A stretch of DNA of 59,319 nt from a bacterium. Lineage in GTDB: Bacteria > Elusimicrobiota > Elusimicrobia > Elusimicrobiales > UBA9959. The DNA is taken from NCBI GenBank assembly GCA_021811405.1, contig JAJZOZ010000003.1, positions 1-59,319 of the forward strand, given 5' to 3'. The translations under genes and the position numbers were made by a program. Position 1 is the first letter of the stretch, and every line of letters starts with the position of its first letter. Positions 1-59,319 of this stretch are shown here, piece after piece. The notes beneath the pieces were generated by a model. That model did not search any database. It was not told where the DNA came from and saw only the letters and a program-made list of their open reading frames with translations.

Positions 1-637
1 CTATGTCCCTGAAGAGGCGGCCCAGCTGGGGGGTATCGATGTTATGCTTGGTCACGAAGTCGTCGGAGATGCCCTTGCCGGAGCCGCGCCGCTCCTCCAC
101 CGGGTTTCCCTTGATCCAGCCGCTGCCGTGGTCCCAGAGTATCAGCATGAACTTCTTGGCCGGGAAGCGGCGCTCCGCCCAGAGGACGAAATCCTTGACG
201 GAGGCCGGGTCGCCCATGTCCACGGCCGAGGCGGTGCTCAGCACGCGGGAGGCGATGTTCACGGTGTCCGTATCCCTGGAGACCAGCACGCGGGCCAGCC
301 TGTTGTTGGACCGCTGCCCTATCTCCACGACCACGTTCACCCCGGGCGTGGAGCCCACCTGCTCCATCTCGTTGAGGTCGGCCAGGCCGTCGCCCTCCAG
401 GTTGTTCTTGCCGTTGAGGAAGACCATCACGGTCCATTCCTTGACCGCGGCGGCCCCGGAGTCGTCGGCGGGGAAATCCACGGCGACCGGCGCCGGCGCG
501 GCCGCGCGCGGGGCGGCCAGCTCCTGGCGGGCGTTCTCGAGCGCGTCGCGGAAACCCTGGCCGGTGAAATCCTGGGCGTAGAGGCCCCCTCCAGGGATTA
601 TGAGAGCTGCGATAACTGCTTTGAGCACGGTTTTCAT
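1..637 (-). CDS. Clostripain-like cysteine protease (peptidase C11 family), N-terminal part, runs off the window edge
   Basis: Reverse frame from ATG at 637: MKTVLKAVIAALIIPGGGLYAQ (signal peptide)...EWTVMVFLNGKNNLEGDGLADLNEMEQVGS...VVEIGQRSNN...FMLILWDHGSGWIKG; typical C11 N-terminal pattern. No stop before position 1. Confidence 0.8.
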   Translation of the reverse strand, partial: MKTVLKAVIAALIIPGGGLYAQDFTGQGFRDALENARQELAAPRAAAPAPVAVDFPADDSGAAAVKEWTVMVFLNGKNNLEGDGLADLNEMEQVGSTPGVNVVVEIGQRSNNRLARVLVSRDTDTVNIASRVLSTASAVDMGDPASVKDFVLWAERRFPAKKFMLILWDHGSGWIKGNPVEERRGSGKGISDDFVTKHNIDTPQLGRLFRDI

Positions 638-753
638 AAGGCCTCCTTTGGATGAATCTCGCTGAGATGTTGTACCACCAGGGTTGACGAATGTCAAAGT
701 GCTAAGGACCCTGCCCCTACTGGGTCTTTGGTCCCATTCCCGGCCCGTTTCGG

Positions 754-759
754 TATAAT
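754..759 (+). promoter_or_regulatory. -10 box TATAAT 6 nt upstream of the alaX-like ATG (possible leaderless transcript)
   Basis: TATAAT-agaggt-ATG(766). Confidence 0.5.
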
Positions 760-765
760 AGAGGT

Positions 766-1198
766 ATGAAGGAATATTCCGAGCCCCGCATGCACACGGC
801 GGAGCACCTGCTGAACCAGACCATGGTCCGCATGTTCGGGCGCGGCCGGGCTTTCAGCTCGCATATAGAGCGTAAGCGGTCGAAGTGCGATTACCGCTTC
901 GACCGCGACCTCTCCGGCGAGGAGAAGGCGGAGCTGGAGCGTCGCGTGAACGAGGCGGTGCGCGCCGACCTGCCCGTCCGGGAGGAGTTCCTGTCCCCGG
1001 ACGAGGCCCGCAGGACGCTGGACCTCGGCCGCCTGCCGGAAGGCGCCGGGACGGATAAGGTGCGCGTAATAAGGATAGGCGATTACGACTCCTGCGCCTG
1101 CATAGGCCCTCACGTGCTTTCCACCGCGGAGATAGGGACATTCCGCATAATCTCCAGCAGCTTCGCCGAAGGCGTGCTGCGCATAAGGTTCAGGCTCG

Positions 1199-1218
<20 letters not shown>
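766..1218 (+). CDS. Stand-alone alanyl-tRNA editing (AlaX-like) domain protein
   Basis: HTAEHLL (HxxxH) and CACIGPHV motifs of the tRNA-editing domain; 150 aa. Confidence 0.8.
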
Positions 1219-2178
<960 letters not shown>

Positions 2179-2182
<4 letters not shown>

Positions 2183-3012
2183 GGATATTCATGGCGGGCG
2201 GCCTCGGCTTCGTGGGAAAGGCGGTGGCCGACAGGCTGGCCGCGCACGAACTTATCATACCCACCCGGGACCTGGGCAAGCTGAAGGCTTCCGGCCTTAA
2301 GGGGGAGTTCCCGCTTTTTTCCGACGACCTGGCGGCGCTGGTACGGTCCGTCTCCCCGGATGTGGTAGTCAACCTGCTGGGCATAATAAGGGAGACGCCC
2401 GGCTCCGCTTTCGGCCTGGTGCACGTGGAGTACACGCGGCGCCTGCTGGCGGGCGCCAAGGCCGCCGGGGCGAAGAAATTCATACAGATGTCGGCGCTGG
2501 GCGCCGCCCCGGACGCTGCGTCCGCCTACCACCGCACCAAGTTCGAGGGCGAGGAGCTGGTGCGCGCTTCCGGCCTTCCTTACGTCATCTTCAGGCCTTC
2601 CTATATTACGGGTCCCGGCCAGGGGCTGAGGGCCGAGCTCAGGAAGCTGGCGCGGCTGGCGCCCGTCTTCGCGGCGCCCTCGGACGCCCTGCTGGCCCCG
2701 GTGGCCGCGGGGACCGTGGCGGATTGTTTCGGCAGGGCCGCGGAGGACCCGGCCGTGAAGGACGAGACCTTCGAGCTGGGCGGGGAGGAGGTCATCAGCT
2801 TCAGGGAGCTGCTGGCCCGGGAGCTGGCGGCCGAAGGCGTCCGGCGGCCGGTCATCGGCCTGCCGCGCCGCCTGTTCTACCCGCTGCTGCCGCTCTTCGC
2901 CCTGTTCGACCCGCCGCCCATGACGCGCGAGCAGTACCTGATGACCGCCCGGCCCAACGTCCCCTCCGGCCGCCTGCGCGGCGTCCGCGACCTGCTCGGC
3001 CGCCACGCTTAG
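2179..3012 (+). CDS. NAD(P)-binding epimerase/NDUFA9-like short-chain dehydrogenase
   Basis: MRIFMAGGLGFVGKAV (GxxGxxG), SAYHRTKFEGEELVRASGLPYVIFRPSYITGPG; ATGA overlap with the previous CDS. Confidence 0.85.
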
Positions 3013-3076
3013 CGCGGGGCTGGCGTTCCGGGCCGGGGTCTGGTATGCTATATCCGGTTATTATAGGAGAACTTTT

Positions 3077-4096
3077 ATGAAGATCAAGTACCTGTTCATG
3101 GCCGCCGCGATCATAACGCCGGTCTATCTGCTCCTGGAGCCGGGCCCGGCCCGGCCGCCGGCGGACCTGCGGGACGCCGTTTCCGACGGGGCCTTCGGCG
3201 AGCTGAGCGGTTCCGGAGCGGCCTCGGCCGCGCCGGAGGTGCCGGCCCCGGAGACGGACCGCTCCTCGGCCAAGTCCATCTACGGCGACGACGACAGGCT
3301 GGACTATTACGAGGCGCCGGCGGACATGCGCGCGCTGGCCGATTCCGTGGTCTCGCTGTGGAACTCGCGCTGGGTGAGGGCGGACGGGGAGAAGGCGAAC
3401 CTCTTCACCGTACGCCTGGGGGCGGCCGAAAGCCTCTGTCCCGGGGAGAAGTTCGCCGACCAGCCCATAGGGGCTTTCTGTTCCGGCACCCTGGTGGGCG
3501 ACGATATCGTGATGACGGCCGGGCACTGCATCACGGACCAGGCGAAGTGCGACGCCACCAGGATGATCTTCGGCTTCTCGGTGCCGAGCGCGGGCGCGTA
3601 CCCGGCCTCCGTACCGCTGTCCGACGTCTATTCCTGCAAGTCCATCATCAAGCGCGACCTGGACACGCACCCCGGCTTCTTCGCCAGCGTCTTCAACGGC
3701 GGGCCCGGCCCGGATTTCGCGCTGGTGAGGCTGGACCGCAAAGTGGCCGGCCGCAGGCCGCTGCCCATACACAGGGGCGCGAAGCCCTCCGCCGGCGACC
3801 CGCTGTTCGTGATCGGCCACCCGGTGGGCCTGCCGGTCAAGGTGGCCGGCAACGCCAAAGTGCGCGACGCCTCCCCTAAGTATTTCTTCAAGGCGGACCT
3901 GGACACCTTCGGCGGCAACTCGGGCAGCGCGGTCTTCAACGCCCGCACCAGGCAGATAGAGGGCATACTGGTGCGCGGCGACACGGACTTCAAGCCTTCG
4001 CCGGCCGGCTGCAACGTGGCTGCCGTGATGCCGCAGGACGGCGGCAAGGGGGAGGCCGTCACCAAGATCTCGGTGCTGGAGAAGTATATACCTTAA
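3077..4096 (+). CDS. Secreted trypsin-like serine protease (glutamyl-endopeptidase/S1B-like)
   Basis: Signal-like N-terminus; CSGTLVGDDIVMTAGHC (His), DFALVRLDR (Asp), TFGGNSGSAVFN (Ser). Confidence 0.85.
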   Translation: MKIKYLFMAAAIITPVYLLLEPGPARPPADLRDAVSDGAFGELSGSGAASAAPEVPAPETDRSSAKSIYGDDDRLDYYEAPADMRALADSVVSLWNSRWVRADGEKANLFTVRLGAAESLCPGEKFADQPIGAFCSGTLVGDDIVMTAGHCITDQAKCDATRMIFGFSVPSAGAYPASVPLSDVYSCKSIIKRDLDTHPGFFASVFNGGPGPDFALVRLDRKVAGRRPLPIHRGAKPSAGDPLFVIGHPVGLPVKVAGNAKVRDASPKYFFKADLDTFGGNSGSAVFNARTRQIEGILVRGDTDFKPSPAGCNVAAVMPQDGGKGEAVTKISVLEKYIP

Positions 4097-4120
4097 AAAG
4101 GCAAGCCGCGCAGCGGCCGC

Positions 4121-4150
4121 AGGCCGCCGGGTCAGCCCGGCGGCCTTTTT
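4121..4150 (+). terminator. Rho-independent terminator
   Basis: GGCCGCCGGG tcag CCCGGCGGCC TTTTT, perfect 10-bp stem. Confidence 0.88.
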
Positions 4151-4203
4151 CCTGCCTGGGAAATAGGGCCTACGGCCGGCCGGGACCAAAGGGAAAAATT
4201 TTA

Positions 4204-4232
4204 TTGACTTTGCTCAATTGATTTTGCACAAT
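4204..4232 (+). promoter_or_regulatory. Sigma70-type promoter for the trypsin-like gene
   Basis: TTGACT - N17 - CACAAT in an AT-rich patch directly upstream of the 4277 CDS. Confidence 0.65.
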
Positions 4233-4276
4233 TCCTGTTAGTTGTAAAACCTTTCGGCTGCAGAAGGAGCGACCAG

Positions 4277-5131
4277 ATGATGAAGACGATAGCGGCGGCG
4301 GTCCTGGCCCTGTCCATGACGCCCGCCAACGCGGCGAACATTACCTTTGACAACGCGGGCAGGAACGTGCTGCCCGCCGTGCGCGGGATGGAGATGCCTT
4401 CCCGCCCCGCCCCGGTGCTCGTGGCGGCCAGCGCCTCCGAGCGCTTCGGCTCCGAGAAGATAGTGGGCGGCATGGAAGCGTCCAAGGGCGAATTCCCCTT
4501 CATCGTCTCCCTGCAGGCCGGCTACTACGGCCACTTCTGCGGCGGCTCGCTGATCAGGAAGAACTGGGTGCTCACCGCGGCGCACTGCGTCGAGGGCGGC
4601 TACCTTAAGAGCGTCAAGATCGGCCTCTTCAACCAGGGCGACACCGCCGGCGTCGAGAACTTCACCGTGGCCGAGGTGGTCAAGAACCCGGGCTGGGACT
4701 CCAACACGATGGTCAACGACTTCGCGCTGATACGCCTGAACGGCGAGTCCAAGTACGCTCCGGTGAAGCTCAACTCGGCCGAGATAGCCGAGGGCACCGT
4801 CTTCACGACCGCCGGCTGGGGCACCACCAGCGAGAGCGGCAGCGTCTCCAAGAAGCTGCTGAAGGTCTCCGTTCCTTTCGTGAACAGGACCGAGTGCGAC
4901 GCCGCCTACCCGGGCAGCCTCGCCGACAGCATGATCTGCGCAGGCTACAAAGAGGGCGGCAAGGACTCCTGCCAGGGCGACAGCGGCGGCCCGCTGCTGA
5001 TGGGCTCCGGCTCCTCCCGCGTGCTCGCCGGCGTGGTGAGCTGGGGCGAGGGCTGCGCCCGCCCCAACAAGTACGGCGTCTACTCCAAGGTGAGCGGCGC
5101 CTACGACTGGATAAACAGCGTCGCGAAGTAA
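4277..5131 (+). CDS. Secreted trypsin (chymotrypsin-fold S1A) zymogen
   Basis: Signal peptide + propeptide, FGSEK|IVGG activation site, LTAAHC, DFALIRL, KDSCQGDSGGP (Asp189/Ser195), SWGEGCARPNKYGVYSKV. Confidence 0.95.
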   Translation: MMKTIAAAVLALSMTPANAANITFDNAGRNVLPAVRGMEMPSRPAPVLVAASASERFGSEKIVGGMEASKGEFPFIVSLQAGYYGHFCGGSLIRKNWVLTAAHCVEGGYLKSVKIGLFNQGDTAGVENFTVAEVVKNPGWDSNTMVNDFALIRLNGESKYAPVKLNSAEIAEGTVFTTAGWGTTSESGSVSKKLLKVSVPFVNRTECDAAYPGSLADSMICAGYKEGGKDSCQGDSGGPLLMGSGSSRVLAGVVSWGEGCARPNKYGVYSKVSGAYDWINSVAK

Positions 5132-5150
5132 GCGGGACGCTTTCCGCGGA

Positions 5151-5181
5151 AAGGCCCGGCGCGAGCCGGGCCTTTTCTTTT
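5151..5181 (+). terminator. Rho-independent terminator
   Basis: AAGGCCCGGC gcga GCCGGGCCTT TTCTTTT. Confidence 0.88.
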
Positions 5182-5221
5182 GCGGGTCTTTGTGTTAGAC
5201 TTTAGCTATCCGGGAGGCAAT

Positions 5222-5761
5222 ATGAAATCAGCCAGGTATCTTTTTGCGGCGGTCTTCCTTTTCTCCGGCGTCTGCCGGCTTTCGGCCGACGAGGTCTCCG
5301 ACTCCGCCCGCGGGGCGGTAAAGGAGGCGGAGGCCAAGATACAGGCCGAGGTGGTCGCGCCCATACTGGGCCCGGGCAGGGCCTACGCCTTCCTGGAGGC
5401 CGAGGCCATAGTCAAGGTGACCAACGACGAGGTCACCAAGTCCGGGGTGGGCAAGACCAGGAAGTCCCGGAAGGCGGGCGAGGCCGAGAAAGGGGAGCAG
5501 GACGAGGCCGGCAGCATGCAGGAGCAGTCGGCGCGGCAGGAGAAGAACAGCTCGGAGAAGAAGAAACACGTTTCGCTGGAGCTCAGGAAGATGAAGCTGC
5601 GGGTGCTCTACGACAGCGCCTCGGTGGGGAAGCCCGCGCTGGAGGCCCTTAAGGCCGCCCTGCTGGGCCTGTATGCCGACAAGCTGGAGGCCGGGGACAT
5701 CGTCTTCGTGCCGGCGCCATTCTACCGCGGGAATTCCAATCCGGAGGCTTCGGCAGGGTAG
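5222..5761 (+). CDS. Secreted protein with FliF/YscJ-like segments (hypothetical)
   Basis: Signal peptide; VVAPILGPGRAYAFLEAEAIV and LRVLYDSASVGKPALEALKAALLGLYADKLEAGDIVFVPAPF resemble the FliF periplasmic region; charged linker. Confidence 0.55.
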   Translation: MKSARYLFAAVFLFSGVCRLSADEVSDSARGAVKEAEAKIQAEVVAPILGPGRAYAFLEAEAIVKVTNDEVTKSGVGKTRKSRKAGEAEKGEQDEAGSMQEQSARQEKNSSEKKKHVSLELRKMKLRVLYDSASVGKPALEALKAALLGLYADKLEAGDIVFVPAPFYRGNSNPEASAG

Positions 5762-5782
5762 CGCTGAAAGCAGCCTTCGGCA

Positions 5783-5814
5783 AGGCCGCCGGTCCACCGG
5801 CGGTCTTTTCTTTT
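5783..5814 (+). terminator. Rho-independent terminator
   Basis: GCCGCCGGT cc ACCGGCGGT CTTTTCTTTT. Confidence 0.82.
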
Positions 5815-5864
5815 GGGGCGGCCTGTATTGCCGGCCGGTCCGGTTTATTGATATCATTATCTAT

Positions 5865-6242
5865 ATGATTTCGAATTTTATCCTTTATGTCCGCGACCAG
5901 GCGAAAAGCCGCGAATTCTACGCCATTACTCTGGGCATGTCCCCGAGGCTGGACGTACCGGGGATGACCGAGTTCCAGCTTTCCGCGGGCTGCGTGCTGG
6001 GGCTGATGCCGGAGAAGGGCATAAAGCGCCTGCTGCCGGGCCTGCCGGACCCGGAGGCTGCCAGCGGGACGCCCAGGGCGGAGGTCTACCTGACGGTGGG
6101 CGATCCCGCGGCGTACCATGCCAGGGCCCTGGCGGCCGGGGCCCGGGAGCTGAGCCCGCTGGCGCCCAGGGACTGGGGGGACAAGGCGGCCTACAGCCTG
6201 GACCCGGACGGCCACGTGCTGGCCTTCGCGGCCCGCCAGTAG
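5865..6242 (+). CDS. Glyoxalase/VOC superfamily protein
   Basis: NFILYVRDQAKSREFYAITLGMSPRL...YSLDPDGHVLAFA; TATCAT-N7-ATG just upstream. Confidence 0.78.
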   Translation: MISNFILYVRDQAKSREFYAITLGMSPRLDVPGMTEFQLSAGCVLGLMPEKGIKRLLPGLPDPEAASGTPRAEVYLTVGDPAAYHARALAAGARELSPLAPRDWGDKAAYSLDPDGHVLAFAARQ

Positions 6243-6249
6243 AAAGCGC

Positions 6250-6278
6250 TTTACACCTCCGGCGAGTTTTGTTATAAT
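6250..6278 (+). promoter_or_regulatory. Strong sigma70-type promoter of the ribosomal protein operon
   Basis: TTTACA - N17 - TATAAT, about 280 nt upstream of rplC. Confidence 0.75.
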
Positions 6279-6555
6279 TATCCTGTAGTTGATCGCGGCT
6301 GCGCCGCGGTTTCTTTGAAAAGAAGTTTTTATTATTACGCCGCCGCGTTCTACGGAATACGGGCGGCGGCCCTATAGACGGAGCGGCCTTGATTCCCTCC
6401 GCCTGCGGGCTAATCATAGAAACGAGACATAAAGCAGTGCCATAACCGGAGCCGAAAGGTCCCGGCGCGGTTCGTTCGTCGTCTTCCGGAAACCGGGAGC
6501 ACCGGCGTCGTCGCCGGTCTTCCCGACGTGAAGGCCAAGCAAGGAGCGCAGAACT

Positions 6556-7344
6556 ATGACAGAAGAGAACAAAGAGAACACGGCCCCCGAGGCGAAGCCC
6601 GAGGTCCAGCAGCTTCCCCCGGCGCATAAATTTCTGATCGGCGAGAAGATGGGCATGACCCAGGTCTTCGACGCCGCCGGCAACCTGCACGCGGTCACCG
6701 TCGTGAAGGCCGGCCCCTGCCGCGTGGCCTACACCCGCACGCAGGAAAAGGACGGCTACCAGGCCGTCTGTCTCGGCTTCGGCCACAAGAAGGAAAAGAA
6801 CTCCCTCAAGGCCGAGCTCGGCCTCGCCAAGAAGCTCGGCACGCCGGCCCTGAAGTACCTCAAGGAATTCCGCGTGGCCGACCTCGCCGGCGCCGCCCAG
6901 GGCCAGACGGCCGGGGTGGAGCGCTTCGCCGAGGGCGAGTGGGTGGACCTGCAGGGCGTCTCCAAGGGCCACGGCTGGGCCGGCGCGATGAAGCGCCACA
7001 ACTTCCGCGGCCAGCCCGCCAGCCACGGCGCCAGCGACCGCGAGCGCGCCCCGGGTTCCCTCGGTTCCCGCCGCTCCCTGGGCCGCGTGCTCCCCGGCCA
7101 GCGCATGGCCGGCCACTGGGGCGTAGAGACCGTCTCCGTGCAGAAGGTGAAGATCATAAAAGTGATCCCCGAGGAGAACCTGATCCTCGTGAACAGCGGC
7201 ATCCCCGGCGCCGCCGGCAGCATCGTGCACATCACTCTGACCAACAAGCGCGTCCCCAAGCCGGTGGTTGCCGCAGCCAAGGCCAAGGGCAAGAAGGACG
7301 CCAAGCCCGCCGCCAAGAAGCCGGCCGCGCCGGCCAAGAAATAA
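6556..7344 (+). CDS. rplC: 50S ribosomal protein L3
   Basis: LIGEKMGMTQVFD..., KGHGWAGAMKRHNFRGQPASHGAS; extended acidic N-terminus and K/A-rich C-terminus. Confidence 0.97.
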   Translation: MTEENKENTAPEAKPEVQQLPPAHKFLIGEKMGMTQVFDAAGNLHAVTVVKAGPCRVAYTRTQEKDGYQAVCLGFGHKKEKNSLKAELGLAKKLGTPALKYLKEFRVADLAGAAQGQTAGVERFAEGEWVDLQGVSKGHGWAGAMKRHNFRGQPASHGASDRERAPGSLGSRRSLGRVLPGQRMAGHWGVETVSVQKVKIIKVIPEENLILVNSGIPGAAGSIVHITLTNKRVPKPVVAAAKAKGKKDAKPAAKKPAAPAKK

Positions 7345-7362
7345 GGCCAGGGAGGAACTAAC

Positions 7363-7989
7363 ATGGAAACCAAGCTCTTCGACCTGAAAGGACAGGAAGT
7401 CGGCAAGTTCAGCCTGCCGGCCGAGATATTCTCCGCCAAGCCGGACGCCCACTTCATCCACGAAGTGGTGAAGTACTACCTCGCCAACAAGCACCGCGGC
7501 ACCGCCTGCACCAAGACCCGCTCCGAGATCTCCGGCGGCGGCAAGAAGCCCTGGAAGCAGAAGGGCACCGGCCGCGCCCGCGCCGGCTCCACCCGCTCCC
7601 CGCTCTGGCGCAAGGGCGGCGTGGTGTTCGGCCCGAAGCCCCGCTCTTTCCGCCAGTACCTGCCGCAGCAGAAGCTGCGCCAGGCCCTGCTCGAGGCCCT
7701 CTCCTCCCGCGCCGCCGACGGCGCCGTGGTGGTCATAGAGAACCTGGCCCTCGAAGCCGCCAAGACCAAGTCGCTGAACGCGCTGCGCAAGGGCCTCGGC
7801 GCGAAGAACGTGCTGTTCGTCACCGACAAGATGGACAAGAACTTCCGCGTGGCCGCCAAGAACCTGCCCGACTTCGGGTGGTGCCTGGCGCAGAACCTGA
7901 ACGCCTACGAGGCGATGCGGAACTCCAAGCTGGTTTTCACCGCCGCCGGCCTGAAGGTCCTGGCCGACAGCGTCAAGGAGGCAAAATGA
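7363..7989 (+). CDS. rplD: 50S ribosomal protein L4
   Basis: GTACTKTRSEISGGGKKPWKQKGTGRARAGSTRSPLWRKGGVVFGPKPR. Confidence 0.97.
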   Translation: METKLFDLKGQEVGKFSLPAEIFSAKPDAHFIHEVVKYYLANKHRGTACTKTRSEISGGGKKPWKQKGTGRARAGSTRSPLWRKGGVVFGPKPRSFRQYLPQQKLRQALLEALSSRAADGAVVVIENLALEAAKTKSLNALRKGLGAKNVLFVTDKMDKNFRVAAKNLPDFGWCLAQNLNAYEAMRNSKLVFTAAGLKVLADSVKEAK

Positions 7990-8276
7990 ACTTTACCGAA
8001 GTGCTGATAGCCCCCATCCTCAGCGAGAAGAGCGTTATCACGAAGGACGAGCAGAACCGCTACACCTTCCGCGTCAACCCGAAGGCCACCAAGCCCGAGA
8101 TCAAGAAGGCCGTTGAGACCCTTTTCAAGGTGAAGGTCTCGACGGTGCGCACCGCGATGCTCCCGGGCAAGCTGCACCGCGTCGGCCGCTACGAGGGCTA
8201 CCGCTCCGACTGGAAGAAGGCGATAGTCACGGTCAAGGCCGGACAGAAGATAGACATGACGGACCTGCCGAAGTAA
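7986..8276 (+). CDS. rplW: 50S ribosomal protein L23
   Basis: MNFTEVLIAPILSEKSVITKDEQNRYTFRVNPKATKPEIKKAVETLFKVKV; operon position. Confidence 0.96.
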   Translation: MNFTEVLIAPILSEKSVITKDEQNRYTFRVNPKATKPEIKKAVETLFKVKVSTVRTAMLPGKLHRVGRYEGYRSDWKKAIVTVKAGQKIDMTDLPK

Positions 8277-8308
8277 GGCCGGCCGGAGAAAAATAGGAAG
8301 AGAAAGAT

Positions 8309-9148
8309 ATGCCTATAAAATCATACAGACCCTACACCCCCTCGAGGCGCACGATGCAGATGGCCGATTACTCGGACATCACCAAGCTCGAGCCCGAGAA
8401 GCGGCTGGCGACCGGCCTGCGCAAGCACGGCGGCCGCAACAACACCGGCATGGTCATGGTCCGCCACCACGGCGGCGGCCACCGCCGGCGCTACCGCGTG
8501 ATAGATTTCAAGCGCGAGAAGTTCGGCGTGCCCGCGAAGGTCACGGCGATCGAGTACGACCCCAACCGCAACGCCCGCATAGCCCTGCTGGTCTACGCGG
8601 ACGGCGACAAGCGCTACATCCCGGCCCCGCTGGGCTTAGGCGTGGGCGCCGTCGTGATGAGCGGCCCGAAGGCCGAGATCAAGATGGGCAACGCGCTGCC
8701 GATGGCCAGCATCCCCGACGGTACCTTCATCCACGCCATCGAGATGATCCCCGGCAAGGGCGCTCAGTTCGTGCGCGCGGCCGGCACCCAGGCGCAGCTG
8801 ATGGCCAAGGAGGGCGACTACGCCCTCGTCAAGATGCCGTCCGGCGAGATCCGCAAGGTGCTCAAGAACTGCATGGCCACGATCGGCCAGGTGGGCAACA
8901 TCGAGCACAACACGATCACCCTCGGCAAGGCGGGCCGCAAGCGCCACCTGGGCATCCGCCCGACGGTGCGCGGCGCCGCGATGAACGCCGTGGACCACCC
9001 GCTCGGCGGCGGCCGCGGCCATTCCAAGGGCAACAACGTGCCCCGCTCCCCCTGGAACCAGCCTTCCAAGGGCTTCAAGACGAGGACCAAGTCCAAGATC
9101 TGGAGCTGGATGATAGTGCAGGACCGCCGCAAGTCGACGGCCGCGTAA
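8309..9148 (+). CDS. rplB: 50S ribosomal protein L2
   Basis: [28 protein letters not shown]...[18 protein letters not shown]. Confidence 0.98.
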
Positions 9149-9163
9149 CGGAGGAAATGAGAA

Positions 9164-9451
9164 ATGAGCAGATCTTCTAAAAAAGGCCCCTACGTGGACC
9201 AGAAGCTCCTGGCAAAGGTCCAGGCCGCCGCGCAGAGCGGCGCGAAGACGCAGATCAAGACCTGGTCCCGCGCCTGCACGATAACCCCCGACTTCGTCGG
9301 GCAGACGCTGCTGGTGCACAACGGCCGCAAGTTCCTGCCGGTCTACGTCACCGAGCGCATGGTAGGCCACAAGCTGGGCGAGTTCTCGTTCCCGCGGCTG
9401 TTCAAGGGCCACGGCGCCTCGCATACCAAGGAAGCGAACGCCCTGACCTAA
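9164..9451 (+). CDS. rpsS: 30S ribosomal protein S19
   Basis: [16 protein letters not shown]...[29 protein letters not shown]. Confidence 0.98.
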
Positions 9452-9482
9452 GGGACGACAGCCTAATTAACGGAGAGATATT

Positions 9483-9851
9483 ATGGACGCTAAATGCCAT
9501 CTTAAATACCAGCGCTACGGCCGCCGCAAGGTAGCCCAGCTGCTAGACCAGGTGAGGGGCAAGTCCCTTTACGAGGCCCAGTACATCCTGGCCGCCCTCC
9601 CGAGGCGGGCCACCGACGTCGTCGGCAAGGCCATCAAGTCCGCGGGCGCCAACCTGTCGGTCAAGCTCGGCAGGAAGCTGGACCTCAAGCAGGTCTGGGT
9701 CACCGAGTGCTTCTCCGACCAGGGGCCGATGAAGTTCCTGCGCCGCGTGCAGCCCGGCCCGCAGGGCCGCGCGATGCCGTTCAAGCGCAAGATGTGCCAC
9801 ATCAGCGTGGTCGTCTCCGACACGAAGAAGAAGTCCAAGGAGAGCAACTAA
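9483..9851 (+). CDS. rplV: 50S ribosomal protein L22
   Basis: Operon position; GRRKVAQLLDQVRGKSLYEAQYIL...RRVQPGPQGRAMPFKRKMCHISVVVSD. Confidence 0.95.
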   Translation: MDAKCHLKYQRYGRRKVAQLLDQVRGKSLYEAQYILAALPRRATDVVGKAIKSAGANLSVKLGRKLDLKQVWVTECFSDQGPMKFLRRVQPGPQGRAMPFKRKMCHISVVVSDTKKKSKESN

Positions 9852-9852
9852 T

Positions 9853-10590
9853 ATGGGTCAGAAAATACATCCCAAGGGCCTCAGGCTCGGCTATATCCAG
9901 GACTGGCAGTCCCGCTGGTTCTCGCCCAAGAAGATGCCCGAGCTGATCCGCGAGGACTTCGAGATCCGGCACATGGTGGCCGAGCGCTTCGCCACCGCCT
10001 CCGTCAGCACGGTGGACATAGAGCGCGCCGGCGCGTACCTGAAGGTCACGATCCACACCGCCCGCCCGGGCGTGGTGATCGGCCGCAAGGGCGCCGACAT
10101 CGAGGCCCTGAAGAAGGCCGTCGAGCGCCTGACCCGCCGCAAGGTCTTCATCAACGTCTCCGAGATCAAGATCCCCGAGCTCGACGCCCACCTTGTCGGG
10201 CAGAGCGTCGCCCAGCAGCTCGAGAAGCGCATCAGCTTCAAGCGCGCGATCAAGCGCGCGATGGAGCGCACGATGAGCTCCGGCGCCCTGGGCATAAAGG
10301 TGATGGCCTCCGGCCGCCTCGGCGGCGCCGAGATCGCCCGCCGCGAGTGGTACCGCAAGGGCCGCGTGCCGCTGCAGACGATATCGGCCGACATCGATTA
10401 CGGTCTCACCGAGGCTCACACCTCGATGGGCAAGATCGGCATAAAGGTCTGGATCTTCAAGAAGCTGTTCTTCGCGAAGACGCCCCGCGAGCTGCGCGAG
10501 CAGCTGATGAAGCTGGAGGCCGAGAACCCCAGCGAGGTCCCGGTGATGGACGAGGCCGCTGCCGCGCGCCGCGAGCAGCCGTCCGCCTGA
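9853..10590 (+). CDS. rpsC: 30S ribosomal protein S3
   Basis: MGQKIHPKGLRLGYIQDWQSRWF..., KH domain GVVIGRKGADIEAL. Confidence 0.98.
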   Translation: MGQKIHPKGLRLGYIQDWQSRWFSPKKMPELIREDFEIRHMVAERFATASVSTVDIERAGAYLKVTIHTARPGVVIGRKGADIEALKKAVERLTRRKVFINVSEIKIPELDAHLVGQSVAQQLEKRISFKRAIKRAMERTMSSGALGIKVMASGRLGGAEIARREWYRKGRVPLQTISADIDYGLTEAHTSMGKIGIKVWIFKKLFFAKTPRELREQLMKLEAENPSEVPVMDEAAAARREQPSA

Positions 10591-10614
10591 GAGCTTTAGC
10601 CAAGGAGCATAACC

Positions 10615-11028
10615 ATGTTGATGCCTAAGAGAGTCAAGTACCGCAAGCCGCATTCGGCCCCCCGCATAAAGGGCCCCGCGAAGCGCGGCACCACGCTGGC
10701 CTTCGGCGAGTACGGTCTGAAGGCGCTGGAGCCCCGCTGGATCACCGCCCGCCAGATAGAGGCCTGCCGCGTCTGCATCGTGCGCTACCTGCGCAAGAAG
10801 GGCAAGATCTGGGTCCGCATATTCCCCGACAAGGCCATTACGAAGCATCCCGCCGAGACCCGCATGGGTAAGGGCAAGGGCGCGCCGGACCACTGGGTGG
10901 CCGTCGTGAAGCCGGGCCGCATGCTGTTCGAGGTGGAGGGCCTGGACCTGACCACCGCGAAGGAAGCTTTCACCCGCGCCGGCCACAAGCTGCCGATCAA
11001 GACGCGCTTCGTCAGCCGCGAGAACTAA
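10615..11028 (+). CDS. rplP: 50S ribosomal protein L16
   Basis: [44 protein letters not shown]...[19 protein letters not shown]. Confidence 0.98.
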
Positions 11029-11043
11029 AGGAGCCCCTGACCT

Positions 11044-11268
11044 ATGAAAAGAAAAGACAAGGAAAACCTGAGGAACATGGGCGACGCGGAGCTCGCCGCC
11101 CAGGCCGCCGACCTCAAGAAGCAGATCTTCCAGATCAAGTTCAAGCGCACCGCCGCCCCGGTAGAGAACCCGGTGCAGCTGCGCACCGCCCGCCGCAAGA
11201 TAGCGATGATCAAGACCTATCTCCGCGAGCGCGCGATCGCCAAATCCAAGGCCGAGGTGAAGAAATGA
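11044..11268 (+). CDS. rpmC: 50S ribosomal protein L29
   Basis: Operon position between L16 and S17; LRNMGDAELAAQAADLKKQIFQIKFK...NPVQLRTARRKIAMIKTYLRER. Confidence 0.95.
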   Translation: MKRKDKENLRNMGDAELAAQAADLKKQIFQIKFKRTAAPVENPVQLRTARRKIAMIKTYLRERAIAKSKAEVKK

Positions 11269-11537
11269 CCGAGAATACCGAGAGCAGGAACCAGCGCAAG
11301 ACGCTGCGCGGCGTGGTGGTCTCCGACAAGATGGCCAAGACCCGCGTGATCAGCGTGGACCACACGATCAGCCACAAGGTCTACGACAAGACCCTGCGGC
11401 GGCACCGCAAGTTCTACGCCCACGACGAGGCCAACGAGTCCAAGGCCGGCGACCTGGTGGAGATAGCCAGCACCCGCCCGCTGTCTTCGCTCAAGCGCTG
11501 GCGCGTCGTCCGCATACTGGAGAAGGCCGCCAGGTAA
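11265..11537 (+). CDS. rpsQ: 30S ribosomal protein S17
   Basis: KTLRGVVVSDKMAKTRVISVDHTISHKVYDKTLRRHRKFYAHDEANE. Confidence 0.97.
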   Translation: MTENTESRNQRKTLRGVVVSDKMAKTRVISVDHTISHKVYDKTLRRHRKFYAHDEANESKAGDLVEIASTRPLSSLKRWRVVRILEKAAR

Positions 11538-11560
11538 GGCGGTTCTAAGGGAGAAATATA

Positions 11561-11929
11561 ATGATACAGCTTAGAACCATACTCAACGTCGCCGACAACT
11601 CCGGCGCCCGCAAGCTGCAGTGCTTCCACGTCAACGGCGGCAGCTACCGCAAGTACGCCTTCCTGGGCGACACGATAGTGGCCTCCGTGCGCGACGCGAT
11701 CCCGCACGCCGCCATCAAGAAGGGCGACGTGGTGAAGGCCGTGGTGGTGCGCGTCTCCAAGGAGACCCGCCGCCCCGACGGTTCCTACATACGTTTCGAC
11801 GACAACGCGGTCTGCGTGATAGACGACAACGGCGAGCCCAAGGGCACGCGCGTTTTCGGCCCGGTGGCCCGCGAGCTGCGCGCGAAGAACTTCCTGAAGA
11901 TAGTCTCGCTCGCTCCCGAAGTGCTTTAA
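11561..11929 (+). CDS. rplN: 50S ribosomal protein L14
   Basis: [27 protein letters not shown]...[13 protein letters not shown]. Confidence 0.98.
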
Positions 11930-11941
11930 AAGGCGGAAATT

Positions 11942-12250
11942 ATGCTTAAACTGAAGAAGAAAGACACCGTTATAGTGCTCGCCGGCAGGGACAAGGGCAA
12001 GAAGGGCGAGATCAAGGAGATCATGCCCGCCGACCGCAAGGTGGTCGTGATGGGGATCAACATCGTCTCCAAGCACAAGAAGACCACGAAGGACCAGCCC
12101 GGCGGCATCCACAAGGTGGAGGCCCCGCTGGCCATCTCCAACGTGCAGCTGGTCTGCCCCAAGTGCGGCAAGCCGGCCCGCGTGAAGGTGACCGTGCAGG
12201 GCGGCGAGAAGCTGCGCGCCTGCAAGAAATGCGGCGAAGCGATAGTTTAA
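11942..12250 (+). CDS. rplX: 50S ribosomal protein L24
   Basis: KKKDTVIVLAGRDKGKKGEIKEIMP...GGIHKVEAPLAISNVQLVCPKCGKPARV. Confidence 0.97.
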   Translation: MLKLKKKDTVIVLAGRDKGKKGEIKEIMPADRKVVVMGINIVSKHKKTTKDQPGGIHKVEAPLAISNVQLVCPKCGKPARVKVTVQGGEKLRACKKCGEAIV

Positions 12251-12261
12251 CGAGGTAACAT

Positions 12262-12945
12262 ATGGCGAAGGAAACCCCCAAGGAAGCTACCAAGGAGCAG
12301 CAGAAGCCCCGCAAGAAGGAGCACCAGCAGCAGAAGCTGGAGCTCACCGCGGTGCCCAAGGGCGCCGTGGCCCCGATGCCGAAGGGCTACAAGGTCCGCG
12401 TCAGCGACCTGTACCGCGAGAAGGTGCAGCCCGCGCTGATGAAGGACTTCAGCCTGAGCTCCCCGATGGCCTGCCCGAAGATGACCAAGATAGTCATCAA
12501 CATCGGCGTTACCGAGGCCAAGGAGAACATCCAGGCCCTCGACCTCGCGAAAGAGGACCTGATGCTGATCTCCGGCCAGGCCCCGCAGGTGCGCAAGGCC
12601 AAGAAGTCCATCTCCAACTTCAAGCTGCGCGAGGGCATGCCGATAGGCGTGCGCGTCACGCTGCGCGGCGCGAGGATGTACGAGTTCTTCGACCGCTTCG
12701 TCAGCCTCTCGGTGCCCCGTATCCGCGACTTCCAGGGCTTCGACCCGCGTTTCTTCGACGGGCGCGGCAACCTGAACATCGGCCTCAAGGAGCACCACAT
12801 CTTCCCCGAGGTCAACATGGAGAAGTCCCCGAAGGCGCGCGGCATGAACATCTCGTTCGTGACCACCGCCGGCGACAACGCGAAGGGCAAGGCGCTGCTC
12901 GAGTACCTGGGCATGCCGTTCAAGAAGCCCGAGGCGAAGAAGTAA
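12262..12945 (+). CDS. rplE: 50S ribosomal protein L5 with about 45-aa charged N-terminal extension
   Basis: KMTKIVINIGVTEAKEN...RGARMYEFFDRFVSLSVPRIRDFQGFDPRFFDGRGNLNIGLKEHHIFPE. Confidence 0.97.
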   Translation: MAKETPKEATKEQQKPRKKEHQQQKLELTAVPKGAVAPMPKGYKVRVSDLYREKVQPALMKDFSLSSPMACPKMTKIVINIGVTEAKENIQALDLAKEDLMLISGQAPQVRKAKKSISNFKLREGMPIGVRVTLRGARMYEFFDRFVSLSVPRIRDFQGFDPRFFDGRGNLNIGLKEHHIFPEVNMEKSPKARGMNISFVTTAGDNAKGKALLEYLGMPFKKPEAKK

Positions 12946-12969
12946 TTTTAAAGGGAACAGGAGAAAGAA

Positions 12970-13155
12970 ATGGCTACATACGCTTGGATGGCGAAGATGC
13001 GCAAACCCCAGAAGTTCTCTACGCGCTTCCGCAACCGCTGCCAGATCTGCGGCAGGCCGCGCGGCTACTACCGGGACTTCGGTCTCTGCAGGATCTGCCT
13101 GCGCAAGATGGCGCACGAGGGCCTGATCCCCGGCCTGAAGAAGTCCAGCTGGTAA
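12970..13155 (+). CDS. rpsN: 30S ribosomal protein S14, zinc-binding type
   Basis: [41 protein letters not shown]. Confidence 0.97.
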
Positions 13156-13181
13156 CGCGAATTCAAGGAAGGAGAGAAACA

Positions 13182-13589
13182 ATGGATCCCATATCTAACA
13201 TGCTGTCGGCGATAAAGAACGCCACCTCCAAGAAGAAGGAGCGCGTGGACGTGCCCTTCTCCGGCATCAAGGCCGGGCTGGTGAAGCTGCTCAAGGACGA
13301 GGGCTTCGTCTCGAACTTCAAGGTGCTCGACCCCAAGATGGACAAGACGATCGACCGCCGCGGCGTGATCCGCATCACGCTGAAGTACACCAACGACAAG
13401 CAGCCCGTGATCAACGGCCTGCGCCGCGTGTCCCGCCCCGGCCTGCGCGTCTACCGCGGCCACGAGGAACTGCCGCGCGTGCGCGCCGCCTTCGGCGTGA
13501 CGATAGTCTCCACTTCCAGGGGCCTGCTGACCGACTCCGAGGCCAAGAAGCAGAAGCTCGGCGGCGAGGTCGTCTGCCAGGTGTGGTAA
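13182..13589 (+). CDS. rpsH: 30S ribosomal protein S8
   Basis: MDPISNMLSAIKNATSKKKERVDVPFSGIK...GVTIVSTSRGLLTDSEAKKQKLGGEVVCQVW. Confidence 0.97.
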   Translation: MDPISNMLSAIKNATSKKKERVDVPFSGIKAGLVKLLKDEGFVSNFKVLDPKMDKTIDRRGVIRITLKYTNDKQPVINGLRRVSRPGLRVYRGHEELPRVRAAFGVTIVSTSRGLLTDSEAKKQKLGGEVVCQVW

Positions 13590-13614
13590 CGGACAAGCTA
13601 TAAGAGGTAAAACC

Positions 13615-14181
13615 ATGAGCAGAATCGGAAAGAAACCCATATCGATGCCCGACAAGGTAAAGGCCCGCGTGGACGGCCGCACCGTGCACGTGGAGGGGCC
13701 GCTCGGCAAGCTGGACTACAGCCTGCCCGAGGGCATCAACGCCGCCGTCGCCGGCAACGTGATCAACGTCAGCATAGCGCAGGGGGCCGCCGACAAGGCC
13801 GCCCTGTTCGGCACCACCCGCGCCCGCATCAACAACATGGTCGCCGGCGTGACCAAGGAGTTCGAGAAGGTGCTCGAGATCAGCGGCGTGGGCTTCAAGG
13901 GCTCCGTAGAGGGCAACCGCGTGTCGCTGACGCTCGGCTTCTCCCATCCGGTGCTGATGGACATTCCGAAGGGCATCAAGATGTCCTTCGACCCGAAGCA
14001 GACCGTGCTGACGATCAAGGGCATAGACCGCGAGGCCGTGGGCAACCTGGCCGCCCAGATCAAGAGGGTCAAGAAGCCCGAGCCCTACAAGGGCACCGGT
14101 ATCAAGTACCAGGGCGAGCACATCATCCGCAAGGCCGGCAAGACCGCGGCCGGGGCCGGCGCCGGGGCCGCCAAGAAATAA
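13615..14181 (+). CDS. rplF: 50S ribosomal protein L6
   Basis: MSRIGKKPISMPDKVKARVDGRTVHVEGPLGKLDYSLPEGI...KGTGIKYQGEHIIRKAGKT. Confidence 0.98.
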   Translation: MSRIGKKPISMPDKVKARVDGRTVHVEGPLGKLDYSLPEGINAAVAGNVINVSIAQGAADKAALFGTTRARINNMVAGVTKEFEKVLEISGVGFKGSVEGNRVSLTLGFSHPVLMDIPKGIKMSFDPKQTVLTIKGIDREAVGNLAAQIKRVKKPEPYKGTGIKYQGEHIIRKAGKTAAGAGAGAAKK

Positions 14182-14211
14182 GGGCGCAAGCACGACAGGA
14201 GAACGAGCAAT

Positions 14212-14574
14212 ATGATAAGCAAACAGGAAAGATACGAGTTCCGCAAGGTCCGCTCCCGCAACAGGCTGTTCGAGAACGGCATCAAGAGGCCGCGCCTCAG
14301 CGTGTACCGCGGCGCCAAGCACCTCTACGCGCAGGTCGTCGACGACGTGAAGGGCACCACCCTCGTCGCGGCCTCCAGCGTGGACAAGGAACTGAAGGGC
14401 AAGCTGAAGTCCGGCAAGAGCATCGCCTCCGCGAAGGTCGTAGGGGCTCTGCTGGGCAAGCGCGCCGTGGCGAAGGGCGTGACCGAGGTCTGCTTCGACA
14501 GGGGCGGCCGGATATACCACGGCCGCATCAAGGCGCTGGCCGACGCGGCCCGCGAAGCCGGACTGAAATTCTAA
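14212..14574 (+). CDS. rplR: 50S ribosomal protein L18
   Basis: [31 protein letters not shown]...[28 protein letters not shown]. Confidence 0.98.
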
Positions 14575-14587
14575 GGGAGAAGCCAAA

Positions 14588-15142
14588 ATGCTCAGAAACC
14601 AGAAACAGCTCAAGACCAGCAAGGAACTCAGCGCCCAGGGCAAGCCCGCCGGCGAGGCTATGGAGCTCGACCTGACGGACGCGAAGGAAGAGAAGGTCGT
14701 CACCGTGGTCATCAACCGCGTCACCAAGGTCGTCAAGGGCGGCAAGCGCTTCTCCTTCAACGCCCTCGTCGTGGTGGGCGACAGCAACGGCAAGGTCGGC
14801 GCCGGCCTCGGCAAGTCCAACGAGGTGCAGGGGGCCATCCAGAAGGGCACCGCGGGCGCCCGCAAGGAGATGTTCCAGTTCCCGATCGAGAATTTCACGA
14901 TCCCGCACGAGGTCGAGGGCAAGTTCGGCTCCGGCAAGGTGTGGATGAAGCCCGCCGTGGGCGGCACCGGCCTGATCGCCGGCGGCGGCGTCCGCGCCGT
15001 GCTGGAAGCGGCCGGCGTCAAGAACATCCTGACGAAGAACCTCGGCACCCGCAACGCGTTCAACACGGTCTACGCGACGATCGACGCGCTGAAGAAGCTG
15101 CGCACCAGGGACGAGGTCATGAAGCTCCGCGGCAAGGAATAA
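14588..15142 (+). CDS. rpsE: 30S ribosomal protein S5
   Basis: [41 protein letters not shown]...[24 protein letters not shown]. Confidence 0.98.
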
Positions 15143-15179
15143 GGCCGCCCCGGATACCAAAGCATACAGGAGAATAACT

Positions 15180-15650
15180 ATGGTCGCACTCAACAATCTC
15201 AAGCCCAAGTACGGTTCCGTGCACAGGAAGAAGCGTCTCGGCACGGGACAGGGTTCCGGTCACGGGCAGACCTCTACCCGCGGCCAGAAAGGCCAGAACT
15301 CCACTTCCGGCGGCCCCAAGCCGTCCGGCTTCGAGGGCGGCCAGACCCCGCTGCTGAGGCGCGTTCCGAAGAGCGGCTTCAACAACGTGAAGTTCCGCAC
15401 CGAATACCAGTGGGTCAACGTCTCCTCGCTGGAGAAATATTTCGCCGCCGGGACTGAAGTCACCCCCGAGGCCATGGTGAAGGCCAGGCTGGTCAAGAAG
15501 CCCGAGCTGATAAAGGTGCTGGGCGACGGCGAGCTGAAGAAGGCCCTGAACGTGAAGGCTCACGCTTTCTCCGCCTCCGCCAAGGAGAAGATCGAGAAGG
15601 CCGGCGGCAAGGCCGCCCTGATAGAGGCTCCCAAAACGGATAAGAAATAA
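15180..15650 (+). CDS. rplO: 50S ribosomal protein L15
   Basis: GSVHRKKRLGTGQGSGHGQTSTRGQKGQNSTSGG...FEGGQTPLLRRVPKSGF. Confidence 0.97.
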   Translation: MVALNNLKPKYGSVHRKKRLGTGQGSGHGQTSTRGQKGQNSTSGGPKPSGFEGGQTPLLRRVPKSGFNNVKFRTEYQWVNVSSLEKYFAAGTEVTPEAMVKARLVKKPELIKVLGDGELKKALNVKAHAFSASAKEKIEKAGGKAALIEAPKTDKK

Positions 15651-16981
15651 TGCAGCAAATAGCCGATATTTTTAAGATACAGGACCTTAAAAAGCGGATA
15701 TTCTTCGTGCTCGGGGCGCTGGCCGTCTACCGGCTCGGCGCCTCCATCCCGATACCCGGCATCAACACGGCGGCCCTTCACGCGCTGTTCGAGTCGCAGA
15801 AAGGCTCGCTGCTCGGGTTCCTGGACATCTTCTCCGGCGGAGCGCTGGGCAAGTTCTCCATCTTCTCGATGGGCGTGATGCCGTACATCAACGCGTCCAT
15901 CATCATGAGCCTGGTGCAGGGCGCCCACATCTTCCCCACGCTGGACAGGCTGGCCAAGGAAGGCGAGAGCGGCCGCAAGAAGATAACCCAGTTCTCCCGC
16001 TGGTTCACGCTGTTCCTGGCGGCGTTCCAGTCCCTGGGCCTCACGATCGCGCTGACCAAGATGGGCGCCAACGGCGACGGGCCCCAGATAGTGGCCAACC
16101 CGACCTTCGGCTTCTACTTCGTCACCGTGCTCACGCTGGTCACCGGCACCATCTTCGTGATGTGGCTGGGCGAGCAGATCACCGAGCGCGGCATAGGCAA
16201 CGGCATCTCGCTGATCATCTTCGCCGGCATCGTGAACCGGCTGCCCTCCGCCGTGATGGGCATGATCGAGCTGATAAGGATCGACGAAATAAGCCTGATC
16301 TCCGGCCTGCTGATCCTGGCGGCGGTCCTGGCCATCATCGCGTTCGTCGTCTGGGTGGAGACCGCCCAGCGCAAGATCCCGGTGCAGTACGCGCAGCGCA
16401 TGGTGGGCCGCAAGATGTACGGCGGCGCCTCCACGTTCCTGCCGCTGAAGGTCGACCAGAGCGGCGTCATCGCCGTGATCTTCGCGGTGTCGCTGCTCTC
16501 CGTGCCGTACACGATAGGCTCCTTCAACCCGCAGGCCGCCTGGGCCCAGAAGCTGATGTCGCTGATGAACCACACCAGCGTGATCTACCAGCTGACCTAC
16601 GTGGCGCTGATCATCTTCTTCTGCTACTTCTACAACTCCGTCAGCATTAACCCGAAGGACCTGGCCGAGAACATGAAGAAGTGGGGCGGCTTCATCCCTG
16701 GCATCCGCCCGGGCGAGCCGACGGCCCAGCACATCGAGTGGGTGCTCAACCGCATCACGCTGGGCGGCGCGCTGTTCGTGGCCGCCATCGCCGTACTGCC
16801 CGACTACCTGCGGGCCAGGTTCAACGTGCCGTTCTACTTCGGCGGCACCTCGCTGCTGATCGTGGTGGGCGTGGCGCTGGATACGATAGCGCAGACGGAA
16901 GCGCACCTGGTGATGCGCAACTACGAGGGCTTTTACAAGAACTCCAAGGTAAAAGGCCGCTGGTTCAACGTCGGGACCTGA
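15650..16981 (+). CDS. secY: Preprotein translocase subunit SecY
   Basis: GASIPIPGIN...MGVMPYINASIIMSLVQ...ITERGIGNGISLIIFAGIVNRLP. Confidence 0.98.
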   Translation: MQQIADIFKIQDLKKRIFFVLGALAVYRLGASIPIPGINTAALHALFESQKGSLLGFLDIFSGGALGKFSIFSMGVMPYINASIIMSLVQGAHIFPTLDRLAKEGESGRKKITQFSRWFTLFLAAFQSLGLTIALTKMGANGDGPQIVANPTFGFYFVTVLTLVTGTIFVMWLGEQITERGIGNGISLIIFAGIVNRLPSAVMGMIELIRIDEISLISGLLILAAVLAIIAFVVWVETAQRKIPVQYAQRMVGRKMYGGASTFLPLKVDQSGVIAVIFAVSLLSVPYTIGSFNPQAAWAQKLMSLMNHTSVIYQLTYVALIIFFCYFYNSVSINPKDLAENMKKWGGFIPGIRPGEPTAQHIEWVLNRITLGGALFVAAIAVLPDYLRARFNVPFYFGGTSLLIVVGVALDTIAQTEAHLVMRNYEGFYKNSKVKGRWFNVGT

Positions 16982-17024
16982 CCCGGGCCGCGGCGACCGG
17001 CCCGGGAACAGGCTGGAGGGAAGC

Positions 17025-17666
17025 ATGAATATTATCCTGCTGGGGTACCCTGGTTCCGGGAAAGGGACACAGGCCAAGGTTCTTTCTCAGAAGCTGAACA
17101 TGTTCCACGTCTCCACCGGGGATATCTTCCGGGAGGAGCTGGCGAAGAAGACGCAGCTCGGCCAGGAAGTGGCCGGCTACCTTAACGCCGGACGGCTGGT
17201 GCCGGACAAACTGGTCCTGGAAGTCCTGAAGTCCAGGCTGGGCGCTGAGACGCGCGGCCTGCTCTTCGACGGCTTTCCCCGCACCGTGGAACAGGCGGAA
17301 GGACTGGACAGCTGGTTCATGTCGCGCGGCCAGGCGATAGACGCCGTCGTCTTCCTCAACGTCACCGAGGAGGAGGTGGCCAGGCGCCTCGGCGCCAGGC
17401 GCACCTGCACCGGCTGCGGCAGGATCTATAACACTATTTCGGCCCCGCCGGCCAAGGAGAACGTCTGCGACGCCTGCGGCAAGCCGCTGATGGTCCGCGA
17501 CGACGACAAGCCGGCGGTAATAGAGCGCAGGCTCCAGGTCTACCGGGACCAGACCGAGCCGCTGCTGGCCTACTACAGGGCCTCCGGCAGTTTTTACGAG
17601 GCGGACGGCTCGCAGTCCCCGGAAGCGGTCGCGGAGAAGGTCTCCGCCCTGCTGCGCAAGCCGTGA
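17025..17666 (+). CDS. adk: Adenylate kinase (long, zinc-finger LID type)
   Basis: MNIILLGYPGSGKGTQAKVL; LID Cys motif CTGCGRIYN...VCDACGKPL. Confidence 0.97.
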   Translation: MNIILLGYPGSGKGTQAKVLSQKLNMFHVSTGDIFREELAKKTQLGQEVAGYLNAGRLVPDKLVLEVLKSRLGAETRGLLFDGFPRTVEQAEGLDSWFMSRGQAIDAVVFLNVTEEEVARRLGARRTCTGCGRIYNTISAPPAKENVCDACGKPLMVRDDDKPAVIERRLQVYRDQTEPLLAYYRASGSFYEADGSQSPEAVAEKVSALLRKP

Positions 17667-18412
17667 TCGAGATAAAGACCCCGGCGGAGATAGAGAGCAT
17701 GCGCCGGGCCTCCCGCGTGGTGGCCGAAGTGCTGGCGCAGCTCAAGCCCCTGGTGAAGCCCGGGGTGACCACGGCGGAGCTTGACAAATTCGCGGAGAAG
17801 CGCGTGAGGGAGCTGGGAGCGGTGCCCGCCTTCCTCGGCTACCGCGGTTACCCCGCCACGCTGTGCGTCTCCATCAACGAGGAGATAGTCCACGGCATAC
17901 CCAGCCCGAAGAGGGTGGTCCGGGAGGGCGACATAGTCAGCCTGGACATGGGCGCGGTCTGCGGAGGTTTTTACGGAGACGCGGCCGTTACGGTGGCCGC
18001 AGGCGAGATCTCCGGGCAGGCGAGGCGCCTGATGGAGGTCACGAGCGGGTCGCTCGAGGCCGCGCTCTCCAAGGTGAGGGCCGGCGCGCGGCTGGGAGAC
18101 GTTTCCCGCGCGGTGCAGGAGTACGCGGAGGGCAACGGGATGTCGGTCGTCAGGGAGTTCACCGGCCACGGCATAGGCAGGCATCTCCACGAGGAGCCCT
18201 CGATACCGAATTTCGGGAAACCCGGCACCGGGCCGGTCCTGAAGCCGGGTATGACCCTGGCGATAGAGCCGATGCTCTGCCTCGGCAGGGCGGACGTGAT
18301 AGTGAAGAACGACGGCTGGACGGCCGTCTCGGCGGACGGGAGCCTGGCCGCCCATTACGAGCACACGGTGGCCGTTACGGAGGATGGCTGCGACGTGCTG
18401 AGCAGGGCGTAG
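17663..18412 (+). CDS. map: Methionine aminopeptidase type I
   Basis: SINEEIVHGIPSPKRVVREGDIVSLDMGAV...EFTGHGIGRHLHEEPSIPNFG. Confidence 0.97.
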   Translation: MIEIKTPAEIESMRRASRVVAEVLAQLKPLVKPGVTTAELDKFAEKRVRELGAVPAFLGYRGYPATLCVSINEEIVHGIPSPKRVVREGDIVSLDMGAVCGGFYGDAAVTVAAGEISGQARRLMEVTSGSLEAALSKVRAGARLGDVSRAVQEYAEGNGMSVVREFTGHGIGRHLHEEPSIPNFGKPGTGPVLKPGMTLAIEPMLCLGRADVIVKNDGWTAVSADGSLAAHYEHTVAVTEDGCDVLSRA

Positions 18413-18436
18413 TTTCGGAGGAAAGCCCTTATTTTG

Positions 18437-18442
18437 TATAAT
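18437..18442 (+). promoter_or_regulatory. -10 box TATAAT 8 nt upstream of infA ATG
   Basis: TATAAT-atataaat-ATG(18451). Confidence 0.45.
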
Positions 18443-18450
18443 ATATAAAT

Positions 18451-18672
18451 ATGTCCGAGAACAGCGACAAGATAGAGCTCGAGGGGATAGTCAAGGAGTC
18501 CCTTCCCAACGCCACATTCAAGGTAGAGATAGCCCCCGGCAAGACGATACTCGGCATAATCTCCGGCAAGATGCGCATCCATCATATCAAGATCCTGCCG
18601 GGGGACAAGGTGAAGCTGGAGCTCTCGCCCTACGATCTCAGCAAGGGCCGCATAGTTTACAGAGAGAAATAA
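18451..18672 (+). CDS. infA: Translation initiation factor IF-1
   Basis: [67 protein letters not shown]. Confidence 0.97.
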
Positions 18673-18711
18673 GCCGCCAGCGCGGCGTAAAACAGTTCAG
18701 AGGTGCTTCTA

Positions 18712-18825
18712 ATGAAAGTAAGAGCGAGCGTCAAGAAGATTTGCAATAAGTGCAAAATAGTGAAGCGCAAGGGCGTCGTACGCGTCATCTGCGGCGACCC
18801 CCGCCACAAGCAGCGCCAGGGCTGA
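18712..18825 (+). CDS. rpmJ: 50S ribosomal protein L36 (zinc-binding type); missing from the supplied ORF track
   Basis: Translated directly: [37 protein letters not shown]. Confidence 0.97.
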
Positions 18826-18889
18826 TGCCCCAGGCTGGTGACCAGCGTCATCCGCCGGTGACCGATTACAGCAGCAGCAAGGAGAAAGT

Positions 18890-19288
18890 ATGGCACGTAT
18901 AGCAGGTGTGGACTTACCGAGAGAGAAAAAGATCAGCGTGGCCCTGGCCTACGTTTACGGCATCGGCCGCCCGCTGGCCGCCAAGATCCTGGCCGCCCTG
19001 AGCGCCCAGATCAACCCGGATACCCGGGTGAAGGACCTGAACGAAGACCAGGTCGGTCTGCTTAACTCCGTCATTTCCAAGGAGTACAAGGTGGAGGGCG
19101 AGCTCCGCAGGGAGATCACCGCCAACCTGAAGCGCTACGTCGAGATCAACAGCTACCGCGGCTACAGGCACCGCAGGAACCTGCCGGTGCGCGGGCAGCG
19201 CACCCGCACCAACGGCCGCACCCGCAGGGGCCGCCGCCGCACGGTAGGCTCCGCCAACAAGGCCGCCTCTCCCACCGGAAAGGCCTAA
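18890..19288 (+). CDS. rpsM: 30S ribosomal protein S13
   Basis: [34 protein letters not shown]...[26 protein letters not shown]. Confidence 0.98.
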
Positions 19289-19346
19289 GCCGCAAGCCCC
19301 CGCCGCCGCGGCGGGGGGAGAAAACTAAAAAGGAAGATCCAAGACT

Positions 19347-19775
19347 ATGGCAGAAGAGAACAACAACCAGCAGCCCGAAGGGGCGAAGAAGCCCGAGCAG
19401 AAGGCGGCCCCCCGCCGCCGCTACCGCAGCGTGCCGTTCGCCCGCGTGTACGTGAACTGCTCGTTCAACAACACCATCATCACCTTCACCGACGAGAAGG
19501 GCGGCGTGATAGCCTGGTCCACCTCCGGCGGCAACGGCTTCCGCGGCACCAAGAAGGGCACGCCGTTCGCGGCGCAGATCACCGCCAGCAAGGCGGCGGC
19601 CCGCGCGGCCGAGTACGGCGTGCGCCAGGCCATGGTGTTCGTCAGCGGCCCCGGCCCCGGCCGCGAGACCGCGATCCGCGCCGTCGCGCAGAGCGGCATA
19701 CACGTGGTGTCTATCAAGGACGTCACCCCGATACCGCACAACGGCTGCAGGCCCCCTAAGGCCCGCCGCGTGTAA
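19347..19775 (+). CDS. rpsK: 30S ribosomal protein S11
   Basis: [40 protein letters not shown]...[15 protein letters not shown]. Confidence 0.98.
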
Positions 19776-19804
19776 CGCCAGAGACAAGCAAGGAGACCTT
19801 TACA

Positions 19805-20452
19805 ATGTCGAGATATACCGGACCCAGCTGCAAGAAGTGCACGAAAGTCAACCAGAAGCTGTTCCTGAAGGGCACGAAGTGCCATACTAACTGCGCCGTT
19901 GACAAGGCGCAGCGCGCCGAGAAGGAGAAGCGCTTCTCCTCCGGCGGCCGCCCGAACAAGATGTCGGACTACGGCAAGCACCTGCGCGAGAAGCAGATCG
20001 CCCGCCTCGCGGCCCAGGTCAACGAGGCGCAGTTCAAGCGCTTCTTCTCCAAGGCCTCCAAGGACAAGGGACAGACCGGCGCCGCGCTGCTGCGCTTCCT
20101 CGAGGTCAGGCTCGACAACGTCGTGCGCCGGCTCGGCTTCGCGGTCTCGCTGAAGGGCGCCCGCCAGCTGGTCAACCACGGCCATATCTGCGTCAACGGC
20201 CGCGTGCTCTCGATCCCCTCCGCCATGCTGAAGCCCGGCGACGAGGTCTCGATCAACCCGGCCAGCCCGAAGATAGCCGATACGCTGCTGGTAAAGCAGG
20301 GCCTCGAGCACGCCGAGAAGACCTCTTACCGCCCCAGCTTCCTGTCGTGGGACGCCGGCTCCAAGAAAGGCAAGCTCGTGCGCTGGCCCGACCGCGCGGA
20401 GTCCAGCATCTCCGTCGACGAGCAGCTGATAGTCGAATTCTATTCCAAGTAA
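19805..20452 (+). CDS. rpsD: 30S ribosomal protein S4 (Cys-rich N-terminus)
   Basis: MSRYTGPSCKKCTKVNQKLFLKGTKC..., RLDNVVRRLGFAVSLKGARQLVNHGHICVNGRV. Confidence 0.97.
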   Translation: MSRYTGPSCKKCTKVNQKLFLKGTKCHTNCAVDKAQRAEKEKRFSSGGRPNKMSDYGKHLREKQIARLAAQVNEAQFKRFFSKASKDKGQTGAALLRFLEVRLDNVVRRLGFAVSLKGARQLVNHGHICVNGRVLSIPSAMLKPGDEVSINPASPKIADTLLVKQGLEHAEKTSYRPSFLSWDAGSKKGKLVRWPDRAESSISVDEQLIVEFYSK

Positions 20453-20465
20453 GCGAGGAGACCGA

Positions 20466-21431
20466 ATGTCAACTTTCTCTAAACAGCTCGTTATCCCCGA
20501 AGGCCTCAACGTCGAGGATAAGACCAGGACCGAAAACTACTCCAAGTTCACCGCCGAGCCCTACGAGAAGGGTTACGGCCACACGATAGGCAACTCGCTG
20601 CGCCGCATCCTGCTGTCGTCCCTCGAGGGCGCCGCGGTGGTCGCCGTGCGCATCAAGGGAGCCCGCCATGAGTACTCCGCCGTCAACGGCGTGCAGGAGG
20701 ACGTGGTCAACATCATCCTGAACCTGAAGCGCCTGCGCGTGCGCCTGAAGGGCGAGGGCCCCGAGACGCTGCTGATCAGCGTTAAGGGCAAGAAGGAAGT
20801 GAAGGCCTCCGACATCAAGGAGAACGCCAACGTCGAGGTCATCAACAAGGACCTCGTGATCGCGCACGTCGAGTCCGGCGCCGAGTTCGAGGCCGAGCTC
20901 GAGATAGCCAAGGGCGCCGGCTACCTGACCTCCGACGAGATCCGCTCCCGGATGAACCTCCCGATGGAGTTCATCCCGATGGACGCGATCTTCTCCCCTA
21001 TCCAGAAGGTCCATTACACCGTCGAGAACGCCCGCGTGGGCCAGCGCACCGACTACGACAAGCTCGTGCTCGAGGTCTGGACCGACGGGACGATGACGCC
21101 GGCCGACGCCGTCTCCAACACCGCGGCGCTGCTGCGCCGCTCGATCATGCCGTTCCTGCCGGCCGAGGAGGCCGCCAAGGAGCCGGTGAAGGCCGAGGAC
21201 AAGGCCGAGACCGCCGGAGAGTCCTCCTCCAAGCTCGACCAGGGCGTGGAGATGATAGAGCTCTCCTCCCGCGCCTCCAACTGCCTGAAGGTGGCCGGCA
21301 TCCAGACGATAGGCGAACTGGTCAGCAAGACCGAGGGCGACCTGCTGTCCGTGAAGAACTTCGGCCAGAAGTCGCTGGACGAGATAAAGGAAAAGCTCAA
21401 GGAAATGGGCCTTTCCCTCGGGATGAAGTAA
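20466..21431 (+). CDS. rpoA: RNA polymerase alpha subunit
   Basis: GYGHTIGNSLRRILLSSLEGAAV...; alpha-CTD IELSSRASNCLKVAGIQTIGELVSKTEGDLLSVKNFGQKSLDEI. Confidence 0.98.
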   Translation: MSTFSKQLVIPEGLNVEDKTRTENYSKFTAEPYEKGYGHTIGNSLRRILLSSLEGAAVVAVRIKGARHEYSAVNGVQEDVVNIILNLKRLRVRLKGEGPETLLISVKGKKEVKASDIKENANVEVINKDLVIAHVESGAEFEAELEIAKGAGYLTSDEIRSRMNLPMEFIPMDAIFSPIQKVHYTVENARVGQRTDYDKLVLEVWTDGTMTPADAVSNTAALLRRSIMPFLPAEEAAKEPVKAEDKAETAGESSSKLDQGVEMIELSSRASNCLKVAGIQTIGELVSKTEGDLLSVKNFGQKSLDEIKEKLKEMGLSLGMK

Positions 21432-21456
21432 CTCAACTTACGTCAAGGAACGCATT

Positions 21457-21798
21457 ATGATAAAGAATCTGGGCGCGAGAAAACTTTCCAGGACCGGTTC
21501 GCACCGCCGCGCGATGTTCTCCAACATGGCCTCCAGCCTGCTGCTGCACGAGAAGGTGCAGACCACGCTGCCCAAGGCCAAGGAACTGCGCAAGGTGGCC
21601 GAGCGCGTGATAGCCGACGCGAAGAACAACCGCCGCGTCGAGGTGCGCCGCGTGATCAAGGACAAGGCCGTCTACCAGAAGGTGTTCGAGGTGATAGCGC
21701 CGCGCTACAAGGAACGCGCGGGCGGCTTCACCCGCATCCTGAAACTCGGCCCCCGGAAGGGGGACGCGACGGAAGTCGCGCTGGTGAAGCTGGTCTAA
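21457..21798 (+). CDS. rplQ: 50S ribosomal protein L17
   Basis: [42 protein letters not shown]...[27 protein letters not shown]. Confidence 0.97.
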
Positions 21799-21805
21799 GA
21801 CAAAA

Positions 21806-22840
<1,035 letters not shown>

Positions 22841-22895
22841 CGGCCGGCGTCCCGCCCGGCCGCGGTTCCAGGAGGGTCCCCCCGGGGGACTGGCG

Positions 22896-23753
22896 ATGAG
22901 CAGAGAGAAAGACGCCGCCAATTACGCTTTAGTTTCCTTCGCCGTTCTGTCGGTCCTCCTCCTTCTTTTCCCCGCTTCCCGCCTGGCCCACACGGCCCGC
23001 GTCATAGCCAGCTACAGCCTTTACCCGTCGCTGCATTACGGCGCCAAGTACGCCCATTTCGTCCGCAACGTGCCGTCCAACGTGGTGGCCCTGCTCGAGA
23101 CCGACCAGGAGAACAGGACCCTGCGCGCCAGGAACAAGGAGCTGGAGCTGCAGCTGCAGCGGGCGGCCGTGATCGAGGCCGACAACGAGCGCCTGGCCGC
23201 GGCTATGCGCCTGTCGCGCTACCTCCCGTGGGCCGGGGCGTGGGCCCGCGTGATCAACAAGGACCCCTCCGACTGGTACGGCTCCTTCTTCATAGACAAG
23301 GGCTCCGACGACGGCATTGCGGTAAACGACACCGTGCTCGGCCTGCAGGGCGAGAAGGCCGGCCTGGCCGGCCGCGTCTTCGAGGTCTATCCCAAGTTCT
23401 CCAAGGTGCTGCTGCTGACCAACCCGTCGGCCTCGGCGGTCTGCTCGATAGCGCCGGCCGGCATGGAGGCGCTCGTGGAGGGCCGCGGCACCTGGCGGCT
23501 CAAGATGAACTACGTGCCCGAGGACTCCGGGGTCGCCGAGGGCGCGGAACTGGTGACGGCCAAGGGCGGACTGCTGTTCCCGGCCGGCGTGCCGGTGGGC
23601 ACGGTGACCAAGGTCTATCCCCGCGAATCCTCGATGAACTTCATCACGGCCGAGGTGCAGCCGCTGGTGAACGTCAACATCCTCAAGGAAGTCTACGTCG
23701 TGCGCAGGAAGCTGCCGCTCGAGTTCCCTGAGCGGGCGGGGGACGCCCGATGA
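22896..23753 (+). CDS. mreC: Rod shape-determining protein MreC
   Basis: N-terminal TM plus coiled coil, ARVINKDPSDWYGSFFIDKGSDDGIAVNDTVLG; position between mreB and mreD. Confidence 0.93.
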   Translation: MSREKDAANYALVSFAVLSVLLLLFPASRLAHTARVIASYSLYPSLHYGAKYAHFVRNVPSNVVALLETDQENRTLRARNKELELQLQRAAVIEADNERLAAAMRLSRYLPWAGAWARVINKDPSDWYGSFFIDKGSDDGIAVNDTVLGLQGEKAGLAGRVFEVYPKFSKVLLLTNPSASAVCSIAPAGMEALVEGRGTWRLKMNYVPEDSGVAEGAELVTAKGGLLFPAGVPVGTVTKVYPRESSMNFITAEVQPLVNVNILKEVYVVRRKLPLEFPERAGDAR

Positions 23754-24229
23754 CCCTGCTGCTGGAAATACTGGTCTACCTCTTCACCGGCGTCTTCTAC
23801 TGGTGGTGGACGCAGAACCTGACCTTCTTCGGGCTGGCCCCCAACTTCATCTTCGCCGGGGCGCTCTGCGCGGCGATACTCGCGGGCCCGGTCAAGGGCA
23901 TAGCCTGGGGCTTCTTCCTCGGGCTGTACGCGGACATGCTGGGCTCCGGCCCGCTGGGCGGCTACGCCCTGACCTACACGCTGATGGCCTATATAGTCCA
24001 CCTGGTCAAGCGCCAGTTCGACATGGACAGCTTCTTTTCCCAGCTGGTGGCCGCGGTCTCGCTTTCCTGGATCAGCATGCTTTTCTACATGGGGCTGAGC
24101 CTCGCTTTCGCGAGGATCAACCCGACGGGACTTAAAATTTTCCTGGCGGAACCTTTCCTGAACGCGCTGGCGGTGCCGGCCGTGTTCCAGCTGTTCTACC
24201 GGGCCCAGCGGCGGCTGCACGTGCTATGA
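23750..24229 (+). CDS. mreD: Rod shape-determining protein MreD
   Basis: Multi-TM protein in mreBC-[D]-mrdA-rodA order; GIAWGFFLGLYADMLGSGPLGGYALTYTLMAYIV. Confidence 0.88.
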   Translation: MTLLLEILVYLFTGVFYWWWTQNLTFFGLAPNFIFAGALCAAILAGPVKGIAWGFFLGLYADMLGSGPLGGYALTYTLMAYIVHLVKRQFDMDSFFSQLVAAVSLSWISMLFYMGLSLAFARINPTGLKIFLAEPFLNALAVPAVFQLFYRAQRRLHVL

Positions 24230-26079
24230 TCGACCGCCAGACCTCGCAGGAAAGGCTCGATCTCCTCTGGGTGCTGGCCTCCTCCGCCGCTCTTATCTTC
24301 CTCGTCCGCCTCGTCAGCCTGCAGGTCATCGGCGGCTCCTATTACAGGGAGCTGGCCGAGAAGAACCGTACCCAGGTCATCAGCCAGACGGCCCCGCGCG
24401 GGCGCATCTATTCGGCGGACGGCGAGGCCATAGCCACCAGCCGGCCTTCCTTCAGCCTCATCTATTTCCCGGGCCAGACCAAGCCCGGCCCCGAGCTGGA
24501 CCGCATGGCGCGCTCGCTGGCCGGCCCGCTGCGCGCCGACACGGAGGACCTGCGCAGGACGATAAGCAGGGCCGCCACCAGGGAGACGCCGGTGCGCCTG
24601 GCCGAGAACCTGCCGGCCAAGGTGATGCTGGCGCTCTCCGAGCTGAAGGCCGTCTACCCCGGCATAGACATTATCGTCGAAGCGAGGCGCTATTACCCTT
24701 TCGGGGCGTACCTCAGTCACCTGGTCGGCTACATAGGCAAGATGGATTCCAGGGACTGGTCCCGCCTCTCCGGGGAGAAGACCTACTCGATGGACTCCCG
24801 CCTCGGCAAGGCCGGGCTCGAGAAGACGTACGAGAAGGAACTGAAGGGCAAGGACGGCGGCATCTACCTGGAGGTGGATTCCCGCGGCAAGCTGAACCGC
24901 GTGCTCGAGAGCCGCAAGTGGTCGCCGGGGGCCGATATCTACCTGACGATAGATTCCAAGGCCCAGGCGGCCGCCGAGGAAGGCCTGAAGAAGTCCGTCA
25001 GCGGCAAGGGCGCCGTGGTGGCCCTGGACCCGCGCACCGGCGCCGTGCTCGCCTTCGCGTCTATGCCGGACTACGACCCCAATATGTTCGTGCTGTCCGG
25101 TTCCGAAAAGGAAGGGCTGGCCGCCGGCGAGGTGCTGCCGGAGTTCAACGTGGCCCTGCAGGGCACCTACCCGCCCGGCTCCATCTTCAAGATCGTCACC
25201 TCCGCCGCCATACTGGAGAGCGGCCGCGTCTCGCCCGAAGAGCGGGTCTTCTGCCCCGGCTGGTACGACGCCGGCAGCAGGATCTTCAAGTGCTGGGACA
25301 AGAAGGGGCACGGCAGGGTGGATTTCATAGAAGGACTGGCCAAGTCCTGCGACGTCTATTATTACACGATGGGGCAGCGGGCCGGCGCGCTGGCCATAGA
25401 GAAGTACGCGCGCGCCTTCGGCCTGGGGCGGCCTTCCGGCATCGCGCTGCCCGACGAGAAGTCCGGCAACGTTTTCGGTCCCAGCAAGCGGGCCGACAAG
25501 AAGAGCTACTGGTTCATAGGCGATACGCTGAACCTGGCCATCGGGCAGGGCGAGACGCTGGTCACGCCGATGCAGGCCGCCGACATGATAGCCGCGGTGG
25601 CCAACGGCGGCGTCTTCCACAGGCCGTATTACGTCGACCGCATAGTCCGCGGCGACGGCCAGGTGCTCAAGCGCTCCAAACCGGAGACCACGGGCGAAGT
25701 GGAGCTCAAGGACAGCACCTGGGCGCTTATCCGGGAGGGCCTGCACAGCGTGGTCGACGAAGGCACCGGGCGGGCGGCGCAGATAAAGGGCGCCGAGGTC
25801 TACGGCAAGACCGGCACGGCGCAGAACCCGCACGGCAAGGACCACGCCTGGTTCGTCTCCTACGCCACCGTAAACGGCCAGCCGTCCAAGGTGGCCGTGG
25901 CCGTGCTGGTGGAACACGGGGAACACGGCGCCTCGGCTGCCGCGCCGATAGCCAAGGCCGTCATAGAGGCAGTCCTCAGGAACGACCTCGCCGTCAAGCA
26001 GGCCGGGCCGGCCCCGGCGGGCGCGCCGGCCCCGTCCACGTCGGCCCCGGCGGGCGCGCCGGCGCGGGAGGCCACATGA
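24226..26079 (+). CDS. mrdA: Penicillin-binding protein 2
   Basis: RGRIYSADGEAIATSRPSF..., YPPGSIFKIVTSAAIL (SxxK), KTGTAQNPHGKDHAWFVSYA. Confidence 0.96.
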   Translation: MIDRQTSQERLDLLWVLASSAALIFLVRLVSLQVIGGSYYRELAEKNRTQVISQTAPRGRIYSADGEAIATSRPSFSLIYFPGQTKPGPELDRMARSLAGPLRADTEDLRRTISRAATRETPVRLAENLPAKVMLALSELKAVYPGIDIIVEARRYYPFGAYLSHLVGYIGKMDSRDWSRLSGEKTYSMDSRLGKAGLEKTYEKELKGKDGGIYLEVDSRGKLNRVLESRKWSPGADIYLTIDSKAQAAAEEGLKKSVSGKGAVVALDPRTGAVLAFASMPDYDPNMFVLSGSEKEGLAAGEVLPEFNVALQGTYPPGSIFKIVTSAAILESGRVSPEERVFCPGWYDAGSRIFKCWDKKGHGRVDFIEGLAKSCDVYYYTMGQRAGALAIEKYARAFGLGRPSGIALPDEKSGNVFGPSKRADKKSYWFIGDTLNLAIGQGETLVTPMQAADMIAAVANGGVFHRPYYVDRIVRGDGQVLKRSKPETTGEVELKDSTWALIREGLHSVVDEGTGRAAQIKGAEVYGKTGTAQNPHGKDHAWFVSYATVNGQPSKVAVAVLVEHGEHGASAAAPIAKAVIEAVLRNDLAVKQAGPAPAGAPAPSTSAPAGAPAREAT

Positions 26080-27416
26080 TAGACACGCCCGGAGCTTCGC
26101 TGAGGAAGAACAGGATGGACTGGGTCCTGTTCATCGCGGCCATGGCCCTGCTGGCCGTCGGCACCATAGCCATACTTTCCTCGGTCGCCGCCCTGCCGGG
26201 CCAGGCGCGCATAGTCCGCGTGCAGTTCACCGCCATCCCGCTGGCGCTGATAACGCTGGCGGCGGTCTGGAGCGTGAATTACCAGGTCTACCAGGACCAG
26301 TGGAAATTCGTCTACGGGGCGCTGCTGGTCTTCCTGGCCGGCGTGCTCTTCATCGGCGTAGTGGACAAGGGCGCCCGCTCGTGGTACCGCCTCCCTTTCT
26401 TCTCCATACAGCCTTCGGAGTTCTCCCGCGTCGGGCTGATACTGGTGCTGGCGAACTTCCTGGACAAGCGCATGGGCAAGATAAAGGAGCTGAGGACGGT
26501 GCTCGGGGCGTTCGCGCTCTGCGTGCCGGTGTTCCTGCTGCTGATAAAGCAGCCGGATTTCTCGGCGATACTGATAACCTTCCCGGTGGCGCTCATCATG
26601 CTGTTCGCGGCCGGCGCCAGCGTCTTCCACCTCTCCATCATAGTCGGCTACGCGGTCATCTCCGCCCTCTTCCCGGTGCTGTGGACGATCATAAACCTGA
26701 ACCCGGAACTGCTGGACAACTCGCTGGTCTCCTATTTCTTCCACCTCTCCGACTCCTGGGCCGGGGCGGCCGCGTTCGTGGCGGCCGCGGCGTTCGGCTT
26801 CTGGCTGCTGTGGCGCCTTTCGGTGCAGCTGTACGCGAACCTGTCCGGGGTCTATTTCGCCGGGGCGGCGCTGGTGCTGATACTCGGCTTTTTCTCCGGC
26901 GTGATGGTGAAGAACCAGATGAAGGATTACCAGCAGAAGCGCCTGGAGGTCTTCCTGTCCCCGGAATCTGACCCGCGCGGCGCCGGCTACAACCTGCTGC
27001 AGGCGCGCATAGCCATAGGCTCCGGGGGCATACTGGGCCGGGGCATCTTCTCCGGCACGCAGTCGCGCCTGGGTTTCGTGCCCGAGAGGCACACCGACTT
27101 CATCCTCGCCGTGGTGGGCGAGGAGATGGGCTTCTGGGGCATGCTGCTCGTCACGGGACTGTACGCGCTGCTGATGCGGCGCGTCATGCTGGGCGCGCGG
27201 CTGGCGAGGGACCGCTTCGGTTACCTGGTCAACTGCGGGATCTTCGGCATGTTCCTCGTCTATTTCTGCATAAATTTCGGCATGCTGCTGGGGCTGGCCC
27301 CGGTGGCGGGCGTGCCGCTGCCGCTGGTCTCGTACGGCGGCTCCAACCTGGTCGCCACGATGATGGCCCTCGGCATAGCCGAATCGGTCTACGCCAGGAG
27401 GTACGCGCTGGTCTGA
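26076..27416 (+). CDS. rodA: Rod shape-determining protein RodA (SEDS glycosyltransferase)
   Basis: ATG at 26076 (in frame within ORF 24918..27416); FSIQPSEFSRVGLILVLANFL...VPERHTDFILAVVGEEMGFWG...LPLVSYGGSNLVATMMALG. Confidence 0.95.
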   Translation: MIDTPGASLRKNRMDWVLFIAAMALLAVGTIAILSSVAALPGQARIVRVQFTAIPLALITLAAVWSVNYQVYQDQWKFVYGALLVFLAGVLFIGVVDKGARSWYRLPFFSIQPSEFSRVGLILVLANFLDKRMGKIKELRTVLGAFALCVPVFLLLIKQPDFSAILITFPVALIMLFAAGASVFHLSIIVGYAVISALFPVLWTIINLNPELLDNSLVSYFFHLSDSWAGAAAFVAAAAFGFWLLWRLSVQLYANLSGVYFAGAALVLILGFFSGVMVKNQMKDYQQKRLEVFLSPESDPRGAGYNLLQARIAIGSGGILGRGIFSGTQSRLGFVPERHTDFILAVVGEEMGFWGMLLVTGLYALLMRRVMLGARLARDRFGYLVNCGIFGMFLVYFCINFGMLLGLAPVAGVPLPLVSYGGSNLVATMMALGIAESVYARRYALV

Positions 27417-27444
27417 CCGGGGGGCCTGTCATTAAGACAACATT

Positions 27445-28122
27445 ATGAACGAAGGACCAAGGTCACGCATAAGGCTCAAGTTCGCGCGCCTAGCCGCGGC
27501 GAAGGACACGACGCACCTGGAACAGATAAAGGAACTGCGCTCGCGCGCCGCGCGCTCGGGGCTGAAGTTCTGGCCCGCCAGGATAGGCGGACAGGCGGCG
27601 CCGAAGATGGCCTTCGGCCCGGCCGCGTCGGTGGGCCACGAGAGCCTCTGCGAGTACGCCGACCTCTACCTGGAGGAGTTCGCCAGGGAGGACGCGGCCG
27701 CCGAGAAGCTCCGCCCGTTCGACGACGAGAATTTCAGGCTGATCTCCGCCAGGCGGGTGCCGGTCTTTTTCCCGGCGATAGAGGCGGCGGTCAACGCGGC
27801 GGAGTACTTCATGGAGGCGGATTTCCCGGCCGGTTTCTCGGACGCCGCGGTGGACGCCTTCATGGCCCGCAAGAGCGTGGAGTGGGAGAAGGTGAAGTCC
27901 ACCGGCGAGCGCAAGACGCTCGACGCCAGGGCCCCGGTACTCTCGGCCTCGTTCGACCGGGAGGCCTCGCTGCTGAAGGTCACGCTGAAGCTGGAGCCCG
28001 GCAAGAACATCAAGCCGGAGGTGGCCGCCGAACTGATGGCCGGCGCCCGTCCCGTTTTCAGGCGCATAGTGCGCAGGGAGCTGTACTGGTTCGGCTCGGG
28101 AGGCCGGCTGGAAGTTTTTTAG
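27445..28122 (+). CDS. DUF2344 (radical-SAM-linked family, TIGR03936-like) protein
   Basis: IRLKFARLAAAKDTTHLEQIKELRSRAARSGLKFWPARIGGQAAPKMAFGPAASVGHES...; next to rng. Confidence 0.75.
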   Translation: MNEGPRSRIRLKFARLAAAKDTTHLEQIKELRSRAARSGLKFWPARIGGQAAPKMAFGPAASVGHESLCEYADLYLEEFAREDAAAEKLRPFDDENFRLISARRVPVFFPAIEAAVNAAEYFMEADFPAGFSDAAVDAFMARKSVEWEKVKSTGERKTLDARAPVLSASFDREASLLKVTLKLEPGKNIKPEVAAELMAGARPVFRRIVRRELYWFGSGGRLEVF

Positions 28123-28143
28123 CGATCCCCAAGGAGAGACAAT

Positions 28144-29592
28144 ATGACGAACAAGAAAGTAAAAAGAGAGATTTTCGCGAACACCTCGTTCGAGGAGACC
28201 CGCATAGCTATACTGGAGGACGGCAAGCTCAGCGAGCTGTTCTGGGAGCGCAGGAGCTCGGGCAACATCGTGGGCAACATCTACAAGGCCCGCGTCGAGA
28301 ACGTGCTGCCCGGCATCTCGAGCGCGTTCATGGATATAGGCCTCGACAAGAACGCCTATATCTACATTTCCGACGTGCTCGGCAACCAGAAGGACGCGAT
28401 AGACAAGCTGCTGAAGAAGGACCAGGAGGTCATGGTGCAGGTGACCAAGGACGCCATCGGCACCAAGGGCATGAAGGTCACGATGGACGTCTCGCTGCCC
28501 GGCCGCTACCTGGTGCTGACCCCGTTCCAGGACTTCGTCGGCGTGTCCAAGAGCATCGAGGACGACGGGGAGCGCAAGCGCCTGTCCGCGATCATGCGCA
28601 AGATAGCCGACTCCAAGATGCTGGGGACCAAGGGCTGCATCGTGCGCACCGAGGCCGAAGGCGCCACCGAGGAGGAGCTGGAGCGCGAGATAAAGTACCT
28701 GCTGCGGATGTGGGACACCGTACAGGGCCGCTACGACAGCTCCAGGCCGCCCGCGCTGCTGCACAAGGACCTGGATATGACGATGCAGGTCGCCCGCGAC
28801 ATCCTTTCCGACGAGACCGCGATCTACATGCTCGACAACAGGGACGATTACAACAACGTGGCGGAGCTGGCCGCCAAGATCTCTCCCGACCTGAAGGACC
28901 GCGTTAAGTACTACGACAGCAAGACGCCGATCTTCAAGGCCTTCGGCATAGAGAAGGGCATAGAGGAACTGCGCAAGATAAAGGTGCCGCTGCCGAACGG
29001 CGGTTCCATCATCATCCAGGAGGCCGAGTCCCTCTGCGCGATAGACGTGAACACCGGCCGCTTCACCGGCAACAAGTCGCAGGAGGAGACCGTCACCGCG
29101 ACGAACATAGAGGCCGCCCAGGAGGTGGCCAGGCAGCTGCGGCTGCGCAACATCGGCGGCATCATCGTGATAGACTTCATAGACATGAAGAAGGCCTCCA
29201 ACCGCAGCAAGGTGGTCAGCTCGCTGGAGGCGGCCGTGGCCCGCGACCGGGCCAAGATCCGCATCCTGCCGATCACCAGGCTCGGCCTCGTGGAGATGAC
29301 CCGAGAGCGCAAGCGCGAGAGCACCAACAGCCTGCTGACCGAGGAGTGCCCCGAGTGCCACGGTTCCGGGCGCGTGCTCTCCAGCGAGAGCATACGCATT
29401 CAGATCCAGCGGGAGATACACAACATCACGATGGGCCGTCCCGGCGGCAGCCTCCGGGTGATCACGCACCCCATCCTGGCCGAGGTGCTGAAGAAGAAGC
29501 AGGCGATGATGGAGAAGAACGTCCACCGCAGCGTAAAGCTGGCCTCGGACCCGCAGCTCACCTGGGAGGACTACCGGATAATCCTCGAGTAG
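28144..29592 (+). CDS. rng: Ribonuclease G/E family
   Basis: TRIAILEDGKLSELFWERRSSGNIVGNIYKARVENVLPGISSAFMDIGLDKNAYIYISD...GGIIVIDFIDMKKASNR...CPECHGSGRV. Confidence 0.96.
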   Translation: MTNKKVKREIFANTSFEETRIAILEDGKLSELFWERRSSGNIVGNIYKARVENVLPGISSAFMDIGLDKNAYIYISDVLGNQKDAIDKLLKKDQEVMVQVTKDAIGTKGMKVTMDVSLPGRYLVLTPFQDFVGVSKSIEDDGERKRLSAIMRKIADSKMLGTKGCIVRTEAEGATEEELEREIKYLLRMWDTVQGRYDSSRPPALLHKDLDMTMQVARDILSDETAIYMLDNRDDYNNVAELAAKISPDLKDRVKYYDSKTPIFKAFGIEKGIEELRKIKVPLPNGGSIIIQEAESLCAIDVNTGRFTGNKSQEETVTATNIEAAQEVARQLRLRNIGGIIVIDFIDMKKASNRSKVVSSLEAAVARDRAKIRILPITRLGLVEMTRERKRESTNSLLTEECPECHGSGRVLSSESIRIQIQREIHNITMGRPGGSLRVITHPILAEVLKKKQAMMEKNVHRSVKLASDPQLTWEDYRIILE

Positions 29593-29666
29593 CGTTGCGC
29601 GGGCGGTCCCGGTAATTGTTAAATAGTACGCGGTAAGGGGCGGCGCCCTTTCCCGACGACACGGAG

Positions 29667-31337
29667 ATGAGAGAAATGCTGAAACGCTTATCCATGCTAT
29701 TGCTTCTCGGGGCGCTCTGCGCGCCGGCCCAGGCCAGGGTGGACCAGATCTCGTACATGAAGAACGGCGTCTACTCCGGCAAGATCGGCACCTACACCCT
29801 GGGAGGGGCCAGCTACCTGGACGCCTCCGAGGCGGCGAAGCTGATCGGCGGCAAGATCTACTGGTACCCGGTCTCCGGCAAGCTGCTGCTGCAGATCAAG
29901 GGGAAGAGGGTGGTGTTCTTCCTGAAGTCGGACTCGATCACGATCAACGACGAAAAGGTGGAGTACCCGAACCCCATGATAGTCCGCGGCGGCAAGGCCT
30001 TCCTCGCGCTCAGCTTCTTCGTCTCCGGCCATTTCTCGGAGGCTTTCGGCTTCAGCCTCGAGTACAACAAGGACGCGGGGACGCTGTCGGCTCAGCGCGC
30101 CGTCAACATCACCTCCGTCAACTACTTCTCGCACTCGGACAAGACGCGCATAGTGGTCTACATGGAGGAGCCGCTGGAATGGCAGTCGTCGCAGAAGGAG
30201 AACAACCTCTTCAAGGTCAACATCTTCGGCGGCGTGATAGCCCGCGAGGAGAAGCTCTCCATCGGAGACGGCGTGCTGAAAAGCGCCGACCTGATGCAGG
30301 AGAACAAGACCGCCCGCCTGGTGCTGGACCCGGACGAGAATTTCGGAGAGGTCAAGGTGTTCAGCCTTTCCGACCCGGACCGCCTGGTGATAGACGTTTC
30401 AAAGAAGATCGCCCCCGTCCAGCAGAGCATTGGCGGCACGCCTTCCGCGGGGGCCTCGCCGTCCGCTGCCGTCTCCGGGGCAGCCGATACGGCCGCTGCT
30501 GCGGCCGCAGCTCCGGCGGCAGCGGCCGCCGTCGCCGCTTCTATCACCCCGGTGATCTCCCCTTCAGGAGCGGGCGAGGCCGCCCCCGCCCAGCCGTCCC
30601 AGCCGCTCCAGCCTTCCGTGCTGCCGGCCATACCGGATAAGATCGAGGTCGGGGCCGGGAAGAAGCGGGTGGTCATAGACGCCGGCCACGGCGGAAAGGA
30701 CCCCGGCGGCCGCAAACTGTTCGGGCTGAAGGAGAAGGACCTCAACCTCTACGTCGCGCAGGACCTCTACAAGCTGATGAAGGCGGACGACATGTACGAC
30801 GTGCTGATGACGCGCAACAGCGACGAGTTCATCCCGCTGGCGGACCGCTCGGTCATCGCGAACAATTTCAAGGCGGACATCTTCATCTCCATCCACGCCA
30901 ACGCCTCCAGCGACCGGCGCGAGAAGGGCTTCGAGATCTACTTCATGTCGGAGAAGGCCTCGGACCCCTGGGCGGCGCAGGTGGCCGACTACGAGAACTC
31001 CGTGGTCGGCATGGAGGACGGGGGAGGCCAGCAGGACCCGGCCGCTATGCTGCTGCACTCGATGGCGCGCAACGAGTACCTGAACGAGGGCAGCAAGCTG
31101 GCCGGCTTCGTCGGGGCGGAGATGGAGAACCGGACCCCTTTCAGGAACCGGGGCGTCAAGCAGGCGGCCTTCTACGTGCTGCGCGGCACCTACGCGCCGG
31201 GCATCCTGGTGGAGATGGGCTTCATGACCAATTCCAACGACCAGAAGAACATGAACAGCGGCAAGGTGCGGGAGAAGATAGCTTCCGCCATCTACCGCGG
31301 CGTGCAGGACTACGCCAAGAAAAAGGGATGGAAGTAG
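29667..31337 (+). CDS. N-acetylmuramoyl-L-alanine amidase (AMIN-like N-term, Ala-rich linker, Amidase_3)
   Basis: VVIDAGHGGKDPGGRKLFGLKEKDLNLYVAQDLYKLM...SIHANASSDR...GILVEMGFMTNSNDQKNM. Confidence 0.93.
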   Translation: MREMLKRLSMLLLLGALCAPAQARVDQISYMKNGVYSGKIGTYTLGGASYLDASEAAKLIGGKIYWYPVSGKLLLQIKGKRVVFFLKSDSITINDEKVEYPNPMIVRGGKAFLALSFFVSGHFSEAFGFSLEYNKDAGTLSAQRAVNITSVNYFSHSDKTRIVVYMEEPLEWQSSQKENNLFKVNIFGGVIAREEKLSIGDGVLKSADLMQENKTARLVLDPDENFGEVKVFSLSDPDRLVIDVSKKIAPVQQSIGGTPSAGASPSAAVSGAADTAAAAAAAPAAAAAVAASITPVISPSGAGEAAPAQPSQPLQPSVLPAIPDKIEVGAGKKRVVIDAGHGGKDPGGRKLFGLKEKDLNLYVAQDLYKLMKADDMYDVLMTRNSDEFIPLADRSVIANNFKADIFISIHANASSDRREKGFEIYFMSEKASDPWAAQVADYENSVVGMEDGGGQQDPAAMLLHSMARNEYLNEGSKLAGFVGAEMENRTPFRNRGVKQAAFYVLRGTYAPGILVEMGFMTNSNDQKNMNSGKVREKIASAIYRGVQDYAKKKGWK

Positions 31338-31359
31338 CCGGGAGGCCGGAGCTGGCGGC

Positions 31360-32154
31360 ATGAAGCACACTAGGCGGCCGATAGGCATATTCGATTCCGG
31401 ACTGGGCGGGCTCACCGTCTTCAAGGAACTCCGGGCCATGCTGCCCGGAGAGGACATAATCTATTTCGGGGACACGGCCCGGGTGCCCTACGGCACCAAG
31501 TCGCCGGAGGCGGTGAAGGCCTTCTCCCGGGAGATCGCCGCGTTCCTGCTGGGCAGGAAGATAAAGCTCCTGCTGGTGGCCTGCAACACGGCCTCCTCGC
31601 TGGCCCTGGAGGAGATCCGCTCGATGTCGCCGGTGCCGGTGCTGGGCGTGATAGCCCCGGGGGCGGGCGCCGCCCTCAGCGAGGCGCCGCACGGCGGCCG
31701 CGTGCTGGTCATCGGCACTTCGGCCACGGTGGCCAGCCGGGCCTATTCCCGCGCCCTTTCCGGAGGACGCGTGCGCGTTACGGAAAAGGCGTGCCCGCTG
31801 TTCGTGCCGCTGGTGGAGGAGGGCTGGTGCTCCAAGCCGGTGGCCGCCGAGGTGGCGAGGGAATACCTGGCGCCGTTCCGGGGAAAGGCCGACGTGCTGA
31901 TACTCGGCTGCACGCATTACCCGATGCTCAAGAATGTCATAGCCCGCGTGGTGGGTCCCGACGTGCGGATAATAGACTCCGCCCGGGCGGCGGCGCAGGC
32001 CGCCCTCGGCGAGCTGGAGAGGCGCGGCCTGCTGGCCGGCGGGAGCCGCGGCCGCTCCGAGTTCATAGTCAGCGACGCGCCGGAGCGGTTCTCGGCGCTG
32101 GCGCTGAAGCTGCTCGGGATAAGGACCGGCAAGGTGAAGGTCAAAAGATTCTGA
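31360..32154 (+). CDS. murI: Glutamate racemase
   Basis: RPIGIFDSGLGGLTVFKELRAMLPGEDIIYFGDTARVPYGTKS...VACNTASSLAL...GCTHYPML. Confidence 0.97.
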   Translation: MKHTRRPIGIFDSGLGGLTVFKELRAMLPGEDIIYFGDTARVPYGTKSPEAVKAFSREIAAFLLGRKIKLLLVACNTASSLALEEIRSMSPVPVLGVIAPGAGAALSEAPHGGRVLVIGTSATVASRAYSRALSGGRVRVTEKACPLFVPLVEEGWCSKPVAAEVAREYLAPFRGKADVLILGCTHYPMLKNVIARVVGPDVRIIDSARAAAQAALGELERRGLLAGGSRGRSEFIVSDAPERFSALALKLLGIRTGKVKVKRF

Positions 32155-32185
32155 AGTTCCTTTCGAGGCAGAACGGAGGCAGGAT

Positions 32186-32587
32186 ATGAAAAAAGCGTTG
32201 GCAGCTGTACTGGCCCTGGCTTGCGCCGGGGTGCTGCTGGCCAAGGACCAGCCGGCCCAGCCCGCGCCCGCGGCGGCGAAGGCCGCGGCGGCCCCGGCCA
32301 AGGCTACGGACGACCAGGAAGACAGCGGCGTCCTCATCGACTCTACTAAATACGACGCCGAAGACTCGGACGCAGGCGCGGAGACGCAGGCCTACGGCGC
32401 GACCGGGGTGCCGGGGGGGATCCCGACCTCCTACGGCCAGTGCCGGGGGGTAATGAACGAGGGCGGGCGCAGCCTGCTGGTCTTCGAGAGCCTGGACGAC
32501 GGGACTATCTCCCTCGTGCAGGTGACTTTCGGGAAGGCCGGCGCAGGCTGGAAGCTGGCCGGCCGGATACCCCGCAGCGGCGAGTGA
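32186..32587 (+). CDS. Small secreted hypothetical protein
   Basis: Signal peptide MKKALAAVLALACAGVLLA then Ala/Pro-rich region; SD-like aggcaggat upstream. Confidence 0.6.
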   Translation: MKKALAAVLALACAGVLLAKDQPAQPAPAAAKAAAAPAKATDDQEDSGVLIDSTKYDAEDSDAGAETQAYGATGVPGGIPTSYGQCRGVMNEGGRSLLVFESLDDGTISLVQVTFGKAGAGWKLAGRIPRSGE

Positions 32588-32683
32588 GCCGGGCCGCCCG
32601 GCCTGACGTTTCCGCCGCCGCCGGCATAATTGCTAAAATATGCCTGACGGGAGAGCGCCCGCTTTCCCGCCAGGGAGGAAGAT

Positions 32684-32869
32684 ATGAAACGCAAGGACCT
32701 GGTTAGACATCTCACGAGCAAGGGCTGCGTGCTCTCCCGCGAAGGCGGAAAGTACTCCATCTTCACGAATCCGGTCAACAACAAAGAGGTGCCGGTGACG
32801 CGGCACAACGAGATAGCCGACTTCACTGTCCGCAAGATCTGCCGCGACCTCGGCGTGGACCAGCCCTGA
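32684..32869 (+). CDS. HicA/YcfA-like (PF07927) small protein with altered catalytic site, no adjacent HicB
   Basis: MKRKDLVRHLTSKGCVLSREGGKYSIFTNPVNNKEVPVTRHNEIADFTVRKICRDLGVDQP. Confidence 0.8.
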   Translation: MKRKDLVRHLTSKGCVLSREGGKYSIFTNPVNNKEVPVTRHNEIADFTVRKICRDLGVDQP

Positions 32870-33261
32870 TGAAGGTCACGGCGGCGGCCCTGATGCTGCT
32901 CGCCGCCTGCGCCTGCGCCGCGGCGAAGCTCGACGTCATACAGGTGGGGCCGTGGTTCCAGCCGCGGGACTGGCGTAAGGTGGAGGTTTTCACCTCGCGC
33001 GACCAGACCGCCAGGCCCTGGGGCGGGATAGCCATAATACACAGCCCAAGGGTAAAGGCTTCCGGCAGCGAGGCGGCCCTCGAGAGGATGAAGCTGCAGG
33101 CCCGCCGGCAGGCCGCGGAACTGGGGGCCGACGCAGTCATAATCTCGGTGGACTCGGCCTCAGCCGGGCCGGAAATGGGGGTCTACGAGGAACCGGAGCT
33201 TTTCGTCAGCGCGCTGGCCATCAAATATGTCACAGAGGTCTCTACCCCCGCCGCGAAATGA
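32869..33261 (+). CDS. Small putative lipoprotein, hypothetical
   Basis: MKVTAAALMLLAAC lipobox-like N-terminus; ATG overlaps the hicA-like stop region. Confidence 0.6.
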   Translation: MKVTAAALMLLAACACAAAKLDVIQVGPWFQPRDWRKVEVFTSRDQTARPWGGIAIIHSPRVKASGSEAALERMKLQARRQAAELGADAVIISVDSASAGPEMGVYEEPELFVSALAIKYVTEVSTPAAK

Positions 33262-33934
33262 GGTAAGGATAGCGCTGGACCGCGCCGAAGCCCGCACCTG
33301 GCGCGGCCGCGGCATAGTGATAGACCTTTTCCGCTTCTCCAACACGATCTGCGCCCTGCTCGAGAGCGGGCGGTCCGACGTCAGGGTCTACGCAGCGCCC
33401 TCCATGGCGCTCGCCGCCAGGCGCGCGACCCCTTCGGCCGACATCTTCTCCGAGATCGCGCTGGGTCCCGGCGTTGAACAGTACGACAACTCGCCCTACG
33501 CCGCCCTGCGCGGCTCCGATCCTTCCCGCCCCGCTTTCTCGGTCACCAATTCCGGCTCGCCGGCCGCCGCGTCGCTGCTGCTGGCCGGGGAGATACTGGT
33601 CGCCTGCTTCGCCAATTTCCCGGCCTTGGCGGCCTACTGCCTGGCTAAGCCCATGCCCACGCTGATAGTGCCGGCCTGCCTCTTCTACGACGCCGGCCAC
33701 GTCGAGGACCTGATCTGCGCGCGCGCGCTGACCGAGGAGCTCGAGGGCCGGGACGCGTTCCCGGCGGCGCTGGAGGAGATACACGCCAGCGGCCGGGTGC
33801 TGGACTTCCTGGCTTTCAGGCCGGAGACGGGGCGGCGCGACATGGACATGATCCTTAAGAAGGGAACGATGAAGGCCGTACCCGGCATCCGCTTCAAGGC
33901 CGGCGCCGGCATAGTCAGGAACGCTGCCGCCTGA
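33227..33934 (+). CDS. ComB-like 2-phosphosulfolactate phosphatase family protein
   Basis: GIVIDLFRFSNTICALLESGRSDVRVYAAP...ALGPGVEQYDNSPYAAL...SVTNSGSPAAASLLLAGEILVACFANFPALAAYC; exact start uncertain. Confidence 0.68.
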   Translation: MSQRSLPPPRNEVRIALDRAEARTWRGRGIVIDLFRFSNTICALLESGRSDVRVYAAPSMALAARRATPSADIFSEIALGPGVEQYDNSPYAALRGSDPSRPAFSVTNSGSPAAASLLLAGEILVACFANFPALAAYCLAKPMPTLIVPACLFYDAGHVEDLICARALTEELEGRDAFPAALEEIHASGRVLDFLAFRPETGRRDMDMILKKGTMKAVPGIRFKAGAGIVRNAAA

Positions 33935-33960
33935 CGCGGCGCCGCGCCTGGACAGGACAT

Positions 33961-34638
33961 ATGACCAAGAAAAAAGCCGTGGTGCTGTTCTCCGGCGGCC
34001 TGGATTCCACCACCGCCCTCTGCTGGGCGCTGGACAGGGGCTACGCCTGCGAGGCCGTCTCTTTCGACTACGGGCAGCGCCATTCCCGCGAGAACGCGGC
34101 CGCGCGCGCCATAGCCCGGCGGCTGGGCGTGAAGCTCCACGAGATCAAGCTGGACTTTCCCTGGCTGGCGACCAGTTCCCTGGTCAACAGGAGGATGAAG
34201 CTGCCGGACCTGCCGGCCGGGGAGATAGGCCGTAAGGGCGATATCCCGTCGACCTACGTTCCCGGGCGCAACCTGGTATTCGCCTCCATCGGCTTCTCGC
34301 TGGCGGATTCTTCGGGCGCGGCCGCCGTGGTGCTCGGTCCCAACGTGCTGGACTATTCCGGCTACCCGGACTGCCGGCCAGAATTCTACCGCGCGCTGCA
34401 GAAGGCAGCGGCCTTCGGCACCCGCCGGGGCGCCTCCGGGCGGCCGATAAGGATACTCACGCCGCTGATAAGGCTGAGCAAGGCCGGGATAGCCAGGCTC
34501 GGCGTCAGGCTCCGGGCCCCGCTGGAGCTGACCTGGTCCTGCTACAGCGGCGGGCGGCGGCCCTGCGGCCGCTGCGACTCCTGCAAGCTGCGGGCCAAGG
34601 GCTTCGCCGAGGCAGGGCTGAAGGACCCCGCGCTCTGA
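33961..34638 (+). CDS. queC: 7-cyano-7-deazaguanine synthase
   Basis: KAVVLFSGGLDSTTALCWALDRGYACEAVSFDYGQRHSREN...VPGRNLVFASIG...CYSGGRRPCGRCDSCKLR. Confidence 0.95.
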   Translation: MTKKKAVVLFSGGLDSTTALCWALDRGYACEAVSFDYGQRHSRENAAARAIARRLGVKLHEIKLDFPWLATSSLVNRRMKLPDLPAGEIGRKGDIPSTYVPGRNLVFASIGFSLADSSGAAAVVLGPNVLDYSGYPDCRPEFYRALQKAAAFGTRRGASGRPIRILTPLIRLSKAGIARLGVRLRAPLELTWSCYSGGRRPCGRCDSCKLRAKGFAEAGLKDPAL

Positions 34639-34644
34639 ACCCCT

Positions 34645-35349
34645 ATGAAACCGCTCACCGCCCCGGTGGCCGAGATCTTCTGCTCGCTGCAGGGCGAAGG
34701 CCTTTACGCCGGGCAGCGGCAGGTCTTCCTGCGCTTCGCCGGCTGCAACCTGGACTGCGGCTACTGCGACGAACCGGCCGCCCTGGCCGCGGCCGCGGCG
34801 GAAACGCTGTCGGTGGATGAAGCCGCCCGCCGGGTGATAAAGCTGGCCCGCGCCAAGAAGTCCGGGGACGTTTCGCTTACCGGCGGAGAGCCGCTGCTGC
34901 GCTGGCGCTTCATAAAGGCGCTGGCCCCGAAGTTTAAAAGGGCGGGGCTCCGCCTGCACCTGGAGACCAATGGGGTCCTTTACCGGGAGTTGGCGAAGCT
35001 GCGCCGTTCGGTGGACGTGGTGGCCATGGATATAAAGCTGCCTTCCTCGACGGGACAGCGCGGCTTCTGGACGGCTCATGGCCGCTTCCTGGCCCTGGCT
35101 CCGGAAAAGACCTTCATCAAGACGGTGCTGACGTCGGAAAGCACGATGGCGGATTTCGCTAAAGCCGTCAGGCTGGCCGCCGGGGTTCACTCCGAAGTTC
35201 CCTTTTTTATACAGCCTGCCACGCGCCGCCGCGGGGTGAGCAGGCCGCCCTCGGAACGTTTCGTGCGCGAGGCGTCGTGTCTAGCGGCGGAGAAGCTGAG
35301 GCACGTGACGGTGCTGCCGCAGCAGCACCCAATTTGGGGTGTTAAGTGA
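34645..35349 (+). CDS. queE: 7-carboxy-7-deazaguanine synthase (radical SAM)
   Basis: [35 protein letters not shown] (CX3CX2C), [11 protein letters not shown]; next to queC. Confidence 0.93.
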
Positions 35350-35518
35350 GAGTCAGTCCCGGCAGACCGGAACGCAAAACGCGTTCGGCCACACCGTGGC
35401 CTCACTCATCATTCAGGCTCGGCGCTATGCAAGCCTCGCCTTCACGAAGGTTTTGCTTATCCGGCCTGCCGTGCCTGACAATGGGCAATGATTTTGTAAA
35501 TGAGGAAGGGGAGGTCTT

Positions 35519-35824
35519 ATGAGCGAGGGAACGTTTTTGATTGACTGTCCGTGCTGCAAGGCGCGCATAGAGGTGGACCGCAAGACCGGCAAGGTGCTCA
35601 GGCACTGGGACAAACCGCAGGTCAAGGAAGGCGGCGACCTGATGGCCGAGGCCATGAAGAAGATGCAGGCCGACAAAAGCCGCCTGGACGACTATTTCAA
35701 CAACGCCGGCAAGTCCATGGAGGAGAAAAAGAAGGAATTGGAGGAGAAGTTCCAGAAAGAGAAGAAGCGCATAGAGGAGTCCGGGGATACCTCCAGGCCG
35801 GAGAATCCGTTCGATTGGGATTGA
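35519..35824 (+). CDS. Small zinc-ribbon-like + coiled-coil protein, hypothetical
   Basis: FLIDCPCCKARIEVDRKTGKVLRHWD then a K/E-rich helical tail; SD ggggaggt upstream. Confidence 0.65.
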   Translation: MSEGTFLIDCPCCKARIEVDRKTGKVLRHWDKPQVKEGGDLMAEAMKKMQADKSRLDDYFNNAGKSMEEKKKELEEKFQKEKKRIEESGDTSRPENPFDWD

Positions 35825-35901
35825 CATATAATATAGATATCAATAAGGGACCCGCGCGCCCGCGCGGGTACATTGGCCCGGTCCCAGGACCGCTAACCCA
35901 T

Positions 35902-35931
35902 AGGGCCCAGAAAAGTCTGGGCCCTTTTTTT
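35902..35931 (+). terminator. Rho-independent terminator
   Basis: AGGGCCCAGA aaag TCTGGGCCCT TTTTTT. Confidence 0.92.
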
Positions 35932-35977
35932 GTCCCAGCCTGCCTTTACGGCCCTTACGGCGGCGGCTTGAAGGCCG

Positions 35978-35983
35978 TATACT
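35978..35983 (+). promoter_or_regulatory. -10 box TATACT 6 nt upstream of the PLD ATG
   Basis: TATACT-ataggc-ATG(35990). Confidence 0.5.
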
Positions 35984-35989
35984 ATAGGC

Positions 35990-37558
35990 ATGACGAACAA
36001 AAAGACCGCCCTTACCCTGCTCCTCTCCTGCGTCATGTCCCCCGGCTTCGCCGCGGCCCAGGCTTACGGCCCCGCGGCCGCGCAGCTGGGACTGGGCGCG
36101 GACACGTACAAGGCTTCCCCCATACCCCAGCCCAAATCGGACGGCGGCGGCGTTCCCCAGCAGTTCTCCGGCCCCGAGCCGGTCTCCTACGCCGGCACCG
36201 CCGTAACGCTCTGGCACGCCCTCGGCACCCAGATCTCGGACCTCGGCTGGCTGCCCGGCACCGGGGCCCCTTCCTTCGAGCAGATCTCCGAGCGCGTGAT
36301 CAAGGCTTCCAAGTCCGAAGCTTTCCCCGCCCGCCGCGCCGGCCAGCCCTCGCTGTTCACGGAGCCCGGCTTCGTCTCTGAGTTCGAGCGCGTCACCGGC
36401 GCCGGCTTCACCTCCGCGAACTATGCCCGCTTCCTGATAGACGGCGAGGCCTCCTTCCAGGCCAAGGACGCGCTGATAAAGAGCGCCAAGAAGAGCCTGC
36501 TGATCTCCAGCTGGGCCTTCTACGACGATACCACCGGCTACGAAGCCGCCCAGATGCTGATAGCCAAGCACAAGGAGGGCGTGGACGTGAAGGTGATCAT
36601 CGACGCCACCGTGGCCAACAGCCACGGCAAGAAGGTGGTCAAGATGATGGAGGACGCCGGGATATCCGTGGTGCGCCACAAGGACCTCGAGCGCTCCGGC
36701 GACATCTGGCACGTGAAGGTGATGATAGCCGACGACCAGTACGCGGTGGCCGGCGGCATGAACTTCGGCGACGTCTATTCCCACAAGGCCGGCACCATAC
36801 TCTGGCGCGATACCGACGTGCTGTTCTCCGGCCCTGCCGTGGCCGAGGCCAAGCGCCTGCTGGGCGACGTCTGGAACAGGCAGGTGTCCGCCCGCAAGCT
36901 CGGCTTCAAGTCCGTGGACGTGCGCGCTCCCCAGTCCGCGGAGTACGAGGGCGGCTCCGCCCGCGTGGCCGTGGTGCTGCAGAACCCGCCCAAGAGCTCC
37001 CCTATCCTGGTCAGCATCGTCAAGGCCATGTACGGCGCCACCCGCAACATCAACATCGAGAACGCCTACTTCGTGGCGGTGCCGGCGGTGACGCAGGCCG
37101 TGCTCGAGGCCCGCGCCCGCGGCGTCGAGGTCAATATCCTCACCAACTCCAGCCAGAGCATAGACTCGGAGGGCAAGCCCATAGTGGACGCGATGGCCAA
37201 GTGCCTGATACCGCTGCAGAAGGCCGGCGTCAACATCTACCTGAAGCAGGGCGACATGCAGACCCTGCACTCCAAGTTCATGACCGTGGACGGCGAGTTC
37301 GCCGACATCGGCTCCTACAACCTGCACCCCCGCGGCGAGCGCATAGACACCGAGGTGAACGTGAACGTCCTCGACCGCGCCTCGGTGGCGCAGCTGGACG
37401 CGGCCTTCGCCCGCGACCTGGCCGCCGCCAGGAAGATCAGCGACGCCAGGGAGCTCGAGACCAAGCCGGGCATGGTGTCGCAGATCATGTCGCAGTTCTT
37501 CTACGCGCAGCTCGAGCAGCAGGCTCCCGGCGCGGACGGCCTGATACAGGAGCGGTAA
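35990..37558 (+). CDS. Secreted phospholipase D / cardiolipin-synthase-like protein
   Basis: Signal peptide; two HKD-type motifs HVKVMIADDQYAVAGGMNFGD and HSKFMTVDGEFADIGSYNLHPRG. Confidence 0.9.
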   Translation: MTNKKTALTLLLSCVMSPGFAAAQAYGPAAAQLGLGADTYKASPIPQPKSDGGGVPQQFSGPEPVSYAGTAVTLWHALGTQISDLGWLPGTGAPSFEQISERVIKASKSEAFPARRAGQPSLFTEPGFVSEFERVTGAGFTSANYARFLIDGEASFQAKDALIKSAKKSLLISSWAFYDDTTGYEAAQMLIAKHKEGVDVKVIIDATVANSHGKKVVKMMEDAGISVVRHKDLERSGDIWHVKVMIADDQYAVAGGMNFGDVYSHKAGTILWRDTDVLFSGPAVAEAKRLLGDVWNRQVSARKLGFKSVDVRAPQSAEYEGGSARVAVVLQNPPKSSPILVSIVKAMYGATRNINIENAYFVAVPAVTQAVLEARARGVEVNILTNSSQSIDSEGKPIVDAMAKCLIPLQKAGVNIYLKQGDMQTLHSKFMTVDGEFADIGSYNLHPRGERIDTEVNVNVLDRASVAQLDAAFARDLAAARKISDARELETKPGMVSQIMSQFFYAQLEQQAPGADGLIQER

Positions 37559-37578
37559 GCTCAGCGCAGGCCGGGCGG

Positions 37579-37611
37579 AGGAGCCGGGGCTATGCCCCGG
37601 CTCCTCTTTTT
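37579..37611 (+). terminator. Rho-independent terminator
   Basis: AGGAGCCGGGGC tat GCCCCGGCTCCT CTTTTT. Confidence 0.92.
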
Positions 37612-37636
37612 AATGGTAAAACGCGCTCAAAAAATC

Positions 37637-37642
37637 TAAAAT
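37637..37642 (+). promoter_or_regulatory. -10 box TAAAAT 6 nt upstream of the second ATG of hpt
   Basis: TAAAAT-aatatg-ATG(37649). Confidence 0.4.
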
Positions 37643-37645
37643 AAT

Positions 37646-38188
37646 ATGATGCACAAGGACCTGCAGGAGATACTTATCTCCCCCGAGGAACTCTCTTCCG
37701 GCATCGGAAAGCTGGGGGAAAGGATCTCCGCGGACTACGCCGGCCGCTGCCTTACGCTGGTGGGCGTGCTTAAGGGCTCCGTCTTCTTCCTGACGGACCT
37801 GGCGCGCCGGATCACCACGGACGTGCGGCTGGACTTCATGATGCTCTCCTCCTATGCCGGCGCGCAGTCCACCGGCGTGGTGCGCATAGCGCTGGACCTC
37901 AAGGAGAGCATAGAGGACTCGGACGTGCTGATAGTGGAGGACATCGTGGACTCGGGTCTGACGATGAACTACCTGCTGCCGAACCTGAAGACCCGCCGCC
38001 CCCGGTCCCTTGAGATCTGCACCCTGCTGGACAAGCCGAGCCGCCGCAAGGCGCAGGTGCCTATAAAGTACGCCGGCTTCACTATCCCCGACAAGTTCGT
38101 CGTCGGCTACGGCCTGGACTATAACGGGATCTACCGCAACCTGCCGTACATAGGCGTGCTGAAGGAAGGAGTCATAGAAGGTAACTGA
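37646..38188 (+). CDS. hpt: Hypoxanthine phosphoribosyltransferase (start may be 37649)
   Basis: LVGVLKGSVFFLTDLARRI...VLIVEDIVDSGLTMNYLL...YAGFTIPDKFVVGYGLDYNGIYRNLPYIGVL. Confidence 0.95.
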   Translation: MMHKDLQEILISPEELSSGIGKLGERISADYAGRCLTLVGVLKGSVFFLTDLARRITTDVRLDFMMLSSYAGAQSTGVVRIALDLKESIEDSDVLIVEDIVDSGLTMNYLLPNLKTRRPRSLEICTLLDKPSRRKAQVPIKYAGFTIPDKFVVGYGLDYNGIYRNLPYIGVLKEGVIEGN

Positions 38189-38190
38189 CC

Positions 38191-39999
<1,809 letters not shown>

Positions 40000-40070
40000 C
40001 GGGCATAGGCCTCGATGCCGCGCGCGCATAGCGCGGGCCGCCGGGAGCGGCCGGCGCCGGAAGCGAGCTA

Positions 40071-40886
40071 ATGTACTTTAACTACCTGAGGACCCTGGCG
40101 GACATCGCGGCGGTATACTACATAGTGTACCGCCTGATCCTGCTGCTGAAAGGCACCAGGGCCATGCAGGTCATCTGGGGCGTCTCCATACTGGCGGTGA
40201 TAACCGCGCTGGCGCAGCTGCTGCGGCTGTCGGCCACGGTCTGGCTGATGCAGCAGTTCTGGGTGGCCGGCATGGTGCTGCTTATAGTCGTGTTCCAGCC
40301 GGAGATCCGCTTCGCGCTGGCCAATATCGGCTCCAACCCGCTGGGCCGCGTGATGGTGTCGCAGGAATACAAGTTCATCGGCGAGATGATGGAAGCCGTG
40401 CGCTCCGCCGCCGCCGAGAAGATGGGCATGCTGATAGTGCTGGAACAGGACATGGCCCTGCGCGACATCGTGGAGACCGGCGTGCGCGTGAACGGCGAGA
40501 TCTCCAAGGAGCTGCTGCTGACCGTCTTCCACGAGAACACGCTGCTGCACGACGGCGCGGCCGTCATAGCCAACAACAGGCTGGTGGCGGCCGGCTGCAT
40601 CCTGCCGCTGACCGAGCAGCAGGAACTTTCCAAGATCCTGGGCATGCGCCACCGGGCCGCCCTCGGCCTCTCCGAGGTGGCCGACGCCATAATCGTCATC
40701 GTCTCCGAGGAGACCGGCGCGCTGGCGGTGGCGCGCAACGGCAAGCTGCAGCAGCACGCGGACCCGAAGGACCTCGAGAGCATGCTGTACCAGCTGTACC
40801 GCTCCAAGGCGGAAAAGACGCTGCTGCGCCGCGCCCCGAGGCCGGAAGCCCAGGCGCCGCGCCCCGACAACCAGCCGCAGGCCTGA
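40071..40886 (+). CDS. cdaA: Diadenylate cyclase CdaA (c-di-AMP synthase)
   Basis: Three N-terminal TM helices; VFQPEIRFALANIG; LLHDGAAVI (DGA) and GMRHRAALGLSE (RHR). Confidence 0.95.
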   Translation: MYFNYLRTLADIAAVYYIVYRLILLLKGTRAMQVIWGVSILAVITALAQLLRLSATVWLMQQFWVAGMVLLIVVFQPEIRFALANIGSNPLGRVMVSQEYKFIGEMMEAVRSAAAEKMGMLIVLEQDMALRDIVETGVRVNGEISKELLLTVFHENTLLHDGAAVIANNRLVAAGCILPLTEQQELSKILGMRHRAALGLSEVADAIIVIVSEETGALAVARNGKLQQHADPKDLESMLYQLYRSKAEKTLLRRAPRPEAQAPRPDNQPQA

Positions 40887-40890
40887 CCGT

Positions 40891-40992
40891 ATGAACGTTC
40901 CCGAGCTCTTTACCCGCAACTGGCAGATAAAGCTGCTTTCCCTCATCATCTCCCTGCTCATCTGGTATTTCATCACCGGCGGCAGACCTTAG
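40891..40992 (+). CDS. 33-aa single-TM microprotein resembling only the N-terminal anchor of CdaR/YbbR
   Basis: MNVPELFTRNWQIKLLSLIISLLIWYFITGGRP*; starts 4 nt after cdaA; below the ORF-track size cutoff. Confidence 0.65.
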   Translation: MNVPELFTRNWQIKLLSLIISLLIWYFITGGRP

Positions 40993-41110
40993 GCCGGCCC
41001 CGGCGGTCCAATAGGTCCATACCGCGCTGGGCCCAATACCTCCCCTGCCGGGGGACTTTCGCCTCTTACCCGTCCTCTCCGCTCCTGCCATAATATAGAC
41101 AGGAGATACG

Positions 41111-42226
41111 ATGCCCTCATACCTGATAGCCCTCGTTTCCGCCTTCCTTCTTTTCCCGTCGTCCGGCGCCTTCGCCCAGGAGCTCAGGCTGCCGGAGCCC
41201 GGGCCTGTCGCGGTGCCCGCGGCCGCCTCCGCTTCCGAGGACGCAGCCGCCCTGGCCGCGGATTACGACGAGCTCTATGCCGCCCTCGAGGCCTACTCCA
41301 ACGCCGCTTTCTTCTCTCCCCAGTCCAGTCCGCAGTTCCTGGAAGCCTCCGCGGCCGGCCAGTACCTGCGCGCCAGGCTGGAGGAGACGGCGGCCCGCAT
41401 AGAGCGCGCCTCCGGAGTGCCGTTCGTCCCGCCGGTCTTCCGGGGCGCTGCGCGCGTCTCCTACCGCGTCAGCCGGGAGCTGGACGGGGTGTTCGGCCCC
41501 TATTCCCCGGATGCCGGCCGCGGCGGCGCGGAAGGGGAGACCTACGATATCCGGCAGGGCTACTGCCGCGTAAGGTACGTCAAGAACAACGTGCCTTTCC
41601 TGGTGCAGTCCGACGCCTTCCTGAAGAAAGGCGAGGTCATCATTACTTTCGACGACGGCCCGGGCCCGCTGACCGACGAGGTCTCCGCCGACATGCGCGG
41701 GGCCGGCGTGCCCGCCGTCTTCTTCGTCCTGGGCTCCAAGCTGGGCGCGGAGGGGAAGGAGCGCATCTCCCGGGAGGCCGCCGACGGCCACTCGGTGGCG
41801 GTGCACGGCTACTGGCACGCCACGGAGTCCGGCAAGCCGCTTACCGCCTATACGACCGGTAAGATAGTCGAGCAGTTCGGCGGGGTGAAGAACGCCATCC
41901 GCCAGGCTTCCGGCTCGACTCCCGCCTTCTTCCGTCCTCCTTACGGGATAATCACGCCGGAGGCCGTGAAGGCCCTGGATTCGGAGCTGGGCCTGGTCCC
42001 GGTGGGCTGGACCGTGGACACGCTGGACTGGTCCACCAAGGACCCGGAGCAGCTTTTCCAGAACACGATCTCGCTGATACAGAGGCGCGGCAAGGGCATA
42101 GTGCTGATGCACGACATACATCCGCAGAGCCGCACCGCCGTGAAGCGGCTGGTGAAGTGGCTGGCCGAGAACGGCTACAAGACCGTCTCCCCGGACAGGC
42201 TGGCGAGGGCTTACAGGGGCAGGTAG
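41111..42226 (+). CDS. Secreted polysaccharide deacetylase (NodB-like)
   Basis: Signal peptide; EVIITFDDGPGPLTDEVSADMRGAGVPAVFFVLGSKL...VAVHGYWHATESGK. Confidence 0.92.
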   Translation: MPSYLIALVSAFLLFPSSGAFAQELRLPEPGPVAVPAAASASEDAAALAADYDELYAALEAYSNAAFFSPQSSPQFLEASAAGQYLRARLEETAARIERASGVPFVPPVFRGAARVSYRVSRELDGVFGPYSPDAGRGGAEGETYDIRQGYCRVRYVKNNVPFLVQSDAFLKKGEVIITFDDGPGPLTDEVSADMRGAGVPAVFFVLGSKLGAEGKERISREAADGHSVAVHGYWHATESGKPLTAYTTGKIVEQFGGVKNAIRQASGSTPAFFRPPYGIITPEAVKALDSELGLVPVGWTVDTLDWSTKDPEQLFQNTISLIQRRGKGIVLMHDIHPQSRTAVKRLVKWLAENGYKTVSPDRLARAYRGR

Positions 42227-42243
42227 CCCGCCGCGCGCCGCGC

Positions 42244-42284
42244 GGAGGCCGGCCGGGAGCGTCCCGCCGGCCTCCGCTGTTTTC
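42244..42284 (+). terminator. Probable Rho-independent terminator
   Basis: GGAGGCCGG c CGGGA gcg TCCCG CCGGCCTCC followed by a weak T tract (GCTGTTTTCC). Confidence 0.55.
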
Positions 42285-42301
42285 CGGCGGTTCAGATTTA
42301 C

Positions 42302-42307
42302 TAGAAT
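42302..42307 (+). promoter_or_regulatory. -10 box TAGAAT 6 nt upstream of the GDPD ATG
   Basis: TAGAAT-cctaat-ATG(42314); no Shine-Dalgarno. Confidence 0.45.
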
Positions 42308-42313
42308 CCTAAT

Positions 42314-43063
42314 ATGCGCCCGGTTTCCGTCTACGCCCACAGGGGAGGGATGGCCAGGGCCCCGGAGAACACCCTGGCCGCTTTCCGCCGGGCCTATTCC
42401 GACGGGGCCGCGGCCATAGAGTGCGACATCCGCCGCACGGCCGACGGCCAGTTCGTCGCCTTCCACGACAGGAACGCCGGCAGGCTCTGCGGGCGCTCCT
42501 GGGAGATAGCCCGCGCCTCCTGGGGGCATATCAAGACGCTGCGCGTGGCGGGGCGGGAGCCCATACCCCACCTGGACGACATCCTCAATTTCATGATACT
42601 GCGCCCCGGCCTCGAGATGTACTTCGAGCTCTCGCTGGACGGCCCTTCGTACGCGGCCGACCTGGCCCGCCAGATAGAGAGGGCCGGGATGCGGTCCAGG
42701 TCCTATCTGCTGGTCTTCTCCAACCGGGCGGGGCAGCTGGCCGCCGCCGCGGAAGCCGTCCCCGGCATAGGCAGGGCGGTCATGCCGCTGTTCCCTTCGG
42801 ACCTTCTCGGCACGGCCAGGGCGGCCGGGGCCTCCAGGGTCTGCGCCGGCTGGGTGGACTGGCCGCTGACGAAGCAGCTGTTCTATTTCGGCGCCTCGGT
42901 CTTCGATCTCCCGCGGCAGATCAAAGAGGCGGCGGCGGAGGGGATAGAGGTCTCCGCCGGCATAGCCAACGGCCCCCGCGACGTGCGGAGGCTGGCGGAG
43001 CTGGGCGCCGGGGCCGTCTGGACCGACGACGTCCCGATGGCGGCGAAATATCTCGGCTTATGA
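42314..43063 (+). CDS. Glycerophosphodiester phosphodiesterase
   Basis: VYAHRGGMARAPENTLAAFRRAYSDGAAAIECDIRRTADGQFVAFHDRNAGRLC. Confidence 0.93.
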   Translation: MRPVSVYAHRGGMARAPENTLAAFRRAYSDGAAAIECDIRRTADGQFVAFHDRNAGRLCGRSWEIARASWGHIKTLRVAGREPIPHLDDILNFMILRPGLEMYFELSLDGPSYAADLARQIERAGMRSRSYLLVFSNRAGQLAAAAEAVPGIGRAVMPLFPSDLLGTARAAGASRVCAGWVDWPLTKQLFYFGASVFDLPRQIKEAAAEGIEVSAGIANGPRDVRRLAELGAGAVWTDDVPMAAKYLGL

Positions 43064-43656
43064 AAAAGATAGTGGCCATAAACGGCAGCTACAGGCGCGG
43101 CGGGATCATAGACCAGGCCGTGGAGGCCGCCGCCGCCGCGGCCAGGGCCGGCGGGGCCTCGGTGGAGACCGTGCTGCTGGCGGAGAAGAACATAGCGTTC
43201 TGCACCAACTGCCGCTCCTGCATGCAGGAGCCAGGCGCCGCGCGCGGCGGCTGCCCGCTGCGCGACGACATGGACGCCATCCTGGACGCCGTGGACGCGG
43301 CGGACGGGCTGATATTGGCCGCGCCTGTCAACTGTTTCAACCTGACGGCGGTCTTCAGGAAGTTCATGGAGCGCGGCGGCCCCTACGCCTACTGGCCGTG
43401 GGGGGCCAAGGCCCCGGCCATGCGCCTGGCGCCCGGGGCCAGGAAGGCCGTGCTGATAGCCTCGGCGGCCATGCCGGCCCCGTTCGGCAGGCTGTTCACC
43501 GGCGCGATGCGGGCGCTAAAGCTCACGGCGGCCGGAACGGGCTCGAAGGTGTCGGGCACGCTTTTTATCGGCCTGTCGGCGATGACGGAAAGGCCGGAAC
43601 TGGCGGCCGGAGACAGGCGCAGGGCGGAGGCACTTGGCCGCGGGCTTCTCGCTTAA
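43060..43656 (+). CDS. NADPH-dependent FMN reductase / flavodoxin-like protein with Cys motif
   Basis: MKKIVAINGSYRRGGIIDQAVEAA...CTNCRSCM...CPLRDDMDAILDAVDAADGLILAAPVNCFNLTAVFRKFMERG. Confidence 0.85.
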   Translation: MKKIVAINGSYRRGGIIDQAVEAAAAAARAGGASVETVLLAEKNIAFCTNCRSCMQEPGAARGGCPLRDDMDAILDAVDAADGLILAAPVNCFNLTAVFRKFMERGGPYAYWPWGAKAPAMRLAPGARKAVLIASAAMPAPFGRLFTGAMRALKLTAAGTGSKVSGTLFIGLSAMTERPELAAGDRRRAEALGRGLLA

Positions 43657-43665
43657 AGGTAGATT

Positions 43666-44355
43666 ATGTTCAAAAAGATACTTCTCGTGGACGACGACCA
43701 GCTGGTGCTGAATTCGACCCGCCGCTTCCTGGAGGACAAGGGCTTCAGGGTGGCGCCGGCCGCCAACGGCTCCGAGGCCGTGGAACTGGCGCGGGAATCC
43801 CGGCCGGACCTGGTGATCACCGACGCGGAGATGAAGGGGCTCGACGGCTTCACGCTCTGCAAGGCCATCAAGGAGACGGAGGGCTTCTCCGGCATCCCGG
43901 TGATCATCGTCTCGGGCCGGAAGATCAGCGAGGACGACGTCCTGGCGGGCTACAACAAAGGCGCCGACGATTATATCCTGAAGCCGTTCTCCTTCCCGGT
44001 GCTGCTGGCCAAGATCAAGGCGGTGATGCGCCGTTACGAGGGCGTGGCCGAGAAGACGGACAAGATCAGCAGGCTCGGCATGGTGATAGACCCGTCCGGC
44101 CGCACCGTGACGGTGAACGGGGCGCTGGTCGCCCTTACGCGCAAGGAATTCGACCTGCTGATGTCCCTGATAACGGAGGAGGGCAGGCTGCTCTCCGTGC
44201 CCTACCTGCTGGAGACGGTGTGGGGCTACGACCCCGCCAGCTACAACGACCCGCATACGGTCGGGGTGCACGTCTCATCGCTGCGCAAGAAGCTGGGCGC
44301 CGGGATAGGGGCCCATATCGTCAGCGTCACCGGCCACGGCTATAAATTCGAATAA
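43666..44355 (+). CDS. OmpR-type response regulator (REC + winged helix)
   Basis: KKILLVDDDQLVLNSTRRFLEDKG...SYNDPHTVGVHVSSLRKKLG...VTGHGYKFE. Confidence 0.93.
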   Translation: MFKKILLVDDDQLVLNSTRRFLEDKGFRVAPAANGSEAVELARESRPDLVITDAEMKGLDGFTLCKAIKETEGFSGIPVIIVSGRKISEDDVLAGYNKGADDYILKPFSFPVLLAKIKAVMRRYEGVAEKTDKISRLGMVIDPSGRTVTVNGALVALTRKEFDLLMSLITEEGRLLSVPYLLETVWGYDPASYNDPHTVGVHVSSLRKKLGAGIGAHIVSVTGHGYKFE

Positions 44356-44441
44356 AGCGATTTGACGCGGATTTGACCATTCCTTGCTGATAGCCGTAAC
44401 CCCGCTCCGCTAGAATATATTCGCGGAGAAAGGAGGGGGTT

Positions 44442-45350
44442 ATGGAAATCCAGGGCAGAACCATAAAGCTCGCCTTCGCGGCTTCCACGGCCGCGCTGCT
44501 CCTGGCCCCGCCCTGTTCGGCCTCCGAGGACGTCTACAGGAAAATGGCGAACGACTTCGCCCGGTACTCCGCCGCCCGCAACGTGCGGAACCTGGCCGTC
44601 ATCGGCTTCGCCAGGAAGGCCCGCACCTCGCGCGAGGAGAGCGAGTACGTCTCCGAGAAGCTGTTGTCCTCCCTGGTCGCGTCCGGCAAGGTGAACCTGC
44701 TGGAGCGCGCGCAGCTCGGCAAGGTGCTGGAGGAGCGCCGCCTGGCGGCCTCCGGCATCACGGACGAGACGGAGGGGGAACGCAAGCGCATCAACCCCAG
44801 CGACGCGATAATCGTGGGCACCATCTTCGGCACCCGGGACAAGCTCAAGATCATCGCCAAGATGATCGACCCCCTGACCGGCGAGGTGCTTCACACGGTG
44901 GAGGCGCAGGCCGACAGGCAATGGGAACTGATGCCGGACGACCCGGATTTCCAGTTCGAAGTGCCGGACCTGCGCTCGCTGGCGGAGATGTTCCGCGACG
45001 AGGACATCCAGCCCCAGCCGGTGGATTTCCGCGACGCCCCGGCGGGTCTGGGCACCGAGACCTGCAACGCCAGGCGCGCGAGGCTGGCGGCCATGCAGAA
45101 GGCCGCCCTGGCCGCGAAGGCGAAATACTGGGCGATAAAGATGCGGGACCCTTCCTTTTCCAGCGCCGGGCTCAGGCGCAACCCGGGCGGGGAGATCATG
45201 GACAAGGAGGACAGGAAGAAGTTCTACGCGATGCTCAGCGACCTGCACCGCTCCCCCGTCCCGGTCGAGGTTTCCGTTCCCGAGATGAACGCCGTGATAA
45301 AGCTGATGGAAGAGGAGGAGCGCGTCTCCGACGACTGCGGGCTGCACTGA
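44442..45350 (+). CDS. FlgO/CsgG-like secreted protein, hypothetical
   Basis: Signal peptide; NLAVIGFARKARTSREESEYVSEKLLSSLVASGKVNLLERAQLGKVLEER...DAIIVGTIFGTRDKLKIIAKMIDPLTGEVLHTVEA. Confidence 0.65.
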   Translation: MEIQGRTIKLAFAASTAALLLAPPCSASEDVYRKMANDFARYSAARNVRNLAVIGFARKARTSREESEYVSEKLLSSLVASGKVNLLERAQLGKVLEERRLAASGITDETEGERKRINPSDAIIVGTIFGTRDKLKIIAKMIDPLTGEVLHTVEAQADRQWELMPDDPDFQFEVPDLRSLAEMFRDEDIQPQPVDFRDAPAGLGTETCNARRARLAAMQKAALAAKAKYWAIKMRDPSFSSAGLRRNPGGEIMDKEDRKKFYAMLSDLHRSPVPVEVSVPEMNAVIKLMEEEERVSDDCGLH

Positions 45351-45369
45351 CGCGCTCCGGGACGGCCGT

Positions 45370-46953
45370 ATGAACGGCAGGGGCGAAATACTGGTGGTGG
45401 ACGACGATCCTGACATAGCGGAGCTGGTCGCGGCGGGGCTTTCGCGCGCCGGCTACCGGGTCACGCACGCCTGCTGCGGCGAGGAGGCCCTGGAGAAGGT
45501 CGGGTCGGCTGAATTCGACCTGGTGCTGCTGGACATCATGATGCCCGGGATGGGCGGCCTGGCGGCCCTCAGGGAGATCCGGAAAGCGGCCCCGGCCGCG
45601 GAGGTCGTGATGCTGACGGCCCACGCCTCGCTGGATACCGCGGTGGCGGCCATGCGGCTCGGCGCCTCTGACTATATCAGGAAGCCGTTCACCATCGAGG
45701 AGCTGGCCGCCGTGGCGGAGCGGGCCGTGGAGAAGAGGCGCTTCGCCGAGGTGGCCGCGGCCGGTTTCCGCTCCAGGTCGCTCGACGAGGTGGCCGGGCA
45801 CGCGGCGGCGGCGGCGGCCAGGCTGTTCGGGGGGGAGGAGAGCGCCGTCCTGCTGGAGGAGGGCGGCGGCGAGTTCCGCGTGGCCGGCGCCAGCGGCGGG
45901 AACGCGGTCCGCCGCATGGACCTCTACCGCTGCGCGATGTTCCTGCTGGAGGGCTCGGCCGGAGAGCCTCTGGCGCTGGAACCCCCGGCCGAGCCCACGC
46001 TCTCCCCGCTTATCGGCGCGGCGGGCCTGGCCTCGGCCCTGTTCGTTCCGCTGATGGAGGAAGGTAAACTTACGGGGGCCGTCTGCGTGCTGCGCCTTGC
46101 GGGCGAGCGGCCGTTCAGCGAGGCCGAGGCGGGCAGGGCCAGGCTGTTCGGGCCGCTGGTCGCGCTGGCGCTGCGCAACAGCAGGCTCAGCGGCCAGCTG
46201 TGGGAGGCGCGCGAGCAGCTGGTCCAGACTCAGAAGATGGAGGCCCTGGGGCTCCTGGCCAGCCAGATCTCGCACGATTTCAATAATTTGCTCGCCGTGA
46301 TAATAGGCTCCATGCAGCTGATCATGGAGGGTCCGGACCGCGGCCAGGGGAAGCTGCCGGAAGAGGTGCTGAAAATGGCGCGGGACGCGGAGGTGCTGGT
46401 CAAGCAGCTGCTGCAGTTCGCCCGCGGGGCCGAGAGCGAGGCCCGCCCGTCGGACCTCTCCGGCGCCCTCAACGACATGAAGGGGCTGCTGTCCAGGCTG
46501 CCTGGCCCGAAGGTCAGCCCGCGCTATTTCCAGGAGGCCGGGCTGCCGCCGGTCAGGATAAAGCCGGTGCACTTCAAGCAGATAGTCCTGAACCTGGTCT
46601 CGAACGCCAAGTTCTCGGCCTCGGAGAGCTGCGGGGTGACGGTCTCGCTGCGCCGCGCCGGCGCGGCGGAGCCGCTGCCGCCGGGGATGGAGCGGGAAGG
46701 CTGCGTGGTGCTGGAGGTGGCCGACGACGGGCCCGGCATCCCGCGCGAGATAATGCGGTCCATCTTCGAGCCGTTCTTCACCACCAGGGCGGAAGGTAAA
46801 GGCACGGGGCTCGGCCTGCACATAGTGCGCACGCTGGTCACCGGGTGCGGGGGGGAGATACTGGCCGGCAACAAGGAAGGCGGCGGCGCGGTGTTCAGGG
46901 TCTTCCTGCCGTCAGAAGAGGCTAGGAAGCGATCTTCTCCAGCAGGTCCCTGA
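45370..46953 (+). CDS. Hybrid sensor kinase, REC-GAF-like-HisKA-HATPase
   Basis: ILVVDDDPDIAELVAAGLSRAGY...SHDFNNLLAVIIGSM...DDGPGIPREIMRSIFEPFFTTRAEGKGTGLGLHIV. Confidence 0.93.
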   Translation: MNGRGEILVVDDDPDIAELVAAGLSRAGYRVTHACCGEEALEKVGSAEFDLVLLDIMMPGMGGLAALREIRKAAPAAEVVMLTAHASLDTAVAAMRLGASDYIRKPFTIEELAAVAERAVEKRRFAEVAAAGFRSRSLDEVAGHAAAAAARLFGGEESAVLLEEGGGEFRVAGASGGNAVRRMDLYRCAMFLLEGSAGEPLALEPPAEPTLSPLIGAAGLASALFVPLMEEGKLTGAVCVLRLAGERPFSEAEAGRARLFGPLVALALRNSRLSGQLWEAREQLVQTQKMEALGLLASQISHDFNNLLAVIIGSMQLIMEGPDRGQGKLPEEVLKMARDAEVLVKQLLQFARGAESEARPSDLSGALNDMKGLLSRLPGPKVSPRYFQEAGLPPVRIKPVHFKQIVLNLVSNAKFSASESCGVTVSLRRAGAAEPLPPGMEREGCVVLEVADDGPGIPREIMRSIFEPFFTTRAEGKGTGLGLHIVRTLVTGCGGEILAGNKEGGGAVFRVFLPSEEARKRSSPAGP

Positions 46954-47281
46954 TCTCGTCTATCCCGAAAGGCTTTATCAGGAAGCCCTCCACCTCCACT
47001 CCGGGCAGCAGCGGGCTCTTCAGGTTGGAGACGGAGCCGGTGATGGCCACGATCTTCAGCCCCGGCCGGCGCTCGCGGATCCTCCTGATCACCTCTTCGC
47101 CGCGCATGTCCGGCATCTTCAGGTCGCAGATCACGGCGTCGAAGCCCGCGGCCTCCACCGCCGCCAGGGCCTCCCGCCCGCAGGAGGCCTCCGCTATCTC
47201 CCAGCCGCGGCTGGCCAGGGCCCGGCGCACGTACTTGCGCACCAGCTCCTCGTCGTCGACTATCAGGACTTTGCCGGGCAT
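46922..47281 (-). CDS. Single-domain (CheY-like) response regulator
   Basis: MPGKVLIVDDEELVRKYVRRALASRGWEIAEASCGREAL...FDAVICDLKMPDMRGEEV...GFLIKPFG. Confidence 0.93.
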   Translation of the reverse strand: MPGKVLIVDDEELVRKYVRRALASRGWEIAEASCGREALAAVEAAGFDAVICDLKMPDMRGEEVIRRIRERRPGLKIVAITGSVSNLKSPLLPGVEVEGFLIKPFGIDEIRDLLEKIAS

Positions 47282-47283
47282 GG

Positions 47284-48822
47284 TCAGGGTACCGGCAGCT
47301 CTATGGTGAAGCTGGAGCCCTTTCCCGGGGCCCCTTCCGCGGAGATCCTGCCTTTGTGGGAGTTGATTATCCCCAGGCAGACGGAGAGCCCCAGCCCCGT
47401 CCCCTGGCCCACCGGCTTGGTGGTGAAGAAAGGGTCGAACAGCTTGCCGGCTATCTCCGGCTTTATCCCGGCGCCGGTGTCGGAGACCGTGCTGACTACG
47501 GCCTCCCCGCGCAGCTCGGTGGCGACCGTCAGCTGGCCGCCGTCGGGCATAGCGTCGCGCGCGTTGGTGAAGAGGTTCAGGTAGACCTGCATCAGCTGCT
47601 GGAAATCCGCGCTCACCAGCGGCAGTCCCGGCGCGAGCCTCTTCTCGATGCGGATATGCTGCAGCTCCATCTGGCGCGAGCAGAGCGTCAGGGTCTCCTC
47701 TATCACCTCATTGACGCTGCAGGGCTCCATGTGCTCCTTCTCCTGGCGGGAGAACGACAGCAGCGAGACGATGATCTTCTTGCAGCGGAAAACGGCCTTC
47801 TCTATGTCCTTCAGGTCGGCGTAGTTCTGGCTGTCCTTCGGCGTGTTCTCCAGCACCAGCTGGGTCAGGCCCAGTATGCCGGACAGCGGGTTGTTGATCT
47901 CGTGGGCGAGGCCGCCGGCCAGCTGGCCGAGGGCGGACATCTTCTCCGCCTGGATCAGCTGCTCCTGCGTCTCCCTCAGCCTGCGGTAGAGGCTGGAATT
48001 GCGCAGCGCCAGGTTCACCAGCGAACCGAAGATCCTGGCGCGCTGCAGGTCGTCCTCGGTGAAATGCGCCTCGCTGGCCAGGCGGTTGATGTTGATGAGG
48101 CCGGTGGGCCTGTTCTCCTCCATCAGCGGCAGGAAGAGCGAGAACTTCACCCCCTCCAGCCCGCCGAGGTCCGCGAAATCTGCGTTCCCGGAAGGGTTCT
48201 CCACGAGGATCAGCGGCCTGGGGGCGCCGTCCAGCCGCTCCAGCGTCCGCGCGCACATGGCCAGCCGCTGCTCCTTCACGGGCCCGTCCTCCACTCCGGC
48301 CGACACCGCTATGCGCGGCTTGCCGTCCTTGTCCGACAGCACGAGCAGCGACTCCTCCGCCTTGAGGATGCGGGCCACCGAGTCCACTATGACCCGGAGC
48401 TGCTCCTCCGGCTTCACGGTGGAGAAGATGGCCCTGGTGATATCGTTGAACCTGCGCTTCTCGAGAGCCCGCTCCACCATCCCCAGCAGCTCCCTGACGT
48501 CGAAAGGCTTGTGCAGGTAGTCGAAGGCGCCCTTGCGCAGGCTCTGGATGGCCGTGCCCATGGTGCCGTGGCCCGTGGCGATGATGACCTCTATCTCGGG
48601 GTCCAGCTTCTTCAGCTCTCCGAGCGCGGTGATGCCGTCCATGCCCGGCATCTGTATGTCCATGATGGCCAGGTCGAAGTCGCCTTCGGCCGCCAGCTTC
48701 ACCGCCGTCTCGCCGTCCCCGGCCACGGAGATCCCGTAGCCGTTGGAGGTGAGCGCGTAGGAGATCAGCTCCGCGATCTGGGGTTCGTCGTCCACCACGA
48801 GGATGTTGGCTTTGGCGGTCAT
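47284..48822 (-). CDS. Hybrid sensor kinase, REC-GAF-HisKA-HATPase (paralogue of 45370..46953)
   Basis: NILVVDDEPQIAELISYALTSNGYG...AGGLAHEINNPLSGILGLTQLVLE...DTGAGIKPEIAGKLFDPFFTTKPVGQGTGLGLSV. Confidence 0.95.
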   Translation of the reverse strand: MTAKANILVVDDEPQIAELISYALTSNGYGISVAGDGETAVKLAAEGDFDLAIMDIQMPGMDGITALGELKKLDPEIEVIIATGHGTMGTAIQSLRKGAFDYLHKPFDVRELLGMVERALEKRRFNDITRAIFSTVKPEEQLRVIVDSVARILKAEESLLVLSDKDGKPRIAVSAGVEDGPVKEQRLAMCARTLERLDGAPRPLILVENPSGNADFADLGGLEGVKFSLFLPLMEENRPTGLININRLASEAHFTEDDLQRARIFGSLVNLALRNSSLYRRLRETQEQLIQAEKMSALGQLAGGLAHEINNPLSGILGLTQLVLENTPKDSQNYADLKDIEKAVFRCKKIIVSLLSFSRQEKEHMEPCSVNEVIEETLTLCSRQMELQHIRIEKRLAPGLPLVSADFQQLMQVYLNLFTNARDAMPDGGQLTVATELRGEAVVSTVSDTGAGIKPEIAGKLFDPFFTTKPVGQGTGLGLSVCLGIINSHKGRISAEGAPGKGSSFTIELPVP

Positions 48823-48961
48823 GATAGTATTGAATTGTATAAAAAAAGACGGGGAGGAAAAGGGGGGCGACAGGGAGTATCCCCCCGGAAGAATTAAGAA
48901 AGCCCCTCGCGCGTCCGCCTTTCGAATCCCTCACGCGCGACATAATGATGGCGCGCTCCTC

Positions 48962-49008
48962 AGCTTTTTAAAGCAAAAAACCCACTTGCGTGGGTTTTTT
49001 AAAAAGCT
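48962..49008. terminator. Bidirectional terminator-like hairpin
   Basis: AGCTTTTTAAAgcAAAAAACCCAC ttgc GTGGGTTTTTTAAAAAGCT; A tract on one side, T tract on the other. Confidence 0.8.
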
Positions 49009-49009
49009 T

Positions 49010-49094
49010 CGGAGAGGGAGGGATTCGAACCCTCGAGGGTGTTACCCCTACAGGTTTTCGAGACCTGCTGTTTCAACCGCTCACACACCTCTCC
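49010..49094 (-). tRNA. tRNA-Ser (anticodon CGA), no encoded CCA
   Basis: Reverse strand GGAGAGG...CAGGT-ctCGAaa-ACCTG...long variable arm...GGGTTCGAATCCC...CCTCTCC-G; 85 nt. Confidence 0.95.
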
Positions 49095-49205
49095 ACAATG
49101 CCGCAGCAGCGGCAAAACTAGATTATATAAAATCGGGAAGCCGGGCGGGCGTCCGGGCGGGAATATTGCTCGGAATTTGAATTGCCCGCCCGACTGCGGA
49201 AGAAA

Positions 49206-49211
49206 TATAAT
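49206..49211 (+). promoter_or_regulatory. -10 box TATAAT 7 nt upstream of mgtA ATG (possible -35 TTGCCC at 49182)
   Basis: TATAAT-cctatta-ATG(49219). Confidence 0.5.
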
Positions 49212-49218
49212 CCTATTA

Positions 49219-51876
49219 ATGAGACTGCCGTTCGAAAAACTGGTCCCTTCCCGCGTCAGGCAGGGCGTGAAGTCCCAGGCCTCCGTCCTGTCGGACAACG
49301 ACCGCCGCCTGCAGGGCGTCTGCGCGCTGCCGGCCGACAAGGCCCTGGCGGAGCTGGGTTCCTCCCCCGCGGGCCTGGCCCCTGGGCAGGCCGCAGCGGC
49401 AAGGGAGCGCTGGGGTTTCAACGCGCTGTCCAGGAAAGAGAAGAAATTTTTCGTCTTCGAGATACTCGACCGCTTCAAGAACCCGCTGGCCGTGCAGCTG
49501 CTGGTGATTGGCATCATCTCGCTGTGGATCGGAGACGTGCGCTCCGCGGTGGTGGTGGGCGGGATGGTCTTCCTGAGCGTGGTGCTTTCGTACGTGCAGG
49601 AGACGCGCTCCGGCAAGGCCGTGGAAGAGCTGCAGAAGATGGTGCAGGCCAACACGCTGGTGCTGCGCGGCGGCAAGGAGACCGAGATCCCCACCGTCGA
49701 GCTGGCGCCGGGCGACGTCGTGGTGCTGCACGCCGGCGCGATCATCCCGGCCGACCTGCGGCTGATCTCCGCCAAGGACTTCTTCCTGAGCCAGTCGGCG
49801 CTGACCGGGGAGTCCATGCCGATAGAGAAGGCCGCCGAAATTTCCGGCGAGCCGCCCGCCTCGGTCATAGAGCTGCCGAACGCCTGCTTCCAGGGCAGCT
49901 ACGTGGTCAGCGGCTCCGCGCGCGGCGTGGCCGTCAATACCGGCGAGCGCACCTACCTCGGGTCCATCTCGGCGCGGCTGGCCGGCGAGAAGACGCAGAC
50001 CAGCTTCGACCGGGGCATCCAGGACTTCACCTGGCTGATGATCCGCTTCATGGTGGTGATGGTCAGCCTCGTGTTCCTGATCGTGGGGCTGACAAAGGGC
50101 GACTGGCTGCAGGCGCTGCTGTTCGCGATGTCGGTGGCCGTCGGCCTCACCCCGGAGATGCTGCCGATGATCCTGACGGTGAACCTCTCCAAGGGCGCGC
50201 TGGTGATGTCGAAGAAGAAGGTCATCGTAAAGCGTCTCCACTCCATCCAGAACTTCGGCGCGATAGACATACTCTGCACGGACAAGACCGGCACGCTGAC
50301 GCAGGACCGCATAGTGCTGGAGAGGTTCGTGGACGTGGCCAACCAGCACAGCGACGACGTGCTGCGCTACGCCTACATGAACAGCTACTACCAGACCGGC
50401 CTGCGCAACCTGCTCGACCGCGCTATACTCTCGCACACGGACCTCGACGTGGAGCGCAGCTGCCGCAAGGTGGACGAGATCCCGTTCGACTTCCAGCGCA
50501 AGAGGATGTCCGTCATCATAGAGTACGAGGGCTCGCACGTGATGATCACGAAGGGCTCGGTGGAGGACATCTACAGCGCCTGCGGCTCCTACCAGCTCGA
50601 CGACGAGGTGCTGCCGCTGATAGACGTGATCAAGCGCGACCTGATGGAGGAGTACGAAAGGCTCTCCCGCGCGGGCTACCGCGTGCTGGCCGTGGCCTAC
50701 AAGGAATTCCCGAAGGACAGGACCTCGTTCGGCGCGAAGGACGAGTCCGACCTGGTGCTGCTGGGCTACCTCGCCTTCTTCGATCCGCCGAAGGACTCCG
50801 CGGCCCGGGCGCTGGCGGGCCTGGAGCGCATGGGGGTCGGCATAAAGATACTCACCGGCGACAACGAGCTGGTGACGCAGAAGATCTGCAAGGATGTCGG
50901 CCTGGGCGAGGGCGGGGTGCTGACCGGGGCGCAGCTGGCGGCGATGAACGAGACCGAGTTCGCCGCCGCGGCCGGGAAGGCCAGGGTGTTCGCCCGGCTC
51001 TCCCCGGCGCAGAAGGAGCAGGTGATAGCCGCGCTGCAGAAGGCGGGCCACGTGGTGGGCTTCCTCGGCGACGGCATCAACGACGCGCCCGCGCTGAACC
51101 TCGCCGACGTGGGGATCTCGGTGGACACGGCCGTGGACGTGGCCAAGGAATCCGCCGACATCATCCTGCTGGACAAGGACCTCGTGGTGCTCGAGGAGGG
51201 CATCATAGAGGGCCGCAAGGTCTTCGGCAACATCACGAAGTACATCAAGATGGGGGCGAGCTCCAACTTCGGCAACATGTTCAGCGTGGTCGGCGCCAGC
51301 TACTTCCTGCCTTTTCTGCCGATGCTGCCGATCCAGATCCTGATGAACAACCTGCTCTACGACATCTCGCAGACGGGCATCCCCACCGACAAAGTGGACG
51401 AGGAGTACCTGCAGAAGCCCAAGAAGTGGAACATCGGCAACATCAAGAAGTTCATGCTCTTCGTCGGGCCCATCAGCTCCATCTTCGACTACGCCACGTT
51501 CTTCCTGATGCTCTACGTCTTCGGCTGCGCGGCCTTCCCGGCCTCGGCGGGCACGCCGCAGGCGGCCTACCTCGAGAAGCTTTTCCACACCGGCTGGTTC
51601 GTGGAGTCGCTGCTGACGCAGACCTTCATCGTCTACATCATCCGCACGAAAAAGATCCCCTTCCTGCAGAGCACGCCGAGCATGGGCATGGTCTTCGCCA
51701 CCGCGATGGCCGTGACGGTGGGCGTGTTCCTGCCGCATACCCACTTCGCCGGCAAGCTGGGCTTCGTGCCGCTGCCGGGCGCCTACTGGCTCTGGATAGC
51801 CGGCTTCCTGCTGGCGTACGCCGTGCTGACGCACAACGTCAAGACCTGGTTCTACCGCAAGTTCGGAGACGACTGA
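49219..51876 (+). CDS. mgtA: Mg2+-transporting P-type ATPase (P3B-like)
   Basis: ICTDKTGTLTQDRI, SALTGESMPIEK, GDGINDAPALNLADVGISVDTAVDVAKESADIILL, LPFLPMLPIQILMNNLLYDISQTGIPTDKVDEEY. Confidence 0.93.
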   Translation: MRLPFEKLVPSRVRQGVKSQASVLSDNDRRLQGVCALPADKALAELGSSPAGLAPGQAAAARERWGFNALSRKEKKFFVFEILDRFKNPLAVQLLVIGIISLWIGDVRSAVVVGGMVFLSVVLSYVQETRSGKAVEELQKMVQANTLVLRGGKETEIPTVELAPGDVVVLHAGAIIPADLRLISAKDFFLSQSALTGESMPIEKAAEISGEPPASVIELPNACFQGSYVVSGSARGVAVNTGERTYLGSISARLAGEKTQTSFDRGIQDFTWLMIRFMVVMVSLVFLIVGLTKGDWLQALLFAMSVAVGLTPEMLPMILTVNLSKGALVMSKKKVIVKRLHSIQNFGAIDILCTDKTGTLTQDRIVLERFVDVANQHSDDVLRYAYMNSYYQTGLRNLLDRAILSHTDLDVERSCRKVDEIPFDFQRKRMSVIIEYEGSHVMITKGSVEDIYSACGSYQLDDEVLPLIDVIKRDLMEEYERLSRAGYRVLAVAYKEFPKDRTSFGAKDESDLVLLGYLAFFDPPKDSAARALAGLERMGVGIKILTGDNELVTQKICKDVGLGEGGVLTGAQLAAMNETEFAAAAGKARVFARLSPAQKEQVIAALQKAGHVVGFLGDGINDAPALNLADVGISVDTAVDVAKESADIILLDKDLVVLEEGIIEGRKVFGNITKYIKMGASSNFGNMFSVVGASYFLPFLPMLPIQILMNNLLYDISQTGIPTDKVDEEYLQKPKKWNIGNIKKFMLFVGPISSIFDYATFFLMLYVFGCAAFPASAGTPQAAYLEKLFHTGWFVESLLTQTFIVYIIRTKKIPFLQSTPSMGMVFATAMAVTVGVFLPHTHFAGKLGFVPLPGAYWLWIAGFLLAYAVLTHNVKTWFYRKFGDD

Positions 51877-52652
51877 TGAAAAGCATACTCACCGCGCTTC
51901 AGGAAGGCAGGCTGATAGAGCTGCCCGAGACCGACAAGGAAAAGGCCCTGCGCTACCTGGCCACGATACTGGAGGCCATCCCCGACGTCAGCGCCAACGT
52001 GGACGTGGCCGAGGGCGTGCTGGAGCGCGAGAAGTCGGCCAACACCGGCATCGGCCGCGGCTGGGCCTGCCCGCACATACGCGTGGACGGGGACGGCGAG
52101 CTGTTCTCGGTGCTGGGCTGGAGCCCGGCCGGCATAGACTACGGCGCGCCCGATGGTAACAAGGTGCACCTGCTCGTGATGTACTACATCCCCGGCAACC
52201 AGCGGATGGCCTACCTGAAGGAGCTTTCCGGGCTGGCCAAGTCGATACAGGCGGGCCGGGGCATAGAGAACATAGAGAAAGCGGCCGCGCTCAACGACGT
52301 GCGCAACGAGCTGCTGAACTGGGTCTCCGCCTCCATAGACACCACGATGCCGCAGGCCAAGGCGCGCATGATCAAGCTGGAGGCGAAGCAGGCCCTGGCG
52401 GCCGAGCAGGCGCTGGCCGCCCCGCAGGCGCTGGAGCGGCTCGTCCCGCTCTACCTGCTGGCCGGCGCGGGGCCGAAGCACATAGCCCTGTCCCAGGACG
52501 CCGAGCTGGTGAAGCTGCTGGAGGCGGCCGAGATCGGGCCTATCGGGGAAAAGCAGGATTTCGAAGCGGGGTCCTACAAGGTGTTCGTCAGGTCGCGTTC
52601 CGCCTACAAGGCCGACCGGGTGCTGTACGACTGCATAGCGGTAAAACGCTGA
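51876..52652 (+). CDS. PTS EIIA type-2 (PtsN-like) domain protein with additional C-terminal region
   Basis: VLEREKSANTGIGRGWACPHIRVDGDGELFSVLGWSPAGIDYGAPDGNKVHLLVMYYIPGNQRMAYLKELSGLAK; ATG overlaps mgtA stop. Confidence 0.82.
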   Translation: MKSILTALQEGRLIELPETDKEKALRYLATILEAIPDVSANVDVAEGVLEREKSANTGIGRGWACPHIRVDGDGELFSVLGWSPAGIDYGAPDGNKVHLLVMYYIPGNQRMAYLKELSGLAKSIQAGRGIENIEKAAALNDVRNELLNWVSASIDTTMPQAKARMIKLEAKQALAAEQALAAPQALERLVPLYLLAGAGPKHIALSQDAELVKLLEAAEIGPIGEKQDFEAGSYKVFVRSRSAYKADRVLYDCIAVKR

Positions 52653-52670
52653 GCCCGCCGCCGGGAAGCG

Positions 52671-52699
52671 AAAAAAGACAGCCCCGGGCTGTCTTTTTT
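52671..52699 (+). terminator. Rho-independent terminator
   Basis: AAAAAAGACAGCCC cg GGGCTGTCTTTTTT. Confidence 0.93.
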
Positions 52700-52904
52700 C
52701 TTTATAAAACCGCGGAGTCTCAGGAATGAAGTTCGAGACTACTTCGCGCAACATCCCGAGGAATCATTATAAATACCGCTTTCGATCCGTTTTAGCGAAG
52801 GAGTCCCGCTCTTATCCGCGAGATGTCGTCGCAGGCGTGGCCACGAAGCGCGGCCCCGCACTGCTCCTTGCCGCGAGAAGCGGGGTCCGCAGGCTCGCCC
52901 ACAC

Positions 52905-52926
52905 GCCGGCCCATTGGTGGGCCGGC
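52905..52926. repeat. Perfect inverted repeat
   Basis: GCCGGCCCA ttgg TGGGCCGGC. Confidence 0.75.
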
Positions 52927-53035
52927 TGCGGGCTCGCTCTGCTCCACCATAAGGTGTCCCGCTCTTAAACTGCTTTATAATTATTCCCCGCGCGCACTGC
53001 AAAGAAAAGAGCTGAACCTATTATATTACAGATTC

Positions 53036-53081
53036 GCCCGCGCCGCCAATGGCTTCGGCTGAAGCCACTCGCGGCGCGGGC
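53036..53081. repeat. Compound inverted repeat (nested stems)
   Basis: GCCCGCGCCGC caat GGCTTC ggct GAAGCC actc GCGGCGCGGGC. Confidence 0.75.
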
Positions 53082-53262
53082 CTGTTCCTGTTAATGTCAA
53101 CTGACCTTATGCCGGTGGCCCCGATTTGATAAAACACCGCCCCGGCGTCCGCTTCGCGGCCGCCGCGGCGGTCTTTATGTAATTGTTTGTAGCCACCGGA
53201 AGAGGCGGAAACTGCAAAGAACAAGCGGTAGGCCCAGGCCGGCAGCGGCTGGCCGTTTGAGG

Positions 53263-53293
53263 GCCGCCGCCTCCGGCCTGGCCCGGCTTACAA
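53263..53293 (+). repeat. Imperfect direct repeat, left copy
   Basis: GCCGCCGCCTCCGGCCTGGCCCGGCTTACAA; matches 54869..54899 at 26 of 31 positions (counted by eye). Confidence 0.6.
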
Positions 53294-53468
53294 TGTTCCC
53301 ACCCATTTATGGTACAGCAAAATTACCCACCCGATTTGAGGGAGAAGACTATAGGCGCTTATAAAGTATGTGCTTTCATCACGACATGCCGTTGTCGGGA
53401 TGCTCTGCTATAATAAGCGTGTTGGGCAACAAAATACCTGCAAGCGTTTATCCTGGGGAAATACGAGT

Positions 53469-54128
53469 ATGGACTTCTCTTTCGCGCAATTCAAGAACAG
53501 GTGGGTGGCCTATTTCGACCTTCTTGGCTTTTCAAGCATGGCTTCTAGTAATTCTGATTTTGGACGCCAGTTGGTTCTTGATATATACGCTGAAGTAATC
53601 GAAAAGGTGAAAGATGTTTCCAAGGAAGCTGCTGGCCATTCCGCCCCTGTAATGCCAGTCTGGTTCTCGGATAGTTTCCTGATGTATACGCCAGGGGATA
53701 CTCCGCTGGAATACCGGGCAATAATATCTGCTTCGAAGCGGTTCATCGAAAAGCAGATCCGGGGCGGCATTCCCGCTTGCGGGATTATAGGTTTCGGCGA
53801 ATTGTTCGCTCATGCCGAGAAAAACGTTTTTATCGGGAAAGTCCTATGCGATGTTGTGCGCCTGGAACAGAACCTGCACTCCGTCGGATTATTTATAAGC
53901 GATGACGCGGTTAAAAAGGCAAGGTCCTATAACTTGCAGCCAACGCGGCACGGATTTCAGCCCATGGGGGAAAAGGGATTTGCTTATACGTTTTACGGAG
54001 GCCCGGCCAACTTCCGGAATCCTTGCCTTTCAAAGCTTGAGGAAATGCAGAGACTGGCCCCGCCAGCAGCCAAAGACAAATATGAGGGCGTGATAAAACA
54101 TGTCGAGAAATTTGCCCGCAAAATATGA
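53469..54128 (+). CDS. Class III nucleotide-cyclase-like protein (ORF open from 53370)
   Basis: WVAYFDLLGFSSM, VWFSDSFLMYTPG, RGGIPACGIIGFGELF, FIGKVLCDVVRLEQ, in the order of a cyclase homology domain with two candidate metal-binding Asp residues. Confidence 0.58.
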   Translation: MDFSFAQFKNRWVAYFDLLGFSSMASSNSDFGRQLVLDIYAEVIEKVKDVSKEAAGHSAPVMPVWFSDSFLMYTPGDTPLEYRAIISASKRFIEKQIRGGIPACGIIGFGELFAHAEKNVFIGKVLCDVVRLEQNLHSVGLFISDDAVKKARSYNLQPTRHGFQPMGEKGFAYTFYGGPANFRNPCLSKLEEMQRLAPPAAKDKYEGVIKHVEKFARKI

Positions 54129-54829
54129 AACAGAAACTTCAGGACCACCCTATATTTACGGAAGCCTTCAAGGCAACACTTGATTTGTCCGAGGACACAC
54201 GGTTCCTACTACTGGCCGGGAAATCCACCTACCAAGGGAAAGAGGTTTTGTTTAAAACGCATGTATGGCTCGGGAAGTTCTGCGCGTTCATGGAGCAACT
54301 TAAGTATGCGGCAGGGATGCTTTCAAAGTATCGAGGAAGCGCCGCTTCCTCCGGCGCAACGCGGTATGACCATATCCAATACGCGATTGAAAACTTTTAT
54401 ATTCGCTATCCATCGGCGCTGGACAGGGCGCTCCGAGCCGTAAATGAGGCCTTCGGTCTTGGATTTAAACCGCGCAAGTGCCGGTACGATAATGTGACGA
54501 ATTCTCCCGGGGTTAAGGGAACTTCCGTGGCGGCGGCCCTCACGGTTATCCACGGCACGACCAGGAAGTACAAAAACGAACGCGACATTATCGCCCATTA
54601 CGGGAATTATGAGGATGATACTTTGCGGGCTATCGGGGCCTATTGTATCGCCAGGAAGATCGACCCGCAAAAATTCTCAAAATGGGATGTCCACAACAAA
54701 ACCATGGCCGATAGTTATGTTAAGGAAAAGAAACGCGAATTCTTCGGGGATATAGTGGTCCTGGAGAAGTTCCTGTACATCTTTTTTGATGCACTTTCTA
54801 TAAAAATATCTGGGAGTCAGAATAGCTGA
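54125..54829 (+). CDS. HEPN-superfamily-like protein (Cthe_2314-like), putative RNase
   Basis: All-alpha protein; YKNERDIIAHYGNYEDDTLRAIGAY has Rx4H with a polar residue after R; ATGA overlap with the upstream gene. Confidence 0.6.
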   Translation: MKQKLQDHPIFTEAFKATLDLSEDTRFLLLAGKSTYQGKEVLFKTHVWLGKFCAFMEQLKYAAGMLSKYRGSAASSGATRYDHIQYAIENFYIRYPSALDRALRAVNEAFGLGFKPRKCRYDNVTNSPGVKGTSVAAALTVIHGTTRKYKNERDIIAHYGNYEDDTLRAIGAYCIARKIDPQKFSKWDVHNKTMADSYVKEKKREFFGDIVVLEKFLYIFFDALSIKISGSQNS

Positions 54830-54868
54830 TTTATGTGCTGATGTCTTAAAATGCGGATAGACTTCGCG

Positions 54869-54899
54869 GTCGCCGTCTCCGGCTTGGCCCGCTTTACAA
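54869..54899 (+). repeat. Imperfect direct repeat, right copy
   Basis: GTCGCCGTCTCCGGCTTGGCCCGCTTTACAA. Confidence 0.6.
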
Positions 54900-54906
54900 C
54901 AGATTG

Positions 54907-54918
54907 TTGGTCTACCAA
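54907..54918. promoter_or_regulatory. Operator-like palindrome upstream of the 55050 operon, followed by a TAGAAT -10-like box at 54932
   Basis: TTGGT ct ACCAA. Confidence 0.4.
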
Positions 54919-55049
54919 ACGATTATTGTTATAGAATCAGATTGTACGGGGGCCCCATTCTTTCAGAACATTATCTTGGTCGAGGCTTCAAAAGCAGACG
55001 AGTCCCTAGACGGTTCCAGGCTTTAAAGAGACTGCACGGAGATTGATAA

Positions 55050-56141
55050 ATGACCAGAGAGACCGAGCTTCTTGAAGAGATCTATGCCGAGTTTATCAAT
55101 ACTGGACAATTCCCCAGGAGGGAATATTTCAGAAATTCACATCACCAGGACCTCGATATTTTAGACAGCCTAGAAACAAAAGGGACTTTCAATAACCGGG
55201 ATGGTCTATATGCAATACCCATAACTAAGCTTCCCGAGATTAAATATTGGGAATCCGAGAAAGTCCTACCGAATAGAATACTGCCTGTCCTGAAAGAGTT
55301 CCGTCTTGAGAACATGGAGAAAGACAGGACCGTCGGGGAAATCGAGCAGGCTCTGGTCGGCACGCCGGGAATAACTTCCAAAGATATTCAACGCGCTATC
55401 TATTATCTCCAGGAAGCCTGCTTCTTTGAAAGCTATCAAGGGGGACCGAATGCCGGTGGTTATAAGACTGTTCGCCCTAGGGAAGAAGTCCTGCGTTATT
55501 CAACTATTGATAAGCGTATTGAGTCGCTGAAAGGGCAAAGAAAGGCGGCTTCTCCGTTGGCATTCTTGGGGGTCCCTAAAATGATCCAGCCTAAGGGGCC
55601 TTCTCTTTGTGCTCCCAACGAGGCTTGGGCGGAAATCCAAAAAGAATATGACTGTAGCAAGGCTAAGTTCGCTCGCCAGATTAATTTTCTGCCGCGCTTC
55701 AAAAGAGAGGTCGTAATTCGCGATGTCGCACAGGCATTTAGTTGTTTAAAGGCCGGGTTTTATAAGCCAGCCGCTATATTGGCCGGCGGCGCTATAGAGG
55801 AACTGTTGCGGCTCTATTTGAAACACCACGCATTTCCGACCAAGAATAAAACTTTTGAAAACTATATCGATGACTGTGAGCAGCATAAGCTCTTACGGTC
55901 AGGAATCGCTCATCTGACCCACGCGGTCAGGAATTTCAGGAATTTCGCCCATTTGGCTAAAGAGATTTCCAAGAAGCGGTCGATTTCAAAATCAATTGCT
56001 ACTGGCGCAGTAAGCGCGGTCTTCACTATCGTAGGGAATTTTGAAAAGCCGCTCCCGGAGAAGAAGAAGGCGAAAACAATAAAGGGGTCTGGCAGGATAT
56101 TGCGGTTCAAGATCAAAAAGCACGGAGGGGGAAATGGTTAA
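55050..56141 (+). CDS. Hypothetical protein: winged-helix-like N-term and HEPN-like C-term
   Basis: QAFSCLKAGFYKPAAILAGGAIEELLRLYLKHH...HLTHAVRNFRNFAHLAKEI (R-x(n)-H HEPN-type signature). Confidence 0.55.
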   Translation: MTRETELLEEIYAEFINTGQFPRREYFRNSHHQDLDILDSLETKGTFNNRDGLYAIPITKLPEIKYWESEKVLPNRILPVLKEFRLENMEKDRTVGEIEQALVGTPGITSKDIQRAIYYLQEACFFESYQGGPNAGGYKTVRPREEVLRYSTIDKRIESLKGQRKAASPLAFLGVPKMIQPKGPSLCAPNEAWAEIQKEYDCSKAKFARQINFLPRFKREVVIRDVAQAFSCLKAGFYKPAAILAGGAIEELLRLYLKHHAFPTKNKTFENYIDDCEQHKLLRSGIAHLTHAVRNFRNFAHLAKEISKKRSISKSIATGAVSAVFTIVGNFEKPLPEKKKAKTIKGSGRILRFKIKKHGGGNG

Positions 56142-56427
56142 GGTAAATATCCAGCAGAAGGACGGACATGTCAGAGTCGAGGTCTTAATTGAGAGGGCCG
56201 CCAATGATTCAAAGTGGCATCGCCTTGAGGTCGCCACTAACGACGGCTTCAAATGGGATGCCCCGGTGAAGATCGATCTTCCGAATAGTGATAATTGTGG
56301 TGTTACGGACCTGGCCCCTGAATCGGAGCGATTGGTTGTGACATGGGATGGAGAAGTTGTTGCGAAAGAGAAGCTGACATTGTCAGACCGAAGTCGGATG
56401 ATTTCGGCTAAATATGACGTCCAGTGA
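56134..56427 (+). CDS. Small hypothetical protein
   Basis: 97 aa, start overlaps the upstream CDS by 8 nt, SD ggaggggg upstream. Confidence 0.6.
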   Translation: MVKVNIQQKDGHVRVEVLIERAANDSKWHRLEVATNDGFKWDAPVKIDLPNSDNCGVTDLAPESERLVVTWDGEVVAKEKLTLSDRSRMISAKYDVQ

Positions 56428-56452
56428 TGGGCGTTGCTCTGAGTGAGTCTCT

Positions 56453-58321
56453 ATGGCAACAATAATCCCGGCTGAAGCATTAAATGCGGCAACGGGTGGA
56501 GAGAGAAAACTCTTGCGGAAACTTCATGCCGGGCTGCCGCCGGAATGTCTGCTTTGGCATGGAGTAGAACTGCCGGGGAGTTATCAGGCGGATGTCGTCT
56601 GTTATATCCCGGCGCGCGGGCTCATAATCTTCGAGGTGAAGGATTGGGGGCGAGACACGATCCTCACGTGCAATAAAGACGGCTGGGTGATCTGCGACGA
56701 GGGCAAGGATAAGGGAGTCAAATCCCCGTTAACTCAGGTCCGCAACTACTTTTATCGGCTCAAAGAACTATTCGAGAAGAAAAATCTGCTTTTGGCTGAA
56801 GGAGGCAGCTATAAAGGCAAGTTCAAGATCCCTATTGCTTATGCCGTGGTATTCCCAAACATAAGCCGCGCTGATCTGCCCGAAGGAATCGGGGATGTTC
56901 TGCCATACTCCCGCATACTTTCCAGGGAAGATCTGGATGCGCTCGGAGACTCCGTAAAAGGGCCGGAAGCGACGGCTTTCCTGGGCAAGTATTTCAGCGA
57001 GCACTTCTGGCCCAATGAAGCGCTGAATGAGAACGAACGCAATATCCTTATCTCGACGATCTACCCGGAAAAGAGCTATTCGCCCAAAAGCAAGAATGGC
57101 GCGGTGAATTATTTCCTTGATGGCCGTCAGGCTCAGTTGGTGGAGCGTCTGGAATCGGGGCACCATATCATCCGCGGCATCGCCGGCAGCGGCAAGTCAT
57201 TGGTGCTTTGTGCTAAAGCGCAGCTTCTGGCCAGAAGCAAACCGGATGCCAAGATCCTGCTGGTCTGCTTCAATACCAGTCTGAAAAGCCAGCTGGATTT
57301 TTATCTTCAGAGTTTCAACGGAGATAAATCTTCAAGCACTTCCGGAGTGATACATGTTTTCAACTTTCATAAGTTCATTGACTGGCAGGCCAAAAAAGCC
57401 GGGGACGAAGAGGCGTGCCAGAAACATTTGAATGATTCCTGGGAGCATGGCGATGACGACGGGCAAAGCGCCATGCTGGGGGAATATCTGCGGGGGTTGG
57501 CTCTCCGGCCGGATACAGTTAAATACGATGCGATCTTGATAGATGAAAGTCAGGACTTCCATTATTCCTGGCTGAAGGGGCTGCGGGCTTTTATCAAGCC
57601 GGAACCGCATTTACTTATCCTGGCCGAGGACTTTAACCAGAAAATATACCATCGGAAGTTCACTTACAAGGGCGCAGATATCAATGTCCAGGGCCGGGTC
57701 AGGAAACTTCCGATGATCTATCGCAGTACGAGAGAGATAATTGTTCCTGCCATGAGATATCTTCACGGAGAAAAATTCGAGGACAGCGCCAAACAGTATC
57801 TGACTATGGAGGATTGCGTTGCCAATAATTCCAGCGGTAATATGCCGGACCTGCGGCTTTTCCCTAATGATGTAGAAGTCTTCAAGTTCATCGTTGATGA
57901 TATCCGGGCGCAGGTCGAGAATGGCGCAGCCTTTTCGGATATCGGGGTGTTCCACCCTTTCCACAACGGTACTCAGCGGATCGCTGAATATCTGGAAAAG
58001 CATGGAATCCCGGTCTACTGGCTTGCCAAGGACAACCTTGCTAAGAAAAATTTCAGCTTGTCGCGGAATGCTGTCGTGGTAAGCACGATCCATTCGGCTA
58101 AAGGCTTGGAGTTTGACCATGTCTACTTCTCGGGCATTGAATGTTTCCCTTTGGAAAATCTCAAGCTTACCGAAAGAGAGAATGCCTCAATTGTCTATGT
58201 CGGCATGACAAGGGCAAAAAGGCGGGTCGTGCTGATTTCGACCAAAGAAAATCAGACTATTCTGAAGCTGAGGGCGGCCCTGGCTCAATGCGCTGACAAT
58301 TCGGGGGACATGGCCTTGTAG
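56453..58321 (+). CDS. NERD-domain nuclease fused to superfamily I (UvrD-like) helicase
   Basis: NERD: GERKLLRKL...SYQADVVCYIPARGLIIFEVKDWG; helicase: GIAGSGKSLVLCAKA, ILIDESQDF, VVSTIHSAKGLEFDHVYFSG, IVYVGMTRAKRRVVL. Confidence 0.9.
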   Translation: MATIIPAEALNAATGGERKLLRKLHAGLPPECLLWHGVELPGSYQADVVCYIPARGLIIFEVKDWGRDTILTCNKDGWVICDEGKDKGVKSPLTQVRNYFYRLKELFEKKNLLLAEGGSYKGKFKIPIAYAVVFPNISRADLPEGIGDVLPYSRILSREDLDALGDSVKGPEATAFLGKYFSEHFWPNEALNENERNILISTIYPEKSYSPKSKNGAVNYFLDGRQAQLVERLESGHHIIRGIAGSGKSLVLCAKAQLLARSKPDAKILLVCFNTSLKSQLDFYLQSFNGDKSSSTSGVIHVFNFHKFIDWQAKKAGDEEACQKHLNDSWEHGDDDGQSAMLGEYLRGLALRPDTVKYDAILIDESQDFHYSWLKGLRAFIKPEPHLLILAEDFNQKIYHRKFTYKGADINVQGRVRKLPMIYRSTREIIVPAMRYLHGEKFEDSAKQYLTMEDCVANNSSGNMPDLRLFPNDVEVFKFIVDDIRAQVENGAAFSDIGVFHPFHNGTQRIAEYLEKHGIPVYWLAKDNLAKKNFSLSRNAVVVSTIHSAKGLEFDHVYFSGIECFPLENLKLTERENASIVYVGMTRAKRRVVLISTKENQTILKLRAALAQCADNSGDMAL

Positions 58322-58414
58322 CGTGATGGCTTTTTGAGTCCGAATGACTCACTAAATATAGCTTTGCCTGTATCGGGCCGGGCGATTATTGTAGAATAAT
58401 CCCAAGGTTAGGCT

Positions 58415-59113
58415 ATGGGCAACACGATTCTGATCGTTGAAGATGATACGCCACTACGTAAGTCGCTGGTGAAATATTTTTCAGTTTGTGGTTTTACGGT
58501 GTATTCCGCCGGCAGTTGCCCGGAGGCCGTAGAACTGGTTTTTCGGCACCTGCCAGATTGTTTCTTGCTCGATTACCACCTTGGCGACGAGACCGCCCTG
58601 CTTATCTGCCTCTCCGTGCGCGGCTGCACGCAGCTCCGTGAAGCCCCGATAGTGATATTGAGCGGCGATGAGCAGCAAGTCGCCGACTGCTATGATAGCT
58701 GCCAGGCTGATGCCTTCGTGTTGAAAGGACACGGGCACAAGGCGGCTTTGGCCGCGATACAGCGGCAGTTGCGCCGTGTGGGCAAGCCGTGCGAGCCACA
58801 ACCCTCCGACCTGGTCTTGGACCATAAAGGGCAGCGGGTAATCAGGAACGGGGCAACGCTGGCTAAACTTTCCCCGGAACAGTTCAAACTTTTCTCGTTT
58901 CTCTTCGAGAATCGGCCGCGCTGCGTTCCCGGCAGTGAAATTATTGCGCAGGTATTTACCGAACCTCCACGCGACCTGGCGGAAGCGCTTGCCGCTCTGG
59001 TGTACAGGCTGCGTCAGACGCTCGGCCATCCCTATGCCCGCAGGATAGCCCGCAAAAAAGGGCGCGGCTGGGCATATATACAGCCGCGGCAGTATACCAA
59101 AACGCCTGTTTAG
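58415..59113 (+). CDS. Response regulator, REC + OmpR/PhoB-type winged helix
   Basis: TILIVEDDTPLRKSLVKYF...CFLLDYHLGDE...IVILSGDE...LSPEQFKLFSFLFENRPRCVPGSEIIAQVF...LVYRLRQTLG. Confidence 0.85.
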   Translation: MGNTILIVEDDTPLRKSLVKYFSVCGFTVYSAGSCPEAVELVFRHLPDCFLLDYHLGDETALLICLSVRGCTQLREAPIVILSGDEQQVADCYDSCQADAFVLKGHGHKAALAAIQRQLRRVGKPCEPQPSDLVLDHKGQRVIRNGATLAKLSPEQFKLFSFLFENRPRCVPGSEIIAQVFTEPPRDLAEALAALVYRLRQTLGHPYARRIARKKGRGWAYIQPRQYTKTPV

Positions 59114-59319
59114 CGGATTTTGTGGCAATTTCCGCAACACGATTTTCCCCGACGTAAAACCCTCTCCAAAATGACGCACGCGCCATTGACAAAGTGGTAA
59201 CTCTCTGCCAAGATATATCCGGGCACGCGGGGACTTCACTGTGATTTGCATACTTCAGCGGCGGTGCGGCCTGGCCGTGGGGCGGCCATTTGTAACCGGT
59301 GAGGGAGCTGATCTGCGCG

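Follow-up and report, generated by a model that had tools for sequence, protein, structure and literature searches.

The analysis of the window, the whole 59,319-nt stretch of Elusimicrobiota DNA under study, revealed a two-gene cassette in which a stand-alone class III nucleotidyl-cyclase-fold protein, P0001 (53469-54128, + strand, 219 aa), is followed by P0002 (54125-54829, + strand, 234 aa), a HEPN_Cthe2314-family protein and predicted RNase toxin/effector. As the best reading, P0001 belongs to a family of undescribed, defence-associated cyclase-fold proteins, coupled here to a HEPN toxin; a description of the family or of the cyclase-HEPN pairing was not found in the literature searched, which leaves out most subscription papers. 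We put forward tentatively, and with clearly less than even confidence, the explanation that the two genes form an acquired, translationally coupled defence cassette in which P0001 would control the HEPN toxin P0002. The unclassified cyclase-fold family itself is the wider lead and is more solid than the pairing.

The two genes are co-directional and the stop codon of P0001 (TGA) lies within the ATGA at 54125-54128, resulting in the 4-nt overlap with P0002 that the first-pass annotation had described. The cassette is also poorer in GC than the core sequence, as had been remarked there: its GC content is 0.488 versus 0.649 for positions 1-53000, the drop begins after 53.0 kb, and a value of about 0.49 is kept from there up to the contig end. 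Near this drop and closely upstream of the cassette is a GC-rich inverted repeat of 21 nt (53036-53081; 90% complementary, 4-nt loop). In the low-GC stretch, P0001 and P0002 are followed by a DUF4145 (HEPN-superfamily) protein (55050-56141, + strand, 363 aa; Pfam PF13643, E 1.1e-5, barely over the cut-off), the small protein P0005 (97 aa, without match), a NERD-UvrD helicase (56453-58321, + strand; PADLOC C3a187 'NERD+UvrD', E 6.9e-77; Pfam NERD and UvrD_C) and a response regulator. The DUF4145 gene heads the adjoining NERD-helicase operon, the presence of which, noted earlier, is borne out by the Pfam and PADLOC matches, and the helicase corresponds to a candidate-defence model of PADLOC; both genes are context and lie outside the cassette. 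Together with the small gene between them they make up a second candidate defence operon (55050-58321). The surroundings of P0001 and P0002 are a defence-like, low-GC island. The DUF4145 gene was absent in the 31 other genomes of the genus, which therefore offered no reference point for an empty insertion site.

A 32-bp imperfect direct repeat encloses P0001 and P0002 and nothing else, with the left copy at 53262-53293 and the right copy at 54868-54899 (both + strand, 27/32 identical to each other). The core of the repeat occurs only at these two sites in the 2.83 Mb assembly when up to three mismatches are allowed. The alignment score of the two copies is 22, compared with a maximum of 15 in 1000 shuffles and of 20 in 516 real windows; since the pattern was spotted post hoc and the best other real-window score is close to 22, it represents only moderate evidence for arrival as a unit. 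Because of the low-GC island and these flanking repeats, we consider that P0001 and P0002 probably moved or arrived as one unit. An integron cassette was rejected as a candidate, as the matches of the integron-integrase profile were tyrosine recombinases only, all below the cut-off, just as in 14/14 control genomes.

The AlphaFold2 model of P0001, built from 22 sequences, is confident (pLDDT 88.4, pTM 0.87), and the comparison of this model with the PDB by Foldseek revealed class III adenylyl/guanylyl cyclases as matching structures (best E 1.7e-7, probability 1.00). All 50 of the 50 PDB matches listed are class III cyclases, with TM-scores of up to 0.70 by target length and mostly 12-18% identity, and an mCpol/GGDEF identity of P0001 is not favoured on the same grounds. 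The model thereby points to a class III nucleotidyl cyclase fold for P0001, in accordance with the cyclase-like call of the first-pass annotation, which had named a confident fold outside the cyclase superfamily as a result that would speak against it; the predicted fold falls inside. Sequence searches of P0001 gave no match in Pfam, NCBIfam, PADLOC or the PDB, and a profile of its family produced chance matches only when compared with the PDB.

The three motif strings that had suggested a cyclase (YFDLLGFS, FSDSFLMY and IGKVLCDVVRLE) are present and coincide with the family-conserved residues D17, D68 and G123. D17 and D68 are invariant in 57/57 aligned family members, and in the model D17 is placed in strand 9-18 and D68 at the hairpin 62-66/69-73, corresponding to the two metal-binding Asp of class III cyclases in strand 1 and the beta2-beta3 turn; their invariance suggests that they are the metal ligands of P0001. 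G123 is kept in 56/57 members and Arg at position 104 in 55/57, whereas P0001 itself carries C104. The class III transition-state pair N-x3-R after the conserved Gly is not a conserved feature of the 57-member alignment. Position 127, corresponding to the Asn, is C in P0001, mostly I/V in the family and N in 1/57, and position 131, corresponding to the Arg, is R in P0001, yet R in only 5/57, both columns being assigned by our own motif alignment to G-x-x-V-N-x-A-x-R. As the Asn and Arg are not conserved, the fold alone is claimed for P0001 and cyclase activity is not, and any cyclase catalysis would have to be non-canonical.

P0002 matches Pfam PF18730 (HEPN_Cthe2314) with E 8.6e-12 and 45.8 bits versus a curated cut-off of 27.1. 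This was its sole Pfam match above cut-off, and no cNMP-binding domain was found there. The string RDIIAH, on which the earlier HEPN call was based, corresponds to R153-H158 (R153-x4-H158); as an Rx4H string arises in 29% of P0002 shuffles, the motif is weak by itself, and it is the PF18730 profile match that carries the HEPN call, which stands. The AlphaFold2 model of P0002, produced from the single sequence without homologues, is of low confidence (pLDDT 38). Judging from its family, superfamily and motif, P0002 is a putative RNase toxin. Relatives of P0002 were not detected in plasmids, phages, viral contigs or the Elusimicrobia phylum.

P0001 alone as a query to genome contigs gave no relative, and an alignment query then recovered relatives. 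The profile detected them in 14/341 genomes of the Elusimicrobia phylum, 4/229 genomes from the class to which a Pseudomonas belongs, 8/197 genomes of a planctomycete phylum, 12/198 genomes of the Chlorobium phylum, at 18 loci among 85,462 species genomes, and also on a few plasmids, phages and in viral contigs. The low hit rates over many groups indicate that the P0001 family is thinly, yet very widely, spread. The neighbours inspected at about 55 loci from several phyla included no conserved partner. Some relatives are situated within type I restriction operons or next to them (HsdR/HsdM/HsdS; L026, L043, L057, L091), and other neighbours comprise AbiH (L027), SIR2 (L089), a DpnII/MboI-type REase (L101), a nucleotidyltransferase (L024) and small TM proteins (L037, L049, L053); these are raw adjacencies, without a baseline of defence-gene proximity. 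Two relatives are inserted within restriction operons with short gaps or overlaps on both sides, one between hsdS and hsdR (L057:4498-5307) and one between hsdM and hsdS (L091:3787-4713). At L049:4393-4980, the gene of a 4-TM protein of 195 aa shares 4 nt with the cyclase-fold gene, recalling the Pycsar TM-effector layout; the match of this protein to the PADLOC '2TM effector' is very weak (E 0.083). Many relatives are solitary among housekeeping genes (L044, L048, L050, L051, L056). In planctomycete-type genomes, the solitary gene lies immediately upstream of CTP synthase (L044, 4974-5789; L048, 4869-5711), a placement that may reflect a non-defence role or a common insertion site. Two relatives from Acinetobacter plasmids (L118 and L119, about 5001-5740) are located between a heavy-metal-associated gene and cueR, and these copies may be truncated, the annotated genes being shorter than the match.

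Recurrent linkage of the two families, on which the first-pass annotation had made its proposal depend, was not observed: the search gave 0 other pairs, and the cyclase-HEPN pair is seen once, in the window. PF18730 was absent from 17/17 genomes of P0001 relatives searched, gave one weak second match only in 295 genomes searched in the phylum, and was not recognised among the neighbours at the roughly 55 family loci in a tally with 25 of 80 neighbour families listed; the search gave no match in 14/14 control genomes either. Rx4H strings were found in neighbours of 603 aa (L054, with a 575-aa counterpart at L006), 252 aa (L055) and 308 aa (L041). Those tested gave no HEPN match in Pfam or PADLOC and were therefore left out of the linkage count, so that recurring HEPN-like neighbours were rejected as a candidate. 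In a Pseudomonas genome (L054:5805-7616) and a phage scaffold (L006:3889-5616), the gene after the cyclase-fold gene encodes an uncharacterised protein of about 600 aa that carries RSDYVH/RSNYVH and has no Pfam or PADLOC match.

About equally likely as the best explanation is that the two genes are independent, the P0001 family working alone as solitary, mobile genes of defence or regulation and the HEPN gene being adjacent by chance. Relatives that are commonly solitary or reside within unrelated operons (L057, L091) agree with this, as do the roughly 55 loci without a constant partner and the 17 relatives' genomes without PF18730. The ATGA overlap and the single repeat pair round both genes argue against chance adjacency, and the -4 nt coupling of relatives to differing genes (L023, L037, L045, L049) fits partner swapping as well as chance.

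In the explanation that we favour, where P0001 controls P0002, P0001 would act as a metal-binding class III cyclase-fold controller, its fold taken from the model and its metal binding suggested by the invariant Asp residues. It would bind or convert an NTP and, on phage infection, release or activate the HEPN toxin, leading to abortive infection. The control could proceed by a diffusible cyclic nucleotide or by direct contact between P0001 and P0002; as P0002 has no cNMP-binding domain and P0001 no canonical cyclisation residues, contact or a non-canonical product would be at least as likely as a cNMP. In favour of this explanation are the confident cyclase fold, the Asp pair invariant in 57/57, the PF18730 match, the 4-nt overlap, the repeats round both genes and the low-GC island with its NERD-UvrD operon. 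The frequent adjacency of P0001 relatives to HsdR/HsdM/HsdS, AbiH, SIR2 and DpnII/MboI-type REase genes agrees with it as well, as does the precedent of mCpol, another nucleotide synthase that is at times combined with HEPN (PMC12657218). Counting against this explanation, there is no second locus with both families, most P0001 relatives have no constant partner, the Asn (1/57) and Arg (5/57) are not conserved, P0001 is without Arg104 and P0002 is without a recognised nucleotide sensor. A broader proposition, which we regard as rather unlikely, is that the family of stand-alone cyclase-fold proteins constitutes an anti-phage module with a non-canonical site making or sensing a nucleotide and, as part of the same proposition, with interchangeable partners, namely the HEPN RNase in the window and, at other loci, type I restriction or TM proteins.

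MntA of HEPN-MNT systems AMPylates HepT, and by analogy P0001 might be an antitoxin that neutralises the HEPN protein by binding or by nucleotide transfer to an active-site-proximal Tyr. We consider this improbable. We know of no class III cyclase-fold protein that transfers a nucleotide to a protein, most P0001 relatives have no HEPN to neutralise, and the Tyr of the HepT Rx4HxY motif is away from its standard place in P0002. Pointing towards such an antitoxin are the Tyr residues at H+1 and H+4 of RDIIAHYGNY, the retention of the metal Asp pair and not of the cyclisation residues, and the classical pairing of HEPN toxins with a nucleotide-using antitoxin (PMC7641770, PMC11586414).

Slightly less probable still is a Pycsar-type system, in which infection would lead P0001 to make cCMP or cUMP, with P0002 as a new HEPN receptor-effector. 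The layout of two genes fits this arrangement, and so do the pair of metal Asp and the class III cyclase fold. When the metal-Asp region was compared with PycC, as the first-pass annotation had suggested, D17/D68 and the aromatic residue at D-2 (Y15; cf. AnPycC F60, EaPycC F100 and probably BcPycC Y50) agreed, and the residue before the second Asp differed, the position two before D68 being Phe in 53/57 members in contrast to the polar Q144 of EaPycC and K104 of AnPycC. The N-terminal helix alpha7' is a hallmark of PycC (PMC11224242), whereas the model of P0001 consists of coil at 1-8 followed directly by strand 9-18. PADLOC models gave no match at E <=10 with 20 members of the P0001 family, the presence of PycC models in PADLOC-DB being presumed. 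Pycsar effectors combine a cyclic-nucleotide-binding domain with TM or TIR, and neither was recognised by Pfam in P0002. The mechanism proposed originally, a Pycsar variant in which a cNMP made by the cyclase activates the HEPN protein, is therefore unsupported, given the lack of such a binding domain, of conserved Asn/Arg and of a recurrent pair. That the window copy of P0001 is an inactive, degenerate or domesticated remnant is just as doubtful: C104 replaces an Arg kept in 55/57 and relatives are few within the phylum, but the frame is intact, both Asp are retained and the model is confident.

If P0001 controls the HEPN toxin, nucleotide-based phage defence would gain an effector of RNase type together with a cyclase-type site that is non-canonical. 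Regardless of this, annotation has a clear gap here, as no Pfam, NCBIfam or PADLOC model covers the family, whose cyclase fold is confidently modelled, whose metal site is invariant and whose members recur at type I restriction loci.

Among known systems, Pycsar (PycC with PycTM or PycTIR) shares with the cassette the class III fold, the metal Asp, the D-2 aromatic and a stand-alone cyclase beside a putative effector; the cassette differs in its effector, in the base-site residues, in the missing N-terminal helix and in the non-recurrence of the pair. On the tested features of effector domain and cyclase helix, Pycsar membership was rejected and the cassette is not filed there. Compared with class III adenylyl/guanylyl cyclases such as Spirulina CyaC (1WC5) and OaPAC (4YUS), P0001 is alike in fold and in metal Asp positions and differs by its low identity (about 12-18%), by catalytic Asn/Arg and base-specifying Lys/Glu that are not conserved, and by the absence of a sensor domain. 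P0002 resembles the HEPN_Cthe2314 family by its curated score and kept Rx4H; a HEPN survey lists this family as retaining Rx4H and gives its operon or fusion partner as 'None detected' (PMC3710099), whereas a cyclase-fold gene is coupled to it here. HEPN-MNT type VII toxin-antitoxin systems likewise combine a HEPN toxin and the gene of a nucleotide-using partner, that partner being a polymerase-beta-type nucleotidyltransferase, in contrast to the class III cyclase fold that Foldseek indicates for P0001. Panoptes and other mCpol operons encode a Cas10/GGDEF-like palm domain, unlike the fold of P0001; they also place a nucleotide-synthase-type gene beside an effector, and HEPN RNases occasionally occur coupled or fused to mCpol (PMC12657218), which provides a precedent, in another fold, for the combination of a nucleotide synthase with HEPN.
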